A stretch of DNA of 42,161 bases from a virus, in IMG/VR virus record IMGVR_UViG_3300010371_000058, positions 1 through 42,161 of that record; one strand, written 5' to 3'. The notes below the pieces were generated by a model. The model was given only the letters and a program-made list of their open reading frames with translations. It made no database searches and was not told the origin of the DNA. Of the stretch, positions 1 through 42,161 are shown piece after piece. The position numbers and the translations under genes are program-made. Position 1 is the first letter of the stretch, and every line of letters begins with the position of its first letter.

Positions 1-372
1 CTCGTCGTTAATCACGGTCGTGCCAGCGATGCCAAATGGGTTAAACAATGCCGCGAGCTGCGACAGGTTGGACACCGTGGAACCGGGGGCTGTGCCGAAT
101 GCATACTGCATCGGGACCATACACGCAGTGACCTGATCGAATGACATCGTATATGCCGGATCGACCGGCCCGGCCTTGCAGGCGTCGGTCAGGATCGCGA
201 CCTGACGGTTGAGCTTGGCATCCGCCGCCTGCATGACCTGTACCGCCGCCATGGCATCCGACAGCGCGGTCGCTGCCTGGCTGTTGGCGGTAATCGCCTG
301 CTGCAGCGCCTTGGTAACGTCCTGCGCGAGCAGTGGTCCCGTGAAGAAGAGAATAGTGAGAGCGAATTTCAT
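1..372 (-). CDS. Secreted hypothetical protein, partial (3' end cut by window edge)
   Basis: ATG at 372-370 opens a frame that runs to base 1 without a stop, giving 124 residues of an incomplete protein. The N-terminus (MKFALTILFFTGPLLAQ) is a clear Sec signal peptide with cleavage likely after LLAQ. After it comes an alanine/glutamine-rich, probably helical stretch (KALQQAITANSQAATALSDA) and then a less regular region with two cysteines. I recognise no family. It is the last visible gene of a run of signal-peptide proteins downstream of the tail fibre. It could be a secreted accessory factor or the N-terminal part of a larger adhesin; the missing 3' part prevents a choice. Confidence 0.72.
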   Translation of the reverse strand, partial: MKFALTILFFTGPLLAQDVTKALQQAITANSQAATALSDAMAAVQVMQAADAKLNRQVAILTDACKAGPVDPAYTMSFDQVTACMVPMQYAFGTAPGSTVSNLSQLAALFNPFGIAGTTVINDE

Positions 373-409
373 GGCTTGTCCGTGAATGTGATCGGCAATG
401 GGGCTTTCC

Positions 410-616
410 CTACCTATTGCTTCTGCTCTGGAGCGCCCTGCCGCATACCTCAAGCGCCTTTCCGAACTGGCTCAAGTCGAAACTGTTGGCCCGCGGCGGG
501 CAGCCGATCAGAAAGCGAATCGCCTTGTATGCCTGGATAAAGGCCAGCCGCATGGAACAAAGTGCATCGATCGCGAAGAAGCGCGCGGCCTGCAGGTCTG
601 CGAGGACTGGTTTCAT
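410..616 (-). CDS. Small hypothetical protein (68 aa)
   Basis: A 68-residue basic ORF whose ATG lies 3 bases after the stop of the upstream 665-residue gene, so it sits tightly in the same operon. The first half looks helical and amphipathic (AARFFAIDALCSMRLAF), and a short cysteine/proline segment follows (FLIGCPPRAN). There is no signal peptide and no recognised domain. The position and same-strand spacing support a real gene. The overlapping plus-strand frames in this region have no context and are treated as shadows. Confidence 0.5.
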   Translation of the reverse strand: MKPVLADLQAARFFAIDALCSMRLAFIQAYKAIRFLIGCPPRANSFDLSQFGKALEVCGRALQSRSNR

Positions 617-619
617 GAC

Positions 620-2617
620 TTATCGATTTACGCTCCGGAAGTTGCCGGGGAACATCACCGGCTGTGCATCACCAACACTCGTCCCATCAGGCAGCGCGTT
701 CCACGTCGCGCGAGACGCCATGCCACCCTGATGGATATACCAGAACAGAGCCGCGATGTTGGCTCCGATCAGCGATGGGCCGCCGTTGATAAACACTTGC
801 CTGAACCCGGCAGCGGAAGCCGCCTGGCCGCGCGTTGCCGCCCAGGTGTAGGCGTTGCGCGTGTTGTCCAGCAGGGCCGGTGAGGCGGATGCCAGGTCGT
901 GCGTCCCTGGTGCCGAACCGGTCATTGGAACTGCATACGCCGAGCCGGTATTCGTGCAGCCGGACGCACAGGCCGTGGTGTAAGGCGTCGTCACGAACGG
1001 GACGAAATTGTAGTTCAGGTTGTAGTCTATGCCCGTAGGCGGAACTACGTTCGCCGGCTGATTTGCCGCATTCGAGTTCCCGAACATGATCGGATTAACG
1101 CGGGCCGAGCTGTCGTAAAAAATATTGCCCTTGAACACCGACACGGACGGCGGTGTCGCTGCGTTCGTGTTGCCTTCACAGATATACAGGGGGCCGATCT
1201 GGGTGCCCCCCGGTGACAGTAAATGCGTAATCGAGGTGGTAGGCGCGGCCGGGCACAAACTGGCCCACTGAGTGAATCCGCATCCGTAGCCCAAGGTCGA
1301 GTTCTTGAGTACCGTGATATAACTCAGCGTGACGCCGTAGCCATCGTCCGCTGATCCGTCGTTGCCGTATAGGTAACAGTGTCCGCCGCCGTTCGTAGTG
1401 GCTTGCAGGTCGAAAATCCCATTGGTGAAGCTGATATTCGTTCCCCAATTCTTATTGCTCGTCTGTATAAGCATCAGTGGTGGATTGGATACCACGGCTG
1501 TGCAAAGCGCGTAGATGTGGTCCGCAGTGGGAGCAAGTATATCTGCGTAGGTTGATGCTCCCTCATCGCAGCTTTTGGCGTCTGCGACAGATACCACATA
1601 CGACCACGAGCCGCCCGCGATGTTGGCGGCTGTCAGTGTCGGATAGTAGCTTCCCAGCCCGTCCCAATAGACATTCGAAATGGTCGCCCCGGCAGTGAAT
1701 GGATCGCTGTTCACGCCGTCATAACGCAGGTTTCGGAGCAGAGAGTTGGTCACGCTTCTGGCGCCGGTGCAGGCCGGAATGAAGCTGGGTGTGAAGGCAC
1801 CGGCGCTGCAAGTGCTCTCGAAGTAGATGTCAGTGCCTTGTATACGCGTGCCACCAGAAATAGTGTTGTTGAAAGAGATCGGCGTGGAGTTGCTGCCGAC
1901 CCCGACGCCCGCGTTGACGCCGAACGCCGCGCTGCTGTTCAGGTAGACCTGGTTCCAAGACCAAGCGGTATTGGAAGTAAACATCTCCTGCTGGTAACAA
2001 CCGGCCACGGTCGTGGATGTGACCCCGCAATTTGATATCGCGACACCCTTGAAGTTCGTCACTGAGTCTCCGAACCCGGTGCCGGAGTCGAGCAAAAGGA
2101 TGCCGTTAACGGTTCCATTGTTGATGCTTGTGACGTTTGTTGGGCAGGTCGGTGTTGAGGTACCCCACGTACACAGGTCTCCAGTCGCTCCGATGACGAA
2201 GTGAACGCAGGGCGATGACGATCCGGGGATAACGAATCCAGAAGAAAACGCGCTGTTGTTCTCGTCGAGTTGCAGCGTGGAGCCGGACCCCAGCGTCACG
2301 TCGGGAGAGTTCACGCAGTCTCGTGGCCCACCTACGAGAGCGGCTTGTCCTCGCAGAACAAAAGTGCCGTTGTTGACGAGCTTGGCCGCGTGCGAGCCGT
2401 CGCCTATGGTCATGGACGTTGTATTGACCGTGCCAATCTGGCAGGTCTGCCCGGTCTCACAGGTCAATGTGAACTGATTGTTCGTGATCGTGTCGCCAAA
2501 TGTCGGCAAGCCATTCGGGAAAAAAGTAGTTGCCGTATGCCAGTTCCCGTTCTGGTTGACCGTGTATGACGTAGCGAAGCACAATGGCGCGATGAGAAGT
2601 GCAAGTAATAGCTTCAT
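620..2617 (-). CDS. Large secreted beta-helix-like adhesin (665 aa)
   Basis: Start chosen at 2617 because its ATG overlaps the stop of the upstream gene (ATGA) and gives a clean Sec signal peptide ([17 protein letters not shown]). The mature protein is rich in Ser, Thr, Asn and Gly, with repeated short strands such as [26 protein letters not shown] and [12 protein letters not shown]. That spacing is typical of parallel beta-helix or pectate-lyase-like stalks. Several cysteines are scattered through it. No catalytic motif is visible. Its place downstream of the fibre gene suggests an adhesin or a glycan-binding or glycan-cleaving protein, but a signal peptide is unusual for a tailspike. Fold assignment is by eye. 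Confidence 0.7.
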
Positions 2618-4131
2618 CTGACCGTCCAAAAGTTAGGTGTGATGTTGGCCAGCGCGTTCGAATCGTTAGCTGTCAACTTAATGACGACCGGGGACGTTGT
2701 GTCAATTGCCGATGTGACCGTGAAACCACCCTGAGAATTCTGGTAAAACGGACCCGAGGCATTGTAGCCCCAGTGCGGCACATACCAGGTTTGCGCTCCG
2801 GTTGACCCGGAATTATTACAGATTTCTATCTTGCCGCCGTCCGCCGGAAACCATGCTGCAATACCGTAAGTGGTCCAGCCTGACCAGATGGTGGTTGATG
2901 TAGCGCCGAAAAACAGCTTGAATGCGGTTCCGTTCGGCGTCCCATTCAGAGTTATCATCGCGCTTAGATCGATGCACCCACCCGCCCCGAGCGTGTTTGC
3001 GGGCAGCGTATACGTAAACAACGTAGCGTCGGTGTTATTCATCGTCACATTGCTGAGTGCGGCCTGGTGATTCAGTGTGACCGGTCCTGATGCGGCGGCT
3101 GAGCCAAACGGCTGCGCGACGTAGTTCGTGCCGTCTGAGATGACCAGCAGACTCGTCGGCGCACTCGCCGATCCCGCCGCGAGCGTTTGGTTCGCCGCTG
3201 CGCCATTGATGTTCTGGCCGCTGCGCGCGACGGTGACGACGCCTGAGCCGTAGTTCAGGATCAGAATGCACTGCCCGCTGGCGGGCTGCGAACCGGAGGC
3301 GACAAGCGTGATGGTGAATGTGCCTGATGCGACCGGGATTGACTTACAGGATGCGAAGTCCGACGCCAATACCTGATATGTGGACGACTGCGCGTTGGTG
3401 ACAAATGAAACAGGCCCGGCCGGCCCAACCGCACCAGTCGCTCCAGTAGCGCCGGTCGGGCCAGCAGGTCCGGTCGCTCCCGTGGCCCCGGTGGCTCCAG
3501 TAGCGCCCGTTGCTCCGGTCGGGCCACTTGGCCCAACCGTACTCGGAAGGCCGTCCGCGATAGTTCCTTGTGCTGGTGCTGTGAACGGGATCAATACACT
3601 GTTGGCGTTGTTAAGAATGTCCCTGAAGGAGGCCGACGCTGTCACGCCGCCCCACTCTGGATATGGCGGGGAGCCGCTCGTGTCGGCTCCGGTGATCGTT
3701 CGTGCCTGGCCCGTAGAGAGGCCGAAATTGTCCGTGATCGTGACGCCGGGGAAGATCGAACCTGGCCCGTATCCCGTGCTCGCGGCCGTGCAGGACGGAG
3801 CACATGTTCCGGCAGATGTGTTAAAGCTGATCTGCAGGCCGGTGGCGGGGCCAGATCCAGATCCCATAATGGTCCACTGTCCAGCCGTCACGCTCTTGCA
3901 TGCCGGCGCCGGCGTTCCGAATGGCGCGGCGCAGTAATAAGACTGCGTGGGACTCGAACTCGTGTCGAAGTAGAGATCGCCAGGAAGGTTGTTACCGACG
4001 ATCGCAGGCGCACCGCCGCCGAAAAACTTTTGGGGTACGACTGTGGCCGGGAGCTGGTAAGGCGGGGTCACCGGGGGTGTCTGCGCACACAGATATGCAG
4101 CAGCACCGAGAAGCAGCACGATCTGTCTCAT
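2614..4131 (-). CDS. Secreted protein with collagen-like repeats (505 aa)
   Basis: Start at 4131 is supported by an AGGAG about 10 bases upstream and by the signal peptide [17 protein letters not shown]; longer in-frame starts exist but would bury it. The N-terminal part (to about residue 195) is Gly/Ser/Thr-rich with a YYCAAP...GQWTIMG stretch. Residues about 200-240 are G-X-Y triplets dominated by GAT and GPx, a collagen-like triple-helix segment common in phage fibres as a trimerising stalk. The C-terminal 260 residues look like beta-sandwich repeats and could form a trimeric head domain. The stop overlaps the next gene (ATGA). I infer a trimeric adhesin, with signal-peptide export as the oddity. 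Confidence 0.78.
3412..3534 (-). repeat. Collagen-like G-X-Y triplet repeat inside CDS
   Basis: About 13 consecutive Gly-X-Y triplets (GPS, GPT, then runs of GAT, with GPA and GAV) encoded on the minus strand. At DNA level this is an imperfect tandem 9-bp pattern built on GGAGCGACG/GGCGCTACT-type units. Such repeats vary in length by slippage and act as trimer stalks in phage fibres. Confidence 0.9.
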
Positions 4132-4181
4132 GGGAATTGCGCTCCTGAGAAATGGGGATGTGAATAGAAACATGGTCGAAT

Positions 4182-5213
4182 TTAGAATTCGAATACCCAA
4201 AAATAGATAATTGAGTTGCTCGCGTTGCCGCTCACCGTCGCATATAACGTGTAGCCTGGTGGCACGATAGATGGAACTGCAGCGCTTAGCTGTGCTGTTG
4301 TGATAGCGGAGGTGAAAAAACCAATACGGTTTGAGTTCGATAGCGGCGCCCCTGTGGGAGCCAAATAGTAGGACCAATCGATTCCTGCATCTGCCACTCC
4401 GGCCGTAATGGTGGAAGAGTTTCTGAACGGGATTCCTTGGTTGGCCAGGACTATTCCGGTCTTACCTGTTGATGGCGTGTACAGCGCAAGGCTAGATCCT
4501 GTCTGAGGGGAAAGATAGGTGACTGTCCTGAACGGGGTTGATGAGTCGAAGGCAACTCTGTTCAGAATGGCATTGTAGGTCCCGCCTGTCATCGCGGACA
4601 CATTTACCGCAATAGTGTCGCCTGGATCGAGAATCCAGTTGCCAGCGGCTACCGTTGAAGCATTGATCGCACCGTTAAGCGACGCGGCTCCTGAAATGGC
4701 TGTGGTGTTTAAGCTAAGACCTCCAAGAGCGCCCAGTGGGTAGTAGATACCAGAGCGCTTAAGTGCGAGATTTATAGTGGCGGTGCCGCTGCTGCTGGTT
4801 GCGGCAACGGTCACGCCCAAAAGGTAGCGTTGGCATCCAATCGTTCCCGCGGTACAGGAGGGCGCCGTATAGAGGTCGTTCTCTCCGCTGGAGAGCGCTG
4901 TGATAACTGGAGGCAAGCCATTTTGTCCGAGCGATGGCGAGAGAAGCGGAATTCCACCATAAGTGGCCCCTCCGAGAAGCGCAGCCCACACGTTCGTCGC
5001 CACGCACGTCTCATTGACATTGGGAATGAAAACGGTCAGGAGGAATGACTCTCCGGCACTGCAGGTGGCCGGCAGCGTGTTGCCCTCCCTGTTCTTTTGC
5101 GACGTTGCGCCGCTTATATCAACTGCACCGGTAAACGTGCGATTGCCTGGGACCGCCGTGCTCTGGGCAAAAACCGATATGGCGCACATAAGCGCGATAA
5201 TGTATCGTTTCAT
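4182..5213 (-). CDS. Secreted hypothetical protein, probable adhesin (343 aa)
   Basis: ATG at 5213 gives a signal peptide ([17 protein letters not shown]) followed directly by [21 protein letters not shown], a phage-fibre-like strand pattern. The rest is Ser/Thr/Gly/Ala-rich and strand-forming throughout, with cysteines at CSAGES, CVATN, CTAG and CQRY. No enzymatic motif is seen. It is separated from neighbours by 33-50 bases and belongs to the cassette of exported, beta-rich proteins downstream of the tail fibre. It may be a fibre component, an adhesin or a lysogenic-conversion product; family unknown. Confidence 0.72.
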
Positions 5214-5246
5214 TTCCTGTTTATCTTTCCTATTGTGATGAAGGTG

Positions 5247-6164
5247 CTAGAAGCCGACCATCACGCAACGGCCGCTCTGGGCTGGTGAACCGAGCGCGAT
5301 GGTGTAATCGAATCCCTGCGCGCCACCGATTCCGGTGTCGTGAAGCGATGGGGTAACTGCGCCGGCGCCGAACTGATTACCGCTCACGTCATAGCAGGCA
5401 GCCAGCGTTTCACCGTTGAGTCCGTGAACCGGAAGCGTAACGGTCACTGATGTCGCCGAAGTAAAACTCGCAGAATAGGACCGCCCAGTGCCAATCCACA
5501 ACGTTCCCGACCAAGGCGTAAGAGAAGTGACCGTGACGTTTCCGGAAGCGTCCACCTTGACCGCCCCGCACTCGGCGATACCGTCACACATCACGATCAG
5601 GTTGTTGCCGACGATGCCGTAACCGGCCAGCGTCAGAGCCGTCACGGCTACGCTCGTGCTGGCGGTGACGGCTTGCTGATACCAGACGATCCCGGCCGCC
5701 TGCTGAGGCGCACAACGTACGATGCCACCGACGGTCGCGATCACCGAAATCCCGGTTCCCGGGCACGGCATGATCTGCGAGAGCGCGATCGGCAAGGCAG
5801 TGGTCGGCTGAGTGACGCCGGGCGCACAGTACTGGCCAAAACCTACTGGAGACGAACTCGTCGGAATGATGCAGACCCACGTCTCTTTGTTGGCGAAGGT
5901 GATCAGGTAAGACGTGAGGTTCGGCGTAGACGTGTCATTTGGGACGAGCGAGAGCCCGCCGATGACGCCCGCGGTCACGTAGACCGTTCGAATAGGCTGC
6001 GCCGTGATGGCGTATCCGGTGTTGGTCTTCGTCTGCGACTGAACCGTGAAACTCCCGGTATAAGGGTTGCCGAAGGTGTCGTATATCGGGCCTACGATGC
6101 TGGTGGGCTGGACCTGCCCGAATGCCAGACTCGCGAGAGAAACCAGGATGGCGGCGCGAAACAC
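5247..6164 (-). CDS. Secreted protein with fibre-like N-terminal domain (305 aa)
   Basis: A signal peptide (MFRAAILVSLASLAFGQ) precedes a domain of about 120 residues starting SIVGPIYDTFGNPYTGSFTV and ending FANKETWVCIIPTSSSP. This has the look of the carboxypeptidase-regulatory/fibre N-terminal beta domains (initial value ... Gly-asn-pro ... gly-x-phe-thr-val). A central VTASTSVAVTALTLAGYGI region and a Gly/Ser-rich C-terminus ending GRCVMVGF follow. It sits one base downstream of the 166-aa gene. The beta-rich, Sec-exported architecture matches its two neighbours. Exact family not recognised. Confidence 0.72.
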   Translation of the reverse strand: MFRAAILVSLASLAFGQVQPTSIVGPIYDTFGNPYTGSFTVQSQTKTNTGYAITAQPIRTVYVTAGVIGGLSLVPNDTSTPNLTSYLITFANKETWVCIIPTSSSPVGFGQYCAPGVTQPTTALPIALSQIMPCPGTGISVIATVGGIVRCAPQQAAGIVWYQQAVTASTSVAVTALTLAGYGIVGNNLIVMCDGIAECGAVKVDASGNVTVTSLTPWSGTLWIGTGRSYSASFTSATSVTVTLPVHGLNGETLAACYDVSGNQFGAGAVTPSLHDTGIGGAQGFDYTIALGSPAQSGRCVMVGF

Positions 6165-6165
6165 C

Positions 6166-6666
6166 TTACTTATCCTCCGCAGGAGCGTCCATACCTGTCA
6201 GCAGCGGCCGCAGCACTTCGATATCGCTCGCGCTCAGTTTCGCGCCAGCGAGGTCGGTCTGGAAATTCAAAGGCGCGACCGCCAGTTTCACCTTTTCCGC
6301 CAGCAGCGGCTTCATTTGTTCGAGATAGGCCGCGAGATGATCCGGCTTGATCGTTCGCGCACCGTCCGATCCTTTCACCGCTTCGCTGTTTTCTTCGGTG
6401 AAGAGCTTGGCCTGCGCCTGAAGCGCCTGAGCGATCTCCGGACGGAGTGCTGCCATCAGTCGGTTGATTCGATAGGCCACGACCGCAGGGAAGTCCTGCG
6501 AGGCGAGCTTCTGAAGCGCTCCCGAGGTCTGCATGGCGATCAGGTCACCGACCGTGACCGTGATGGTGATGGCCTGTTGAGTCGCCGGCTTGCTTTCCGG
6601 CGCGTGTGCTTTATCGTCGGCACACAGAGCGGCCGCTGAGAGAAAGAGAAATATAAGGGTTTTCAT
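6166..6666 (-). CDS. Secreted hypothetical protein (166 aa)
   Basis: The ATG overlaps the stop of the fibre gene (TAATG), indicating translational coupling. The signal peptide is MKTLIFLFLSAAALCAD. The mature part is Ala/Leu-rich and mostly helical (LQKLASQDFPAVVAYRINRLM, AQALQAQAKLFTEENSEA) and lacks cysteines. Coupling to a tail-fibre gene would suit a fibre assembly chaperone, but chaperones of virion fibres act in the cytoplasm and would not carry a signal peptide. A periplasmic role is therefore more consistent with the sequence. No family recognised. Confidence 0.68.
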   Translation of the reverse strand: MKTLIFLFLSAAALCADDKAHAPESKPATQQAITITVTVGDLIAMQTSGALQKLASQDFPAVVAYRINRLMAALRPEIAQALQAQAKLFTEENSEAVKGSDGARTIKPDHLAAYLEQMKPLLAEKVKLAVAPLNFQTDLAGAKLSASDIEVLRPLLTGMDAPAEDK

Positions 6667-8231
6667 TATTCAAACCACGTCACTATAACTATCCCCGAGC
6701 CACCGGATCCACCCGTTCCGCCACCAGCGCCACCACCGCCGCCGCCGGTATTCGCCAAACCATTTGATCCAGTGACAAACCCGCCGTTTCCGCCGCCAGA
6801 CGACCCGGCCCCACAGCCGCCACCCCCGTTTTGAACAGCTCCGCCGCCGCCACCACCGTATCCATTAATGCCGCCTCCACCGTTTCCGCAAACGGGAGTC
6901 GATGCGTATGACGGTGGTGGCGCTGGCGCGAATATTGCCGGATATCCGGCAGTGGACGCCCCTCCACCGCCACCGGCATTGGATGACACAAGTCCTAAAT
7001 GCTGCGCTCCACCGCTTATTCCCCCTCCTGATGCGCCGCCATCAAAGTTGGAACTACCACTTCCACCGGCTGCAGCGGTGGCGCCGAACAATGTAGTGCC
7101 GCCGTTGAGCTGAGCCGCGCCGCCCGCGCCAATCGTCACTGTTACCGGTGCATTCACGCTCAAGGTCGTCTGAACAACCTGACCGCCGCCTCCTCCACCG
7201 CCCGTGTTCGAACCACCGCCGCCGCCGCCAACAAGAAAAACATCCACGGACCCGCCGGCCTGGATGAGTCCGGTTGACGGCGTGAATGTCCCGCTCGAGG
7301 TGAATGTCTGCGACTTCTTCTGCGGAATCCGGATTACCGACATAACTCTCCAGTTCGCGCCATCCGACATAAGGGTGATGGCGCCGTTGGTCTGCGAAAC
7401 CGCATAGCTCGAAAAGCCATCGATCGTCTCCGATCCATTTGGCACCAGCGTTACCGCATTGACGCTCGAATCGACCTTTTTGATCGTGATCTGCTGGCCG
7501 GCCGCGCCCACCGCAGTAAAGATATTTCTGGTGATCGCGCCGCCCGAGGCGTCGACGTTCTCTTCGACATACAGATAGCCGGGGGCCACATTGCCGTTCG
7601 AGGAGATCGGGAACACCTGCGGGCGGTTGCCCTGCTGCACGGTCGCGCCCGATGCTAGGATGACAAGCATGCCGCCTGGCAGTGGCTCGATGGTCGATCC
7701 GTCCTCGCGAACAATGAACTGCTGAATGCTGACCGAGCTCGCGGCGCTGCCGATCGTGCCATGGATCGTGATGTTCGAAGGCCAGGAGAACGTCCGGCCG
7801 CCGGTCGCGTCCTGTTGAATGATGAAGGTCAGGACAAGGCCCGGCCGCAGATTTATCAGCGACGAAGACGTTACATTCCCGGCAAGGGTGAGATCGAAAC
7901 CGGGAGAGACTCCGGCATCGAACGTTATCGAGCTGGCAAAGGCGACAAGCTGAATCAACTCGGCTACATCGGCCGTCGTCTGGATGCAGGCAAGTACTGA
8001 GGTTAGTGTGGCCAGGCTCGCATCGCTCGTCGAGAAGCCCTTGTTGACCAGCATATTGGCCATGGCGGTAAACCACGTCGATGCCTGGTACCGGAACTTG
8101 TTGTCGGTCATATGCGGCAGCGTGGCGTTTTGCGTGGCGCCGTTTTGCCGCAGAACCGATGCCGTATAATCGGCATCGTTCTGACTGTTCGTGTTACCCG
8201 GATCCCACTGGATGAAATTAGTCGCTGACAT
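6666..8231 (-). CDS. Tail fibre with C-terminal glycine-rich adhesin domain (521 aa)
   Basis: It follows the baseplate gpI-like gene directly, the usual place of the fibre. The N-terminal part (residues 1-110, MSATNFIQWDPGNTNSQND...) is typical of phage fibre attachment regions. The middle is beta-rich, with a VTLVPNGSETIDG stretch common in phage fibres. From about residue 310 on, FTSSGTFTPSTG leads into a long polyglycine region with motifs GGGGGG, GAGGAAQLNGG and GGGGINGYGGGGGG, ending GGSGIVIVTWFE. This matches the glycine-rich adhesin type (polyglycine-II sandwich), where variable loops between Gly runs contact the receptor. It lacks a signal peptide, unlike the genes downstream. Host-range determinant by inference. 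Confidence 0.88.
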   Translation of the reverse strand: MSATNFIQWDPGNTNSQNDADYTASVLRQNGATQNATLPHMTDNKFRYQASTWFTAMANMLVNKGFSTSDASLATLTSVLACIQTTADVAELIQLVAFASSITFDAGVSPGFDLTLAGNVTSSSLINLRPGLVLTFIIQQDATGGRTFSWPSNITIHGTIGSAASSVSIQQFIVREDGSTIEPLPGGMLVILASGATVQQGNRPQVFPISSNGNVAPGYLYVEENVDASGGAITRNIFTAVGAAGQQITIKKVDSSVNAVTLVPNGSETIDGFSSYAVSQTNGAITLMSDGANWRVMSVIRIPQKKSQTFTSSGTFTPSTGLIQAGGSVDVFLVGGGGGGSNTGGGGGGGQVVQTTLSVNAPVTVTIGAGGAAQLNGGTTLFGATAAAGGSGSSNFDGGASGGGISGGAQHLGLVSSNAGGGGGASTAGYPAIFAPAPPPSYASTPVCGNGGGGINGYGGGGGGAVQNGGGGCGAGSSGGGNGGFVTGSNGLANTGGGGGGAGGGTGGSGGSGIVIVTWFE

Positions 8232-8237
8232 TTATCC

Positions 8238-9665
8238 TCAGAGGTAATGGCCCTGATCCCAGCCGGCGATCGTGCCGTCGTTGCGGTCGTAGCCGAGCAT
8301 CGGAAGTTGCGGGAATACAAAGGTGTAACGCACTCCCTGTGGCTTCGGCACGACGTAACCGTTCTCGATGAGATCGGTGATGATCGAAGTGAACAAGCCG
8401 CCAAGAATGATCGTTGCCGTCATGTCCTGGTTGTCCTGGATGGCGATTGAGCCGCCCGGAAAAAGTTGTGCCCAGAGCCCCTGCAGCGAGTCAATCTGAC
8501 CGTTCCAGTGGTTGTAGAAGATTCGGGCCGTCAGAACAGTGCGATAGGTCGAGTCGTCGAGAATCGGGCTGACTGGGATATTCGGTGTGAGTTTGGCGAC
8601 AGCCATGATGTCATTCATCGATGTCCACAAGCTTGTACCATCCCAGGCAACGCCCCATGTGTTGCTTCCAAGGCTGTAAGTTGTGACCGTGAAAGACGAG
8701 GTTGAGATCGCCTGTATGGCGTCCACCGAAAAACTAAAATTAGAGCAATATATGGTCCCGACACCGTCATACGCGAGAAACTGCGGCTTACCCGATACCG
8801 ATACAGTCTCAAGAAGTGCTCCGCTGGAACCAAGGATTTGCTTTAATTCTCCTGTATTATAGAGGCTCACCCAGATGTGGGAACCCTCATTGACAATTCC
8901 CCATGGACCTGAGGCGCCGGAACCTACTGTGTATGTGGCAATGACGGACGCACTTGAGGCAAGCACCTTACTGACCGTGCCATTGCCAAAATTTGCCGTC
9001 CAGATGTTGGTGCCATCGAAACAAATACCGATGGGGGCGCTTCCAACTGTACAAGTCGCAACGGTGGAACCGCTGGTGGTATCTATCTTTGCCACTGCAT
9101 TGGACACGTGGTTCGTCACCCATACATTCGCGCCGGCAAAGCATATATTCAACGGCTGGGTTCCAGACGAGGTATACGTTCCGATGGTTGCCCCGGTTGA
9201 TGCCAATAACTTTGAGATGGTGTTGTCGGTGCTGTTTGCTGTCCAGATATTCGTTCCATCAAAGCAAACGTCGCTCGGACCATTACCGACTGTATAAGTT
9301 CCGATCGTCGCGCCAGTGGACGCCAGCAATTTCGAGACTGTGTTGTCTGAAAAATTTACGATCCAGACATTGGTTCCGTCGAAGCAAACTCCCCTGGGCA
9401 GCCTGCCGATATTGAAGAATGAAACGCTGCTGCGCGGCGTTGGTTGAAACGGGACTGTTCGATTCACCCCTATATACAGGCCCAGAATGTCGAGCTGCGG
9501 CCCGACCGCCTGAGCGATGCTGAATGCCGCGGCAAACTGCGCGAGGCAGTTCTGAACATCCTGGAAAAGATCAATGTTGGTCTTCAGCCAGGCGAGCATC
9601 GACGCTGCGCTCTGGTATTGACTCGTGATTTTCGAAAGGTAATACGAATCGTCGTGAAGATTCAT
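8238..9665 (-). CDS. DUF2612/gpI-like baseplate protein with inserted beta-propeller (475 aa)
   Basis: Residues 1-80 (SKITSQYQSAASMLAWL..., then AQAVGPQLDILGLYIGVNRTV) and residues 366-475 (ILDDSTYRTVLTARIFYNHWNG ... PKPQGVRYTFVFPQ ... LGYDRNDG) together make the DUF2612/gpI-type baseplate protein that links gpJ to the fibre. Between them, residues about 86-362 form seven repeats of about 40 residues with core VCFDGTNVWIVN...NTVSKL, an NHL/YVTN-like beta-propeller. Usual family members run directly from the first half to the second, so this is a domain insertion. Neighbours are gpJ upstream (4-base gap) and the fibre downstream. The propeller is a likely carbohydrate- or receptor-binding head on the baseplate; that function is inferred. 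Confidence 0.85.
   Translation of the reverse strand: MNLHDDSYYLSKITSQYQSAASMLAWLKTNIDLFQDVQNCLAQFAAAFSIAQAVGPQLDILGLYIGVNRTVPFQPTPRSSVSFFNIGRLPRGVCFDGTNVWIVNFSDNTVSKLLASTGATIGTYTVGNGPSDVCFDGTNIWTANSTDNTISKLLASTGATIGTYTSSGTQPLNICFAGANVWVTNHVSNAVAKIDTTSGSTVATCTVGSAPIGICFDGTNIWTANFGNGTVSKVLASSASVIATYTVGSGASGPWGIVNEGSHIWVSLYNTGELKQILGSSGALLETVSVSGKPQFLAYDGVGTIYCSNFSFSVDAIQAISTSSFTVTTYSLGSNTWGVAWDGTSLWTSMNDIMAVAKLTPNIPVSPILDDSTYRTVLTARIFYNHWNGQIDSLQGLWAQLFPGGSIAIQDNQDMTATIILGGLFTSIITDLIENGYVVPKPQGVRYTFVFPQLPMLGYDRNDGTIAGWDQGHYL
8580..9410 (-). repeat. Seven NHL/YVTN-like propeller repeats inserted in the gpI-like gene
   Basis: Seven imperfect repeats of about 40 codons. Core in repeats 1-4: CFDGTNxWxxNxxxNxVSKL followed by A(S)TGATIGTYTVG. 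Repeats 1, 2 and 4 are close in sequence, while 5-7 have drifted. Seven units fit a closed seven-bladed propeller. The repeat block interrupts the DUF2612 domain cleanly. Confidence 0.8.
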
Positions 9666-9668
9666 CGC

Positions 9669-11237
9669 TTACACCGTCATCACAGCGACGTTCGCATTTA
9701 CGCCTTGCGCAGCGGAGTCGTAGTTGATGGGAATGTCAACCGTGCCCGTAGCGAAAAATGTAACTGGCGTCGAAGAGCCCAAAGCAGTCGTGTTTGCCGA
9801 GAGCGTAATCGTGGTTCCGCTGACGCCCGATACGGTTGTTCCAGGCGCGATACCGGTCCCGACAACCGCTTGCCCGTTGGCAATATTAGTGGCCACGGCT
9901 ACCGTGATTGTGTTGGCTCCGGATGAGAAGGTTGCCGTTGTCGCGGCCGCCTGAGTTCCTGAGACCAGGCTTCGGATGGAAAAGGTCGGGCTGGAATTGG
10001 CGCTCGCCTGGAGCGCGGCGCCGTAAAGCTCTCCGTATATGATGGCGTTGCCAATGCCGACGCTGTTCAGGTAATTCACCAGGTCGGTCTGTATCTGCGC
10101 TTGCACAGCGGTCGACCAGCCGGCAAGTGGATGAACCGTTATGCCGATGTAGATAGCGGTGTAGCTGAGGCGGTCGAACCCGATGGCTTTGCTTAAATTT
10201 CCATTGACCGGATCGGTGATCACAACCGATGTCGTGCCGTTTGTCAGAGCCCCGATGCCGGCGTTGCCGTAGATGGCGCTAGCGACGTCAGTGTCTGACC
10301 CACCCTCGACCACCGTGGTGATGGAGTTCTTTGGACCTTGAGACGGGAAGTTTCCAATCGCGAAGTTGGCGGCCGTGAGTGAGCCCGCTGACGAACTGAG
10401 GGTCACCGCTGAAGCGCCACCGACGCTGGCAATTGCATAGCTGACTCCGTTGATGATCATGGCAGCCCCAGCCATGGACGAGTCAAACGGATATCCGGTT
10501 AAACGGGTTACGGACGTGCCAGACGTATTGCAGAAGCCGTAGCTGGCCGTGTACCCGTTGTCGTTTTCGTAGACGACGGAGCGCGTCACCCCGCTGACAC
10601 CAGCTACGGCCGCCGCGGTGCCAGCAAGGAGCGTCAGTGACGGCTTTGTCTGTGCGACGAGAAGACGAGCCCGGTAGGCGGAATCCGCTTCGACTGGCTG
10701 TCCTGCAACTGCCGCAGCCACGTTTGTGACGCCGGTCCAGCCTGCGACCGGTGTTGCGATTCGGTTGATGGCGCCCGGGTTCGCTGTGATGACGCCTATC
10801 TGCTGCGCCGTCGCATTCACAACGATCGTGCCGCCGAGCCCGATCGTTACCGTGCCCGGCAGGTTCCAGAGGTTCGAACTCGTGTCCTGCGCAACGCCGT
10901 TTGTGATGACCGTTCCCGAAGTGCCGCTGATGGTGACCTGAGCGGTGGAGAAGGTCGCGTTCTTGCGTGCGGTTCCGATCAGAACGCCGACGAGGTCGAG
11001 GGACGGTCCGATCGCGTACAGCGGATTGAATGCGAGGTAAACGGCCGCAACAGCCTGATTGACGTCGGAAGCCTGCAATGCGCGAACCGCGAGGTCCTGG
11101 TAATCGGCAGAATCTGGCGCGAGGTATACGGTGGGACCGTAAATTTGCTGGTACTGCGCCACCAGGTACGCAATGATGTCCTGATATGTAGGGATAATCA
11201 GGCCAGAGACCCCGATGGTTGCCGGTGTATATGCCAT
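9669..11237 (-). CDS. Baseplate J-like protein with C-terminal beta module (522 aa)
   Basis: N-terminal ATIGVSGLIIPTYQDIIAYL and YLAPDSADYQDLAVRALQ, then QTKPSLTLLAGTAAAVAGVSGVTRSVVYEN, are hallmarks of baseplate J/gp47-like wedge proteins. PVEADSAYRARL is the usual spacer. The ring-forming C-terminal part (DRLSYTAIYIGITVHPLAGWST...) is interrupted near the end by a Thr/Gly-rich module of about 69 residues shared with four other virion proteins. The final 24 residues (TVDIPINYDSAAQG...) resume the family sequence. The gene lies between gp25 and gpI-like genes in canonical baseplate order. It builds the baseplate wedge periphery. Confidence 0.88.
   Translation of the reverse strand: MAYTPATIGVSGLIIPTYQDIIAYLVAQYQQIYGPTVYLAPDSADYQDLAVRALQASDVNQAVAAVYLAFNPLYAIGPSLDLVGVLIGTARKNATFSTAQVTISGTSGTVITNGVAQDTSSNLWNLPGTVTIGLGGTIVVNATAQQIGVITANPGAINRIATPVAGWTGVTNVAAAVAGQPVEADSAYRARLLVAQTKPSLTLLAGTAAAVAGVSGVTRSVVYENDNGYTASYGFCNTSGTSVTRLTGYPFDSSMAGAAMIINGVSYAIASVGGASAVTLSSSAGSLTAANFAIGNFPSQGPKNSITTVVEGGSDTDVASAIYGNAGIGALTNGTTSVVITDPVNGNLSKAIGFDRLSYTAIYIGITVHPLAGWSTAVQAQIQTDLVNYLNSVGIGNAIIYGELYGAALQASANSSPTFSIRSLVSGTQAAATTATFSSGANTITVAVATNIANGQAVVGTGIAPGTTVSGVSGTTITLSANTTALGSSTPVTFFATGTVDIPINYDSAAQGVNANVAVMTV
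9744..9950 (-). repeat. Recurring beta module, copy 1 (in gpJ)
   Basis: About 69 codons with core GANTITVAVATNIANGQ, then GIAPGTTVSGVSGTTITLS. It shares the pattern (S/N)(T/S)(I/L)TVA..T.I..GQ.V.G.GI..GTTV..(I/V)SGTT(V/I)TLS...TA..S(S/T)...F with copies in the sheath, cement, decoration and DUF4054 proteins. Likely a small surface-exposed beta-sandwich. Confidence 0.8.
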
Positions 11238-11241
11238 TTGG

Positions 11242-11628
11242 TTATGTCGACTGCGGCTGCGGGGAAACTACGGCGATGGTTCCGAAGATAGTCTGTACGG
11301 TGCAGGAAAAAGTGAACGCGCGATTATCTCCGGTATAGGTGACCACGATGTCTTTCACGCCGGTCACATATGGCGCGAGCGTCAGTATGCGCTGCTGCAT
11401 GATGAGCGCAACGCCCTCCTCGGTCTGTGGAACGCCGAGGATGCTTTGAAAGAGCGGTGTTCCTAGAGATTGGTTCTCAAACCATTCCGCAAATAATAGT
11501 CGAATTCTGGTCAACACGGCCTGCGCCACGGCCTCCAGGTTGGTCAGGAAGTTTTGCTGCCCCTGCCCGCGCATCGGAGAGCCATCGGTCCCCAATCTTC
11601 GGTATAAGAGCTGTACGGGAGTTGCCAT
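11242..11628 (-). CDS. gpW/gp25-like baseplate wedge protein (128 aa)
   Basis: Small protein between spike and gpJ genes, the standard gp25 position. QQNFLTNLEAVAQAVLTRIRLLFAEWFENQSLGTPLFQSIL is characteristic of the family: a conserved region around the helix that precedes G-x-P-L/W. It ends with a strand pair (DIVVTYTGDNRAFTFSCTV). Gp25 is the core bundle member of the baseplate wedge and, in T4, joins the wedge to the sheath-initiating region. Length agrees with the family. Adjacent genes are nearly contiguous on both sides. Confidence 0.85.
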   Translation of the reverse strand: MATPVQLLYRRLGTDGSPMRGQGQQNFLTNLEAVAQAVLTRIRLLFAEWFENQSLGTPLFQSILGVPQTEEGVALIMQQRILTLAPYVTGVKDIVVTYTGDNRAFTFSCTVQTIFGTIAVVSPQPQST

Positions 11629-12558
11629 TTACACCACCGGCCCTGTTGTACTGCCGCCGGACTGAACCCCGCTGTGCGTATGGGACAGAAATAGTTTGCC
11701 GTCGATCGTCACGTGGTCCCCGATGGTCACCTGACTGGAGCCGGTGATATTCACGGTGTCGCCCTCGACCGCCGCGCCCTGATCGGCATGAACCGTAGCG
11801 TTATTGGAGGCGCGCACGCTCGCATCCCGCGTGGCGATCACGTTCGCGTCCCTGCCGGCGTTAACTGTCACGTCCTGCCCGGCGTTTATGGTCACGTTGG
11901 CGGAGGAGTCCGTCACGGTGATGGTGATTTGCCCATCGGCAAGATCGATCAAAACGGTTCCGTCATCGCTGCGAAGCTGCATTGATGATGTCGAGTAATT
12001 GTCGAGCCCGTTCGGCGTTGACCGCACGCCGACAAAGCACAATCCGTCCGAAAGGCTGTGCCGCCGCTGTGATACCTGATTGACCGGCCCGCTGTCGGCT
12101 CCGGATTGCAGCCAGCCATCAAGCGAAGTATCCGAGAAGAAGACAACACATTCGTCCCCGGCCTGCACAGGGCATGTCAGATTCCAGCCGCCGCCCTGCG
12201 GCCAGATGAGCGGAACGTCCGTCAGGAGCGGCAGCGCCAGCGCGTTTGTGCCGAGCGAAATGTCAGAAGGGATGCCGCCGGATTGAGTACCGCCGAGGTC
12301 CTGCGGTCCACTGCCGAAGTCGATCGTTTCCGAGACGGAGGCCCCTGATCCGCCAGCCTGGTTGGCCATCACCAGTTCGCGCGTCGCGACCTGCACGCTC
12401 ACCGTCGCTGGCGGCCCGGGATCAAAGTCCTGGATGATGCCGACCAGACACACCCGAAGCGTCTGCATGACACGCCGGATGATCTGGTAATCGAGCTGCG
12501 ACGGGCGCCGCAATCTCTGTTCGAGATTGGGTCCAAAATTTACGAGTTGCGTTCCCAT
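11629..12558 (-). CDS. Baseplate spike / tail-tip protein, Gp138-like (309 aa)
   Basis: An N-terminal OB-fold-like region (QTLRVCLVGIIQDFDPGPPATVSVQVA ... WPQGGGWNLTCPVQAGDECVVFFSD) matches the Gp138/gpV-type spike domain. A repetitive beta-prism/helix follows (VTINAGQDVTVNAGRDANVIATRDASVRA), which would form the triple-stranded needle. The C-terminus HTHSGVQSGGSTTGPVV holds the His-x-His motif that in such spikes binds a metal ion at the tip. It immediately abuts the gp25 gene. Function: membrane-puncturing central spike. Confidence 0.88.
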   Translation of the reverse strand: MGTQLVNFGPNLEQRLRRPSQLDYQIIRRVMQTLRVCLVGIIQDFDPGPPATVSVQVATRELVMANQAGGSGASVSETIDFGSGPQDLGGTQSGGIPSDISLGTNALALPLLTDVPLIWPQGGGWNLTCPVQAGDECVVFFSDTSLDGWLQSGADSGPVNQVSQRRHSLSDGLCFVGVRSTPNGLDNYSTSSMQLRSDDGTVLIDLADGQITITVTDSSANVTINAGQDVTVNAGRDANVIATRDASVRASNNATVHADQGAAVEGDTVNITGSSQVTIGDHVTIDGKLFLSHTHSGVQSGGSTTGPVV

Positions 12559-12560
12559 TC

Positions 12561-13667
12561 TTATTTCGCGATGAGAGCCTGTAGGAGAGTCGGAAAGAAA
12601 TTCAATGTCACGCCATGGACTTCTGTGTACCAGTCCTCGCCGGTTCCCCGGCTATCGCCGACGTGCCTCACGCCGGCCGCGAAGTAGGTCTGCGATTGGT
12701 TCGGCAGTGGCGGCAGATTCGGGAGTTGTATCGGAAATTGATTGACAACGGTTCCCGGCGCGAGCTGAACAACCGTAGAAATCTTGATCCTCGAATCCAT
12801 GAGCACGCGGAAGAGGATGCCATCCTGTGTTTGCTCCGGGACACCGAGCAGAGTGCGCGTAATTGGCGTCTGACTGGCGGCTGTGGAATTCTCAGTATTC
12901 GCGGCCAGCGGCGGCCCAAAGATGAAATCCGGCGGCTTGTTCTGATCCATGTCCATTGAGCGAATATTCAGCCCGTTTGGAGCCAGCCATGAGATCAGGT
13001 TGTTATCCCGAACGATATCCTGCAGGACTACGGCTTGCCTGTCGAAAAAGACACGTCCGCGCGAATAAACATTGAGCTGCAGCGCCGCCAGCGCCTTGTC
13101 GTCCACATCCCCTAAAGGGATTGGCGGCGTGCCGCTTTTCAGAATCTGCTGCAAGGCATCGTAGTCGCTCGTGTTCTTCGCAACGGCCGTTCTGGACATA
13201 TTGAACGTCGATTGAATCAGCGAGAACATGCAGCGCAGCCGCAGCCGCGTATCCACAACGTTTTCCCGTGTCAGCATTGGCTGAAACACATTGCCCTGAT
13301 AAATCAGGTTTGGATTCGGGTCGAATGTTCCCGACGTCGGGCTCTTGTAGCCAGCGGCGATCGCGATCGGCGTTCCGATCTGGACGCCCGCTGGTAGCTG
13401 ACTGGCGTTCTGAACCAGCGTGTTTCCGGAAGCTCCCGAGTTCGCCTGAAGCGTGCTCTGGTTGCCGGTCGAGGCGTTGTAGATGTCGACCTGCGCCTGC
13501 CAGTACTCCATCAGAGCGTACGTCTCTACCGAGAAGACGACGCGAAGCGGGTCGGCCGACTGATCACTCGAAATAGTGATCTGATCCGCTCCCTGCGGGT
13601 AGAGATCGATCTTCCAGCCGCGGAGGAAGTTCGCCTGCGGCCGGTTCAGTACCGGACCCGATCCCAC
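12561..13667 (-). CDS. Baseplate hub protein (gp27/gpD-like) (368 aa)
   Basis: Located between the Dit/plug fusion and the spike, where the hub lies. Sequence features: DQITISSDQSADPLRVVFSVE (an early tube-like domain), NLIYQGNVFQPMLTRENVVDTRLRLRCM, SDYDALQQILKSG, and a late HVGDSRGTGEDWYTEVHGV strand. The last resembles the hub motif GD-xR-G-xWxT. I infer the trimeric hub that joins the tube to the spike. Sequence identity with T4 gp27 is not evident by eye; the call rests on order and these motifs. Confidence 0.75.
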   Translation of the reverse strand: MGSGPVLNRPQANFLRGWKIDLYPQGADQITISSDQSADPLRVVFSVETYALMEYWQAQVDIYNASTGNQSTLQANSGASGNTLVQNASQLPAGVQIGTPIAIAAGYKSPTSGTFDPNPNLIYQGNVFQPMLTRENVVDTRLRLRCMFSLIQSTFNMSRTAVAKNTSDYDALQQILKSGTPPIPLGDVDDKALAALQLNVYSRGRVFFDRQAVVLQDIVRDNNLISWLAPNGLNIRSMDMDQNKPPDFIFGPPLAANTENSTAASQTPITRTLLGVPEQTQDGILFRVLMDSRIKISTVVQLAPGTVVNQFPIQLPNLPPLPNQSQTYFAAGVRHVGDSRGTGEDWYTEVHGVTLNFFPTLLQALIAK

Positions 13668-14777
13668 TCAGTTTGCCTGTTTGTCCCAGACCAATGTGAA
13701 ATCAGTTCCAAGATCACTCGAATCAGGGATGTCCTGCGTCGTTCCGCTTGCATTGATGACGTATGCCGAGCCGACACCGAGGTATCCATACGGCCCGAGG
13801 ATGTTGGCCCCCGGGTATGCCCCGGTTACCAGCGGTACAGACCCAACGATCGGCGCCCCGGTCTGATCGGAGATGTTCATCGTCCAGAAACCGGCGATCG
13901 CGTTAAAGTTGAGATTCAGATTGAGCTTAGTGTTTTGGATGTTGCTCTGCAGATTGCTCAGAGTGACGGATAACTTATGGTTCGGAGACGGCGTCAAGGG
14001 GAGGACCTGGGCGGTCGCGCTCACCGGGAGTTGGTTGGCCGGGTTGACGTTCGTACTCGACCAGAAGCCGGCGCCCGGGACGTTTGACTTGGTCAGCGTC
14101 GATATCGCATGCTGTGCTGCGACCGCGTTCCCTACCGCTCCTACCAGCGTTGGCCCCCCGAGCGTTGTATCCGTCGTCTGCGGCAACGCCGAACTCGAAG
14201 TACCGCCGAACAGGTTGTTACCCTGTTGCGCCGAAGCGTTGATCATCTCTTCGAAGGTGACAACGATGTTGGCCCCGTAGAGCGTTTCGGATGTTGCCGC
14301 ATCCTTTACGCTTGTGATGAGCATGTTCGGGTACTGCCGCATCCGTGTCGACACCTGGCAGATGGCAATCCCCGCCTGAATGCCGAGCAGGGTTTGGTAG
14401 GCCGAGACGCTCCGAGATGTTGCGCTCGAGAATTGACCCGCGGTGAACGACTGCATCGAATCGCTCATGGCGATCTCGATCACGAGCCGAGCCGGCATCC
14501 GGTAGGCGTGATCGGTGATCGGCGCGCCGTTTTGGACCGGGTTCTTCGTCTTGACCACATCCTGCTCGTGGTCCTCACGCATGATGCCGTCGAAGATGTA
14601 GACGGTGAAGCTGCCCGGGTTCGGGACGTTCAGATTCGTCGTATCGGAAACCGTCAGCGTCAGCCGAGCGGTCGACGGCCGCCCCCACTGCGGCGGACGC
14701 CAGGCCGACGGACCTCCGGCGAGGAAGGTCGTTACCGGGTTGAGAATTGTCGCGATCTGAGGAAATGCGGAGCCCAT
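13668..14777 (-). CDS. Dit-like / baseplate plug (DUF6983-like) fusion protein (369 aa)
   Basis: Residues 1-190 (GSFTVYIFDGIMREDHEQD ... ARLVIEIAMSD ... RSVSAYQTLLGIQAGIAICQVSTR ... ETLYGANIVVTFEEM) resemble a tail-hub adaptor domain. Residues about 265-369 (LSVTLSNLQSNIQNTKLNL... FWTMNISDQTGAPIVGSVPLVTG ... SDLGTDFTLVW) match the small baseplate plug family, which is normally a separate protein of about 100 residues. The two are joined by a Ser/Thr/Asn-rich linker. The start overlaps the tape-measure stop by one base. A fusion would fix plug and adaptor stoichiometry. Family names are from memory of sequence style. Confidence 0.65.
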   Translation of the reverse strand: MGSAFPQIATILNPVTTFLAGGPSAWRPPQWGRPSTARLTLTVSDTTNLNVPNPGSFTVYIFDGIMREDHEQDVVKTKNPVQNGAPITDHAYRMPARLVIEIAMSDSMQSFTAGQFSSATSRSVSAYQTLLGIQAGIAICQVSTRMRQYPNMLITSVKDAATSETLYGANIVVTFEEMINASAQQGNNLFGGTSSSALPQTTDTTLGGPTLVGAVGNAVAAQHAISTLTKSNVPGAGFWSSTNVNPANQLPVSATAQVLPLTPSPNHKLSVTLSNLQSNIQNTKLNLNLNFNAIAGFWTMNISDQTGAPIVGSVPLVTGAYPGANILGPYGYLGVGSAYVINASGTTQDIPDSSDLGTDFTLVWDKQAN

Positions 14778-16930
14778 CAGTACACCGGCGTCAACTGCAC
14801 CATGCTGCCCTGCGCGTCCTCGGCAAGCGCGGCGCGCGCGCCTTCCAGCGCTGCCGACTGAATACGCCGGAGATCAGCCACCGAAGCATCTCCTGTCACC
14901 GTGATCGGAATGTTCACAGTCATCGGCCGCTGCACGTTGTTGGTTACCACATTGGCAGCCGGAGCGATTTCGGACGTTGGCCTCGAGAGTTGCTGAACGC
15001 CGGCATCCAGCGGTCCACCGGGCACGCCACCCTGAAACTGACGCTCCAGTCCGAGCGCCGATGGAATATAAGCCCTGGTCTCCGCTGGCATGTGCGCGAG
15101 CCAGTCCGCACCGAATCGTGCAACGGCTTTGTCGACTGCCGCCGGTCCTGCATCGTAGGCTGCAAGTGCTTTTGACTCGTCGCCATATTTGGCCAGGAGT
15201 GAATGCAGGAACTTCAGGCCGCCTTCGATGCTTTGCCCGGCGTTGAGCGGATCGTCCACTCCCATTGCCTTTGCGGTTTCAGGGATGAGCTGCATGACGC
15301 CGAAGGCATGACCCCTGCTGCCGTCAGCCTTTGTGAAGGTAGACATGGCGTACGGGTTGAAACCGCTCTCGTGCTTCGCGACTGCGAGAGCGAGTGCCTC
15401 CGGAACCCCCTGCAAGGCAGCCTGGACATGGATCATTTGCATGATCCGCTTCGTGTCTGGCGAAGCCTCCCGCATGGGCTGTCCGCCGCCTTCCACGCCC
15501 GCCGGAACCCGCGGAATGAAGCGATTCATCGGCAGTTCAGACTCAGGCGCGAACGGGTCGTAAATAGGGTCTGCGTAAATCTTCCGCACCTTGTCGAACT
15601 CGGCACCTGCGCGCGGATCCAAGAATGCGCCCTTCACGTCTGCGGTGTTGGAGTCCAGTTGGGTGGTAAGGCTGTTGATTCTCGCCCAGATGGCCTGCTC
15701 TCGGGCATCATCGCCGCCATCGCCGTACTGATCCCTGACGGCCCTGGCGCGACGTACCTTCTCGGCAGTGCTCAAGGTCTTGTCGCGCTCAATCGCATCG
15801 ATCTGTTGCTGCGCCGCGATCTTGTTCGGATCCTCCTGGTAGAAGTGAGTGCCCGAAGCCATATCGAAAAGCTTCATCGTCGGCGAGGACCGAATGTTCC
15901 GGGTAAACCGCTCCACCCTCGTCTCGATCAGATCGAACTCGGCAATGGCGAGCTTCCCGAATGTCGAGAACTCATGACCGAGCGATGAGGTGAGATCGTC
16001 GGCTACCATGAGCATCCCTTTGGCGAGATACGGTAGCGCCTGCTCCGTCTTGACAATCCATCCCTCGGCTTGTGTAGCCCAGTGGAGAAGATGCTCGATC
16101 GAACGGCTCACCTTATCGAAGGTGAGATCATCGCCCTGAAGGGACTTGTCACCAGAGAGCAACCCGATGGTGTTCATGATGAGAACACCGGCACCTTGGG
16201 CAGCCTTGCCGACCTCTCCGAGCATGTACCCGGTTTCCTTCAGAATTGGTACAGCGCCTGCCGCCAGCGCATCCGCCCAATGCGGAAGGTTTTCCTCGGC
16301 CCAGTCGACAAAGTTGTGGAGCTTCTGGAATCCTTTGTCGATATCGCCGCCGCCGAAGGCCTTGATGACGCTGGATGTAAAATCCCGCTCGAAAATTTGG
16401 CCGGCAACGCTTAGTCGAGCGAATTCAGCTCGAAAATCGCGAACTCTTTTTAGATTCTTTGCCGCGTCCGGGTCCGCAGCGGCCATGCGGTCGATATCGT
16501 TGAACATGCCTTGGGCGCGCGAGCGTAGCTCGTCATCCCAGATGATGTCCTTCAAATCCGCACCCAGCGCCTTGGTAGCCATGTCCAGCTTCATGGCGTT
16601 TTGCTGCGACGTGAGCATATGCAGACCCAATAGCCGATAGCTCTGATCGGCTTGGGAAGCACGTTCCGCCATGCCAAGGATTCCGGCAGACAGCGACGTG
16701 AAGGTGCCGAGAATACCGCCCTGCAATTGGAGCACGCTTGTCAAGACGCCGGACGTGTAGTGCTCAGCGACTCCCTGCGCCCTTCTGAGGTATCCCTCAA
16801 AATTGCGGAATTGAGGCTCGCTGGGAGAAAATCCCAGGCTTATCAAATATGAGCTTAAAATGTTGTCTGCCACTAGCTTAATGTCCGTGTACGAGGCCTC
16901 GGGGTGTAGGCCTCCACCACAACACAACAC
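14777..16930 (-). CDS. Tape measure protein with lytic transglycosylase domain (717 aa)
   Basis: The longest helical protein in the tail cluster, directly upstream of the hub genes and downstream of the assembly chaperone. The N-terminal 480 residues are mostly helical and Ala/Leu-rich. Residues about 490-620 form an SLT/goose-type lysozyme domain: AVAKHESGFNPYAMS (catalytic Glu), GHAFGVMQLIPETAKAMG, NAGQSIEGGLKFL and ALAAYDAGPAAVDKAV. This would cut peptidoglycan during DNA injection. The chosen start is a GTG at 16930 with no visible Shine-Dalgarno, lying just after a strong hairpin. GTG at 16873 is an alternative. A plus-strand moron separates it from the chaperone gene. Confidence 0.85.
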   Translation of the reverse strand: MLCCGGGLHPEASYTDIKLVADNILSSYLISLGFSPSEPQFRNFEGYLRRAQGVAEHYTSGVLTSVLQLQGGILGTFTSLSAGILGMAERASQADQSYRLLGLHMLTSQQNAMKLDMATKALGADLKDIIWDDELRSRAQGMFNDIDRMAAADPDAAKNLKRVRDFRAEFARLSVAGQIFERDFTSSVIKAFGGGDIDKGFQKLHNFVDWAEENLPHWADALAAGAVPILKETGYMLGEVGKAAQGAGVLIMNTIGLLSGDKSLQGDDLTFDKVSRSIEHLLHWATQAEGWIVKTEQALPYLAKGMLMVADDLTSSLGHEFSTFGKLAIAEFDLIETRVERFTRNIRSSPTMKLFDMASGTHFYQEDPNKIAAQQQIDAIERDKTLSTAEKVRRARAVRDQYGDGGDDAREQAIWARINSLTTQLDSNTADVKGAFLDPRAGAEFDKVRKIYADPIYDPFAPESELPMNRFIPRVPAGVEGGGQPMREASPDTKRIMQMIHVQAALQGVPEALALAVAKHESGFNPYAMSTFTKADGSRGHAFGVMQLIPETAKAMGVDDPLNAGQSIEGGLKFLHSLLAKYGDESKALAAYDAGPAAVDKAVARFGADWLAHMPAETRAYIPSALGLERQFQGGVPGGPLDAGVQQLSRPTSEIAPAANVVTNNVQRPMTVNIPITVTGDASVADLRRIQSAALEGARAALAEDAQGSMVQLTPVY
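16893..16914. other. Inverted repeat inside the 5' end of the tape measure
   Basis: GAGGCCT (16893-16899) and AGGCCTC (16908-16914) form a perfect 7-bp stem with an 8-nt loop. It lies within the first 13 codons of the tape-measure frame, so it could limit initiation at 16930 or mark that the true start is downstream. Confidence 0.5.
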
Positions 16931-16936
16931 ATCCCA

Positions 16937-16960
16937 CGACCCGCGTCATGGCGCGGGTCG
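16937..16960. other. Strong hairpin between moron promoter and tape measure start
   Basis: CGACCCGCG (16937-16945) pairs perfectly with CGCGGGTCG (16952-16960) around the 6-nt loop TCATGG. There is no T-run on the minus strand side. On the plus strand it is followed by ATCCATTTT, so a weak terminator or an insulating structure is possible. It could also be a protein-binding palindrome for the divergent start sites. Confidence 0.6.
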
Positions 16961-16986
16961 ATCCATTTTGGGCCAGCGAAATCCGC

Positions 16987-16992
16987 TACAAT
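16987..16992 (+). promoter_or_regulatory. Predicted -10 element (TACAAT) of a leaderless moron gene
   Basis: TACAAT ends 7 bases before the ATG at 17000, so transcription would start at or within a base of the start codon. No convincing -35 is seen at 16-18 bp; TTTTGG at 16966-16971 is the nearest, with a short spacer. GGA immediately before ATG is too close to act as a normal ribosome-binding site. Confidence 0.5.
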
Positions 16993-16999
16993 CTCTGGA

Positions 17000-17560
17000 A
17001 TGCGGACTCTCGTATGCGTTGCTGCCATGGCGTTGACGTTGACCTCCATGGCAGCCGAATCGATAGAGGCACTCCAAGCCAAACGTGCCTCTGAACTTGA
17101 AATTGTGACAGCGGCAAAGCTCATCCTGAGTCGGGAAACAACAATGGGACGAGCCAGCGTCTATTGCGCCTTTACGGCGGAACAAACTGCGATGCTAATG
17201 AAGACTGCCATTGATCAAGACTTTCAGATTCGATGCATGAACGACATCGCTGCCGGGAGAGAATTGCTCCCGCCAGATTCCTTCTTTTTCGAAAAATTGG
17301 CAAAGGCACAGCAAGACATTAATGAAATCGACCGGGAGATCGCCCAATTGAAACCAGACGCGTCGACGCCAAGGACTCCCGTAAACCCAGATCTGCTATC
17401 GGCAGAGAAGACATACAAAAACATCCTCGCGAATGACCCGACGAATGTGGACGTGATCCGCGCGCTCGCACAAGTCTTGAAGAATGAAGGAAAATTCGAA
17501 GAGAGTTCCGCCATCCTAAAGACGCTTCCAAAGGGCAGCAGAACCTTCTACCCTTTCTGA
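17000..17560 (+). CDS. Secreted TPR-like moron protein (186 aa)
   Basis: Plus-strand gene inserted between the tail assembly chaperone and the tape measure, two genes that are normally adjacent. It has its own -10 hexamer and no Shine-Dalgarno, suggesting a leaderless mRNA. MRTLVCVAAMALTLTSMAAE is a signal peptide. Two cysteines and helical segments follow (residues 22-115), then a Pro-rich linker (TPRTPVNPD) and a C-terminal tetratricopeptide-like hairpin pair (AEKTYKNILANDPTNVDVI / ALAQVLKNEGKFEESSAIL). Codon use is visibly less GC-biased at third positions than its neighbours (GTA, ATA, ACA, TTG), fitting recent acquisition. An exported lysogenic-conversion or superinfection-exclusion factor is possible; no direct evidence for function. 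Confidence 0.82.
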   Translation: MRTLVCVAAMALTLTSMAAESIEALQAKRASELEIVTAAKLILSRETTMGRASVYCAFTAEQTAMLMKTAIDQDFQIRCMNDIAAGRELLPPDSFFFEKLAKAQQDINEIDREIAQLKPDASTPRTPVNPDLLSAEKTYKNILANDPTNVDVIRALAQVLKNEGKFEESSAILKTLPKGSRTFYPF

Positions 17561-17609
17561 CTGTCTGATATTCGCTTTCAGCCTTTCTGCCGTCTGATCT
17601 TCGCTTCAG
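17552..17609. repeat. Tandem imperfect repeat at the moron / chaperone junction
   Basis: Copy 1, 17552-17581 (30 bp), and copy 2, 17582-17609 (28 bp), share CCTTTCTG..GTCTGAT.TTCGCTT.CAG back to back. Copy 2 encodes the authentic end of the chaperone extension (AEAKIRRQKG). Copy 1 encodes, in the same minus sense, a degenerate version (ESEYQTVRKG) and supplies the last codons and stop of the moron. It looks like a duplicated insertion border. Confidence 0.75.
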
Positions 17610-18182
17610 CGTCCCGCTGGCGCGCGGCATTCGCCTCCCGCACATCCAGCACTTCGTTGACCTCGATCAGATCGTGGATTGTATACGTGCCGTCCCACAT
17701 TTCGTGTTGACGCCAGAGCCCCGCTAAGACTGGACGCCAGAGGTATCCGGAGATGTGTTCGGGGAGTCGAACGGGCCTGTACCCGAGGCTTCGCGTTTCT
17801 TTTTCGCCTCGGCGATCCGCGCTTCCGCTTTGGCGAGAGTAGGGCCGATGTTGAAGTCGAGAGCTTCCAGCCAGAGTTCGTTCACGGTGTCGACGTCGGA
17901 GGCGAGTTCCGGCAGCAGCCACTTGGCCTGCGCCTGATCGTAGACCCGCCGCGGCATCTCTTTCCCGTCCGTCATGGAATCGAGACGCCAGCAGGAACCG
18001 AACGCATAGCCCTGCGCCCGGGTGAACACGTCGAATTCTGCGAGACGGCCGCCCATACTCATGGCAAGTATCCAGCTTCCCGGCTGCGCGGCGATGGCGT
18101 CGATTTTGAACTTCTGCCCGTTGATTTCGACCGTCTTCGAGCGACCGGTCGGCGTGGGTGTAGTGTTTGTGTTGTCGTTCAT
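17578..18182 (-). CDS. Tail assembly chaperone, -1 frameshift product (about 201 aa)
   Basis: The extended form of the 152-residue chaperone. The -1 frame continues past the short-form stop and encodes GYLWRPVLAGLWRQHEMWDG, then TYTIHDLIEVNEVLDVREAN and AARQRDAEAKIRRQKG, a protein-like sequence in the style of gpG-T extensions. The upstream part of that frame has no valid start or family sequence, so it must be reached by frameshift. The shift is exactly -1, and the most likely slip is at the A-rich site 17796-17804. In lambda and many myophages such a minor product binds the tape measure and recruits the tube protein during tail assembly. Frameshift efficiency unknown. Confidence 0.72.
17724..18182 (-). 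CDS. Tail assembly chaperone, short form (152 aa)
   Basis: It lies directly downstream of the tail tube gene, the conserved place of the tail assembly chaperone in phages with this gene order. After a Thr/Pro-rich start (NDNTNTTPTPTG) come KTVEINGQKFKIDAIAAQPGSW, a region like the N-terminal core of these chaperones, and WLLPELASDVDTVNELWLEAL. The charged helix ARIAEAKKKREASG holds the slippery codons. It is the major product, ending at 17724. It acts in the cytoplasm to keep the tape measure extended. It is separated by 3 bases from the tube stop. Confidence 0.8.
   Translation of the reverse strand: MNDNTNTTPTPTGRSKTVEINGQKFKIDAIAAQPGSWILAMSMGGRLAEFDVFTRAQGYAFGSCWRLDSMTDGKEMPRRVYDQAQAKWLLPELASDVDTVNELWLEALDFNIGPTLAKAEARIAEAKKKREASGTGPFDSPNTSPDTSGVQS
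17796..17804 (-). promoter_or_regulatory. Predicted -1 ribosomal frameshift site (AAAAAGAAA)
   Basis: Frame-0 codons are GCG AAA AAG AAA CGC. A -1 slip of the lysyl-tRNA from AAG to AAA within A-AAG would enter the extension frame. It is not the perfect A-AAA-AAG heptamer, so either a single-tRNA slip or an assisted slip is needed. It lies 70 nt before the short-form stop. Confidence 0.55.
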
Positions 18183-18185
18183 GGA

Positions 18186-18659
18186 TTAAAGGCTGAATGC
18201 CGGTCCCTGCTGCACGCAGTTGCAGGCAACGATCGACCAGGTGACCGTCTCGGCCTCTTCCTGGTAGTGATAATCCGGCACCTTCATGGGAGCGCATCCT
18301 GTCCCATAGTGAGAAAGTCCGGACACGGTACCGGCGATGAGGAACGATCCGCCGAACCACTGCGAGACGTCGCCCTGATCACGCGCCGCGCGAATCTGGT
18401 TGTACCAGGCCAGCAGTTCGTTGTGCAGACTGCTCGTCTGAAACATCTCCATACGAAGCACGGCGTTGTCGCCGGGCTTGACGCTCGGCACGACGGCGCC
18501 GTCGGCCGCAACTTTGATGGTCGACTGGTCGACAGACATTTCCAGTTCCATGCGGACAACACCGCGCTGCGCGAGACCGGAAATGTCGATAGAACTGAAC
18601 GGCGTGGCTATGGTGCCAGCCGTGTCAAGCATGCTGTAGGTAACCAATTGAGCAGACAT
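18186..18659 (-). CDS. Tail tube protein, DUF3277-like (157 aa)
   Basis: Follows the sheath gene and precedes the chaperone, the standard tube position. LVTYSMLDTAGTIATPFSSIDI, VRMELEMSVDQSTIKVAADGAVVPSV and LRMEMFQTSSLHNELLAWY align with the DUF3277 pattern TYSFLDV...K-T-x-x-I-G-A-D-G...V-x-LLKTS-x-N-x-L. The C-terminus has unusual paired cysteines (CNC) compared with typical family members. Function: polymerises into the inner tube of the contractile tail. Its leader carries AGGAG and an AC-rich spacer, fitting high expression. Confidence 0.82.
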   Translation of the reverse strand: MSAQLVTYSMLDTAGTIATPFSSIDISGLAQRGVVRMELEMSVDQSTIKVAADGAVVPSVKPGDNAVLRMEMFQTSSLHNELLAWYNQIRAARDQGDVSQWFGGSFLIAGTVSGLSHYGTGCAPMKVPDYHYQEEAETVTWSIVACNCVQQGPAFSL

Positions 18660-18697
18660 GATTTTGTGTTTTCTCCTATTTCTCTTCGCTGGATTGG

Positions 18698-20329
18698 TTA
18701 CTGCTGGACGTCGACCGTGACACTGAACGACTGGCCAGCGCCGGCGAGAATGATTGCCGCTGTGATTGGCGGGAAAATGCGCGATGTGCGCTGCGCCGTT
18801 GTCAGAGTAGAGATCGGCGAAGCATACACCGCATACCCGTTAGGAAGTGGAGCGCCGGTGTTGATGGCCCCATTTCCAGTTCCGATCTGCGCCAGATTCC
18901 ACGTGCCAGACGGCGCGATGAAACCGAGTGCCTGCGACCGCTGGCAAGCGCCGGCGACCACATTCTTCATCGCATTGAGGCCAGCCTCGGTCAGTGGAAT
19001 TGCGTTCTGCTCGACCAGGAAGGCGACACCGGAGTTCTGGATATCGGCCACCAGCATGTCGAGAAACATGGTGGTGTCGAAGAAAATGCCGCCGGACATC
19101 GTGCCCAGGAACAACAGGTTGTACGAGTTCCCGAAGCTCGCGAAGACGTTGCCGTTGAACCCGACCGTTGTACGATCGGCGGTCCCGGCGATGGTCGAAA
19201 GTTGCGTCTGTGTGAGCGGTTCGGTGCCGACGCCCTGCGCTTCCTTGTAGGCGAGCGTGAAGTAACTGCCGGGATTACCGGTATTCCTCCCCATTGCCTG
19301 TCCCATCCACTGCGCGGCGGCATAGATGTTGTTGGGGAACGATCCGCCCTGCGTTGTCGAGTAAACGCACAGCGTGCGCCGATAGGCTGCGGCCTTCAGA
19401 ACCGACATCAGGTTCGGGGTGATGCCGTTGATGACATTCGACTCCCCGGTACTGCAGAAGAATGTGCTCCTGGGGTTTGCGCCTTCGATGAACGCCGCGA
19501 TGGATTCCAGGTCGACGTCGATGCCAGCCCCCGATGCCGTGCCGACGAACATTGCGGCATACCACGAGACAGACGCCACACGGCAGGCTGCCACCGCCTG
19601 CAACGGTGTATCGCCAATGGCAGTGATCGAGACTTCCGCGCCGGTCCCGGTCCCGCCTGTTGTTGTCAGACCGTTGGCTGCGCTGTAGCCGGTCCCGGCC
19701 GAGATCAGGACGATCCCGGAGAAGGTAATGGCAGTGGCGCTGAGAGCCGCTGTAGTCGGGATCGAAATCGTGATAGTGGTGCCGGCGACCGCCGTGACTG
19801 TGGCTCCGTTGGCGACGCCAACCGCGGCAACGGACATGCCGACCTGAATACCTGTGCCGAGCGCCACCGTAAGCGATGTAGATCCGGAACTGGCGGTAGC
19901 GGTCGTCGATGCAAACCCTATGGCGTTGCTGGCCCCGAGAGCCGTGACCTTCACCTGTCCGCCGGAACCGCCCGACTGGGTGATGCCGAGAATGTCATTG
20001 ACGGCATAGCCTGTGCCGAGTTGCCCGGTTGTCGCAATCACCGTGGCGATGGAGGTAAGGTCCTGCCGGCCCACCTGTACCTGCGAAGGAGCCGGCGTCT
20101 GGCCGAAGTAAATCTGTGCGGCCATGTATTCCGGCGAGTTCGTCAGGAATCCATCGGTCAGCATCTGGCTGGTCGACTGATATGTCCGGACGCGCTGCGA
20201 GGCTGGAATCACCGTGCTCGAGCCGACGATCAGGCCGACATTGAACGATGGTCCGGGAGGCGCGGTCGGGGTAATGACCACGGACACGTTGAAAAACGTC
20301 GAAAGCGGCAGAGTTGCCGGGGATCCCAT
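18698..20329 (-). CDS. Tail sheath protein, DUF3383-like, with inserted beta modules (543 aa)
   Basis: The N-terminus FFNVSVVITPTAPPGPSFNVGLIVGSS and YMAAQIYFGQTPAPSQVQVGRQ, plus the C-terminal half (VAACRVASVSWYAAMFVGTASG, IFPPITAAIILAGAGQSF), match the DUF3383 tail sheath family. Residues about 93-240 are extra. Two GTGY-type repeats (LGTGYAVNDILGITQSGGSGG and AGTGYSAANGLTTTGGTGTG) flank a copy of the recurring beta module (residues 141-207). In sheaths the variable insert usually points outward, so this may decorate the tail surface. The leader has AAAGGA and an AC-rich stretch. Function: contractile sheath. Confidence 0.85.
   Translation of the reverse strand: MGSPATLPLSTFFNVSVVITPTAPPGPSFNVGLIVGSSTVIPASQRVRTYQSTSQMLTDGFLTNSPEYMAAQIYFGQTPAPSQVQVGRQDLTSIATVIATTGQLGTGYAVNDILGITQSGGSGGQVKVTALGASNAIGFASTTATASSGSTSLTVALGTGIQVGMSVAAVGVANGATVTAVAGTTITISIPTTAALSATAITFSGIVLISAGTGYSAANGLTTTGGTGTGAEVSITAIGDTPLQAVAACRVASVSWYAAMFVGTASGAGIDVDLESIAAFIEGANPRSTFFCSTGESNVINGITPNLMSVLKAAAYRRTLCVYSTTQGGSFPNNIYAAAQWMGQAMGRNTGNPGSYFTLAYKEAQGVGTEPLTQTQLSTIAGTADRTTVGFNGNVFASFGNSYNLLFLGTMSGGIFFDTTMFLDMLVADIQNSGVAFLVEQNAIPLTEAGLNAMKNVVAGACQRSQALGFIAPSGTWNLAQIGTGNGAINTGAPLPNGYAVYASPISTLTTAQRTSRIFPPITAAIILAGAGQSFSVTVDVQQ
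19709..19909 (-). repeat. Recurring beta module, copy 2 (in sheath)
   Basis: About 67 codons with core TSLTVALGTGIQVGMSVAAV and ATVTAVAGTTITIS...TTAALSATAITFSG. It sits between two GTGY repeats of a larger insertion in the sheath protein. Same spacing pattern as the cement and decoration copies. Confidence 0.8.
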
Positions 20330-20368
20330 TTGCTGAACCTCTTTCCTTTGTGTTGTGTTGATGAAAAG
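20330..20368 (-). promoter_or_regulatory. AC-rich leader and ribosome-binding site of the sheath gene
   Basis: Minus-strand leader contains CAACACAACACAAAGGAAAGAG before the ATG. AC-rich, unstructured leaders with a similar AACACA pattern also precede the capsid gene (27146-27183) and, more weakly, the tube gene. They probably keep highly used start sites open. Confidence 0.45.
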
Positions 20369-21022
20369 CTATTCCGCCGCGATGTGGACGGTTTCCGTAA
20401 CGTTGGTGTCGGTTATGACTTCGACATCGAGACTCGCTACCGAAGGCGTCGTGATGGTTTCGTTGACCTGCTCATTGAATTGAAGTTCGAGGTCGGTTCT
20501 GTACCACCACTGGCCCTGGAAATCTTCTGGAATGTATGTCGGCTCTTTGAATGAGCCGACCATGAAAAGCTGAGAAACGTACTGCGGAATCTGCTGCAGG
20601 TAGAAGCGAACCCATTCGAGCGACATGGCCGATCGGATGAGCGTCGCCCGCTGATAGCTGGTCGGCCCGTAGCAGATGAACGCCACGTTCCATACCTGCG
20701 TGTAGCCCATCACCAGCGTTTCGCTGTCTGTGTCGTAAACGTTGTCGCGTACGCGGTTGTATGGATGCTTGAAGACCGTCGCCTTGATGACGGTGATATC
20801 TTCGTTCGGCTCCCATCCTGGTTTGCCGCGCTGCGGATTCCACGCGACTCTAACCTGCTTTGCCGCGGCGCCGGGATTCTTCGGATCAACCGTGATGCCG
20901 AGTATCTGAAGGACGAGCCCCTGAAAGATCGCCTGCACGGCCGGCGGAGTGAGGGCACTCGACGCCATCACCTGCTCGTTTGGAAAAGTGGCCGGAAAGA
21001 CAGGCGCGGGCGCAGAACTCAC
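20369..21022 (-). CDS. Tail terminator / neck protein, gp12-like (217 aa)
   Basis: GTG start at 21022 overlaps the stop of the upstream gene (GTGA). PAVQAIFQGLVLQILGI, then VRVAWNPQRGKPGWEPNEDITVIKA and the late YIPEDFQGQWWYRTDLELQFNEQVNE pattern are typical of phage neck-terminator proteins encoded just before the sheath (DUF3383-type clusters). It caps the tail and contacts the head completion proteins. Length and position fit. Assignment is by sequence style and order; no structure is known to me for this exact subfamily. Confidence 0.7.
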   Translation of the reverse strand: MSSAPAPVFPATFPNEQVMASSALTPPAVQAIFQGLVLQILGITVDPKNPGAAAKQVRVAWNPQRGKPGWEPNEDITVIKATVFKHPYNRVRDNVYDTDSETLVMGYTQVWNVAFICYGPTSYQRATLIRSAMSLEWVRFYLQQIPQYVSQLFMVGSFKEPTYIPEDFQGQWWYRTDLELQFNEQVNETITTPSVASLDVEVITDTNVTETVHIAAE

Positions 21023-21234
21023 AACCGCACCATTTCGAATAGTTTGGCCGGTCGCGAGCCTTCGTAATTCCTCACGAATCTGCCTGTGTCGCGCACTTCG
21101 CCACGACGCTTCAGCTCAGTGATATAGGCTGCTGCATGCTTGCGCGGTAAGTCCGTTGCCGATTCCACGTCTGCAGCGGAAAAGATGGGCATATCCTGAA
21201 TTGCATCCAGCACGCGAACAATTTGCGTCTCCAT
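21019..21234 (-). CDS. Small winged-helix-like protein (71 aa)
   Basis: METQIVRVLDAIQDMPIFSAADVESATDLPRKHAAAYITELKRRGEV reads as a winged helix: helix 1, a turn at FSAADV, the recognition helix with KHAAAYITELKRRG, and a wing (VRDTGRFVRN). The start at 21234 follows the previous stop by two bases; a longer in-frame extension would overlap that gene. It ends overlapping the terminator gene. It may bind DNA or be an unrelated small phage protein; its position inside the connector cluster suggests co-expression with assembly genes, not a classical repressor. Confidence 0.6.
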   Translation of the reverse strand: METQIVRVLDAIQDMPIFSAADVESATDLPRKHAAAYITELKRRGEVRDTGRFVRNYEGSRPAKLFEMVRL

Positions 21235-21236
21235 GG

Positions 21237-21605
21237 CTATGAACCGGTCATCCGAACGAACACTGCCGACCAATAGCCGTAATCACCCCATGGCTCGACC
21301 GAGATGATTCGGTACATGTTGCCGCGCCATTCGAGTTGATCGCTGATTTCGGACCGTGCTTCGGAGGTCTGATGAATCTCCGTCGCCGTCACCAGGTTCA
21401 TAGAGCCTGTGACGCGATCGCCTTCCGGAACACGCTGCAGGCGCTTGCCATCCGTGACTGACCACGTGCCCCAGATCGGAATCCGGACCGGCTCGCTGGC
21501 CTGCCATCCTATTTCCCCGAGAGCGAACTGACCGGGCGTGCGGATGATGCAAAACGCTTCACCCAGGTCAGCGTCGTCGGCTACGTCCGAAAGATCGAGT
21601 GGCAT
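21237..21605 (-). CDS. Head-tail connector / head closure protein (122 aa)
   Basis: A small beta-rich protein between the tail-completion-like gene and the neck terminator. FALGEIGWQASEPVRIPIWGTWSVTDGK, then EISDQLEWRGNMYRIISVEPWGDYGYWSAVFVRM, resembles head-closure proteins: a five-strand barrel where the W-R-G-x-x-Y-x-I-x-x-V-E-P-W motif ends the fold. It contains no cysteine cluster or enzyme motif. Probable role: seals the connector after DNA packaging. Confidence is moderate because the family is diverse. Confidence 0.6.
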   Translation of the reverse strand: MPLDLSDVADDADLGEAFCIIRTPGQFALGEIGWQASEPVRIPIWGTWSVTDGKRLQRVPEGDRVTGSMNLVTATEIHQTSEARSEISDQLEWRGNMYRIISVEPWGDYGYWSAVFVRMTGS

Positions 21606-22172
21606 TTAGAGAATTTCGGCTGCGCCTTCAACTGCTTCTTCGGCCTCTTCGGCCAAACCGCCCGCGATTGATACCGGTTGTGACTCCCGACCATCGACAC
21701 TCACAACGTGTGTGATTGCGCGTCTCATGGCCCCCGTATCGATACCCGGCCGATCACTGCCCTTTGCGCGGATGGTGGACGGCGCGTTTGGTGCCCATCC
21801 GTTCTGCGGGTCCGTGAACATCCTTTTGGCCGAGTTCGCCGCTATGGTGCCGGCCCGGTTCAAGTGCCGAGAGACCTCTGTCGGATTCTCTTCGAACATC
21901 GCCTTGCCCGCGGCGCCGAGTTCCGGAGTGATCAGCCGCTTGTCTTTCTCGATTGCAGGTTCGAGCACCGGGCGCGGTGGAGTGCCGCGAAGGGGAGACC
22001 CTTTCGAAAACACATACAGCACACTCGCATTGTTGATGCCTTCGCCTTCACGTTGCGTGTTTTCCGCCGGGATACCGACGAGAACCTGAGAGCGCCGGAG
22101 TTGCGCGAGTTTCCTCTTGACGTCACGCGGCCCCGGACCGGAGCGGATGACTCGTACGGGCGCGTTGGCCAT
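21606..22172 (-). CDS. Tail completion protein, HK97 gp10 / Mu gpG-like (188 aa)
   Basis: It lies where the gp10-like completion protein is expected. LRRSQVLVGIPAEN, then GINNASVLYVFSKGSPLRGTPPRPVLEPAI, is the signature arrangement of this family: VGIP...N-A-x-x-x-x-x-x-E-x-G-S-x...P-x-R-P. Helical regions follow, and a C-terminal acidic tail (GLAEEAEEAVEGAAE) is unusual. The gene directly abuts the closure gene. The family joins the tail to the neck and sets tail-tube attachment. No transmembrane segment. Confidence 0.7.
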   Translation of the reverse strand: MANAPVRVIRSGPGPRDVKRKLAQLRRSQVLVGIPAENTQREGEGINNASVLYVFSKGSPLRGTPPRPVLEPAIEKDKRLITPELGAAGKAMFEENPTEVSRHLNRAGTIAANSAKRMFTDPQNGWAPNAPSTIRAKGSDRPGIDTGAMRRAITHVVSVDGRESQPVSIAGGLAEEAEEAVEGAAEIL

Positions 22173-22178
22173 GATGGC

Positions 22179-22562
22179 TTATGCTGCTTCCAGATACCAG
22201 ATCCAATCGACCTTTTCGACGCCCGACTTGGCTGGATGTGGGTCATGGACCATTTGCATGGTTTCGCGACTGTAAATAACTGAGTGATGAACGCCGCGCG
22301 CCGATGGTCCATTGGCAATCCAGTACTCTGCTGGCATCACCTGCCCCCATCCAAACCCCTCGATGCGCGCGAGTCGCATCTTAAACATGCGGTATAACCA
22401 CTCGTCACGCCGCACGGCCCAATCTCCGCGCCCGAACATATCCTCAAAAGGTGGCACCATCCACAGCGGAAGATCCAGAAGCGATGCCAGGCATGCGGCA
22501 AAGCAGTTTCCGTTGTGAATGCCATCCGGCGAGTACAACTTACTTTGATTGACCGGCGTCAT
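22179..22562 (-). CDS. Papain-like phage protein, copy B (127 aa)
   Basis: It shares with the protein at 30319-30726 the motif NGNCFAACLASLL, a VPxF element, and a distal H...DPHP(x)xxG region. This is a widespread small phage family (start P-V-x-Q..., N-C-F-A-A-C-x-A-S) whose Cys20, His92/93 and Asp107 would form a papain/NlpC-like triad. Such proteins are suspected peptidases or amidases, but the activity is not shown. It ends in a stop overlapping nothing and is coupled to the upstream gene by 4 bases. Being a paralogue of the other copy is an oddity. Confidence 0.7.
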   Translation of the reverse strand: MTPVNQSKLYSPDGIHNGNCFAACLASLLDLPLWMVPPFEDMFGRGDWAVRRDEWLYRMFKMRLARIEGFGWGQVMPAEYWIANGPSARGVHHSVIYSRETMQMVHDPHPAKSGVEKVDWIWYLEAA

Positions 22563-22984
22563 TCTTTCCGTTTCCCAATCCGCATCCCGAGCGCATGCCG
22601 CGCGCCATGATGCCTAACATTCGCGAAAGTCTGCGGCTGAAATTGAAAGTCGACAGGCAAGCCGGTCTGGGCGCGAAGCCAATTTGTGATTGATGTTGTC
22701 AGCAGCAGCCACCGGGGGTCGTGCTCCAAGAGCGCTGAGTTAAAGCTGATGTCGACGTCGGGGAAGAGTACTTCGAATTCGGCGTCGCTGAGAATAAAGC
22801 GCACGTCGATATCGCGCCAGTCGGCGCGCTCCAGACAAGAGCCAACGAGATAGCAGCCGTATCCGCCGAACGCGGCGTTGATGTGCTGGCATGACAACTC
22901 CAGAGCGAAGATTGCCGGCGCTCCGACATGGCTTACCTTTCTGCGCGGCGGTTCCTGGAAAGACGCATCCGTGAGATTGAACAT
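22559..22984 (-). CDS. Nucleotidyltransferase-like protein (141 aa)
   Basis: GYGCYLVGSCLERADWRDIDVRFIL has the GS...DxD arrangement of the MNT/pol-beta nucleotidyltransferase superfamily (Gly-Ser at 48-49, Asp58 and Asp60), and VDFQFQ offers a third acidic strand near residue 116. Length is typical of minimal members. MNT-type proteins modify nucleotides, tRNA or proteins, and several act in toxin-antitoxin or phage-defence contexts, so a counter-defence role is possible. It is embedded in the late operon (4-base overlap with the papain-like gene), so late expression is expected. Substrate unknown. Confidence 0.68.
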   Translation of the reverse strand: MFNLTDASFQEPPRRKVSHVGAPAIFALELSCQHINAAFGGYGCYLVGSCLERADWRDIDVRFILSDAEFEVLFPDVDISFNSALLEHDPRWLLLTTSITNWLRAQTGLPVDFQFQPQTFANVRHHGARHALGMRIGKRKE

Positions 22985-22987
22985 TGG

Positions 22988-23419
22988 CTATCTTTCCTCG
23001 GAAACCCGATCGATGCGTTCGCCCAGATCCCGTTTTACGTCGCCGATGTATTTACGGGTTTCGCCAATCTGCTCGGAGATTCCTTCAATCTTGGCGATGA
23101 AGACCTCCTTGCTGGGGTATCGTCCGTTGAACTTTGTGAGCTGTTGTTCCCCGAATTGCGCGAGTGCGATTTTGATGTCGTCGCCCAGCACAGATCGGAG
23201 GTTGATCAGATCACGCGCGGTTGTTGGCTCTGATGTACGCTGCTCAATCTGGCCGATCTTATGTTCGATGACTCCGATCTTAGCGGTCAGTGTCTCGATC
23301 TTTTCATCCGCTCGGGCCTCGTGTGCGGCCTGCCGCGCGTATTCTTTGCGATCGCGGATAGCGAGTCCGATGATCCCTATCACAAAGAGTCCGAGGTTCA
23401 CGAGAGTCTCAGGCGTCAT
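22988..23419 (-). CDS. Membrane-anchored coiled-coil protein (143 aa)
   Basis: One N-terminal transmembrane segment (TPETLVNLGLFVIGIIGLAI) is followed by basic RDRKEYAR and then a long predicted coiled coil (ADEKIETLTAKIGVIEHKIGQIEQR; later EGISEQIGETRKYIGDVKRDLGERID). This looks like a phage holin/spanin-type accessory or the DUF-type small membrane proteins near lysis genes. No endolysin is recognised nearby. The start overlaps the upstream stop (ATGA). Lysis-related role is an inference from topology only. Confidence 0.62.
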   Translation of the reverse strand: MTPETLVNLGLFVIGIIGLAIRDRKEYARQAAHEARADEKIETLTAKIGVIEHKIGQIEQRTSEPTTARDLINLRSVLGDDIKIALAQFGEQQLTKFNGRYPSKEVFIAKIEGISEQIGETRKYIGDVKRDLGERIDRVSEER

Positions 23420-24093
23420 CGCTTTTGATCCAGCTCCCAGTTGTGCACGTCAATGGCTCCCTGAATGCCAGCCGATACCCACGTGCCGGGAATGAAGGCC
23501 TTCGGCGTGAAGATTTGCGGCCACTTATGACGTAGCGCCTCCTGCCCACCGATGATGATGCCCGGGCCCACAATCTTGAGCGTCAGAAAGTTCTCACGAC
23601 CGCGCTTTGTCGCCGGATCGACGCCAAGGTTCACAAGTGCCGAATTGCCCTCACGGCACGTTCCGTTGTCGATGCAGGTGATCGTCGTGCGGTAATCGCC
23701 GAGCTGCGTGCCGATGGCGACACTCCGCGCGAGCCACAGGCCGGATTCACCGCTGGACACGCCACGCCATACCCGAGACCCGAACGAACCGGCCGTGACG
23801 TCGAACGTCATTACGGCGCTCCCAACTTTGCCATTCGCATCGGTCGCAGTCAGGCGATAGGACCAGTGCCCGGCTTTGGTGAGTGTCCCATTGAGCGATC
23901 CGGACCGTGAAAGCTCAAGACCAGCGGGATATTGGCCGGCCACCACGCGCCAAAAGTACGGCTCAACGCCACCTTCGGCCCGGTAGCTGAAGGCCACCTG
24001 GTCGCCGATCACCTGAGGTCCGAGGTCGACGGGATAGACGGAGACCTGCGCGGATGCAGCACAGACGAACGCGAGAGCGATGAGGACTTTCAT
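23416..24093 (-). CDS. Secreted protein with putative Ig (He_PIG-like) domain (225 aa)
   Basis: Start at 24093 gives the signal peptide MKVLIALAFVCAASAQ. Residues about 30-100 (YRAEGGVEPYFWRVVAGQYP, then GLELSRSGSLNGTLTKAGHW and YRLTATDANGK) match the He_PIG Ig-like pattern G-x-P-P-Y-x-W-x-V...G-x-L-P-x-G-L-x-L...G-x-I-S-G-T...A-G...Y-x-x-x-V-x-D. The C-terminal part has paired cysteines (CIDNGTC) and is otherwise unknown. It is exported and may bind cell-surface sugars. It is coupled to the downstream membrane-protein gene by ATGA. Finding an exported adhesin-like protein inside the connector region is unusual. Confidence 0.75.
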   Translation of the reverse strand: MKVLIALAFVCAASAQVSVYPVDLGPQVIGDQVAFSYRAEGGVEPYFWRVVAGQYPAGLELSRSGSLNGTLTKAGHWSYRLTATDANGKVGSAVMTFDVTAGSFGSRVWRGVSSGESGLWLARSVAIGTQLGDYRTTITCIDNGTCREGNSALVNLGVDPATKRGRENFLTLKIVGPGIIIGGQEALRHKWPQIFTPKAFIPGTWVSAGIQGAIDVHNWELDQKR

Positions 24094-24106
24094 TGTCGAA
24101 TAATCG

Positions 24107-24358
24107 CTATTGCGCCTTGTGTTTGAACACGCCGAGAAGATTGGCAATCATGACGCTCAGATTCACCAGCGCCGCGATACCCGCCACGTTCGGATTGGCA
24201 GACCCCTCAAGCGTCTGACTTACGGCGGTGACGACTGCCGTTGCTTTCTGCGTGCCCGTGGCCGTCACCCCGAGCGCCTCCGCTGCCTGAATGGCCGCGA
24301 TTACGGCGGGAGTGTAATTCGCGGCCTGCTGGTCGATTGCTGCGATGATCGGATTCAT
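24107..24358 (-). CDS. Small protein with hydrophobic C-terminal helix (83 aa)
   Basis: ATG overlaps the previous stop (ATGA). It reads MNPIIAAIDQQAANYTPAVIAAIQAAEALGVTATG... with a C-terminal hydrophobic segment VAGIAALVNLSVMIANLLGVF followed by KHK. Small size, one terminal hydrophobic helix and the neighbouring membrane protein make it a candidate holin or antiholin, but the sequence is not a recognised holin family. Function not assigned beyond that. Confidence 0.6.
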   Translation of the reverse strand: MNPIIAAIDQQAANYTPAVIAAIQAAEALGVTATGTQKATAVVTAVSQTLEGSANPNVAGIAALVNLSVMIANLLGVFKHKAQ

Positions 24359-24645
24359 TGGTCTGCTTTCTGCGGCTGCGCCGCCGGGTCTTTTGGGCCT
24401 GTTGACGTTTCCACCGACACCGAATGGGTTTCGGTGATGCGGGTTTGCGGCGCCGGATGCTGCAGGCTGATCAGAGTTTTCAGCCCGCCATGCAGCCAGC
24501 CCCACGCCCACGCGAGCGGTTGGCACTTTGCAAATGGATCGGGCAGATTGTCCGGCATGGCGATGATGAACGCCAAGGTCACCAGACTCACGAGCGCTTC
24601 GTGCTCCAGTGCGGCTTTGTAGGCCCAGTGGATAAGTGCCAGCAT
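24355..24645 (-). CDS. Small membrane protein (96 aa), holin-like candidate
   Basis: ATG overlaps the stop of the DUF4054 gene (TAATG). ALVSLVTLAFIIAMP is a short hydrophobic stretch, and PLAWAWGWLHGGLKTLISL could be a second membrane segment. The C-terminus is charged and Pro-rich (VETSTGPKDPAAQPQKADQ). It forms a coupled pair with the next gene (ATGA) and lies upstream of the coiled-coil membrane protein. Two adjacent small membrane proteins may constitute a lysis unit; this is inferred from layout, not homology. Confidence 0.58.
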   Translation of the reverse strand: MLALIHWAYKAALEHEALVSLVTLAFIIAMPDNLPDPFAKCQPLAWAWGWLHGGLKTLISLQHPAPQTRITETHSVSVETSTGPKDPAAQPQKADQ

Positions 24646-25412
24646 TAGTAAACCCAAAGCGGCCCGGCGCCCATCATGCGTGCGATCGTGGCGAACTGGA
24701 CCCCGTATTCCGTCTCCTGCCAGCTACCCCAACCCTCGAGACCGCCACCCTGCGTAACCGGCAGCATGGAAGCACTGACCCCGCCGGCCGATTTGCTGAT
24801 CATGATGCCGCGTGCGAGCCCCTGAGATACCGCCTGTCCTGCTGATGTGGTCGGGCTACCATCGGTGCGCATCCAGAGCGTGCAGAAATGCGCGATGAAC
24901 CAAGCCATCCCCATTGGCCACCATTCCTGCCAGCGGGCCTGAACGAGCGAGGCGGACGCCAGATTGATAAACAGGGCAATGACCGTGAACGGCACGAACG
25001 GCTGGGTATAGATGCCGATCACTGGAATCGTGTTCGTGGTTGCCGGCTGAGATAGCGTGATCTGCGTTGCCGAATCTACAGACAGCACCAGCGTGCCGTC
25101 CGGGAAGTTGCCAGCGACGAGCGTCCCGCCCTGGACCGTTACCGGAGCTACCGGCTGGCCAGGCAGGATACCGGCGGTCGTCTGGATCCCGGTTACAACC
25201 GCCGATCCGACCGTGATGGCACCCTGCACCGCGAGCTGCGCCCCGCCGAACTTCGGATACACTGCCAGGAAGTCCGTGATGCTGTATGGCGGGTTGGTCC
25301 CAACTACAACGTTCGACGCTCCTGCCAGCAGGGACGAGCCGAACTCAGTCGACCAGCCCCATACCGTATCGAGGAATAGATTGTAATTGGGAAACGTCGC
25401 GAAGCTCGACAC
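24645..25412 (-). CDS. Head-tail adaptor, DUF4054-like, with inserted beta module (255 aa)
   Basis: The flanking sequence PPYSITDFLAVYPKFGG and VIALFINLASASLVQARWQEWW, then GMAWFIAHFCTLWM and VQFATIARMMGAGPLWVY, is the DUF4054 pattern of a small head-tail connector, usually about 140 residues. Between the two, residues about 61-136 hold a divergent copy of the recurring beta module (ITVGSAVVTGIQTTAGILPG, LVLSVDSATQITLSQPA). This enlarges the protein well beyond its family. Function: connector ring between portal and neck. The stop couples to the small membrane gene. Confidence 0.75.
   Translation of the reverse strand: MSSFATFPNYNLFLDTVWGWSTEFGSSLLAGASNVVVGTNPPYSITDFLAVYPKFGGAQLAVQGAITVGSAVVTGIQTTAGILPGQPVAPVTVQGGTLVAGNFPDGTLVLSVDSATQITLSQPATTNTIPVIGIYTQPFVPFTVIALFINLASASLVQARWQEWWPMGMAWFIAHFCTLWMRTDGSPTTSAGQAVSQGLARGIMISKSAGGVSASMLPVTQGGGLEGWGSWQETEYGVQFATIARMMGAGPLWVY
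25005..25232 (-). repeat. Recurring beta module, divergent copy 3 (in DUF4054)
   Basis: About 76 codons with ITVGSAVVTGIQTTAGILPGQ...VAGNFPDGTLVLSVDSATQITLS. It retains the order hydrophobic strand, GxxPGQ, GTxVxxVxxxTxITLS, but is the most diverged of the six copies. Confidence 0.55.
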
Positions 25413-25415
25413 GCT

Positions 25416-25931
25416 TTACTTGCCGTTCTTCTTGCCGTTCTTTGCGCTGTCGGCGGCCGGCGCATCCGTTTTGGCAGCATCGTCGGATTCGGCAGCGGCA
25501 GGCGCTTCAGCCTTGTCCGCTCCACCGAGCGCCGCGAGAAGGCGATTGACCTGGTTCTTGAGCTCGGTAACTTCTTCGCGCAGCGACACTGTCTCGTCGG
25601 AGACGCCCGGTTCCTTTGCCAGCGGCTTGTAGGGATACTCGCCGGCGTGGTACTTGCGCTTTTCGTCCTCGACGATCTTTTCGGCTTCTGCACGGTCATA
25701 ACCTTGTGCCAGAACCTCATCGAGCGACGGAGGCAGCTTGTCGGTATCCTTACGGCCGTCTGGGATTTCGGCGATCGTGCTGTCCTTCAGGGCGGCCTTG
25801 TAGGTCTCCGTCCCCTTTACCCAGTCAGGAACGTCCTGAATCTGATTCGCCTGCTTGATGGTGAACTGCTGCGCCTGCCCGTCGACAACGTTGGCGCCGA
25901 ACGTGAGCGAGCGCCTTGCAATGACTCTCAT
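25416..25931 (-). CDS. Hypothetical head-region protein with acidic C-terminal tail (171 aa)
   Basis: FTIKQANQIQDVPDWVKGTETYKAALKDSTIAEI is a motif often seen in small phage head-region proteins: a W-V-K/x-T-x-x-Y-K/x-A-x-K-D-G/S core. A region of about 60 residues of charged helix follows (KIVEDEKRKYHAGEYPY), then a coiled coil (LREEVTELKNQVNRLLAAL) and an Ala/Asp/Lys-rich tail. No enzymatic motif. It lies downstream of the capsid terminator and upstream of DUF4054, in head-tail joining territory. Role unknown; scaffold-like or connector accessory possible. Confidence 0.6.
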   Translation of the reverse strand: MRVIARRSLTFGANVVDGQAQQFTIKQANQIQDVPDWVKGTETYKAALKDSTIAEIPDGRKDTDKLPPSLDEVLAQGYDRAEAEKIVEDEKRKYHAGEYPYKPLAKEPGVSDETVSLREEVTELKNQVNRLLAALGGADKAEAPAAAESDDAAKTDAPAADSAKNGKKNGK

Positions 25932-25967
25932 GGTGTTGAATTCCTTTTCCGTTGAAGTGAATGTTCA

Positions 25968-25997
25968 GAAAACCCGGGACGCCTTGCGGCGCCCCGG
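25968..25997 (-). terminator. Intrinsic terminator after the capsid gene
   Basis: On the minus strand, CCGGGGCGCC and GGCGTCCCGG pair (10 bp, one G-T wobble) around a GCAA tetraloop (25974-25997), followed by GTTTTC. It lies 36 bases downstream of the capsid stop. A partial terminator here would lower transcription of connector and tail genes relative to capsid. Confidence 0.85.
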
Positions 25998-26032
25998 AAT
26001 CTCAACCTGCCCAGCTTGTTCCCGGCGGCCTT

Positions 26033-27145
26033 TTAAATGCCGTCCAGGTAGATCGAGGTCAGTGTCCGCTTGAAGATCGGCACACTGACGTTGCCGTTGT
26101 AGATGGATTCGTATCCGCCGCCGGAATGCGTGGTCGGAACGGTCATACCCTTGGTCATCGGCTGGCCGATGTGCAGGTATTGGGACTTCTTGTCCTTGCG
26201 GTAAAGCACGCCGCGGTCAAGACCGTTGCCGGTGTTGCCGCCGGTGTTGCCGATGCCCTGGCCGCTGATCCAGTTGTTCGGCAGCGGCTGGATGTCGAGG
26301 TCGACACCCCAGTGGGTGGCCACACAGTTCCGCTTGATGTATGACATCAGCGATTCCGAGGCCGCGACGCCGCCGATGGTGATCGGCTGAGTCAGCAGGT
26401 TGAACTGCGGATTCAGCGGCAACAGCAGCGTGTTGGGCGAACCTTCGCGCCAGGAGTAACCGCTGTTTGCCACGGCGGCCGAGAGCGCGAAGTTGATGTC
26501 GTTCAGGATCTGCGTCGGCGTCTTCGAAACCCAGGTGGTCGAAGAGCCGCCACTCGGAACGACGAAGGACGGGATGTCCGGGTTGTTGCAGAGACCAGGA
26601 TATCCGAAGAATCCCTGGTAGGTCATGCCGTCGAGCATCTTGACCCACACGGTTTTGGTGGACTCTTCGAAGAGTTCCTGCAGGCTGAAGGGCGGTGGAG
26701 TGCCGCTGCGCGCAGCCGTGTTCATCTTCTGGAGGTCCAGATAAGAGATCACGAAGCCGGACGCCCAGTTGAACGCCGGCCAGATTCCCTTCTTGACGTT
26801 CTGCTGGGCCATCGCGATTTCGGTCGTGTTGGTTCCCTGCAGGCCGTACTGCTGGTTGCCCGAACTCGTGTACTCGCTGGCGTATGCCGCGATGAAGTCC
26901 GGGTAGCCTCCGCCGATGGTGGTCGGCATATCGCGCTGGTGCGTTGTTTCCTGCAACGGCGCCGTGAGGTCGGGGTCGAGGATTTCGAGCTGCGAAGCGA
27001 GGAACGCTTCACCCGAAGCGCCCGCCGCGTCAAAGGCCATGCGGTCGTGGGCGAGAGCGCTGCTACGCCGTACGACACGGCCGGTACGAGTGTAGGCTTC
27101 GACGCCCCGATCACCCGGCACAACAAGAGCATTGGATCGAAACAT
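26033..27145 (-). CDS. Major capsid protein, DUF2184-like (370 aa)
   Basis: The start at 27145 has AAAGGA/AGGA and an AC-rich leader; a longer upstream frame would overlap the previous gene and lacks family sequence. SQLEILDPDLTAPLQETTHQRDMP, then MLDGMTYQGFFGYPGLCNNPDIP, NTLLLPLNPQFNLLT and LPNNWISGQGIG match the DUF2184 (HK97-fold) major capsid family of Bcep781-like phages. It contains NTGGNTGNG near residue 310. It follows the cement and protease genes and is followed by a terminator. Forms the icosahedral shell. Confidence 0.88.
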   Translation of the reverse strand: MFRSNALVVPGDRGVEAYTRTGRVVRRSSALAHDRMAFDAAGASGEAFLASQLEILDPDLTAPLQETTHQRDMPTTIGGGYPDFIAAYASEYTSSGNQQYGLQGTNTTEIAMAQQNVKKGIWPAFNWASGFVISYLDLQKMNTAARSGTPPPFSLQELFEESTKTVWVKMLDGMTYQGFFGYPGLCNNPDIPSFVVPSGGSSTTWVSKTPTQILNDINFALSAAVANSGYSWREGSPNTLLLPLNPQFNLLTQPITIGGVAASESLMSYIKRNCVATHWGVDLDIQPLPNNWISGQGIGNTGGNTGNGLDRGVLYRKDKKSQYLHIGQPMTKGMTVPTTHSGGGYESIYNGNVSVPIFKRTLTSIYLDGI

Positions 27146-27183
27146 TGTGTTGTCCTGTGTTGTTCCTTTCTGTTGAATCGGGC
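27146..27183 (-). promoter_or_regulatory. AC-rich leader and ribosome-binding sites of the capsid gene
   Basis: Minus-strand leader reads CAACAGAAAGGAACAACACA then GGACAACACA before the ATG. Two SD-like purine clusters (AAAGGA and AGGA) are separated by AC-rich repeats. The AACACA style matches the sheath leader at 20330-20368. Confidence 0.45.
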
Positions 27184-28194
27184 TTACGCGCCGTGACGGT
27201 TCAGGATCGAAACTTCGGAGATGAAGTTTTCGTCGATCTGGCCCGTGGTGAACCGAATCCACGGATCGGTGAGCCCGCCGAGCAGGCACATGTTGGAGAA
27301 AGTCACCGCAGTGGTGCTCAGGGCACCAGTGACAGCGAGCGAGATGGTGATGGTGGTTCCGGAAACAGCCGTTACGAAGGTGTTGTCCTGGATGTTGGCG
27401 TTGCCACCCACCTGCTGGCCGACCGCGATACCGGTCGCGCTGGCCACCGTCAGCGAAGTCGTGTTAATGGTCGCTGTGGCAGTCGTGCTGGCAGCCTGAT
27501 CGTCAGCCGCTTCGAAGTCTCCGACAGCGGTGCCAGGCAGAGACGAGTTGGCGACCGTCCGGATGTAAACGGCCTTGTTGGCGTTGGGGGTGCCGGCGGG
27601 GATATTGACCGTGATGCCGGAAACGGCTTCGGCCACGTCGGCAAGCTGGTTGTTGGCGTAAAAGCCGACGATTGGAGACCGCGGCGTCGTGAAGTTGACG
27701 TTGGTCGAGCTCATCGCCTGCGTCAGGTTTGCCGACAGAGTTACGGTCGTGCCGCTGATTGCCGTGACCGTGGTGCCTTCCGGCGCACCCTGACCTTCGA
27801 CGAGCTGACCTACAGCGATGCCGGTCGCACTGGCCACCGTGATGCTGTTGGTGTTGATGGAGCCGCTTGCCGTGGTGCTGACGACGGTCGTATTGCCGCT
27901 CTGCACCAGAGATGTGTAGGCGAACTCGGTCTTGACATTGCGGACCGCGATGCCGACGAACTGCTTTTTAAGGTTCTGGGCATTCGTGGCGGTTGCGAGG
28001 AAGTCGGCGAGCGACTGATACTTGCCGCCCGCCGCATCCGGAAGGATGACAGCGCCGGCGCCGAACGCCAGTCCATTTGTGCTCGAAACCTGCCGGTTGC
28101 GAGCCACGCGGACATACTGGCGCGAGATGGTGCCCGGGAACCCGACATTGGGTCCATTGGGCGCGATTGCTACTCCAAAGCTGTTGAAAGCCAT
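27184..28194 (-). CDS. Structural cement / decoration protein with two beta modules (336 aa)
   Basis: MAFNSFGVAIAPNGPNVGFP and TISRQYVRVARNRQV (with internal ALADFLAT-like helix, GIAVRNVKTEFAY) begin a family of cement proteins encoded directly upstream of capsid. The beta-rich core is interrupted twice: residues 104-168 and 235-300 are two closely similar copies of the recurring module. Between them, YANNQLADVAEAVSGITVNIPAGTPNANKAVYIRT is the uninterrupted family sequence. The last segment (GGLTDPWIRFTTGQIDENFISEVSIL) resumes it. Likely binds the outside of the capsid, with the modules exposed. Confidence 0.78.
   Translation of the reverse strand: MAFNSFGVAIAPNGPNVGFPGTISRQYVRVARNRQVSSTNGLAFGAGAVILPDAAGGKYQSLADFLATATNAQNLKKQFVGIAVRNVKTEFAYTSLVQSGNTTVVSTTASGSINTNSITVASATGIAVGQLVEGQGAPEGTTVTAISGTTVTLSANLTQAMSSTNVNFTTPRSPIVGFYANNQLADVAEAVSGITVNIPAGTPNANKAVYIRTVANSSLPGTAVGDFEAADDQAASTTATATINTTSLTVASATGIAVGQQVGGNANIQDNTFVTAVSGTTITISLAVTGALSTTAVTFSNMCLLGGLTDPWIRFTTGQIDENFISEVSILNRHGA
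27295..27492 (-). repeat. Recurring beta module, copy 4 (cement, C-terminal)
   Basis: Core TSLTVASATGIAVGQQVGG, ending FVTAVSGTTITISLAVTGAL. At DNA level it keeps a near-identical stretch of about 24 bp (GAT-CCGGTCGC-CTGGCCACCGT) with copy 5 in the same gene, so these two are recent duplicates. Confidence 0.85.
27691..27885 (-). repeat. Recurring beta module, copy 5 (cement, N-terminal)
   Basis: Core NSITVASATGIAVGQLVEG, then EGTTVTAISGTTVTLSANLT. It is the closest match to the decoration copy at 29935-30129 in TVASAT.IAVGQ and ISGTTVTLS.NL. Confidence 0.85.
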
Positions 28195-28223
28195 GATTTG
28201 TATTCAGCGGAGGCGAGCCCCGC

Positions 28224-29789
28224 TTACTTACCCACCTTTCCTTTGAGCGAAGAGTTGTAGAACTCCTGCAATTTGTTGATGTCCTGACCGACCGGGACAA
28301 ACTGGCGGTCTTGCCCCATGGAGCGGCGCGCGGCGCCTGCGAACTGGCGATAGCCGCCGGAGGTTTGCCGCGAACTGCGTGTCTGTCCGGCGAAGAGTTC
28401 GTTGAACTCCTGAATGAGCGCGCGATCATTTGTCTTTGCAACGGCCTTGCGCATCCGCTTGATGAATTCGCGATCGCGTCCGGATTCGATGACTTGTGCC
28501 GAATCGGCGGCGCGGCGCGTGCGGCGATCCTCGGCCGGTTCCATCTCTTCCTCTTCGATCGGCTCGACAACTTCGGCATCGTCGTGAGCGCCGTCTTCGT
28601 GGCCGCCCTGGGCGTATTCGTTCAGCAGACCCATGAGTTCGTTGACGTCAGCGTCTTCGCCGACCTCTTCTTCCTCTTCCTCGACGCCCATGCCGTCGAG
28701 CATGCGGTCGAGAGTGGCGTGTGCCCGTGCCCGGCGATCCTTCGCCATGGAGTCCTTCGCCCGCTTGTCCCTGGCCATGCACTTGTCTTTCGTGCAGTCC
28801 ATGTGCCCTTCGGTGCCGGGTTTGCATTCGCCGTCAGCGGCGCGCGCATCTTCCGCAGCCTTTTTGTCCGCTGCGGCTTTGTCTGCGGCTGCTTTGTCGG
28901 CCGCCTTGTCCTCGGCGGCCTTTCGGTCTTCTGCCGCCCTGCGATCTTCCGCGGCGCGCCGGTCGGCCGCCCGCCTTTCTTCCCGCTTTTCTTCCCGCTC
29001 CTCTTCGGACTCTTCCGAGTCGCCAACGCGGGCTTTGACCTCGATCGCCGTCTTTGCGTACTCTTCGTCCGTAACGTTTTCGTCACGAGCGAGTGCTCTC
29101 AGGCCGCGACCGATGACATCCATCAATCGGTTCTTCACTCTGCGTTCTCCTTTGCTGGTTTGTTTGGAGGCAGAAGTCTCCGCTGGCTGCTGATGGTTTG
29201 GCGCTTCTACTTCAGGCGCCGCGTCATTGATGCGGGCTTCTGCTCCCGCTCGGCCCTTCGGCACTACGGCGACGTGGTTGCCCACAATCGCCACCTGCAA
29301 GATCGTGTCGCCATCACGAACGATCTGGAATTCGTATCCGCAAGACAACTCACGGACCCCTTCGACGAGAACTTTGCGTTTGAGATCGGCGTCGGTGATG
29401 ATCAGGTCACCGATGAGTGGCCAGTCGCCGGACTCGAGCGCCGCTTCGCCCTTGCGCACGTTGGTGACGTGGCCGCGGATATACTGCCGGGCGTTCTCCG
29501 CATCGACATGCGTCGGCGGGTGGTTGTCGCAGACCGGCTTTGAATTGAAGCTCGCGATCGTTTCCGGCGCGAACACCTGCTCGGGCGAGCGATAGAGATT
29601 GATCTTGTCCAGCGGCCGGCTGATGTCGATGCCGAGTTCTTCGGCCGTGTCCTGTGGAAGATCCCGAACCTGATAGGTCTGCCAACCAGTGCGGGCGAGG
29701 ACCGCCGACAGGCATTGCAGGAAGCCTTCCGGGCTTTCTGAAATGTTGTCGGTTAGTTTGGTGCCGTAGTAAGTGAGCGTCGCGCCCAT
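28224..29789 (-). CDS. Prohead protease (DUF2213) fused to scaffold-like region (521 aa)
   Basis: Residues 25-190 match DUF2213: LARTGWQTYQVRDLP, INLYRSPEQVFAPETIASFN, SKPVCDNHPPTHVDAENAR, GVRELSCGYEF, AIVGNHVAVVPKGRAG. Conserved His90 (DNHPP) and Ser149 (ELSCGY) suit a serine protease triad, with His172 a further candidate. Residues about 250-420 are very charged (repeated EERREEK, AEDRRAAEDRKAAEDKA), a scaffold-like coiled coil with a GECKPGTEGHMDCTKDKC cysteine patch. The C-terminus is basic. The fusion makes a scaffold with its own maturation protease, as in some other phages. It processes the capsid before DNA packaging. Confidence 0.85.
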   Translation of the reverse strand: MGATLTYYGTKLTDNISESPEGFLQCLSAVLARTGWQTYQVRDLPQDTAEELGIDISRPLDKINLYRSPEQVFAPETIASFNSKPVCDNHPPTHVDAENARQYIRGHVTNVRKGEAALESGDWPLIGDLIITDADLKRKVLVEGVRELSCGYEFQIVRDGDTILQVAIVGNHVAVVPKGRAGAEARINDAAPEVEAPNHQQPAETSASKQTSKGERRVKNRLMDVIGRGLRALARDENVTDEEYAKTAIEVKARVGDSEESEEEREEKREERRAADRRAAEDRRAAEDRKAAEDKAADKAAADKAAADKKAAEDARAADGECKPGTEGHMDCTKDKCMARDKRAKDSMAKDRRARAHATLDRMLDGMGVEEEEEEVGEDADVNELMGLLNEYAQGGHEDGAHDDAEVVEPIEEEEMEPAEDRRTRRAADSAQVIESGRDREFIKRMRKAVAKTNDRALIQEFNELFAGQTRSSRQTSGGYRQFAGAARRSMGQDRQFVPVGQDINKLQEFYNSSLKGKVGK

Positions 29790-29796
29790 GGCGGAG

Positions 29797-30291
29797 CTAG
29801 ACCCCCACCGCCACGTTCAGCACGGTACGCGTACCGCTCGATACCGCGCTCAGAAAGGTGTTGGAGCCGATTGCCAGGAACTGCGGCTGTTGCGGCATGA
29901 TCGCAATGCCGGTGTTCAACTGGACCGTATTGACGAAGTTGATTGCAGTGGAACTCAGCGGCGCTGCCAGATTCATGGACAGCGTGACCGTGGTGCCGCT
30001 GATACCGGTGACCACCGCACCCTGCGGAACGCCTGCCGCCACAGCAGCCTGCCCAACAGCAATACTTGTCGCCGAGGCGACCGTGATAGTGTTCGAACCC
30101 TGAGAACCGGTTGCCGTGGTCGTCGCCGCGGCCGTGGTCAGCAGGCAAATTGCCGGCTCCCCGCTGAGATTGGTCAGCAGCACCTTATCGGGCGTGCTTC
30201 CGTTCGGCAGCGCAACCGCACTGGGCGTAGACGTCGGCGAGTATTGGGTGTAACCGCTGGGCGTAAACGCCGCAGGCGCAGTGATAGCCAT
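29797..30291 (-). CDS. Decoration / head-fibre-like protein with beta module (164 aa)
   Basis: The N-terminus ALPNGSTPDKVLLTNLSGEPAICLLTT and the C-terminus VQLNTGIAIMPQQPQFLAIG...NTFLSAVSSGTRTVLNVAVGV are the two halves of a small beta-sandwich commonly seen as phage head-fibre or decoration proteins. Residues 55-119 are a copy of the recurring module inserted exactly between the halves. Excluding it, the protein would be about 100 residues, the usual size. The start is 28 bases downstream of the preceding stop. Surface-exposed virion protein by inference. Confidence 0.7.
   Translation of the reverse strand: MAITAPAAFTPSGYTQYSPTSTPSAVALPNGSTPDKVLLTNLSGEPAICLLTTAAATTTATGSQGSNTITVASATSIAVGQAAVAAGVPQGAVVTGISGTTVTLSMNLAAPLSSTAINFVNTVQLNTGIAIMPQQPQFLAIGSNTFLSAVSSGTRTVLNVAVGV
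29935..30129 (-). repeat. Recurring beta module, copy 6 (decoration)
   Basis: About 65 codons with core SNTITVASATSIAVGQAAVAA, then VVTGISGTTVTLSMNLAAPL. It interrupts the host domain between AICLLTT and NTVQLNT. Confidence 0.85.
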
Positions 30292-30318
30292 GGGTGTCCT
30301 TACAGGAGTTCGGAGCGA

Positions 30319-30726
30319 CTACAGAACGTTCGAATTTGGCAGCGATGGACCGCCGCTGAAGCGAGCGACTAAAAAGCCATACACGTCCACACTGACGAGG
30401 CCTTTACCGCCTGGATGTGGGTCAAAGACCAGTTCACCGGCGTTACCCACACAGGCATGCTGGCCGCCGCGCTCGCTGATCCCTTCGATGGTGTGCCAGA
30501 CATTGCCATACCGGAATACTTCCGGAAACGTTGGGTTATCCGGCGAGACCTGTATGTAGAACAGGTCCAGCGGCAGCAGAAAATCGTTTACCTGCCGAAG
30601 AAAGGCGTTTCCGTCGGCGTCAAAATCCGGTACCGAGGAGATGGAGATCTCCAGAATCGAAGCCAGACAGGCCGCAAAACAGTTCCCGATGAGTGAGCCC
30701 GTGCGCGTCTGCTCTACCGGTATCAA
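30319..30726 (-). CDS. Papain-like phage protein, copy A (135 aa)
   Basis: IGNCFAACLASILEISISSVPDF, then GGQHACVGNAGELVFDPHPGG, is the small phage family discussed for 22179-22562, with Cys16, His90 and Asp102 as candidate catalytic residues. Length and motif spacing match the other copy although overall identity is low. It overlaps its upstream neighbour by 4 bases (ATGA). Two copies in one phage suggest either sub-functionalisation or separate acquisitions. Enzymatic activity has not been shown for the family as far as I know. Confidence 0.7.
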   Translation of the reverse strand: MIPVEQTRTGSLIGNCFAACLASILEISISSVPDFDADGNAFLRQVNDFLLPLDLFYIQVSPDNPTFPEVFRYGNVWHTIEGISERGGQHACVGNAGELVFDPHPGGKGLVSVDVYGFLVARFSGGPSLPNSNVL

Positions 30727-31055
30727 TTGGGACCGCCGTACAGCAGGCTTTTCCAGACCGGCTTGCCGCTGAGATGGGACCGCCGTGACGGCCGCACCCG
30801 ATCAGTCTTCACGCACCAGCCGTTTTTCGCTGCCTGCATCATCACCGGGCCAAGGGCCTTGTCGTTGTGTGCTGAGCGCAAGCCTGTATCCCAAACGTCA
30901 TCACAGATGAAGTCGGCGCGCCCCAGACAGACTTTTCGGATGGCTTCCAGCGCCTCTGCGCGCCACTCTTCAGCCGTGTTACCGGCGACGATGGCGAGCG
31001 CCAGGGTGAGTTGATTGCCGCTCTCGACGGTTGATGGGATCATCTGCGTAACCAC
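30723..31055 (-). CDS. Small phage protein with winged-helix-like C-terminus (about 110 aa)
   Basis: GNTAEEWRAEALEAIRKVCL, GRADFICDDVWDTGLRSAHNDKALGPVMMQAAKNGW and VKTDRVRPSRRSHLSGKPVWKSLLYG fit a small family of phage proteins ending in F-x-x-D-D-V-W...A-L-G-x-V-M-x-x-A...G-W...V-W-x-S-x-L. The region resembles a winged helix. Two starts are possible: TTG at 31088 (overlapping the upstream gene by 31 bases) or the GTG at 31055, chosen here since it lies two bases after the previous stop; neither has a clear ribosome-binding site. Function unknown. Confidence 0.58.
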   Translation of the reverse strand: MVTQMIPSTVESGNQLTLALAIVAGNTAEEWRAEALEAIRKVCLGRADFICDDVWDTGLRSAHNDKALGPVMMQAAKNGWCVKTDRVRPSRRSHLSGKPVWKSLLYGGPN

Positions 31056-31057
31056 TG

Positions 31058-31297
31058 TTACAGCCGGGATGTCGTCGCGCTCAGCCAATCCGCAAGCCGC
31101 AATTTCCAGGTCTTTTCCGGTGTGGCCACATCCGGCTCGACGGAAGCGTGTACAGAGCCCCGAGCGCCGTCGTCGTAGAAAATCTCGATCTCAAGCCGGG
31201 TAACGCCATTCGGGACAGGCGGCAGATCGCCAACGAAGTCCTGGACGGCCTCGATCCGCTCCTGCGCCAGAGTGTCGGCGAACTCCTGCTCATCCAT
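31058..31297 (-). CDS. Small hypothetical protein (79 aa)
   Basis: The ATG at 31297 is preceded by GGAG at 8 bases. The protein MDEQEFADTLAQERIEAVQD... contains a strand-rich centre (VTRLEIEIFYDDGARGSVHASVEPD) and a helical end. No domain recognised. It is immediately downstream in transcription from the portal gene region and opposite the promoter area of the plus-strand gene at 31374. Treat as a conserved-looking but unidentified late protein. Confidence 0.6.
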   Translation of the reverse strand: MDEQEFADTLAQERIEAVQDFVGDLPPVPNGVTRLEIEIFYDDGARGSVHASVEPDVATPEKTWKLRLADWLSATTSRL

Positions 31298-31361
31298 GCA
31301 GAAATCTCCTGTAATGCGCTGTATACGTGATTTCTGGTGTCTTTTGAGCCCATCTTGCATC

Positions 31362-31367
31362 TAAAAT
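31362..31367 (+). promoter_or_regulatory. Predicted -10 element (TAAAAT) of a leaderless gene
   Basis: TAAAAT ends 6 bases before the ATG at 31374, so the transcript would start at the start codon. No clear -35 is seen. The spacing closely matches that at 16987-16992. Confidence 0.5.
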
Positions 31368-31373
31368 AGAGCC

Positions 31374-31601
31374 ATGGCTACCAAACGCCCTGCCGACCTG
31401 AAACCCTCCCCCAAACTGTCCCAGGAAGAACTCGACGAGCTCGAGTTTGAGGCCGCGGAAGACAACCTGTACCTCTCGCCGGACGGCACGATGACCACCT
31501 ACCACGAAGGCGACGAGGAGGACCCCAACAGCGAATGGTACGAGAATCCGCCCAGCATCCGGATCGGCTCCACGGTCATCCCGGTGACCGATCTCAACTG
31601 A
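31374..31601 (+). CDS. Acidic small protein on the plus strand (75 aa)
   Basis: Strongly coding composition (GC-rich third positions: ACC, CTG, GAC, GAG). Sequence: KRPADLKPSPKLSQEELDELEF, EAAEDNLYLSPDGTMTTYHE, then DEEDPNSEWYENPPS and IRIGSTVIPVTD. Net negative with no signal peptide. It converges with the portal gene and their stops overlap by 3 bases. No Shine-Dalgarno; a TAAAAT box suggests leaderless expression. Acidic size and character could suit a DNA-mimic anti-defence protein, but this is speculation from composition only. Confidence 0.68.
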   Translation: MATKRPADLKPSPKLSQEELDELEFEAAEDNLYLSPDGTMTTYHEGDEEDPNSEWYENPPSIRIGSTVIPVTDLN

Positions 31602-34600
31602 TGCCTTTCTCCCAATCGCGGAATAGCACCGGGTCGATATAGGATTTGAGCGCGGCGGGCGGCGTGTTCTGCAGCCAGTAAGCGACGTACCGGCCGACGT
31701 ATTTCCTTGCCTTCTCCAGTTCCGCTTGTGTTTTCGGAGCCTTCATGGTGGCCATGATCTCTTTGGCCCGATTGGTCCCGATGCGCGTGCGGAACTCCTT
31801 CGTCTTGGTGGCGCCTACCTTCTGGCTGAAACGGTTGGCCTGAGACTGCGTGGTCCATGGGAACAGGAAACCTTCCTGCTCAGGCTCGTTTTCGGCGTCC
31901 GCCTTTGCCTCCCGCAGCCATTTCACAATCGCCGGATCGTCGATCTCGAAGGAATTCGGCTTCGATTCCTTGCCGATGAAGCGAAGGAAGGTCTTGCCGT
32001 TTTCTTCCTGGATGTGCTCCGCGCGCAGCGTGAGGATGCCGGAGGAGCCGAAGTCCGGCAGTTCTTTCGGGTTGAGTTCAGTCGCCCATTTGGGCCACTG
32101 TCTGGTCTTCCACTCGAGATTTTCAAGGAACCCCTCGGCTTCGTCGGCTGAGATTCCCTTCGACTTGACCGCTTTCGAAACGGCGCTTTCGATCTCCGTC
32201 TGGGTGAAGTTCGACTTCACATAGGCGTACTCTGTGGCGTGATCGGCCATCTTGTAGCCTTTGGCATTAACCCCTTCGGCGATTTGCTCGATGGCCGCAG
32301 TAAGACTTGCCGGAAGCCCGCGCGGCCTCGTCACCTTGGTGGTCGGCTCTTCTGCCCAGTCCTTCAGCAGTCCGGCTTTGCCTGTGCCGGTACCCGGGCC
32401 GGTGGCTCGGAACTGCGTACCGACTTTATTCGACGGTGCACCGAGTTTTTTCCAGTCGGTATTGCCAGTCTCAGTGATTTCGTAGCGCGCCTGAGGGATG
32501 AACTTGTCAGCCTGGAGGATCCGGTCATCGGTGTCGGTGCCGCCGATGCGCGCCGAATACATGGCGGTCAGGGCCACTGCCTGCGCGACGTTCCTGGTTT
32601 TCTCGTCTCGCGACTTGATCCCCTCTTGAATCTTCGCCCAGGTCCTGTCGAAGGAACGGTCGAGTTTGGCCGTGTCCGCGAACTTCTTTTTGGCCTTCCT
32701 GGCTTCGGCCGCTGCGCTGTACTTGCTGTACGGCACCCCGGTAGTGCTGATATACACCGCCTGCTTGTCGGCTTTGGGATCGGAGGCGAACCACACGTTT
32801 CTGGAGGCCGCCGGGATCTTCAGCGCCAGTTGCGCTTTGGTCCAGTTCTTTTCCCGGAACGCCTTGTTTTTTTCTACCCACGCCTTCGACATTTTGAAGT
32901 CCAGCTTGCTCGACTTCTTCATCGTGCCGATGGCGACGACGTCGGCGTTTGGATCCGGATTAATCCGGCAGCTCCCTGCTTTCCATCCGCCCGGCACTTT
33001 ACCGTTGGAGAAGATGCGACTGATATCGGCCTGTGTGGGAGGACGGAAGTTCGCTTCGTTGTACGCCTTTACGCTGGCCACGGGAGCTGGCTTTAGTGAT
33101 GCGCCACTACCGCCGCCGCCCTTCTTGACGAACTGCCCGGCGGTCTCGCCAGACTTCGCCCGTGGATGTTCGGATTCTTCGAAGTCCGCATCGAAACCGG
33201 TCGCCAGCACTCGCTCCCGGAACTGCTCGATCGGCGCCACCCGCATCGACCCGAGGAAACGCGGCGGGTACATCGTCAGGAAAGCAGCTTCGGCCGCTGC
33301 CGCATCCTCAAATCCCAATAGAACCTTGTCTTCGTCCTCGCGCCGCTCGACATCCGGGCCAAGGTCGATCATGTCCGCGATGAAGACGTTTTCCGCGTTT
33401 TCATCCGGACCAACGATCGCATCGATCTCATCGCCATCCCGGCCAACCGTATTCCGGATGAAGCCGTAGTCGAACTTCATCAGCCGGTCGTAAACGACCT
33501 TGCCTTCCGGGTTGCGGATGGTGCGCCGAACTCCTACCGGATATTCGATGGCGATGGGTATCCCGGCGAATGCTTGGATGGCTTTTGCGGCGCCAGCCGA
33601 TACGGCCGCACGTGATCTGGATTCCTGTTCGGCACGATACCCGACCTTCGCGCCTGTTCCTACTGGGGCAAATTGGCCGCCCGAATCGCGCAGGTGCTTC
33701 CGTTCCTCCCACTCATCACGCGCGGCTGCGATCTGGCGCTGGCGGTGTCCACGCTCCCCCGCTATGCGCTGCGGTGGATTGCGCTCGCCCCGTGGCGTGC
33801 CGTCGAGGTCCGTCTCATCCTCTTCGCCCTCACCGCCGAGCATGCCGGCCAGCTCGCCAGCCAGGTCCTGCTCTTTCTCAGCCTTTGAGATGTCCTCGTC
33901 GGTGATATTGGTACCGAACCCGGTGATGTCGGAGGATTGCTTGATCTCCTTCAGCGCCTGGGCTTTGGTGAAGATGCCGCCGTTAACGAGATTCAGCGCA
34001 TTGTCGCTGATGGTCTTCGCAAGGTCCGCCTGCTCTTTGTCATCCAGCACGCGAACCGACGGGAACTTAAGGTCGAGGTCGTCTGGAACTTCCCCAAGTT
34101 CCGAGTTATGCACACAGCACTGTGTTGTGCAGAAATCGTGCTCTACTGCATCAACCGCAATATCGTAGAACTCTGCGCAATGTACAGGGCTGTTGTCTCT
34201 TACCTGAATAAAGACATGCGTATAGCTCTCTGAATAGCGCCAATGCCGCGGAACCGAACGCCAGTCGCCTGTGGTAGCAACGGTCGGCCAACCCATTTCA
34301 ACCCGGAGTTTTGTGGCGTAATGTCCGTTCAGGAATAGCCGCCATAATTCCTGGCAATTTCTCCCGTAACGGAGGCCTGGGTCGTTTCGGTAAAGGCATG
34401 CCCACCCAAATCCTGCAGATGCGAGGAGATCCCGCAATTGGAGAACGAGTGCCTGGGATACAGACTGTGCTGAGACCTGGTTAGAGCGTGTCTTTACAAT
34501 GTGCCCGTCTCCCTCCAAGTAACCGCGAATCAAGCCGTTTACGAATTCGGCCGGCGTGTCGAATACCCAGTCCGGAATCGTTTTGTTCTCAGCGCCATGA

Positions 34601-36384
34601 CCAAACTCTTGAGATAGCCACTGCGACAACCCCGTGTCGTGAAGGTCGACGATTGCCGTCTGGCTGGTTTTGGATCTCCTGACGCCTATACCTTTATCCG
34701 TCGCGGCCTTGAGTTGCGCGACAACACCATCGACTTCGGCCTGATGGATAGAGAACACGGTCGCGTCGATTCTCCTATCAGGCAGTCGATAGTTACGGTG
34801 CGGAGATCCCTCAGATATGTAAAGTCCGCAAAGCCATCCGAATGCAGAACTTAAAGGCTGCTCGTCTGTGCGCAGTGCCTCTCGATTATTGCGCCGCGAT
34901 ATCCCTACGGTTTTCAGCCTCCCAGTCAACGGGCGCACTGGCCTTGAGACATAATCTCCGGCATCAAGAGCCTCGGCAGGGACAAAGCCTCCTGGAGTTA
35001 GAACTGGATGATCACGCGTAACGACGAGCGGGTCCCAGTGGCCCCAGAGCGTGAGCCTGCAGGCTACTTCGTTTTGCCTGGGGCTTAGAAACACGCCCTT
35101 GACCGTGGCCGCTGTACCAGAAGACGTGATAACCGAGTCGCCGATCTTGACGCTTCGGATAGCGGTGGCTTTACCGTTCCCGGTGTGCACCTGAGTTTCC
35201 GGTGCGCAACACATGCAAATGACTGGATACAGCCGATCCAACTGCGGACGCATGTGAACGTCCTGCTCGTGCTGAATCTTCTCTTCGTACAGCCGCTCGT
35301 CCTGATCGTTTGCCTGGCCGAGACCGGTAATGGTGCGTCCGAACAAGCGGGTGACCGTCATGTCGGCCGCGCCCGCGATATCAAGCTGGAACTGCTGCAT
35401 GACACCTTCGAGACCGGAGAAGGCGTACTGGGTCGATTCCAGGCCGCCCTTCTCATCGAAGATCATCATGTTCTGGTTGCTCAGCAGGCTGTTCATGGCC
35501 TGCATGCGCGACTGGAACTGGACCAGAGCCGTCTGGCTCATGGAGGCGCCGGATAGAGCCTGCGCCAGAGCCTGATTCTTCATTCCGAGGATATTGGCAC
35601 GGAACGTCAACGACAGAACGTTCCAGCTCAGGTTGTCCCGCTTGCGAAGCTCTTCGAATACGGGCTCGAGCGCCGAGATTCCCCAATACGACTGCGCCTG
35701 ATACTCCGGAGCAGGCACGCCCGGCCCACAGAACCGAAGGATCCGGCTCGCGTGAATCTTGAAGGTGGCGTTTCCTTCCGGCGTCTCAACCCGGTAATAC
35801 TCCGGCAGGTTGAATTCGAGCGGCTTCCGAATGTCACTCGCAATGCCGGCTTCCGGCGTGATTCCGGTCCAGCGATCAAACGGAATCAGACCGCGGTAAG
35901 CGCCGAGTTCGACCGTGTCGAGGTCCAACGGCTCATCCAGCCGATTCTCATGCCCATCGATAACGATCAGCGCACCTGCGCCGCCGAACAGCCGTGCCCA
36001 CTGAAGCGCATCCAGCAGCTTGGCCTTTGTGTTTGTCCGGCGAATCGCCCGGTCGATCTTTGTGACTTCCTTCGGATCGATGTCGGAGGTTACCCGTGGC
36101 CACGCCCGCACCATGTCCTTTGCGGGAACGTCGACGATCTTACGTGAAATCCAATGGTTACGGTAGAGCGTAACCATGAGCCAGTAATTCAGGGTCAACC
36201 GCTCGAGGACGTACTCCGTCGCCTCCGTTAAGCTATTGGTGCCCCAGCCCATGCGGGCCGCGGCGTTTGAGAAATAGTCGTGCGCCAGCGCGCGGCTGCC
36301 GCTCGCAAGCTGCAGTCCGTGAGTTACACCATAGTGATTTCGCGTCTCATAGACGCGCCCGATGCGAGCAGCGTTTGCCGTCAC
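31594..36384 (-). CDS. Portal protein with intein and fused pyrophosphatase-like + topoisomerase IB-like domains (1596 aa)
   Basis: GTG start right after the previous stop. Residues 1-391 and 761-about 870 are a DUF1073-type portal (FRANILGMKNQALAQ, RLFGRTITGLGQANDQDERLYEEKI). Residues 392-760 are a LAGLIDADG intein. After the portal, residues about 890-905 and 1065-1085 carry H-P-R-x-x-x-G-x-F-type linkers (RDSGGQFAPVG; HPRAKSG). Residues about 940-1060 (KVVYDRLMKFDYGFIRNTVG, DGDEIDAIVGP, DKVLLGFED) match the InPase polyvalent domain. Residues about 1170-1596 match type IB topoisomerase: NVWFASDPKADKQ, RIGG (Arg1279), FIGK (Lys1472), EFRTRIGT (Arg1532), SYIDP (Tyr1582). DUF1073 portals elsewhere also carry C-terminal anti-defence domains. 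Precise function of the tail is inferred. Confidence 0.85.
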   Translation of the reverse strand: MTANAARIGRVYETRNHYGVTHGLQLASGSRALAHDYFSNAAARMGWGTNSLTEATEYVLERLTLNYWLMVTLYRNHWISRKIVDVPAKDMVRAWPRVTSDIDPKEVTKIDRAIRRTNTKAKLLDALQWARLFGGAGALIVIDGHENRLDEPLDLDTVELGAYRGLIPFDRWTGITPEAGIASDIRKPLEFNLPEYYRVETPEGNATFKIHASRILRFCGPGVPAPEYQAQSYWGISALEPVFEELRKRDNLSWNVLSLTFRANILGMKNQALAQALSGASMSQTALVQFQSRMQAMNSLLSNQNMMIFDEKGGLESTQYAFSGLEGVMQQFQLDIAGAADMTVTRLFGRTITGLGQANDQDERLYEEKIQHEQDVHMRPQLDRLYPVICMCCAPETQVHTGNGKATAIRSVKIGDSVITSSGTAATVKGVFLSPRQNEVACRLTLWGHWDPLVVTRDHPVLTPGGFVPAEALDAGDYVSRPVRPLTGRLKTVGISRRNNREALRTDEQPLSSAFGWLCGLYISEGSPHRNYRLPDRRIDATVFSIHQAEVDGVVAQLKAATDKGIGVRRSKTSQTAIVDLHDTGLSQWLSQEFGHGAENKTIPDWVFDTPAEFVNGLIRGYLEGDGHIVKTRSNQVSAQSVSQALVLQLRDLLASAGFGWACLYRNDPGLRYGRNCQELWRLFLNGHYATKLRVEMGWPTVATTGDWRSVPRHWRYSESYTHVFIQVRDNSPVHCAEFYDIAVDAVEHDFCTTQCCVHNSELGEVPDDLDLKFPSVRVLDDKEQADLAKTISDNALNLVNGGIFTKAQALKEIKQSSDITGFGTNITDEDISKAEKEQDLAGELAGMLGGEGEEDETDLDGTPRGERNPPQRIAGERGHRQRQIAAARDEWEERKHLRDSGGQFAPVGTGAKVGYRAEQESRSRAAVSAGAAKAIQAFAGIPIAIEYPVGVRRTIRNPEGKVVYDRLMKFDYGFIRNTVGRDGDEIDAIVGPDENAENVFIADMIDLGPDVERREDEDKVLLGFEDAAAAEAAFLTMYPPRFLGSMRVAPIEQFRERVLATGFDADFEESEHPRAKSGETAGQFVKKGGGGSGASLKPAPVASVKAYNEANFRPPTQADISRIFSNGKVPGGWKAGSCRINPDPNADVVAIGTMKKSSKLDFKMSKAWVEKNKAFREKNWTKAQLALKIPAASRNVWFASDPKADKQAVYISTTGVPYSKYSAAAEARKAKKKFADTAKLDRSFDRTWAKIQEGIKSRDEKTRNVAQAVALTAMYSARIGGTDTDDRILQADKFIPQARYEITETGNTDWKKLGAPSNKVGTQFRATGPGTGTGKAGLLKDWAEEPTTKVTRPRGLPASLTAAIEQIAEGVNAKGYKMADHATEYAYVKSNFTQTEIESAVSKAVKSKGISADEAEGFLENLEWKTRQWPKWATELNPKELPDFGSSGILTLRAEHIQEENGKTFLRFIGKESKPNSFEIDDPAIVKWLREAKADAENEPEQEGFLFPWTTQSQANRFSQKVGATKTKEFRTRIGTNRAKEIMATMKAPKTQAELEKARKYVGRYVAYWLQNTPPAALKSYIDPVLFRDWEKGIS
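34105..35211 (-). other. Intein with LAGLIDADG endonuclease in the portal gene (369 aa)
   Basis: Begins Cys392 (CCAPETQV, block A) and ends VHN|S (block F: YDIAVDAVEHDF...CCVHN, residue 760; next residue Ser761). Block B is VVTRDHPVLTPGGFV. LAGLIDADG motifs are FGWLCGLYISEG and NGLIRGYLEGDGH, with their acidic catalytic residues present, so the endonuclease looks intact. Insertion is after ICM in the portal extein. Confidence 0.9.
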
Positions 36385-36633
36385 TTATTTTCTGGAGTCG
36401 AGAGCGTTCATTACCCGGTCGAGGGCGACGTGTAGCCGCTTGCGAACCGGGGATTCGTCGATACCGCACCTGCACTGATCTTTCGGCATTCCGCACGGAC
36501 CTTTCTCTGCGGCATCGATGCCGGTGAATCGACCCGAGTTTTTGCCAGCGTAGAGGATCTGTTTCCCTTTGGACTTGCCGTACTCGGCCTGAAGGGCGGA
36601 ACGGATTTTCTCGCCCTTCTTCGTAAGCGGCAT
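36385..36633 (-). CDS. Small conserved phage protein (82 aa)
   Basis: MPLTKKGEKIRSALQAEYGKSKGKQILYAGKNSGRFTGID is the start of a small phage family located next to portal or terminase genes: K-K-G-x-K-I...YG-x-x-K-G-x-x-x-x-Y-A-x-x-N-x-G. The second half has a cysteine group (CGMPKDQCRCG) that could bind metal, then a helix (KRLHVALDRVMNALDSRK). Its stop is immediately followed by the GTG of the portal gene, so the two are probably translated together. Function unknown. Confidence 0.72.
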   Translation of the reverse strand: MPLTKKGEKIRSALQAEYGKSKGKQILYAGKNSGRFTGIDAAEKGPCGMPKDQCRCGIDESPVRKRLHVALDRVMNALDSRK

Positions 36634-36638
36634 TGCAT

Positions 36639-36911
36639 TTACTGCGCGGCAGGAGCTTCAGGAGCCGTGGATGGAACCGGGATCGCAGCCTGCGCAGCGG
36701 TGTTGTTCGCCTGCAGAGTGGCGATGTCGGATTCGAGTCCGCTGAGGTCGAGAGTCGGCTGTGCCGCTTTGAGGTCTGCGATTTGTTGATTGAGCGATGC
36801 GATGGTCGCGGTATCGCTGGAAACCAGACCGGCCAGCGTATTGATAGCTGCAGTATTTGCCTGAACTGCGGCGGTAAGATTCTGGACGTCCGTTGTGAAT
36901 TGATCTGCCAT
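36639..36911 (-). CDS. Coiled-coil small protein (90 aa)
   Basis: Start at 36911 is preceded by AGGAG at 9 bases. An upstream ATG at 36983 that overlaps the previous stop would add 24 residues. The sequence is a heptad-style coiled coil (DVQNLTAAVQANTAAINTLA, TIASLNQQIADLKAA, LSGLESDIATLQANN) with a Pro/Ala tail (IPVPSTAPEAPAAQ). It has no membrane segment or enzyme motif. It lies between the DUF6527-like protein and the portal accessory gene. Possibly a head fibre or scaffold accessory; not recognised. Confidence 0.68.
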   Translation of the reverse strand: MADQFTTDVQNLTAAVQANTAAINTLAGLVSSDTATIASLNQQIADLKAAQPTLDLSGLESDIATLQANNTAAQAAIPVPSTAPEAPAAQ

Positions 36912-36976
36912 GCGTTTGATCTCCTTTTCGATTCGATCTAACTGAGTCTCCGGCGTCGGGCACCGGCGAAACCTGT

Positions 36977-37210
36977 TCAACATGAGGTGAGAGCCCCGGC
37001 AGTTATGAACCCGTGCCAGCAGCCTTCTGCGTTTACGCTCGGCCAGATGGTGATGTCCGGAAGCGTGCCGACGTGATCCCAGGCGCAGCCATGCTGGTTT
37101 GGCGCTGCGAGGCCTTTCAGTGGCACGCGGATACGGTGGTCCCGATGCGTCGGGCAGTCGAACAGCAGGACGCCGCCTTTGATCTCAGCGTTCAGATCGC
37201 CGAGGGTCAT
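36977..37210 (-). CDS. DUF6527-like small protein (77 aa)
   Basis: Start at 37210 overlaps the preceding stop (ATGA). FDCPTHRDHRIRVPL and WPSVNAEGCWHGFITAGAL match a small family with C-P-x-x-x-x-H...W...S-x-x-x-x-G-C-W-H-G-x-I-x-x-G. Two Cys and three His residues could form a zinc site. Members are found in phages and plasmids; function unknown to me. It is part of a tight ladder of overlapping small genes between MuF and portal. Confidence 0.68.
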   Translation of the reverse strand: MTLGDLNAEIKGGVLLFDCPTHRDHRIRVPLKGLAAPNQHGCAWDHVGTLPDITIWPSVNAEGCWHGFITAGALTSC

Positions 37211-37350
37211 TGGTCTCGCTCCGTCGGAGTGCGACATCGGACGTCGTAATTGGACTTGGGTGACGGCCGTGTGTCAGGCGTGTGGAATCCGCACGCCACC
37301 GTCCGATTTGGAAGCTCCCGGTTGTCCGGTCCGTAAATGATTGGCTTCAT
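37207..37350 (-). CDS. Very small hypothetical protein (47 aa)
   Basis: MKPIIYGPDNRELPNRTVACGFHTPD... with stop overlapping the DUF6527-like start (ATGA). Its ATG overlaps a TGA in another frame (37349-37347), a coupling pattern typical of this operon. Basic and short, no domain. The overlap with the 193-residue frame at 37274-37855 means only one may be real downstream of about 37450; see the finding for this stretch. Confidence 0.45.
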   Translation of the reverse strand: MKPIIYGPDNRELPNRTVACGFHTPDTRPSPKSNYDVRCRTPTERDQ

Positions 37351-37855
37351 ACCAGGAAGAGACAGCCTGACCGCCGAGCATCGGCCCATTCCACTTTCGT
37401 GTGCTCCGAATGGGCCGCGCGCTCAACGATTGCTCCGGGCTGTATCCGCACCTCTCCTTTCGTGGGATAAAGATCAAACTGGTCGCACGAACTGCGGCGG
37501 ATACCCGGCCTGACTGGCTGCGTTGTGCCGCAATCCAGCGAAGTGGATGTCGCCAGAAAGAATTCTCCCTCTTGTCGGCAGCATCATCCGCTCGCATGCC
37601 AAGCGCTACCAAGCGAGCCATTTCCAGACTCCACGGATTGTTGAGGGGTGGCACTTCCCTATGCACCCGCTCATCGTAATCGTAAACGCCTTCAAAACGT
37701 GTGATCTTCCCGCAGAAACACTCTGCGGGGATAAAACGGTGCATTCTTATGGCGGATTTCAGATCGCTCCCGCGAAAAATGAATTGATTCGGATGTCCGT
37801 CTATGCATCGGCCGTTCAGTAAAAAGTATCGTGCTGGATTAGGCTGCTTTCTCAT
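37274..37855 (-). CDS. Hypothetical protein (193 aa), 3' part uncertain
   Basis: ATG at 37855 lies 17 bases inside the 3' end of MuF. The first 110 residues (ARYFLLNGRCIDGHPNQFIF, HRFIPAECFCGKITRFEG, YDYDERVHREVPPLNN) look like a normal protein with a Cys-rich patch. From about residue 120 the sequence loses character (VRATSLIFIPRKERCGYSPEQ...), and another frame looks more coding there. A frameshift near 37480-37560 would join the two. Function unknown; the DYDERVHREVP region resembles small phage zinc-binding proteins only loosely. Confidence 0.45.
   Translation of the reverse strand: MRKQPNPARYFLLNGRCIDGHPNQFIFRGSDLKSAIRMHRFIPAECFCGKITRFEGVYDYDERVHREVPPLNNPWSLEMARLVALGMRADDAADKRENSFWRHPLRWIAAQRSQSGRVSAAVRATSLIFIPRKERCGYSPEQSLSARPIRSTRKWNGPMLGGQAVSSWYEANHLRTGQPGASKSDGGVRIPHA
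37347..37451 (-). CDS. Possible very small coupled ORF (34 aa)
   Basis: A frame ending TGA at 37347-37349, overlapping the MKPIIY start, contains RIQPGAIVERAAHSEHTKVEW and reads as a plausible beta strand protein. GTG at 37451 is preceded by AAAGGAG but only 2 bases away, too close for a normal site. Upstream of it the same frame remains open to about 37570 (DQFDLYPTKGEV...). Could be a frame-shifted continuation of the 193-residue gene instead. Confidence 0.3.
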   Translation of the reverse strand: MRIQPGAIVERAAHSEHTKVEWADARRSGCLFLV

Positions 37856-39596
37856 ACTCACACCGTCTGGTGAACTGCGCGCGTGTCATGCGGGTGATGC
37901 GCCGATCGGCATACACTCGGCAAGGCCAGGCGACCTCTTCGAGCGAAATTAGAGGGGCGCTTGCACACCTGCAGTTTTTTGCAATAAAATTAAGTGGCGT
38001 TACACCATACCACCCAACACCACACTCGAAGGTAAAAACTTGCCCAGAAAACTTGCTGACAGCCTTATCAGTGATGCGTGCAGCCTTGTAAGAGGCGGAC
38101 TCACTCTTGCCGAGACAGCCCGTCGCCTCAAGGTAAGCCCCGACCCCCTCGGACGACACCTCCGCGCACGTGGCGTCAAGATGCGGTTCGCGTCCACTGG
38201 GATTGAACCGTCCAACAAACTCGACCTGCCCTGTGAGGATATTGGTCGAATCTATTCTGCCGGAACCAGCGAAAAGGCTATTGCCGAGTCCTTCGGCGTA
38301 TCGCGCAGAGCTATATCCAGAGCGCTGAAGGAAGCCGGAGTTGAAAGGCGCAGCGCCAGCGACCAAAACCGCATCAGAATGCAGAATATGACGGCCGAAG
38401 GCAGATGTGCCATCACTGCCAAGGGACGACGTAAACGGTTCAAGAATATGAGCGATGCAGTATCGAAGAAATCTTCCCACCATTGGGTTGGACCCGGCGA
38501 GGTGGAGATTTTTCACAAACTCTGCAGCCTTGGGCATCAGGCTATCCCGCAGTTGGGGGTCGAAGGCTATTTCATCGACATCGCCATCGGGAACATCGCC
38601 ATAGAAATTAAATGGAAGGCCCGTCCGACGTTTTACTTTTACAACGTTCGCGAGGAAAAGATCCTGAAAGCTGGTTACGCCCTGATTTGCGTTGGCATCA
38701 CCGGAAAGGAAACCATTGCCGACTGCACGGATCAAATCGTCGCCGCTATTGACGAGGTGTGCCGGAAGCCAGCCATTCCCGGTCAACATTGGATGATTCG
38801 GTGTGACGCTGAACCGAGTTTCTCCAACAGCAAATGTTATAAGATCACCACGGTACGGAGCACGCCAGAGTTTCTTGAGTTGGCGTGGAGACGACACAAT
38901 CGTTTCACCGACAAAACAGTACGGAAATTCTCCTGGATGCCCCGTACCTAAAGTGCTGTGCTGGCCGATCAGCTCTTCGGGTTGAGGTGGATCGTCCCAG
39001 CGAACCAGCACCAAATCGAGATTGCGGTGGGATGGCCGGACGCGCTGGTCCCGGCTGGTCAACCACTGGTAGTGAGTGACTCCGATATCTTCAGACCGTG
39101 CCCGCGTGAGCGCCGCTTCGGCCTTGCCAATCTCAGTTCTCGAGATCAGCTTAATCCGGCTCGCCGCGATGTCTGGAAGCCGCCGTCGCAGAACCTTCTC
39201 TACCTCGCTTGCTCGTAATCCCCGTTGCTGCTGGGTGGCGATCCACTGCGTGGCGCGCTGTGCGATGTCCAGCGGAAGAGACTGGATCAGGTTGGCATTC
39301 TGAAGGACCGTTGCCTCCACCGCGGCGCCGATCGGAGTCTCGTCAATCTCCCGGCGAAGCGCGCGCCAAATAGCCTGCGACTTCGTGCCCCGCATGACTG
39401 CTTCCCGCCAGGTGACGGCGTTGGCGCGAAATACCTGACCGACCATTCGCCGTGCCAGCCTGTCGGCCTGCTCCCGGAAGCTATAGCTCTCGACCAGATT
39501 TGAGAGCGCCTGCAGCGTGTTGATCGGGCCGCGCGAGCGCAGGAGCTTAACGAGTTCTCTCTCGTAGAGAGATTCCAGTCGTCCCCAGGGGGTCAC
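37839..39596 (-). CDS. MuF-like minor head protein interrupted by an intein (585 aa)
   Basis: GTG start at 39596 overlaps the upstream stop (GTGA). Residues 1-226 (RRMVGQVFRANAVTWREAV, ASRIKLISRTEIGKAEAALT, DQRVRPSHRNLDLVLVRWDDPPQPE, GTGHPGEFPY) are the phage Mu gpF/SPP1 gp7-like head morphogenesis domain. The family motif P-G-x-x-P-N/Y-C-R-C is split: Y226 is followed by the intein (227-541) and then CRCASAPLISLEEVAW. The spliced protein would be about 270 residues, normal for the family. It enters the head through the portal. It lies upstream of the portal gene here, whereas portal usually precedes MuF. An antisense endonuclease gene overlaps it. Confidence 0.85.
   Translation of the reverse strand: MTPWGRLESLYERELVKLLRSRGPINTLQALSNLVESYSFREQADRLARRMVGQVFRANAVTWREAVMRGTKSQAIWRALRREIDETPIGAAVEATVLQNANLIQSLPLDIAQRATQWIATQQQRGLRASEVEKVLRRRLPDIAASRIKLISRTEIGKAEAALTRARSEDIGVTHYQWLTSRDQRVRPSHRNLDLVLVRWDDPPQPEELIGQHSTLGTGHPGEFPYCFVGETIVSSPRQLKKLWRAPYRGDLITFAVGETRFSVTPNHPMLTGNGWLPAHLVNSGDDLIRAVGNGFLSGDANANQGVTSFQDLFLANVVKVKRRTGLPFNFYGDVPDGDVDEIAFDPQLRDSLMPKAAEFVKNLHLAGSNPMVGRFLRYCIAHILEPFTSSLGSDGTSAFGRHILHSDAVLVAGAAPFNSGFLQRSGYSSARYAEGLGNSLFAGSGRIDSTNILTGQVEFVGRFNPSGREPHLDATCAEVSSEGVGAYLEATGCLGKSESASYKAARITDKAVSKFSGQVFTFECGVGWYGVTPLNFIAKNCRCASAPLISLEEVAWPCRVYADRRITRMTRAQFTRRCEYEKAA
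37974..38918 (-). other. Intein in the MuF gene with no sense-strand endonuclease (315 aa)
   Basis: Block A CFVGETIV (Cys227), block B RFSVTPNHPMLTGNGWLPAH, block F QVFTFECGVGWYGVTPLNFIAKN followed by Cys542. The penultimate residue is Lys instead of the usual His, an atypical but tolerated variant. Residues about 103-285 of the intein have no LAGLIDADG or HNH motif. This middle segment, plus the N-terminal Hint part, is the complement of the plus-strand endonuclease gene. Confidence 0.85.
38040..38951 (+). CDS. Antisense homing endonuclease: HTH + Vsr-like PD-(D/E)xK (303 aa)
   Basis: TTG start at 38040 with GAAGG (38028-38032) 7 bases upstream. Residues 11-47 (LAETARRLKVS...LGRHLRARGVK) and 66-100 (AIAESFGVSRRAISRALKEAGV) are helix-turn-helix segments. 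Residues 151-220 are nuclease-like: Glu154/156 (GEVE), then GYFIDIAIGNIAIEIKWKA with Asp180, Glu189 and Lys191 in D-x8-ExK spacing, and EEKILKAGYALICVGI. That order resembles Vsr-like (EDxHD/PD-D/ExK) homing endonucleases. It is coded on the strand opposite the MuF intein, in exact codon register, and its TAA is the complement of Leu216 of MuF, 33 bases outside the intein. Probably drives homing of the intein. No promoter assigned. Confidence 0.82.
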   Translation: MPRKLADSLISDACSLVRGGLTLAETARRLKVSPDPLGRHLRARGVKMRFASTGIEPSNKLDLPCEDIGRIYSAGTSEKAIAESFGVSRRAISRALKEAGVERRSASDQNRIRMQNMTAEGRCAITAKGRRKRFKNMSDAVSKKSSHHWVGPGEVEIFHKLCSLGHQAIPQLGVEGYFIDIAIGNIAIEIKWKARPTFYFYNVREEKILKAGYALICVGITGKETIADCTDQIVAAIDEVCRKPAIPGQHWMIRCDAEPSFSNSKCYKITTVRSTPEFLELAWRRHNRFTDKTVRKFSWMPRT

Positions 39597-39787
39597 TGAA
39601 CGACGGCCGAGACCGTCGCAGTCTCACCTGTGTAGGCAATATCCCCGACTTGCTTGCGGAGCGTGTAGCCACCAGTGTGCCTCGACTTGAACTGCGCCGA
39701 TTGAACCGCTGGAGGCGGTTCAACACTCAACGTCGTGGTTGCCGTGCCAAGTCCCAGGAAGGCGAGGATTGATTTCCGACGGTTCAT
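39593..39787 (-). CDS. Small Tat-like exported protein (64 aa)
   Basis: MNRRKSILAFLGLGTATTTLS resembles a twin-arginine signal (RRKSILAFL) or a short Sec signal. The rest (FKSRHTGGYTLRKQVGDIAYTGETATVSAVVQ) is a small strand-rich domain. It lies directly downstream of the HNH-like secreted gene and its stop overlaps the MuF start (GTGA), so expression is coupled to MuF. Function unknown; the proximity to an exported HNH-like protein could mean a common role outside the cytoplasm. Confidence 0.58.
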   Translation of the reverse strand: MNRRKSILAFLGLGTATTTLSVEPPPAVQSAQFKSRHTGGYTLRKQVGDIAYTGETATVSAVVQ

Positions 39788-40243
39788 TTACTTCAGCGCC
39801 CCAATCTTTCGCCCGCAGGCGATCCAGTCCGCCACGACGCACGCCTGAGCATCTTTCAGCGTCATCCTGCCGGAGCAAACCTCGCGCTTCAGCGCCGTTT
39901 CCACCACGTCTTTGACGCGAGCGCCAAACTCACCGGAATAGCTTTCTGCCCAGAGGTTTTTGTCGGGGTCGTTCGAACCGCCAATCTCCAGTGACACAAA
40001 ATGATCGACCTCTGATGGCTGAGTGGCGTGATCGCGGGCAAGTACCTGTTTCTTTATCGACTCCGACACCGCCCGCACGGTTGCGGTATACCCGGACACA
40101 CAAATCGTGCTCTGGATGTTTGCCTGCGTGACGGCCGGATCTGTCGCACCCGTGACGGAATCCGGCGGGTAGGCGCTTTCGGGACCGACGTGGCCAGCGG
40201 CGAGTAAGCAGGATGCGGTCAGAGCAAAAGCAAGGGCGCGCAT
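39788..40243 (-). CDS. Secreted HNH-like protein (151 aa)
   Basis: ATG at 40243 overlaps the previous stop (TAATG); a longer frame without a signal exists but is unlikely. MRALAFALTASCLLAAGHV is a signal peptide. The mature domain has SEVDHFVSLEIGGSNDPDKNLW and KDVVETALKREVC, then GRMTLKDAQACVVADWI. This is the pattern of small HNH-type proteins V-D-H-x-x-x-L-E-x-G-G-S-N-D-x-x-N-L-W...K-D-x-E. His81, Asn91 and Asn96 are the candidate active-site residues. HNH proteins next to phage terminase are usually cytoplasmic packaging nucleases; here the signal peptide argues for export. Confidence 0.75.
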   Translation of the reverse strand: MRALAFALTASCLLAAGHVGPESAYPPDSVTGATDPAVTQANIQSTICVSGYTATVRAVSESIKKQVLARDHATQPSEVDHFVSLEIGGSNDPDKNLWAESYSGEFGARVKDVVETALKREVCSGRMTLKDAQACVVADWIACGRKIGALK

Positions 40244-40503
40244 TATTCGACCACAAACCCAGCCGGATCGTCGCCCTCGGCCGCCGGCGAGTACCGGAAG
40301 CGCACCAGCGTACCATCCGGATACTTCAACCCACGCGGCAACTGGAATTCCTCGGCCGTCTGCCGGTCCCAGAACGGCCCATGCGCGACCGACCATTCCC
40401 CGTGGATGTCCAGGCTCTCGATGGAAACCTCGGCATGCGCCAGTGGCTCTTCGAAAGCTGGTTTGTCCGCTTCCCCAATCAGGAGCTCATCTTCACCGGG
40501 CAT
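40243..40503 (-). CDS. Small hypothetical protein (86 aa)
   Basis: ATG at 40503 has AGGTGG 5 bases upstream; longer in-frame starts lack a site. MPGEDELLIGEADKPAFEEPLAHAEVSIES..., then WSVAHGPFWDRQTAEEFQLP and LVRFRYSPAAEG, is acidic and strand-rich with no known domain. It overlaps the LuxR-type gene by 11 bases and its stop couples to the secreted HNH-like protein. Part of the overlapping ladder downstream of terminase. Confidence 0.62.
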   Translation of the reverse strand: MPGEDELLIGEADKPAFEEPLAHAEVSIESLDIHGEWSVAHGPFWDRQTAEEFQLPRGLKYPDGTLVRFRYSPAAEGDDPAGFVVE

Positions 40504-40723
40504 TCGAACCACCTTTCGCATCCAGATACCAGCGTGCAATCGCTTTGCGGTTCAGCCGCCCCAGCCCGCCATCTTCCAGGCGATCTGCGATCTGCTGCAC
40601 ATACGCCTTTACGGTGTGGACGCTGATAGCCAGATCCTTTCCGATTTCGGTATTCGACTTACCGTCGGCAAGTAGCGCCATGATTTCCTGGTGACGCGGG
40701 GTGAAGGTTTTGAGTGTCAGCAT
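40493..40723 (-). CDS. Stand-alone LuxR/GerE-type HTH protein (76 aa)
   Basis: LKTFTPRHQEIMALLADGKSNTEIGKDLAISVHTVKAYVQQIADRL is a textbook LuxR-type helix-turn-helix: L-T-x-R-x-x-E-I...N-x-E-I-A-x-x-L-x-x-S-x-x-T-V-K-x-H. There is no receiver or ligand domain. The ATG at 40723 overlaps the stop of the 41-residue ORF (ATGCTGA), so initiation is coupled. It could bind late promoters as a phage-encoded activator. Position directly after terminase in the late operon is unusual for a regulator. Confidence 0.78.
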   Translation of the reverse strand: MLTLKTFTPRHQEIMALLADGKSNTEIGKDLAISVHTVKAYVQQIADRLEDGGLGRLNRKAIARWYLDAKGGSNAR

Positions 40724-40842
40724 CGATTCTCCGCCGGCAGCAACGCGATGACTTCCTGCACCGTGGTCCTGATGCTGATGAGACCGTGGGCATCCCACAA
40801 CTCCCAGCACGCCGTACGTTCGTTGAAGCAGATGTACTTCAT
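40717..40842 (-). CDS. Tiny coupled ORF between terminase and the HTH gene (41 aa)
   Basis: MKYICFNERTACWELWDAHG then LISIRTTVQEVIALLPAENRC. Its ATG overlaps the terminase stop (ATGA) and its TGA lies inside the ATGCTGA of the HTH gene. Two exact overlaps on both sides make it a convincing gene though too short for usual thresholds. No family. Confidence 0.62.
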   Translation of the reverse strand: MKYICFNERTACWELWDAHGLISIRTTVQEVIALLPAENRC

Positions 40843-42161
40843 GCGGCCAGGCGCCAGTCTTCGATCGTCGTATGAATCACGTAACGCACTTTGTCCGGCC
40901 CGTGGTCGTGCGCCTTGATCGGCTTCTCGTCGCCGCTCTCGACCTTGCCTTTCTGGTCATCCCAGGCGTAAGTCTGCATTTCCTTGACGGTGTTCGGACA
41001 TTGACCCTGATTGATCCGGAGCTTCTTAAGGTTGAGCATTGAGCTCACCTTGCTGATGCCCGGCATGACCTCGTTGTTGGCGTCGACGACGAACAACCCG
41101 CGATTGATCAACTCGGTCTTGAGCGAAGCCGCGCTCGGATCGACAATTACGCCAGGACGTTCGCGCGGATCCAGCTCGCGTCCGGCGCATTCGTCCATGA
41201 ACTTCAGCAGCCGATCGGCCTTTTCGCCGTTCGTATGCTGCTTCATCTCCTTGCGGCTGTCATGGTATAGCTCGCGATCGAGCCAGACCACATTGCCATC
41301 GTCGTAGAAGTCACCGAACACGTATGGGTTGACGGTGCCATCATCGATTCCTACCCAGTGCGCCTGGTGCCCGCCGCGATGCTTGAGACCAATCGGCCGC
41401 TCATCGTCGGTGTAGAAGTTCGCGTCCGTCATCACGTCGCGATAGATCGAGCCTTCAGCCAATATCCACTCGCCCAGGATGAACCGGCGATAGAAGATCC
41501 CGGCGTACTGCCGCCGCTGTTCCGCCTTGAACGATTCCGTCAGGTGCGGATTGTCGTCCATGGTGAAGTGCTCGACAAACAAGTCGCCGGCTTCCCATAA
41601 ACGCCAGTTGTCGAGAACATCCGCCTTCAGCCAGTGGTATGGCGAATCGGGGTTCGTGGTCGCGTACAGGCGACTTCCCTCCGGAGACATACGGCTCCGG
41701 AGCATCTGATACGAACTCTTCGGGATGAGCGAGAGTTCGTCGATGTAGGCGATCCCGACCGTGAGACCGCGTATGTACTTCTCCGACCCTTCGTCCTTCG
41801 CGCCGATCACGCGCCAGGGAACACCGAATAGCTTCAGCCGACCGGTGGACTGGTTGTACTGATAGTTCGAAGGCCCAATGACATCGAACAGGTCTTCCAG
41901 GACGTTCTGATAGACCGTCTGCTTGGTGACGCCAACGATCAGGCGCCGGCCGCCCACCTTGTAGTTGCACAAGGCGGCCAGTTTCAGAATCATCGCCCAC
42001 GTCTTTCCGGAACGGATTGACCCGAGCAGAATGTTTATCGGCCGATCGACGCGCGGCGAGCGATAAGTGAATGCCTCGGCCTTGGGGCCGAAGGTTTTCA
42101 GCTTCGACTCGGGAAGCTGTTCTTCACCGCGCTTACGCAGCGCGCCATAAGCATCGACTGC
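40839..42161 (-). CDS. terL: Terminase large subunit, 5' truncated by the window edge (440 aa seen)
   Basis: The frame is open to the right edge, so the N-terminus is missing. Walker A GSIRSGKT lies at 42000-42023. YIDELSLIP (Walker B with catalytic Glu) lies near 41736-41755, and LYATTNPDSPYHW (coupling motif) follows. The RNase H-like nuclease domain has HWVGIDDGTVNPYVFGDF and GVIVDPSAASLKTEL, whose Asp residues would bind metal. The length seen agrees with a family of about 450-550 residues. It packages DNA at the portal. Its stop overlaps a tiny downstream ORF (ATGA). Confidence 0.92.
   Translation of the reverse strand, partial: AVDAYGALRKRGEEQLPESKLKTFGPKAEAFTYRSPRVDRPINILLGSIRSGKTWAMILKLAALCNYKVGGRRLIVGVTKQTVYQNVLEDLFDVIGPSNYQYNQSTGRLKLFGVPWRVIGAKDEGSEKYIRGLTVGIAYIDELSLIPKSSYQMLRSRMSPEGSRLYATTNPDSPYHWLKADVLDNWRLWEAGDLFVEHFTMDDNPHLTESFKAEQRRQYAGIFYRRFILGEWILAEGSIYRDVMTDANFYTDDERPIGLKHRGGHQAHWVGIDDGTVNPYVFGDFYDDGNVVWLDRELYHDSRKEMKQHTNGEKADRLLKFMDECAGRELDPRERPGVIVDPSAASLKTELINRGLFVVDANNEVMPGISKVSSMLNLKKLRINQGQCPNTVKEMQTYAWDDQKGKVESGDEKPIKAHDHGPDKVRYVIHTTIEDWRLAA

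Follow-up and report, generated by a model that had tools for sequence, protein, structure and literature searches.

In the usual description, the endonuclease of an intein is a domain in the intein's own reading frame, expressed and then spliced with the host protein. In ShiLan, an out-of-frame HNH endonuclease lies inside a phage methylase, has no splicing domain and is read from the host-gene transcript (PMC11855218), and in an L2066 rDNA group I intron the homing endonuclease gene, that of I-DsqI, is antisense (PMC9548176). Ambigrammatic narnaviruses have a long reverse-complement open reading frame (ORF) opposite a coding gene (PMC6884476, PMC8155312), which has been argued not to encode a functional protein (PMC8155312).

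Here we analyze a 42,161-nt stretch of viral DNA (IMG/VR virus record IMGVR_UViG_3300010371_000058; hereafter the window) containing what we read, with a probability of about 0.88, as a mobile intein that has its homing endonuclease not in its own frame but as a separate gene, encoded in exact codon register by the complementary strand. We demonstrate both frames and their homologies, selection in the two frames, conservation across a family, insertion polymorphism and a greater likeness among inteins than among their host genes. With in-frame LAGLIDADG and HNH inteins, such as PI-SceI and a portal-gene intein of the same window, the element shares a Hint domain, a site in a conserved motif, an internal endonuclease gene and insertion polymorphism, but its endonuclease is a separate complementary-strand protein with its own start, and the sense-strand middle is filler. 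As in ShiLan, a homing-type nuclease is hidden in another frame of an insertion that is open in the host frame; the window nuclease is, however, antisense and sits inside a recognizable intein with Hint segments, which sets it apart from the ShiLan type. Group I introns with antisense homing endonuclease genes are likewise self-splicing elements whose endonuclease is encoded opposite the host gene, but their splicing occurs at the RNA level and their sense strand need not code, whereas the window element codes on both strands in register. Unlike the narnavirus reverse ORF, that of the window has recognizable domains and belongs to a family under purifying selection.

A search of the open-access literature, with subscription papers and bioRxiv outside its scope, found no antisense endonuclease within an intein, and the arrangement appears to have gone unnoticed. 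The reports of the Snoke intein and of the nearly identical LSPA1 intein gave no endonuclease (PMC6776784), nor did that of the 900-bp KMB36 intein (PMC11162368). The antisense gene is missing from the annotation of every phage record that we inspected, and inteins described as lacking an endonuclease may therefore have one.

The MuF intein of the window

The original prediction of a 315-residue minus-strand intein with blocks A, B and F inside a MuF gene was borne out (Table 1). The same prediction had given the element as 37974–38951; both features are present, but this range is the union of the intein and the nuclease frame, because the nuclease frame overruns the intein, its last 10 codons and stop lying opposite the N-extein. 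The intein starts CFVGETIV, has TPNH and ends AKN/C (slashes mark insertion junctions), and it and its relatives have the residues expected of a class 1 Hint domain. Its block F reads VFTFE, with HVYNLE in relatives, and its insertion site is the conserved MuF motif N/CRC. Eight of the nine inteins of our first set matched PF14890 Intein_splicing; a Pfam search with the window intein alone gave no intein domain match. Its structure model resembles the splicing domain of the Mtu RecA intein, with a Foldseek probability of 1.00 but an E-value of 0.01.

Table 1 Features of the two-strand element and of a second antisense nuclease. Coordinates are window positions, except in the last row, where they refer to locus L082.
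Feature	Coordinates	Strand	Evidence
MuF-like minor capsid gene, host, intein-interrupted	37839..39596	-	PF04233 Phage_Mu_F, E=7.8e-13; phrog_15127 head protein, E=1.6e-59
Intein, 315 aa, at ...EFPY/C...AKN/CRC	37974..38918	-	C1, TPNH block B, terminal N315, +1 Cys
N-terminal Hint segment, intein residues 1-65, blocks A and B	38724..38918	-	pLDDT ~83-98; sense-frame selection in relatives
C-terminal Hint segment, intein residues 276-315, blocks F and G	37974..38093	-	pLDDT ~88-98
Intein middle, stop-free filler in the sense frame, complement of the nuclease gene	38094..38723	-	low pLDDT; N/S counts of relatives
Sense motif FYGDVPDGD (relatives FHGDxxDGE), reverse complement of nuclease active-site strands	38580..38606	-	
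Antisense nuclease gene, 303 aa, TTG start	38040..38951	+	in-register conservation in dozens of phage inteins
Shine-Dalgarno-like GAAGG, 7 nt ahead of TTG, opposite block F	38028..38032	+	GAGGT/GGAGG at the same place in most relatives
Possible sigma-70-like promoter TGCACA-17-TAAAAT for the antisense gene (weak)	37962..37990	+	better -10 boxes in several relatives
First helix-turn-helix (HTH), residues 7-43	38058..38168	+	AlphaFold model; profile match 2LVS Cbp1, E=1.6e-9
Second HTH, residues 65-98	38232..38333	+	HTH_7/HTH_23; AlphaFold model
PD-(D/E)XK nuclease core, residues 154-242; E154, D180, E189, K191	38499..38765	+	profile 3HRL, 3R3P; Foldseek
Nordenberg antisense LAGLIDADG-like endonuclease	L082 1549-2136	-	similarity to free-standing phage homing endonucleases

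Intein-free MuF genes, a search for which had been proposed with the prediction, were found in locus L002 and in many Guernseyvirinae, with the extein intact at the site. The L002 relative is ~48% identical to the window MuF over the best segment and reads ...GNFPNCRC.

The middle of the intein presents a different picture from its ends. Residues 140–204 and 212–273 have pLDDT values below 50 in the model of the window intein, and Pfam found no nuclease, and hence no in-frame endonuclease, in the sense middle region of the inteins. We rejected a conventional in-frame intein nuclease on these two grounds and on the presence of the nuclease on the other strand.

The window has a second intein, of 368 residues, in the portal gene (34105–35208, minus strand, at PVICMC/CAPETQ...VHN/SELGEV). 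It has an in-frame LAGLIDADG_3 match and is thus a conventional intein; L002 has no portal intein. The 1,596-residue ORF that contains it (31594–36384, minus strand) is an unusual fusion, in which portal and intein sequences are followed up by domains of the inorganic pyrophosphatase-like and eukaryotic-type topoisomerase I catalytic kinds.

Register, expression signals and domains of the plus-strand gene

The codon grids of both strands lie at positions 0 mod 3; therefore, each plus-strand codon is the reverse complement of a minus-strand codon, which confirms the exact register first proposed. The predicted 303-residue ORF with an HTH and a D-x8-ExK motif (here D180-x8-E189-I-K191), preceded by GAAGG and starting at TTG, is likewise present, and the remaining four frames across the intein contain 9–18 stops each. 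Because the two functions lie on opposite strands, expression of the nuclease would be independent of expression and splicing of the host gene.

The signals that would start translation sit at a fixed place in relatives. An ATG, GTG or TTG occurs at antisense codon 18–22 in 56 of the 59 inteins that we analyzed, and exactly at codon 20 in 47, counts that treat related loci as separate. Antisense codon 20 faces the His of block F (GHVYNL), whose CAT or CAC codon read backwards is ATG or GTG, and a Shine-Dalgarno-like sequence lies ahead of the start in 50 of these 56 inteins. Opposite block G, TATAAT-like boxes occur at 13 of the 24 loci below 56% GC (4.0 expected) and at 6 of the 35 above it (0.7 expected), an excess that is suggestive but inflated by related Guernseyvirinae. 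The candidate promoter of the window is not above chance, with 1 site versus 0.8 expected.

On profile and model comparison, we call the antisense protein a putative PD-(D/E)XK nuclease of the Vsr-like type. A profile of 35 family members matched NGO0050 (3HRL) with an E-value of 9.7e-6; I-Bth0305I (3R3P) was marginal by sequence (E=0.01 with a 9-sequence profile, 0.044 with the 35-sequence profile), and family members gave weak Pfam matches to MTES_1575, DUF559 and Vsr. Foldseek, suggested at the outset for both proteins and used above for the intein, gave as the nearest solved folds to the nuclease model 3HRL (probability 0.97) and 3R3P, a homing endonuclease (probability 0.85; E=0.28), with E-values above 0.1. 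AlphaFold models the HTH and nuclease folds confidently and predicts disorder in the nuclease tail after residue 254. E154 and E189 are invariant in the family and D180 is nearly so (invariant in the first nine members), a conservation that for E189 and D180 is partly favored by the DNA pattern used to pick loci. The window nuclease has a PD-(D/E)XK core in common with I-Bth0305I and the Vsr-like/MTES_1575/DUF559 proteins, but it differs in its two HTH domains, which form the DNA-binding part, and in its genomic setting, and we treat its membership of these groups as provisional.

Coding constraint on the two strands

Chance antisense ORFs are commonest in the mirror-image register of GC-rich genes, which is the register seen here, and the plus-strand frame could in principle be an accident, held open by codon composition. 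For some GC-rich loci taken alone, the open frame is indeed unremarkable (p 0.1–0.3). In the window, 295 codons include no TTA, CTA or TCA, where the codon usage of the phage itself predicts 5.4 (p = 0.003). The avoidance of these codons, pointed out in the original prediction, is real and proved to be a family trait: homologous inteins keep the antisense frame open, with 1 stop versus 415 expected over a fixed span in 59 inteins (15,024 codons; expectations computed per gene from its own extein codon usage, and related loci counted separately). The exteins served as a control and, in a 45-intein subset, contained 276 antisense stops versus 284 expected. Frames are open even in phages of 35–45% GC whose exteins teem with antisense stops, and the terminase mini-intein of an Oceanotoga phage, a natural control, has an antisense frame full of stops. 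The sole locus with an antisense stop within the nuclease span, L035 (4471–5265), may be a degenerate copy or contain a sequencing error.

Shuffling gave a result in the same direction. Scored with a profile that excluded the window, the plus-strand protein reached 184 bits, versus a mean of 52 and a maximum of 91 in 100 synonymous shuffles of the sense codons; in the reciprocal test, the sense intein scored 142 (mean 66, maximum 95), and both results were reproduced in all 20 loci tested. A synonymous shuffle of one frame abolishes the profile score of the other, and neither frame can therefore account for the information in its partner. The HTH and nuclease homology and fold, the fixed start codon and Shine-Dalgarno sequence and selection in the antisense frame (below) also argue against an accident of composition, which we rejected on the stop count across the 59 inteins and regard as exceedingly improbable.

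Because the window copy has no close relative (nuclease identity of at most 34% to the first set), selection was measured on relatives only, from eight close pairs. In the intein middle, substitutions at sense codon positions 1:2:3 numbered 319:105:184, compared with 497:412:1073 in exteins (p = 4e-36 for 1:3), so that changes in the middle fall mostly at sense position 1, which is antisense position 3. The corresponding counts for the middle were N362 S68 in the sense frame and N207 S223 in the antisense frame, with N1237 S102 for the antisense frame of the exteins. The N-terminal Hint segment (N64 S69) and the last 20 codons (N11 S31) behaved as sense-coding. The comparison of selection in each frame across homologues that was proposed with the prediction thus finds antisense-frame selection on the middle and sense-frame selection on the splicing ends, and the long intein middle is constrained mainly as a nuclease rather than as an intein. 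Structure models agree with this division, with confident Hint ends, a low-confidence intein middle and a confident nuclease core. The sense motif FHGDxxDGE lies opposite the codons for the nuclease strands YNLDxAVGxVAVE, and its conservation in the intein is therefore best explained by the nuclease.

Strong double coding is found in the start and Shine-Dalgarno region opposite block F and, more weakly, in other Hint stretches. The original claim that the same bases encode two conserved proteins, the N-terminal Hint domain and the C-terminal third of the nuclease, did not hold: the nuclease tail opposite the Hint domain (residues ~254–303) is the least constrained part of the protein, poorly conserved as well as predicted to be disordered, and substitutions there track the sense frame. 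By contrast, the HTH and nuclease matches and the purifying selection sought in the plus-strand family were both found. Here nature provides a long antisense overlap in exact register in which selection can be measured in both frames, something that overlapping-gene studies rarely have.

A middle unconstrained in the sense frame would also fit a locus in which the antisense gene alone is real, that is, a free-standing homing endonuclease gene in MuF whose sense strand is a tolerated, unspliced insert, as in ShiLan. The ends of the insert, however, carry Hint blocks A, B, F and G and match Intein_splicing and intein structures; they are under sense selection, and C1, the last N and mostly Cys+1 are retained in family inteins. 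Left unspliced, a 315-residue insert would disrupt a conserved MuF motif. The sense selection on the ends and the similarity of the model to the Mtu RecA intein led us to reject a nuclease-only insertion, which we consider highly unlikely.

Distribution, probable mobility and a second antisense nuclease

The double-coded intein is no one-off but a widespread family across dozens of unrelated phages. In a tblastn search of phages with the window nuclease, matches fell on the strand opposite MuF in Edwardsiella phage MSW-3 (E=5e-24), in Aaphi23 (3e-21) and in Haemophilus/Aggregatibacter, Klebsiella, Vibrio, Pseudomonas and Gordonia phages. Scanning with a DNA pattern for the sense motif FHGDxxDGE identified 43 viral loci, and at every one of them profiles matched an intein in the sense frame and a nuclease in the antisense frame; 8 of 12 genome loci from the pattern had no intein or nuclease and were taken as chance matches. 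Choosing loci by the sense motif partly fixes the antisense residues around D180–E189, and the first nine loci were chosen by nuclease similarity. This selection bias is removed because loci from sense-only queries, including queries with the N-terminal Hint segment only, also carry the antisense nuclease frame; they include Vibrio 1.113.A, Idiomarina 1N2-2, Vibrio H2, Gordonia Keitabear, Malisha and ViaConlectus, Cronobacter ES2, Mycobacterium Sejanus and Rctr197k. Nearly all of the 59 inteins retain the antisense nuclease frame.

Insertion sites vary and include, in MuF, N/CRC, RTE/T (L019, L020 and L048) and T/CRARDG (KMB36). Another host gene is Phage_min_cap2 (L018 and L036), and because the host proteins of L032 and L062 have no recognized Pfam domain, the family is not confined to MuF. 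Locus L019 (2614–5628, plus strand) has two inteins at two sites of one MuF gene, each with its own antisense nuclease frame. Rhodococcus phage REQ3 (L086) has a shorter intein, opposite which the nuclease part is kept without the HTH region, possibly a decaying copy.

Mobility is suggested by alleles that have no intein and by inteins that resemble each other more closely than their host genes do. In the E. coli phages Snoke and KMB36, the MuF exteins share 91.5% identity across 1,098 nt, but the inteins differ and occupy different sites, and each MuF is empty at the other's site. Between Snoke and Salmonella phage VSe101, the inteins are 95.7% identical and the exteins only 68.9% (N) and 81.7% (C), and Klebsiella pairs show the same direction. 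When the joined flanks of the Snoke intein were compared with 489 phage records, 408 matched over at least 80% in one place and are thus intein-free. The opposite is seen in the Gordonia pairs L009/L029 and L009/L038: divergence of the inteins there exceeds that of the exteins, so movement in these pairs was not recent.

These data suggest how the element may spread. Read on the minus strand as part of MuF, it would be spliced out by its Hint halves (blocks A/B and F/G), and the long stop-free linker in its middle would be discarded with the spliced intein. The plus strand would be expressed from its own start codon and Shine-Dalgarno sequence opposite block F as an HTH-HTH-PD-(D/E)XK endonuclease, which would cut intein-free MuF alleles at the conserved N/CRC-encoding site, and repair of the cut allele would copy the element in. 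Features of the window copy that fit this mechanism less well are its TTG start, the stop outside the intein, the weak promoter and the intein's lack of a Pfam match.

Both proteins might instead be real while the nuclease no longer drives homing, serving in the exclusion of rival phages or in regulation, or persisting as a relic. The activity of the nuclease is a prediction from its sequence, and the older movement in the two Gordonia pairs would suit such a role. Yet insertion polymorphism is recent, and inteins are more alike than exteins, in Guernseyvirinae and Klebsiella phages; antisense purifying selection continues; and the nuclease lies inside the element at the invaded site, as homing requires. 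We therefore judge loss of homing to be improbable and retain the mobile intein as our reading. On balance, we also lean toward placing such mobile elements in a class of their own, two-strand (ambigrammatic) inteins, with the start and ribosome-binding site in the complement of block F, in some phages a −10 box in the complement of block G, spread to several head-protein genes and sites, and at least two origins.

The case for more than one origin comes from Gordonia phages. Opposite the MuF intein of Nordenberg, Lennon, Sitar, Thing3, SchottB and Barsten, in the position held by the nuclease in the window, is a frame for a 196-residue protein that begins MKLDPVAAAYVAAFIDGEGTVTVG and is unrelated to the window nuclease. 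Searches with the Nordenberg protein found no relatives among viral contigs. The 196-residue protein resembles free-standing phage endonucleases, namely one of cyanophage PP (E=2e-6) and Caulobacter phage proteins annotated as HNH homing endonucleases and has a weak match to I-MsoI (E=0.0013); because Pfam gave no match, its LAGLIDADG nature rests on a motif and these similarities. Since the inteins of Nordenberg, Lennon and Barsten encode an unrelated antisense endonuclease, the antisense arrangement probably arose at least twice, an apparent convergence in Gordonia phages.
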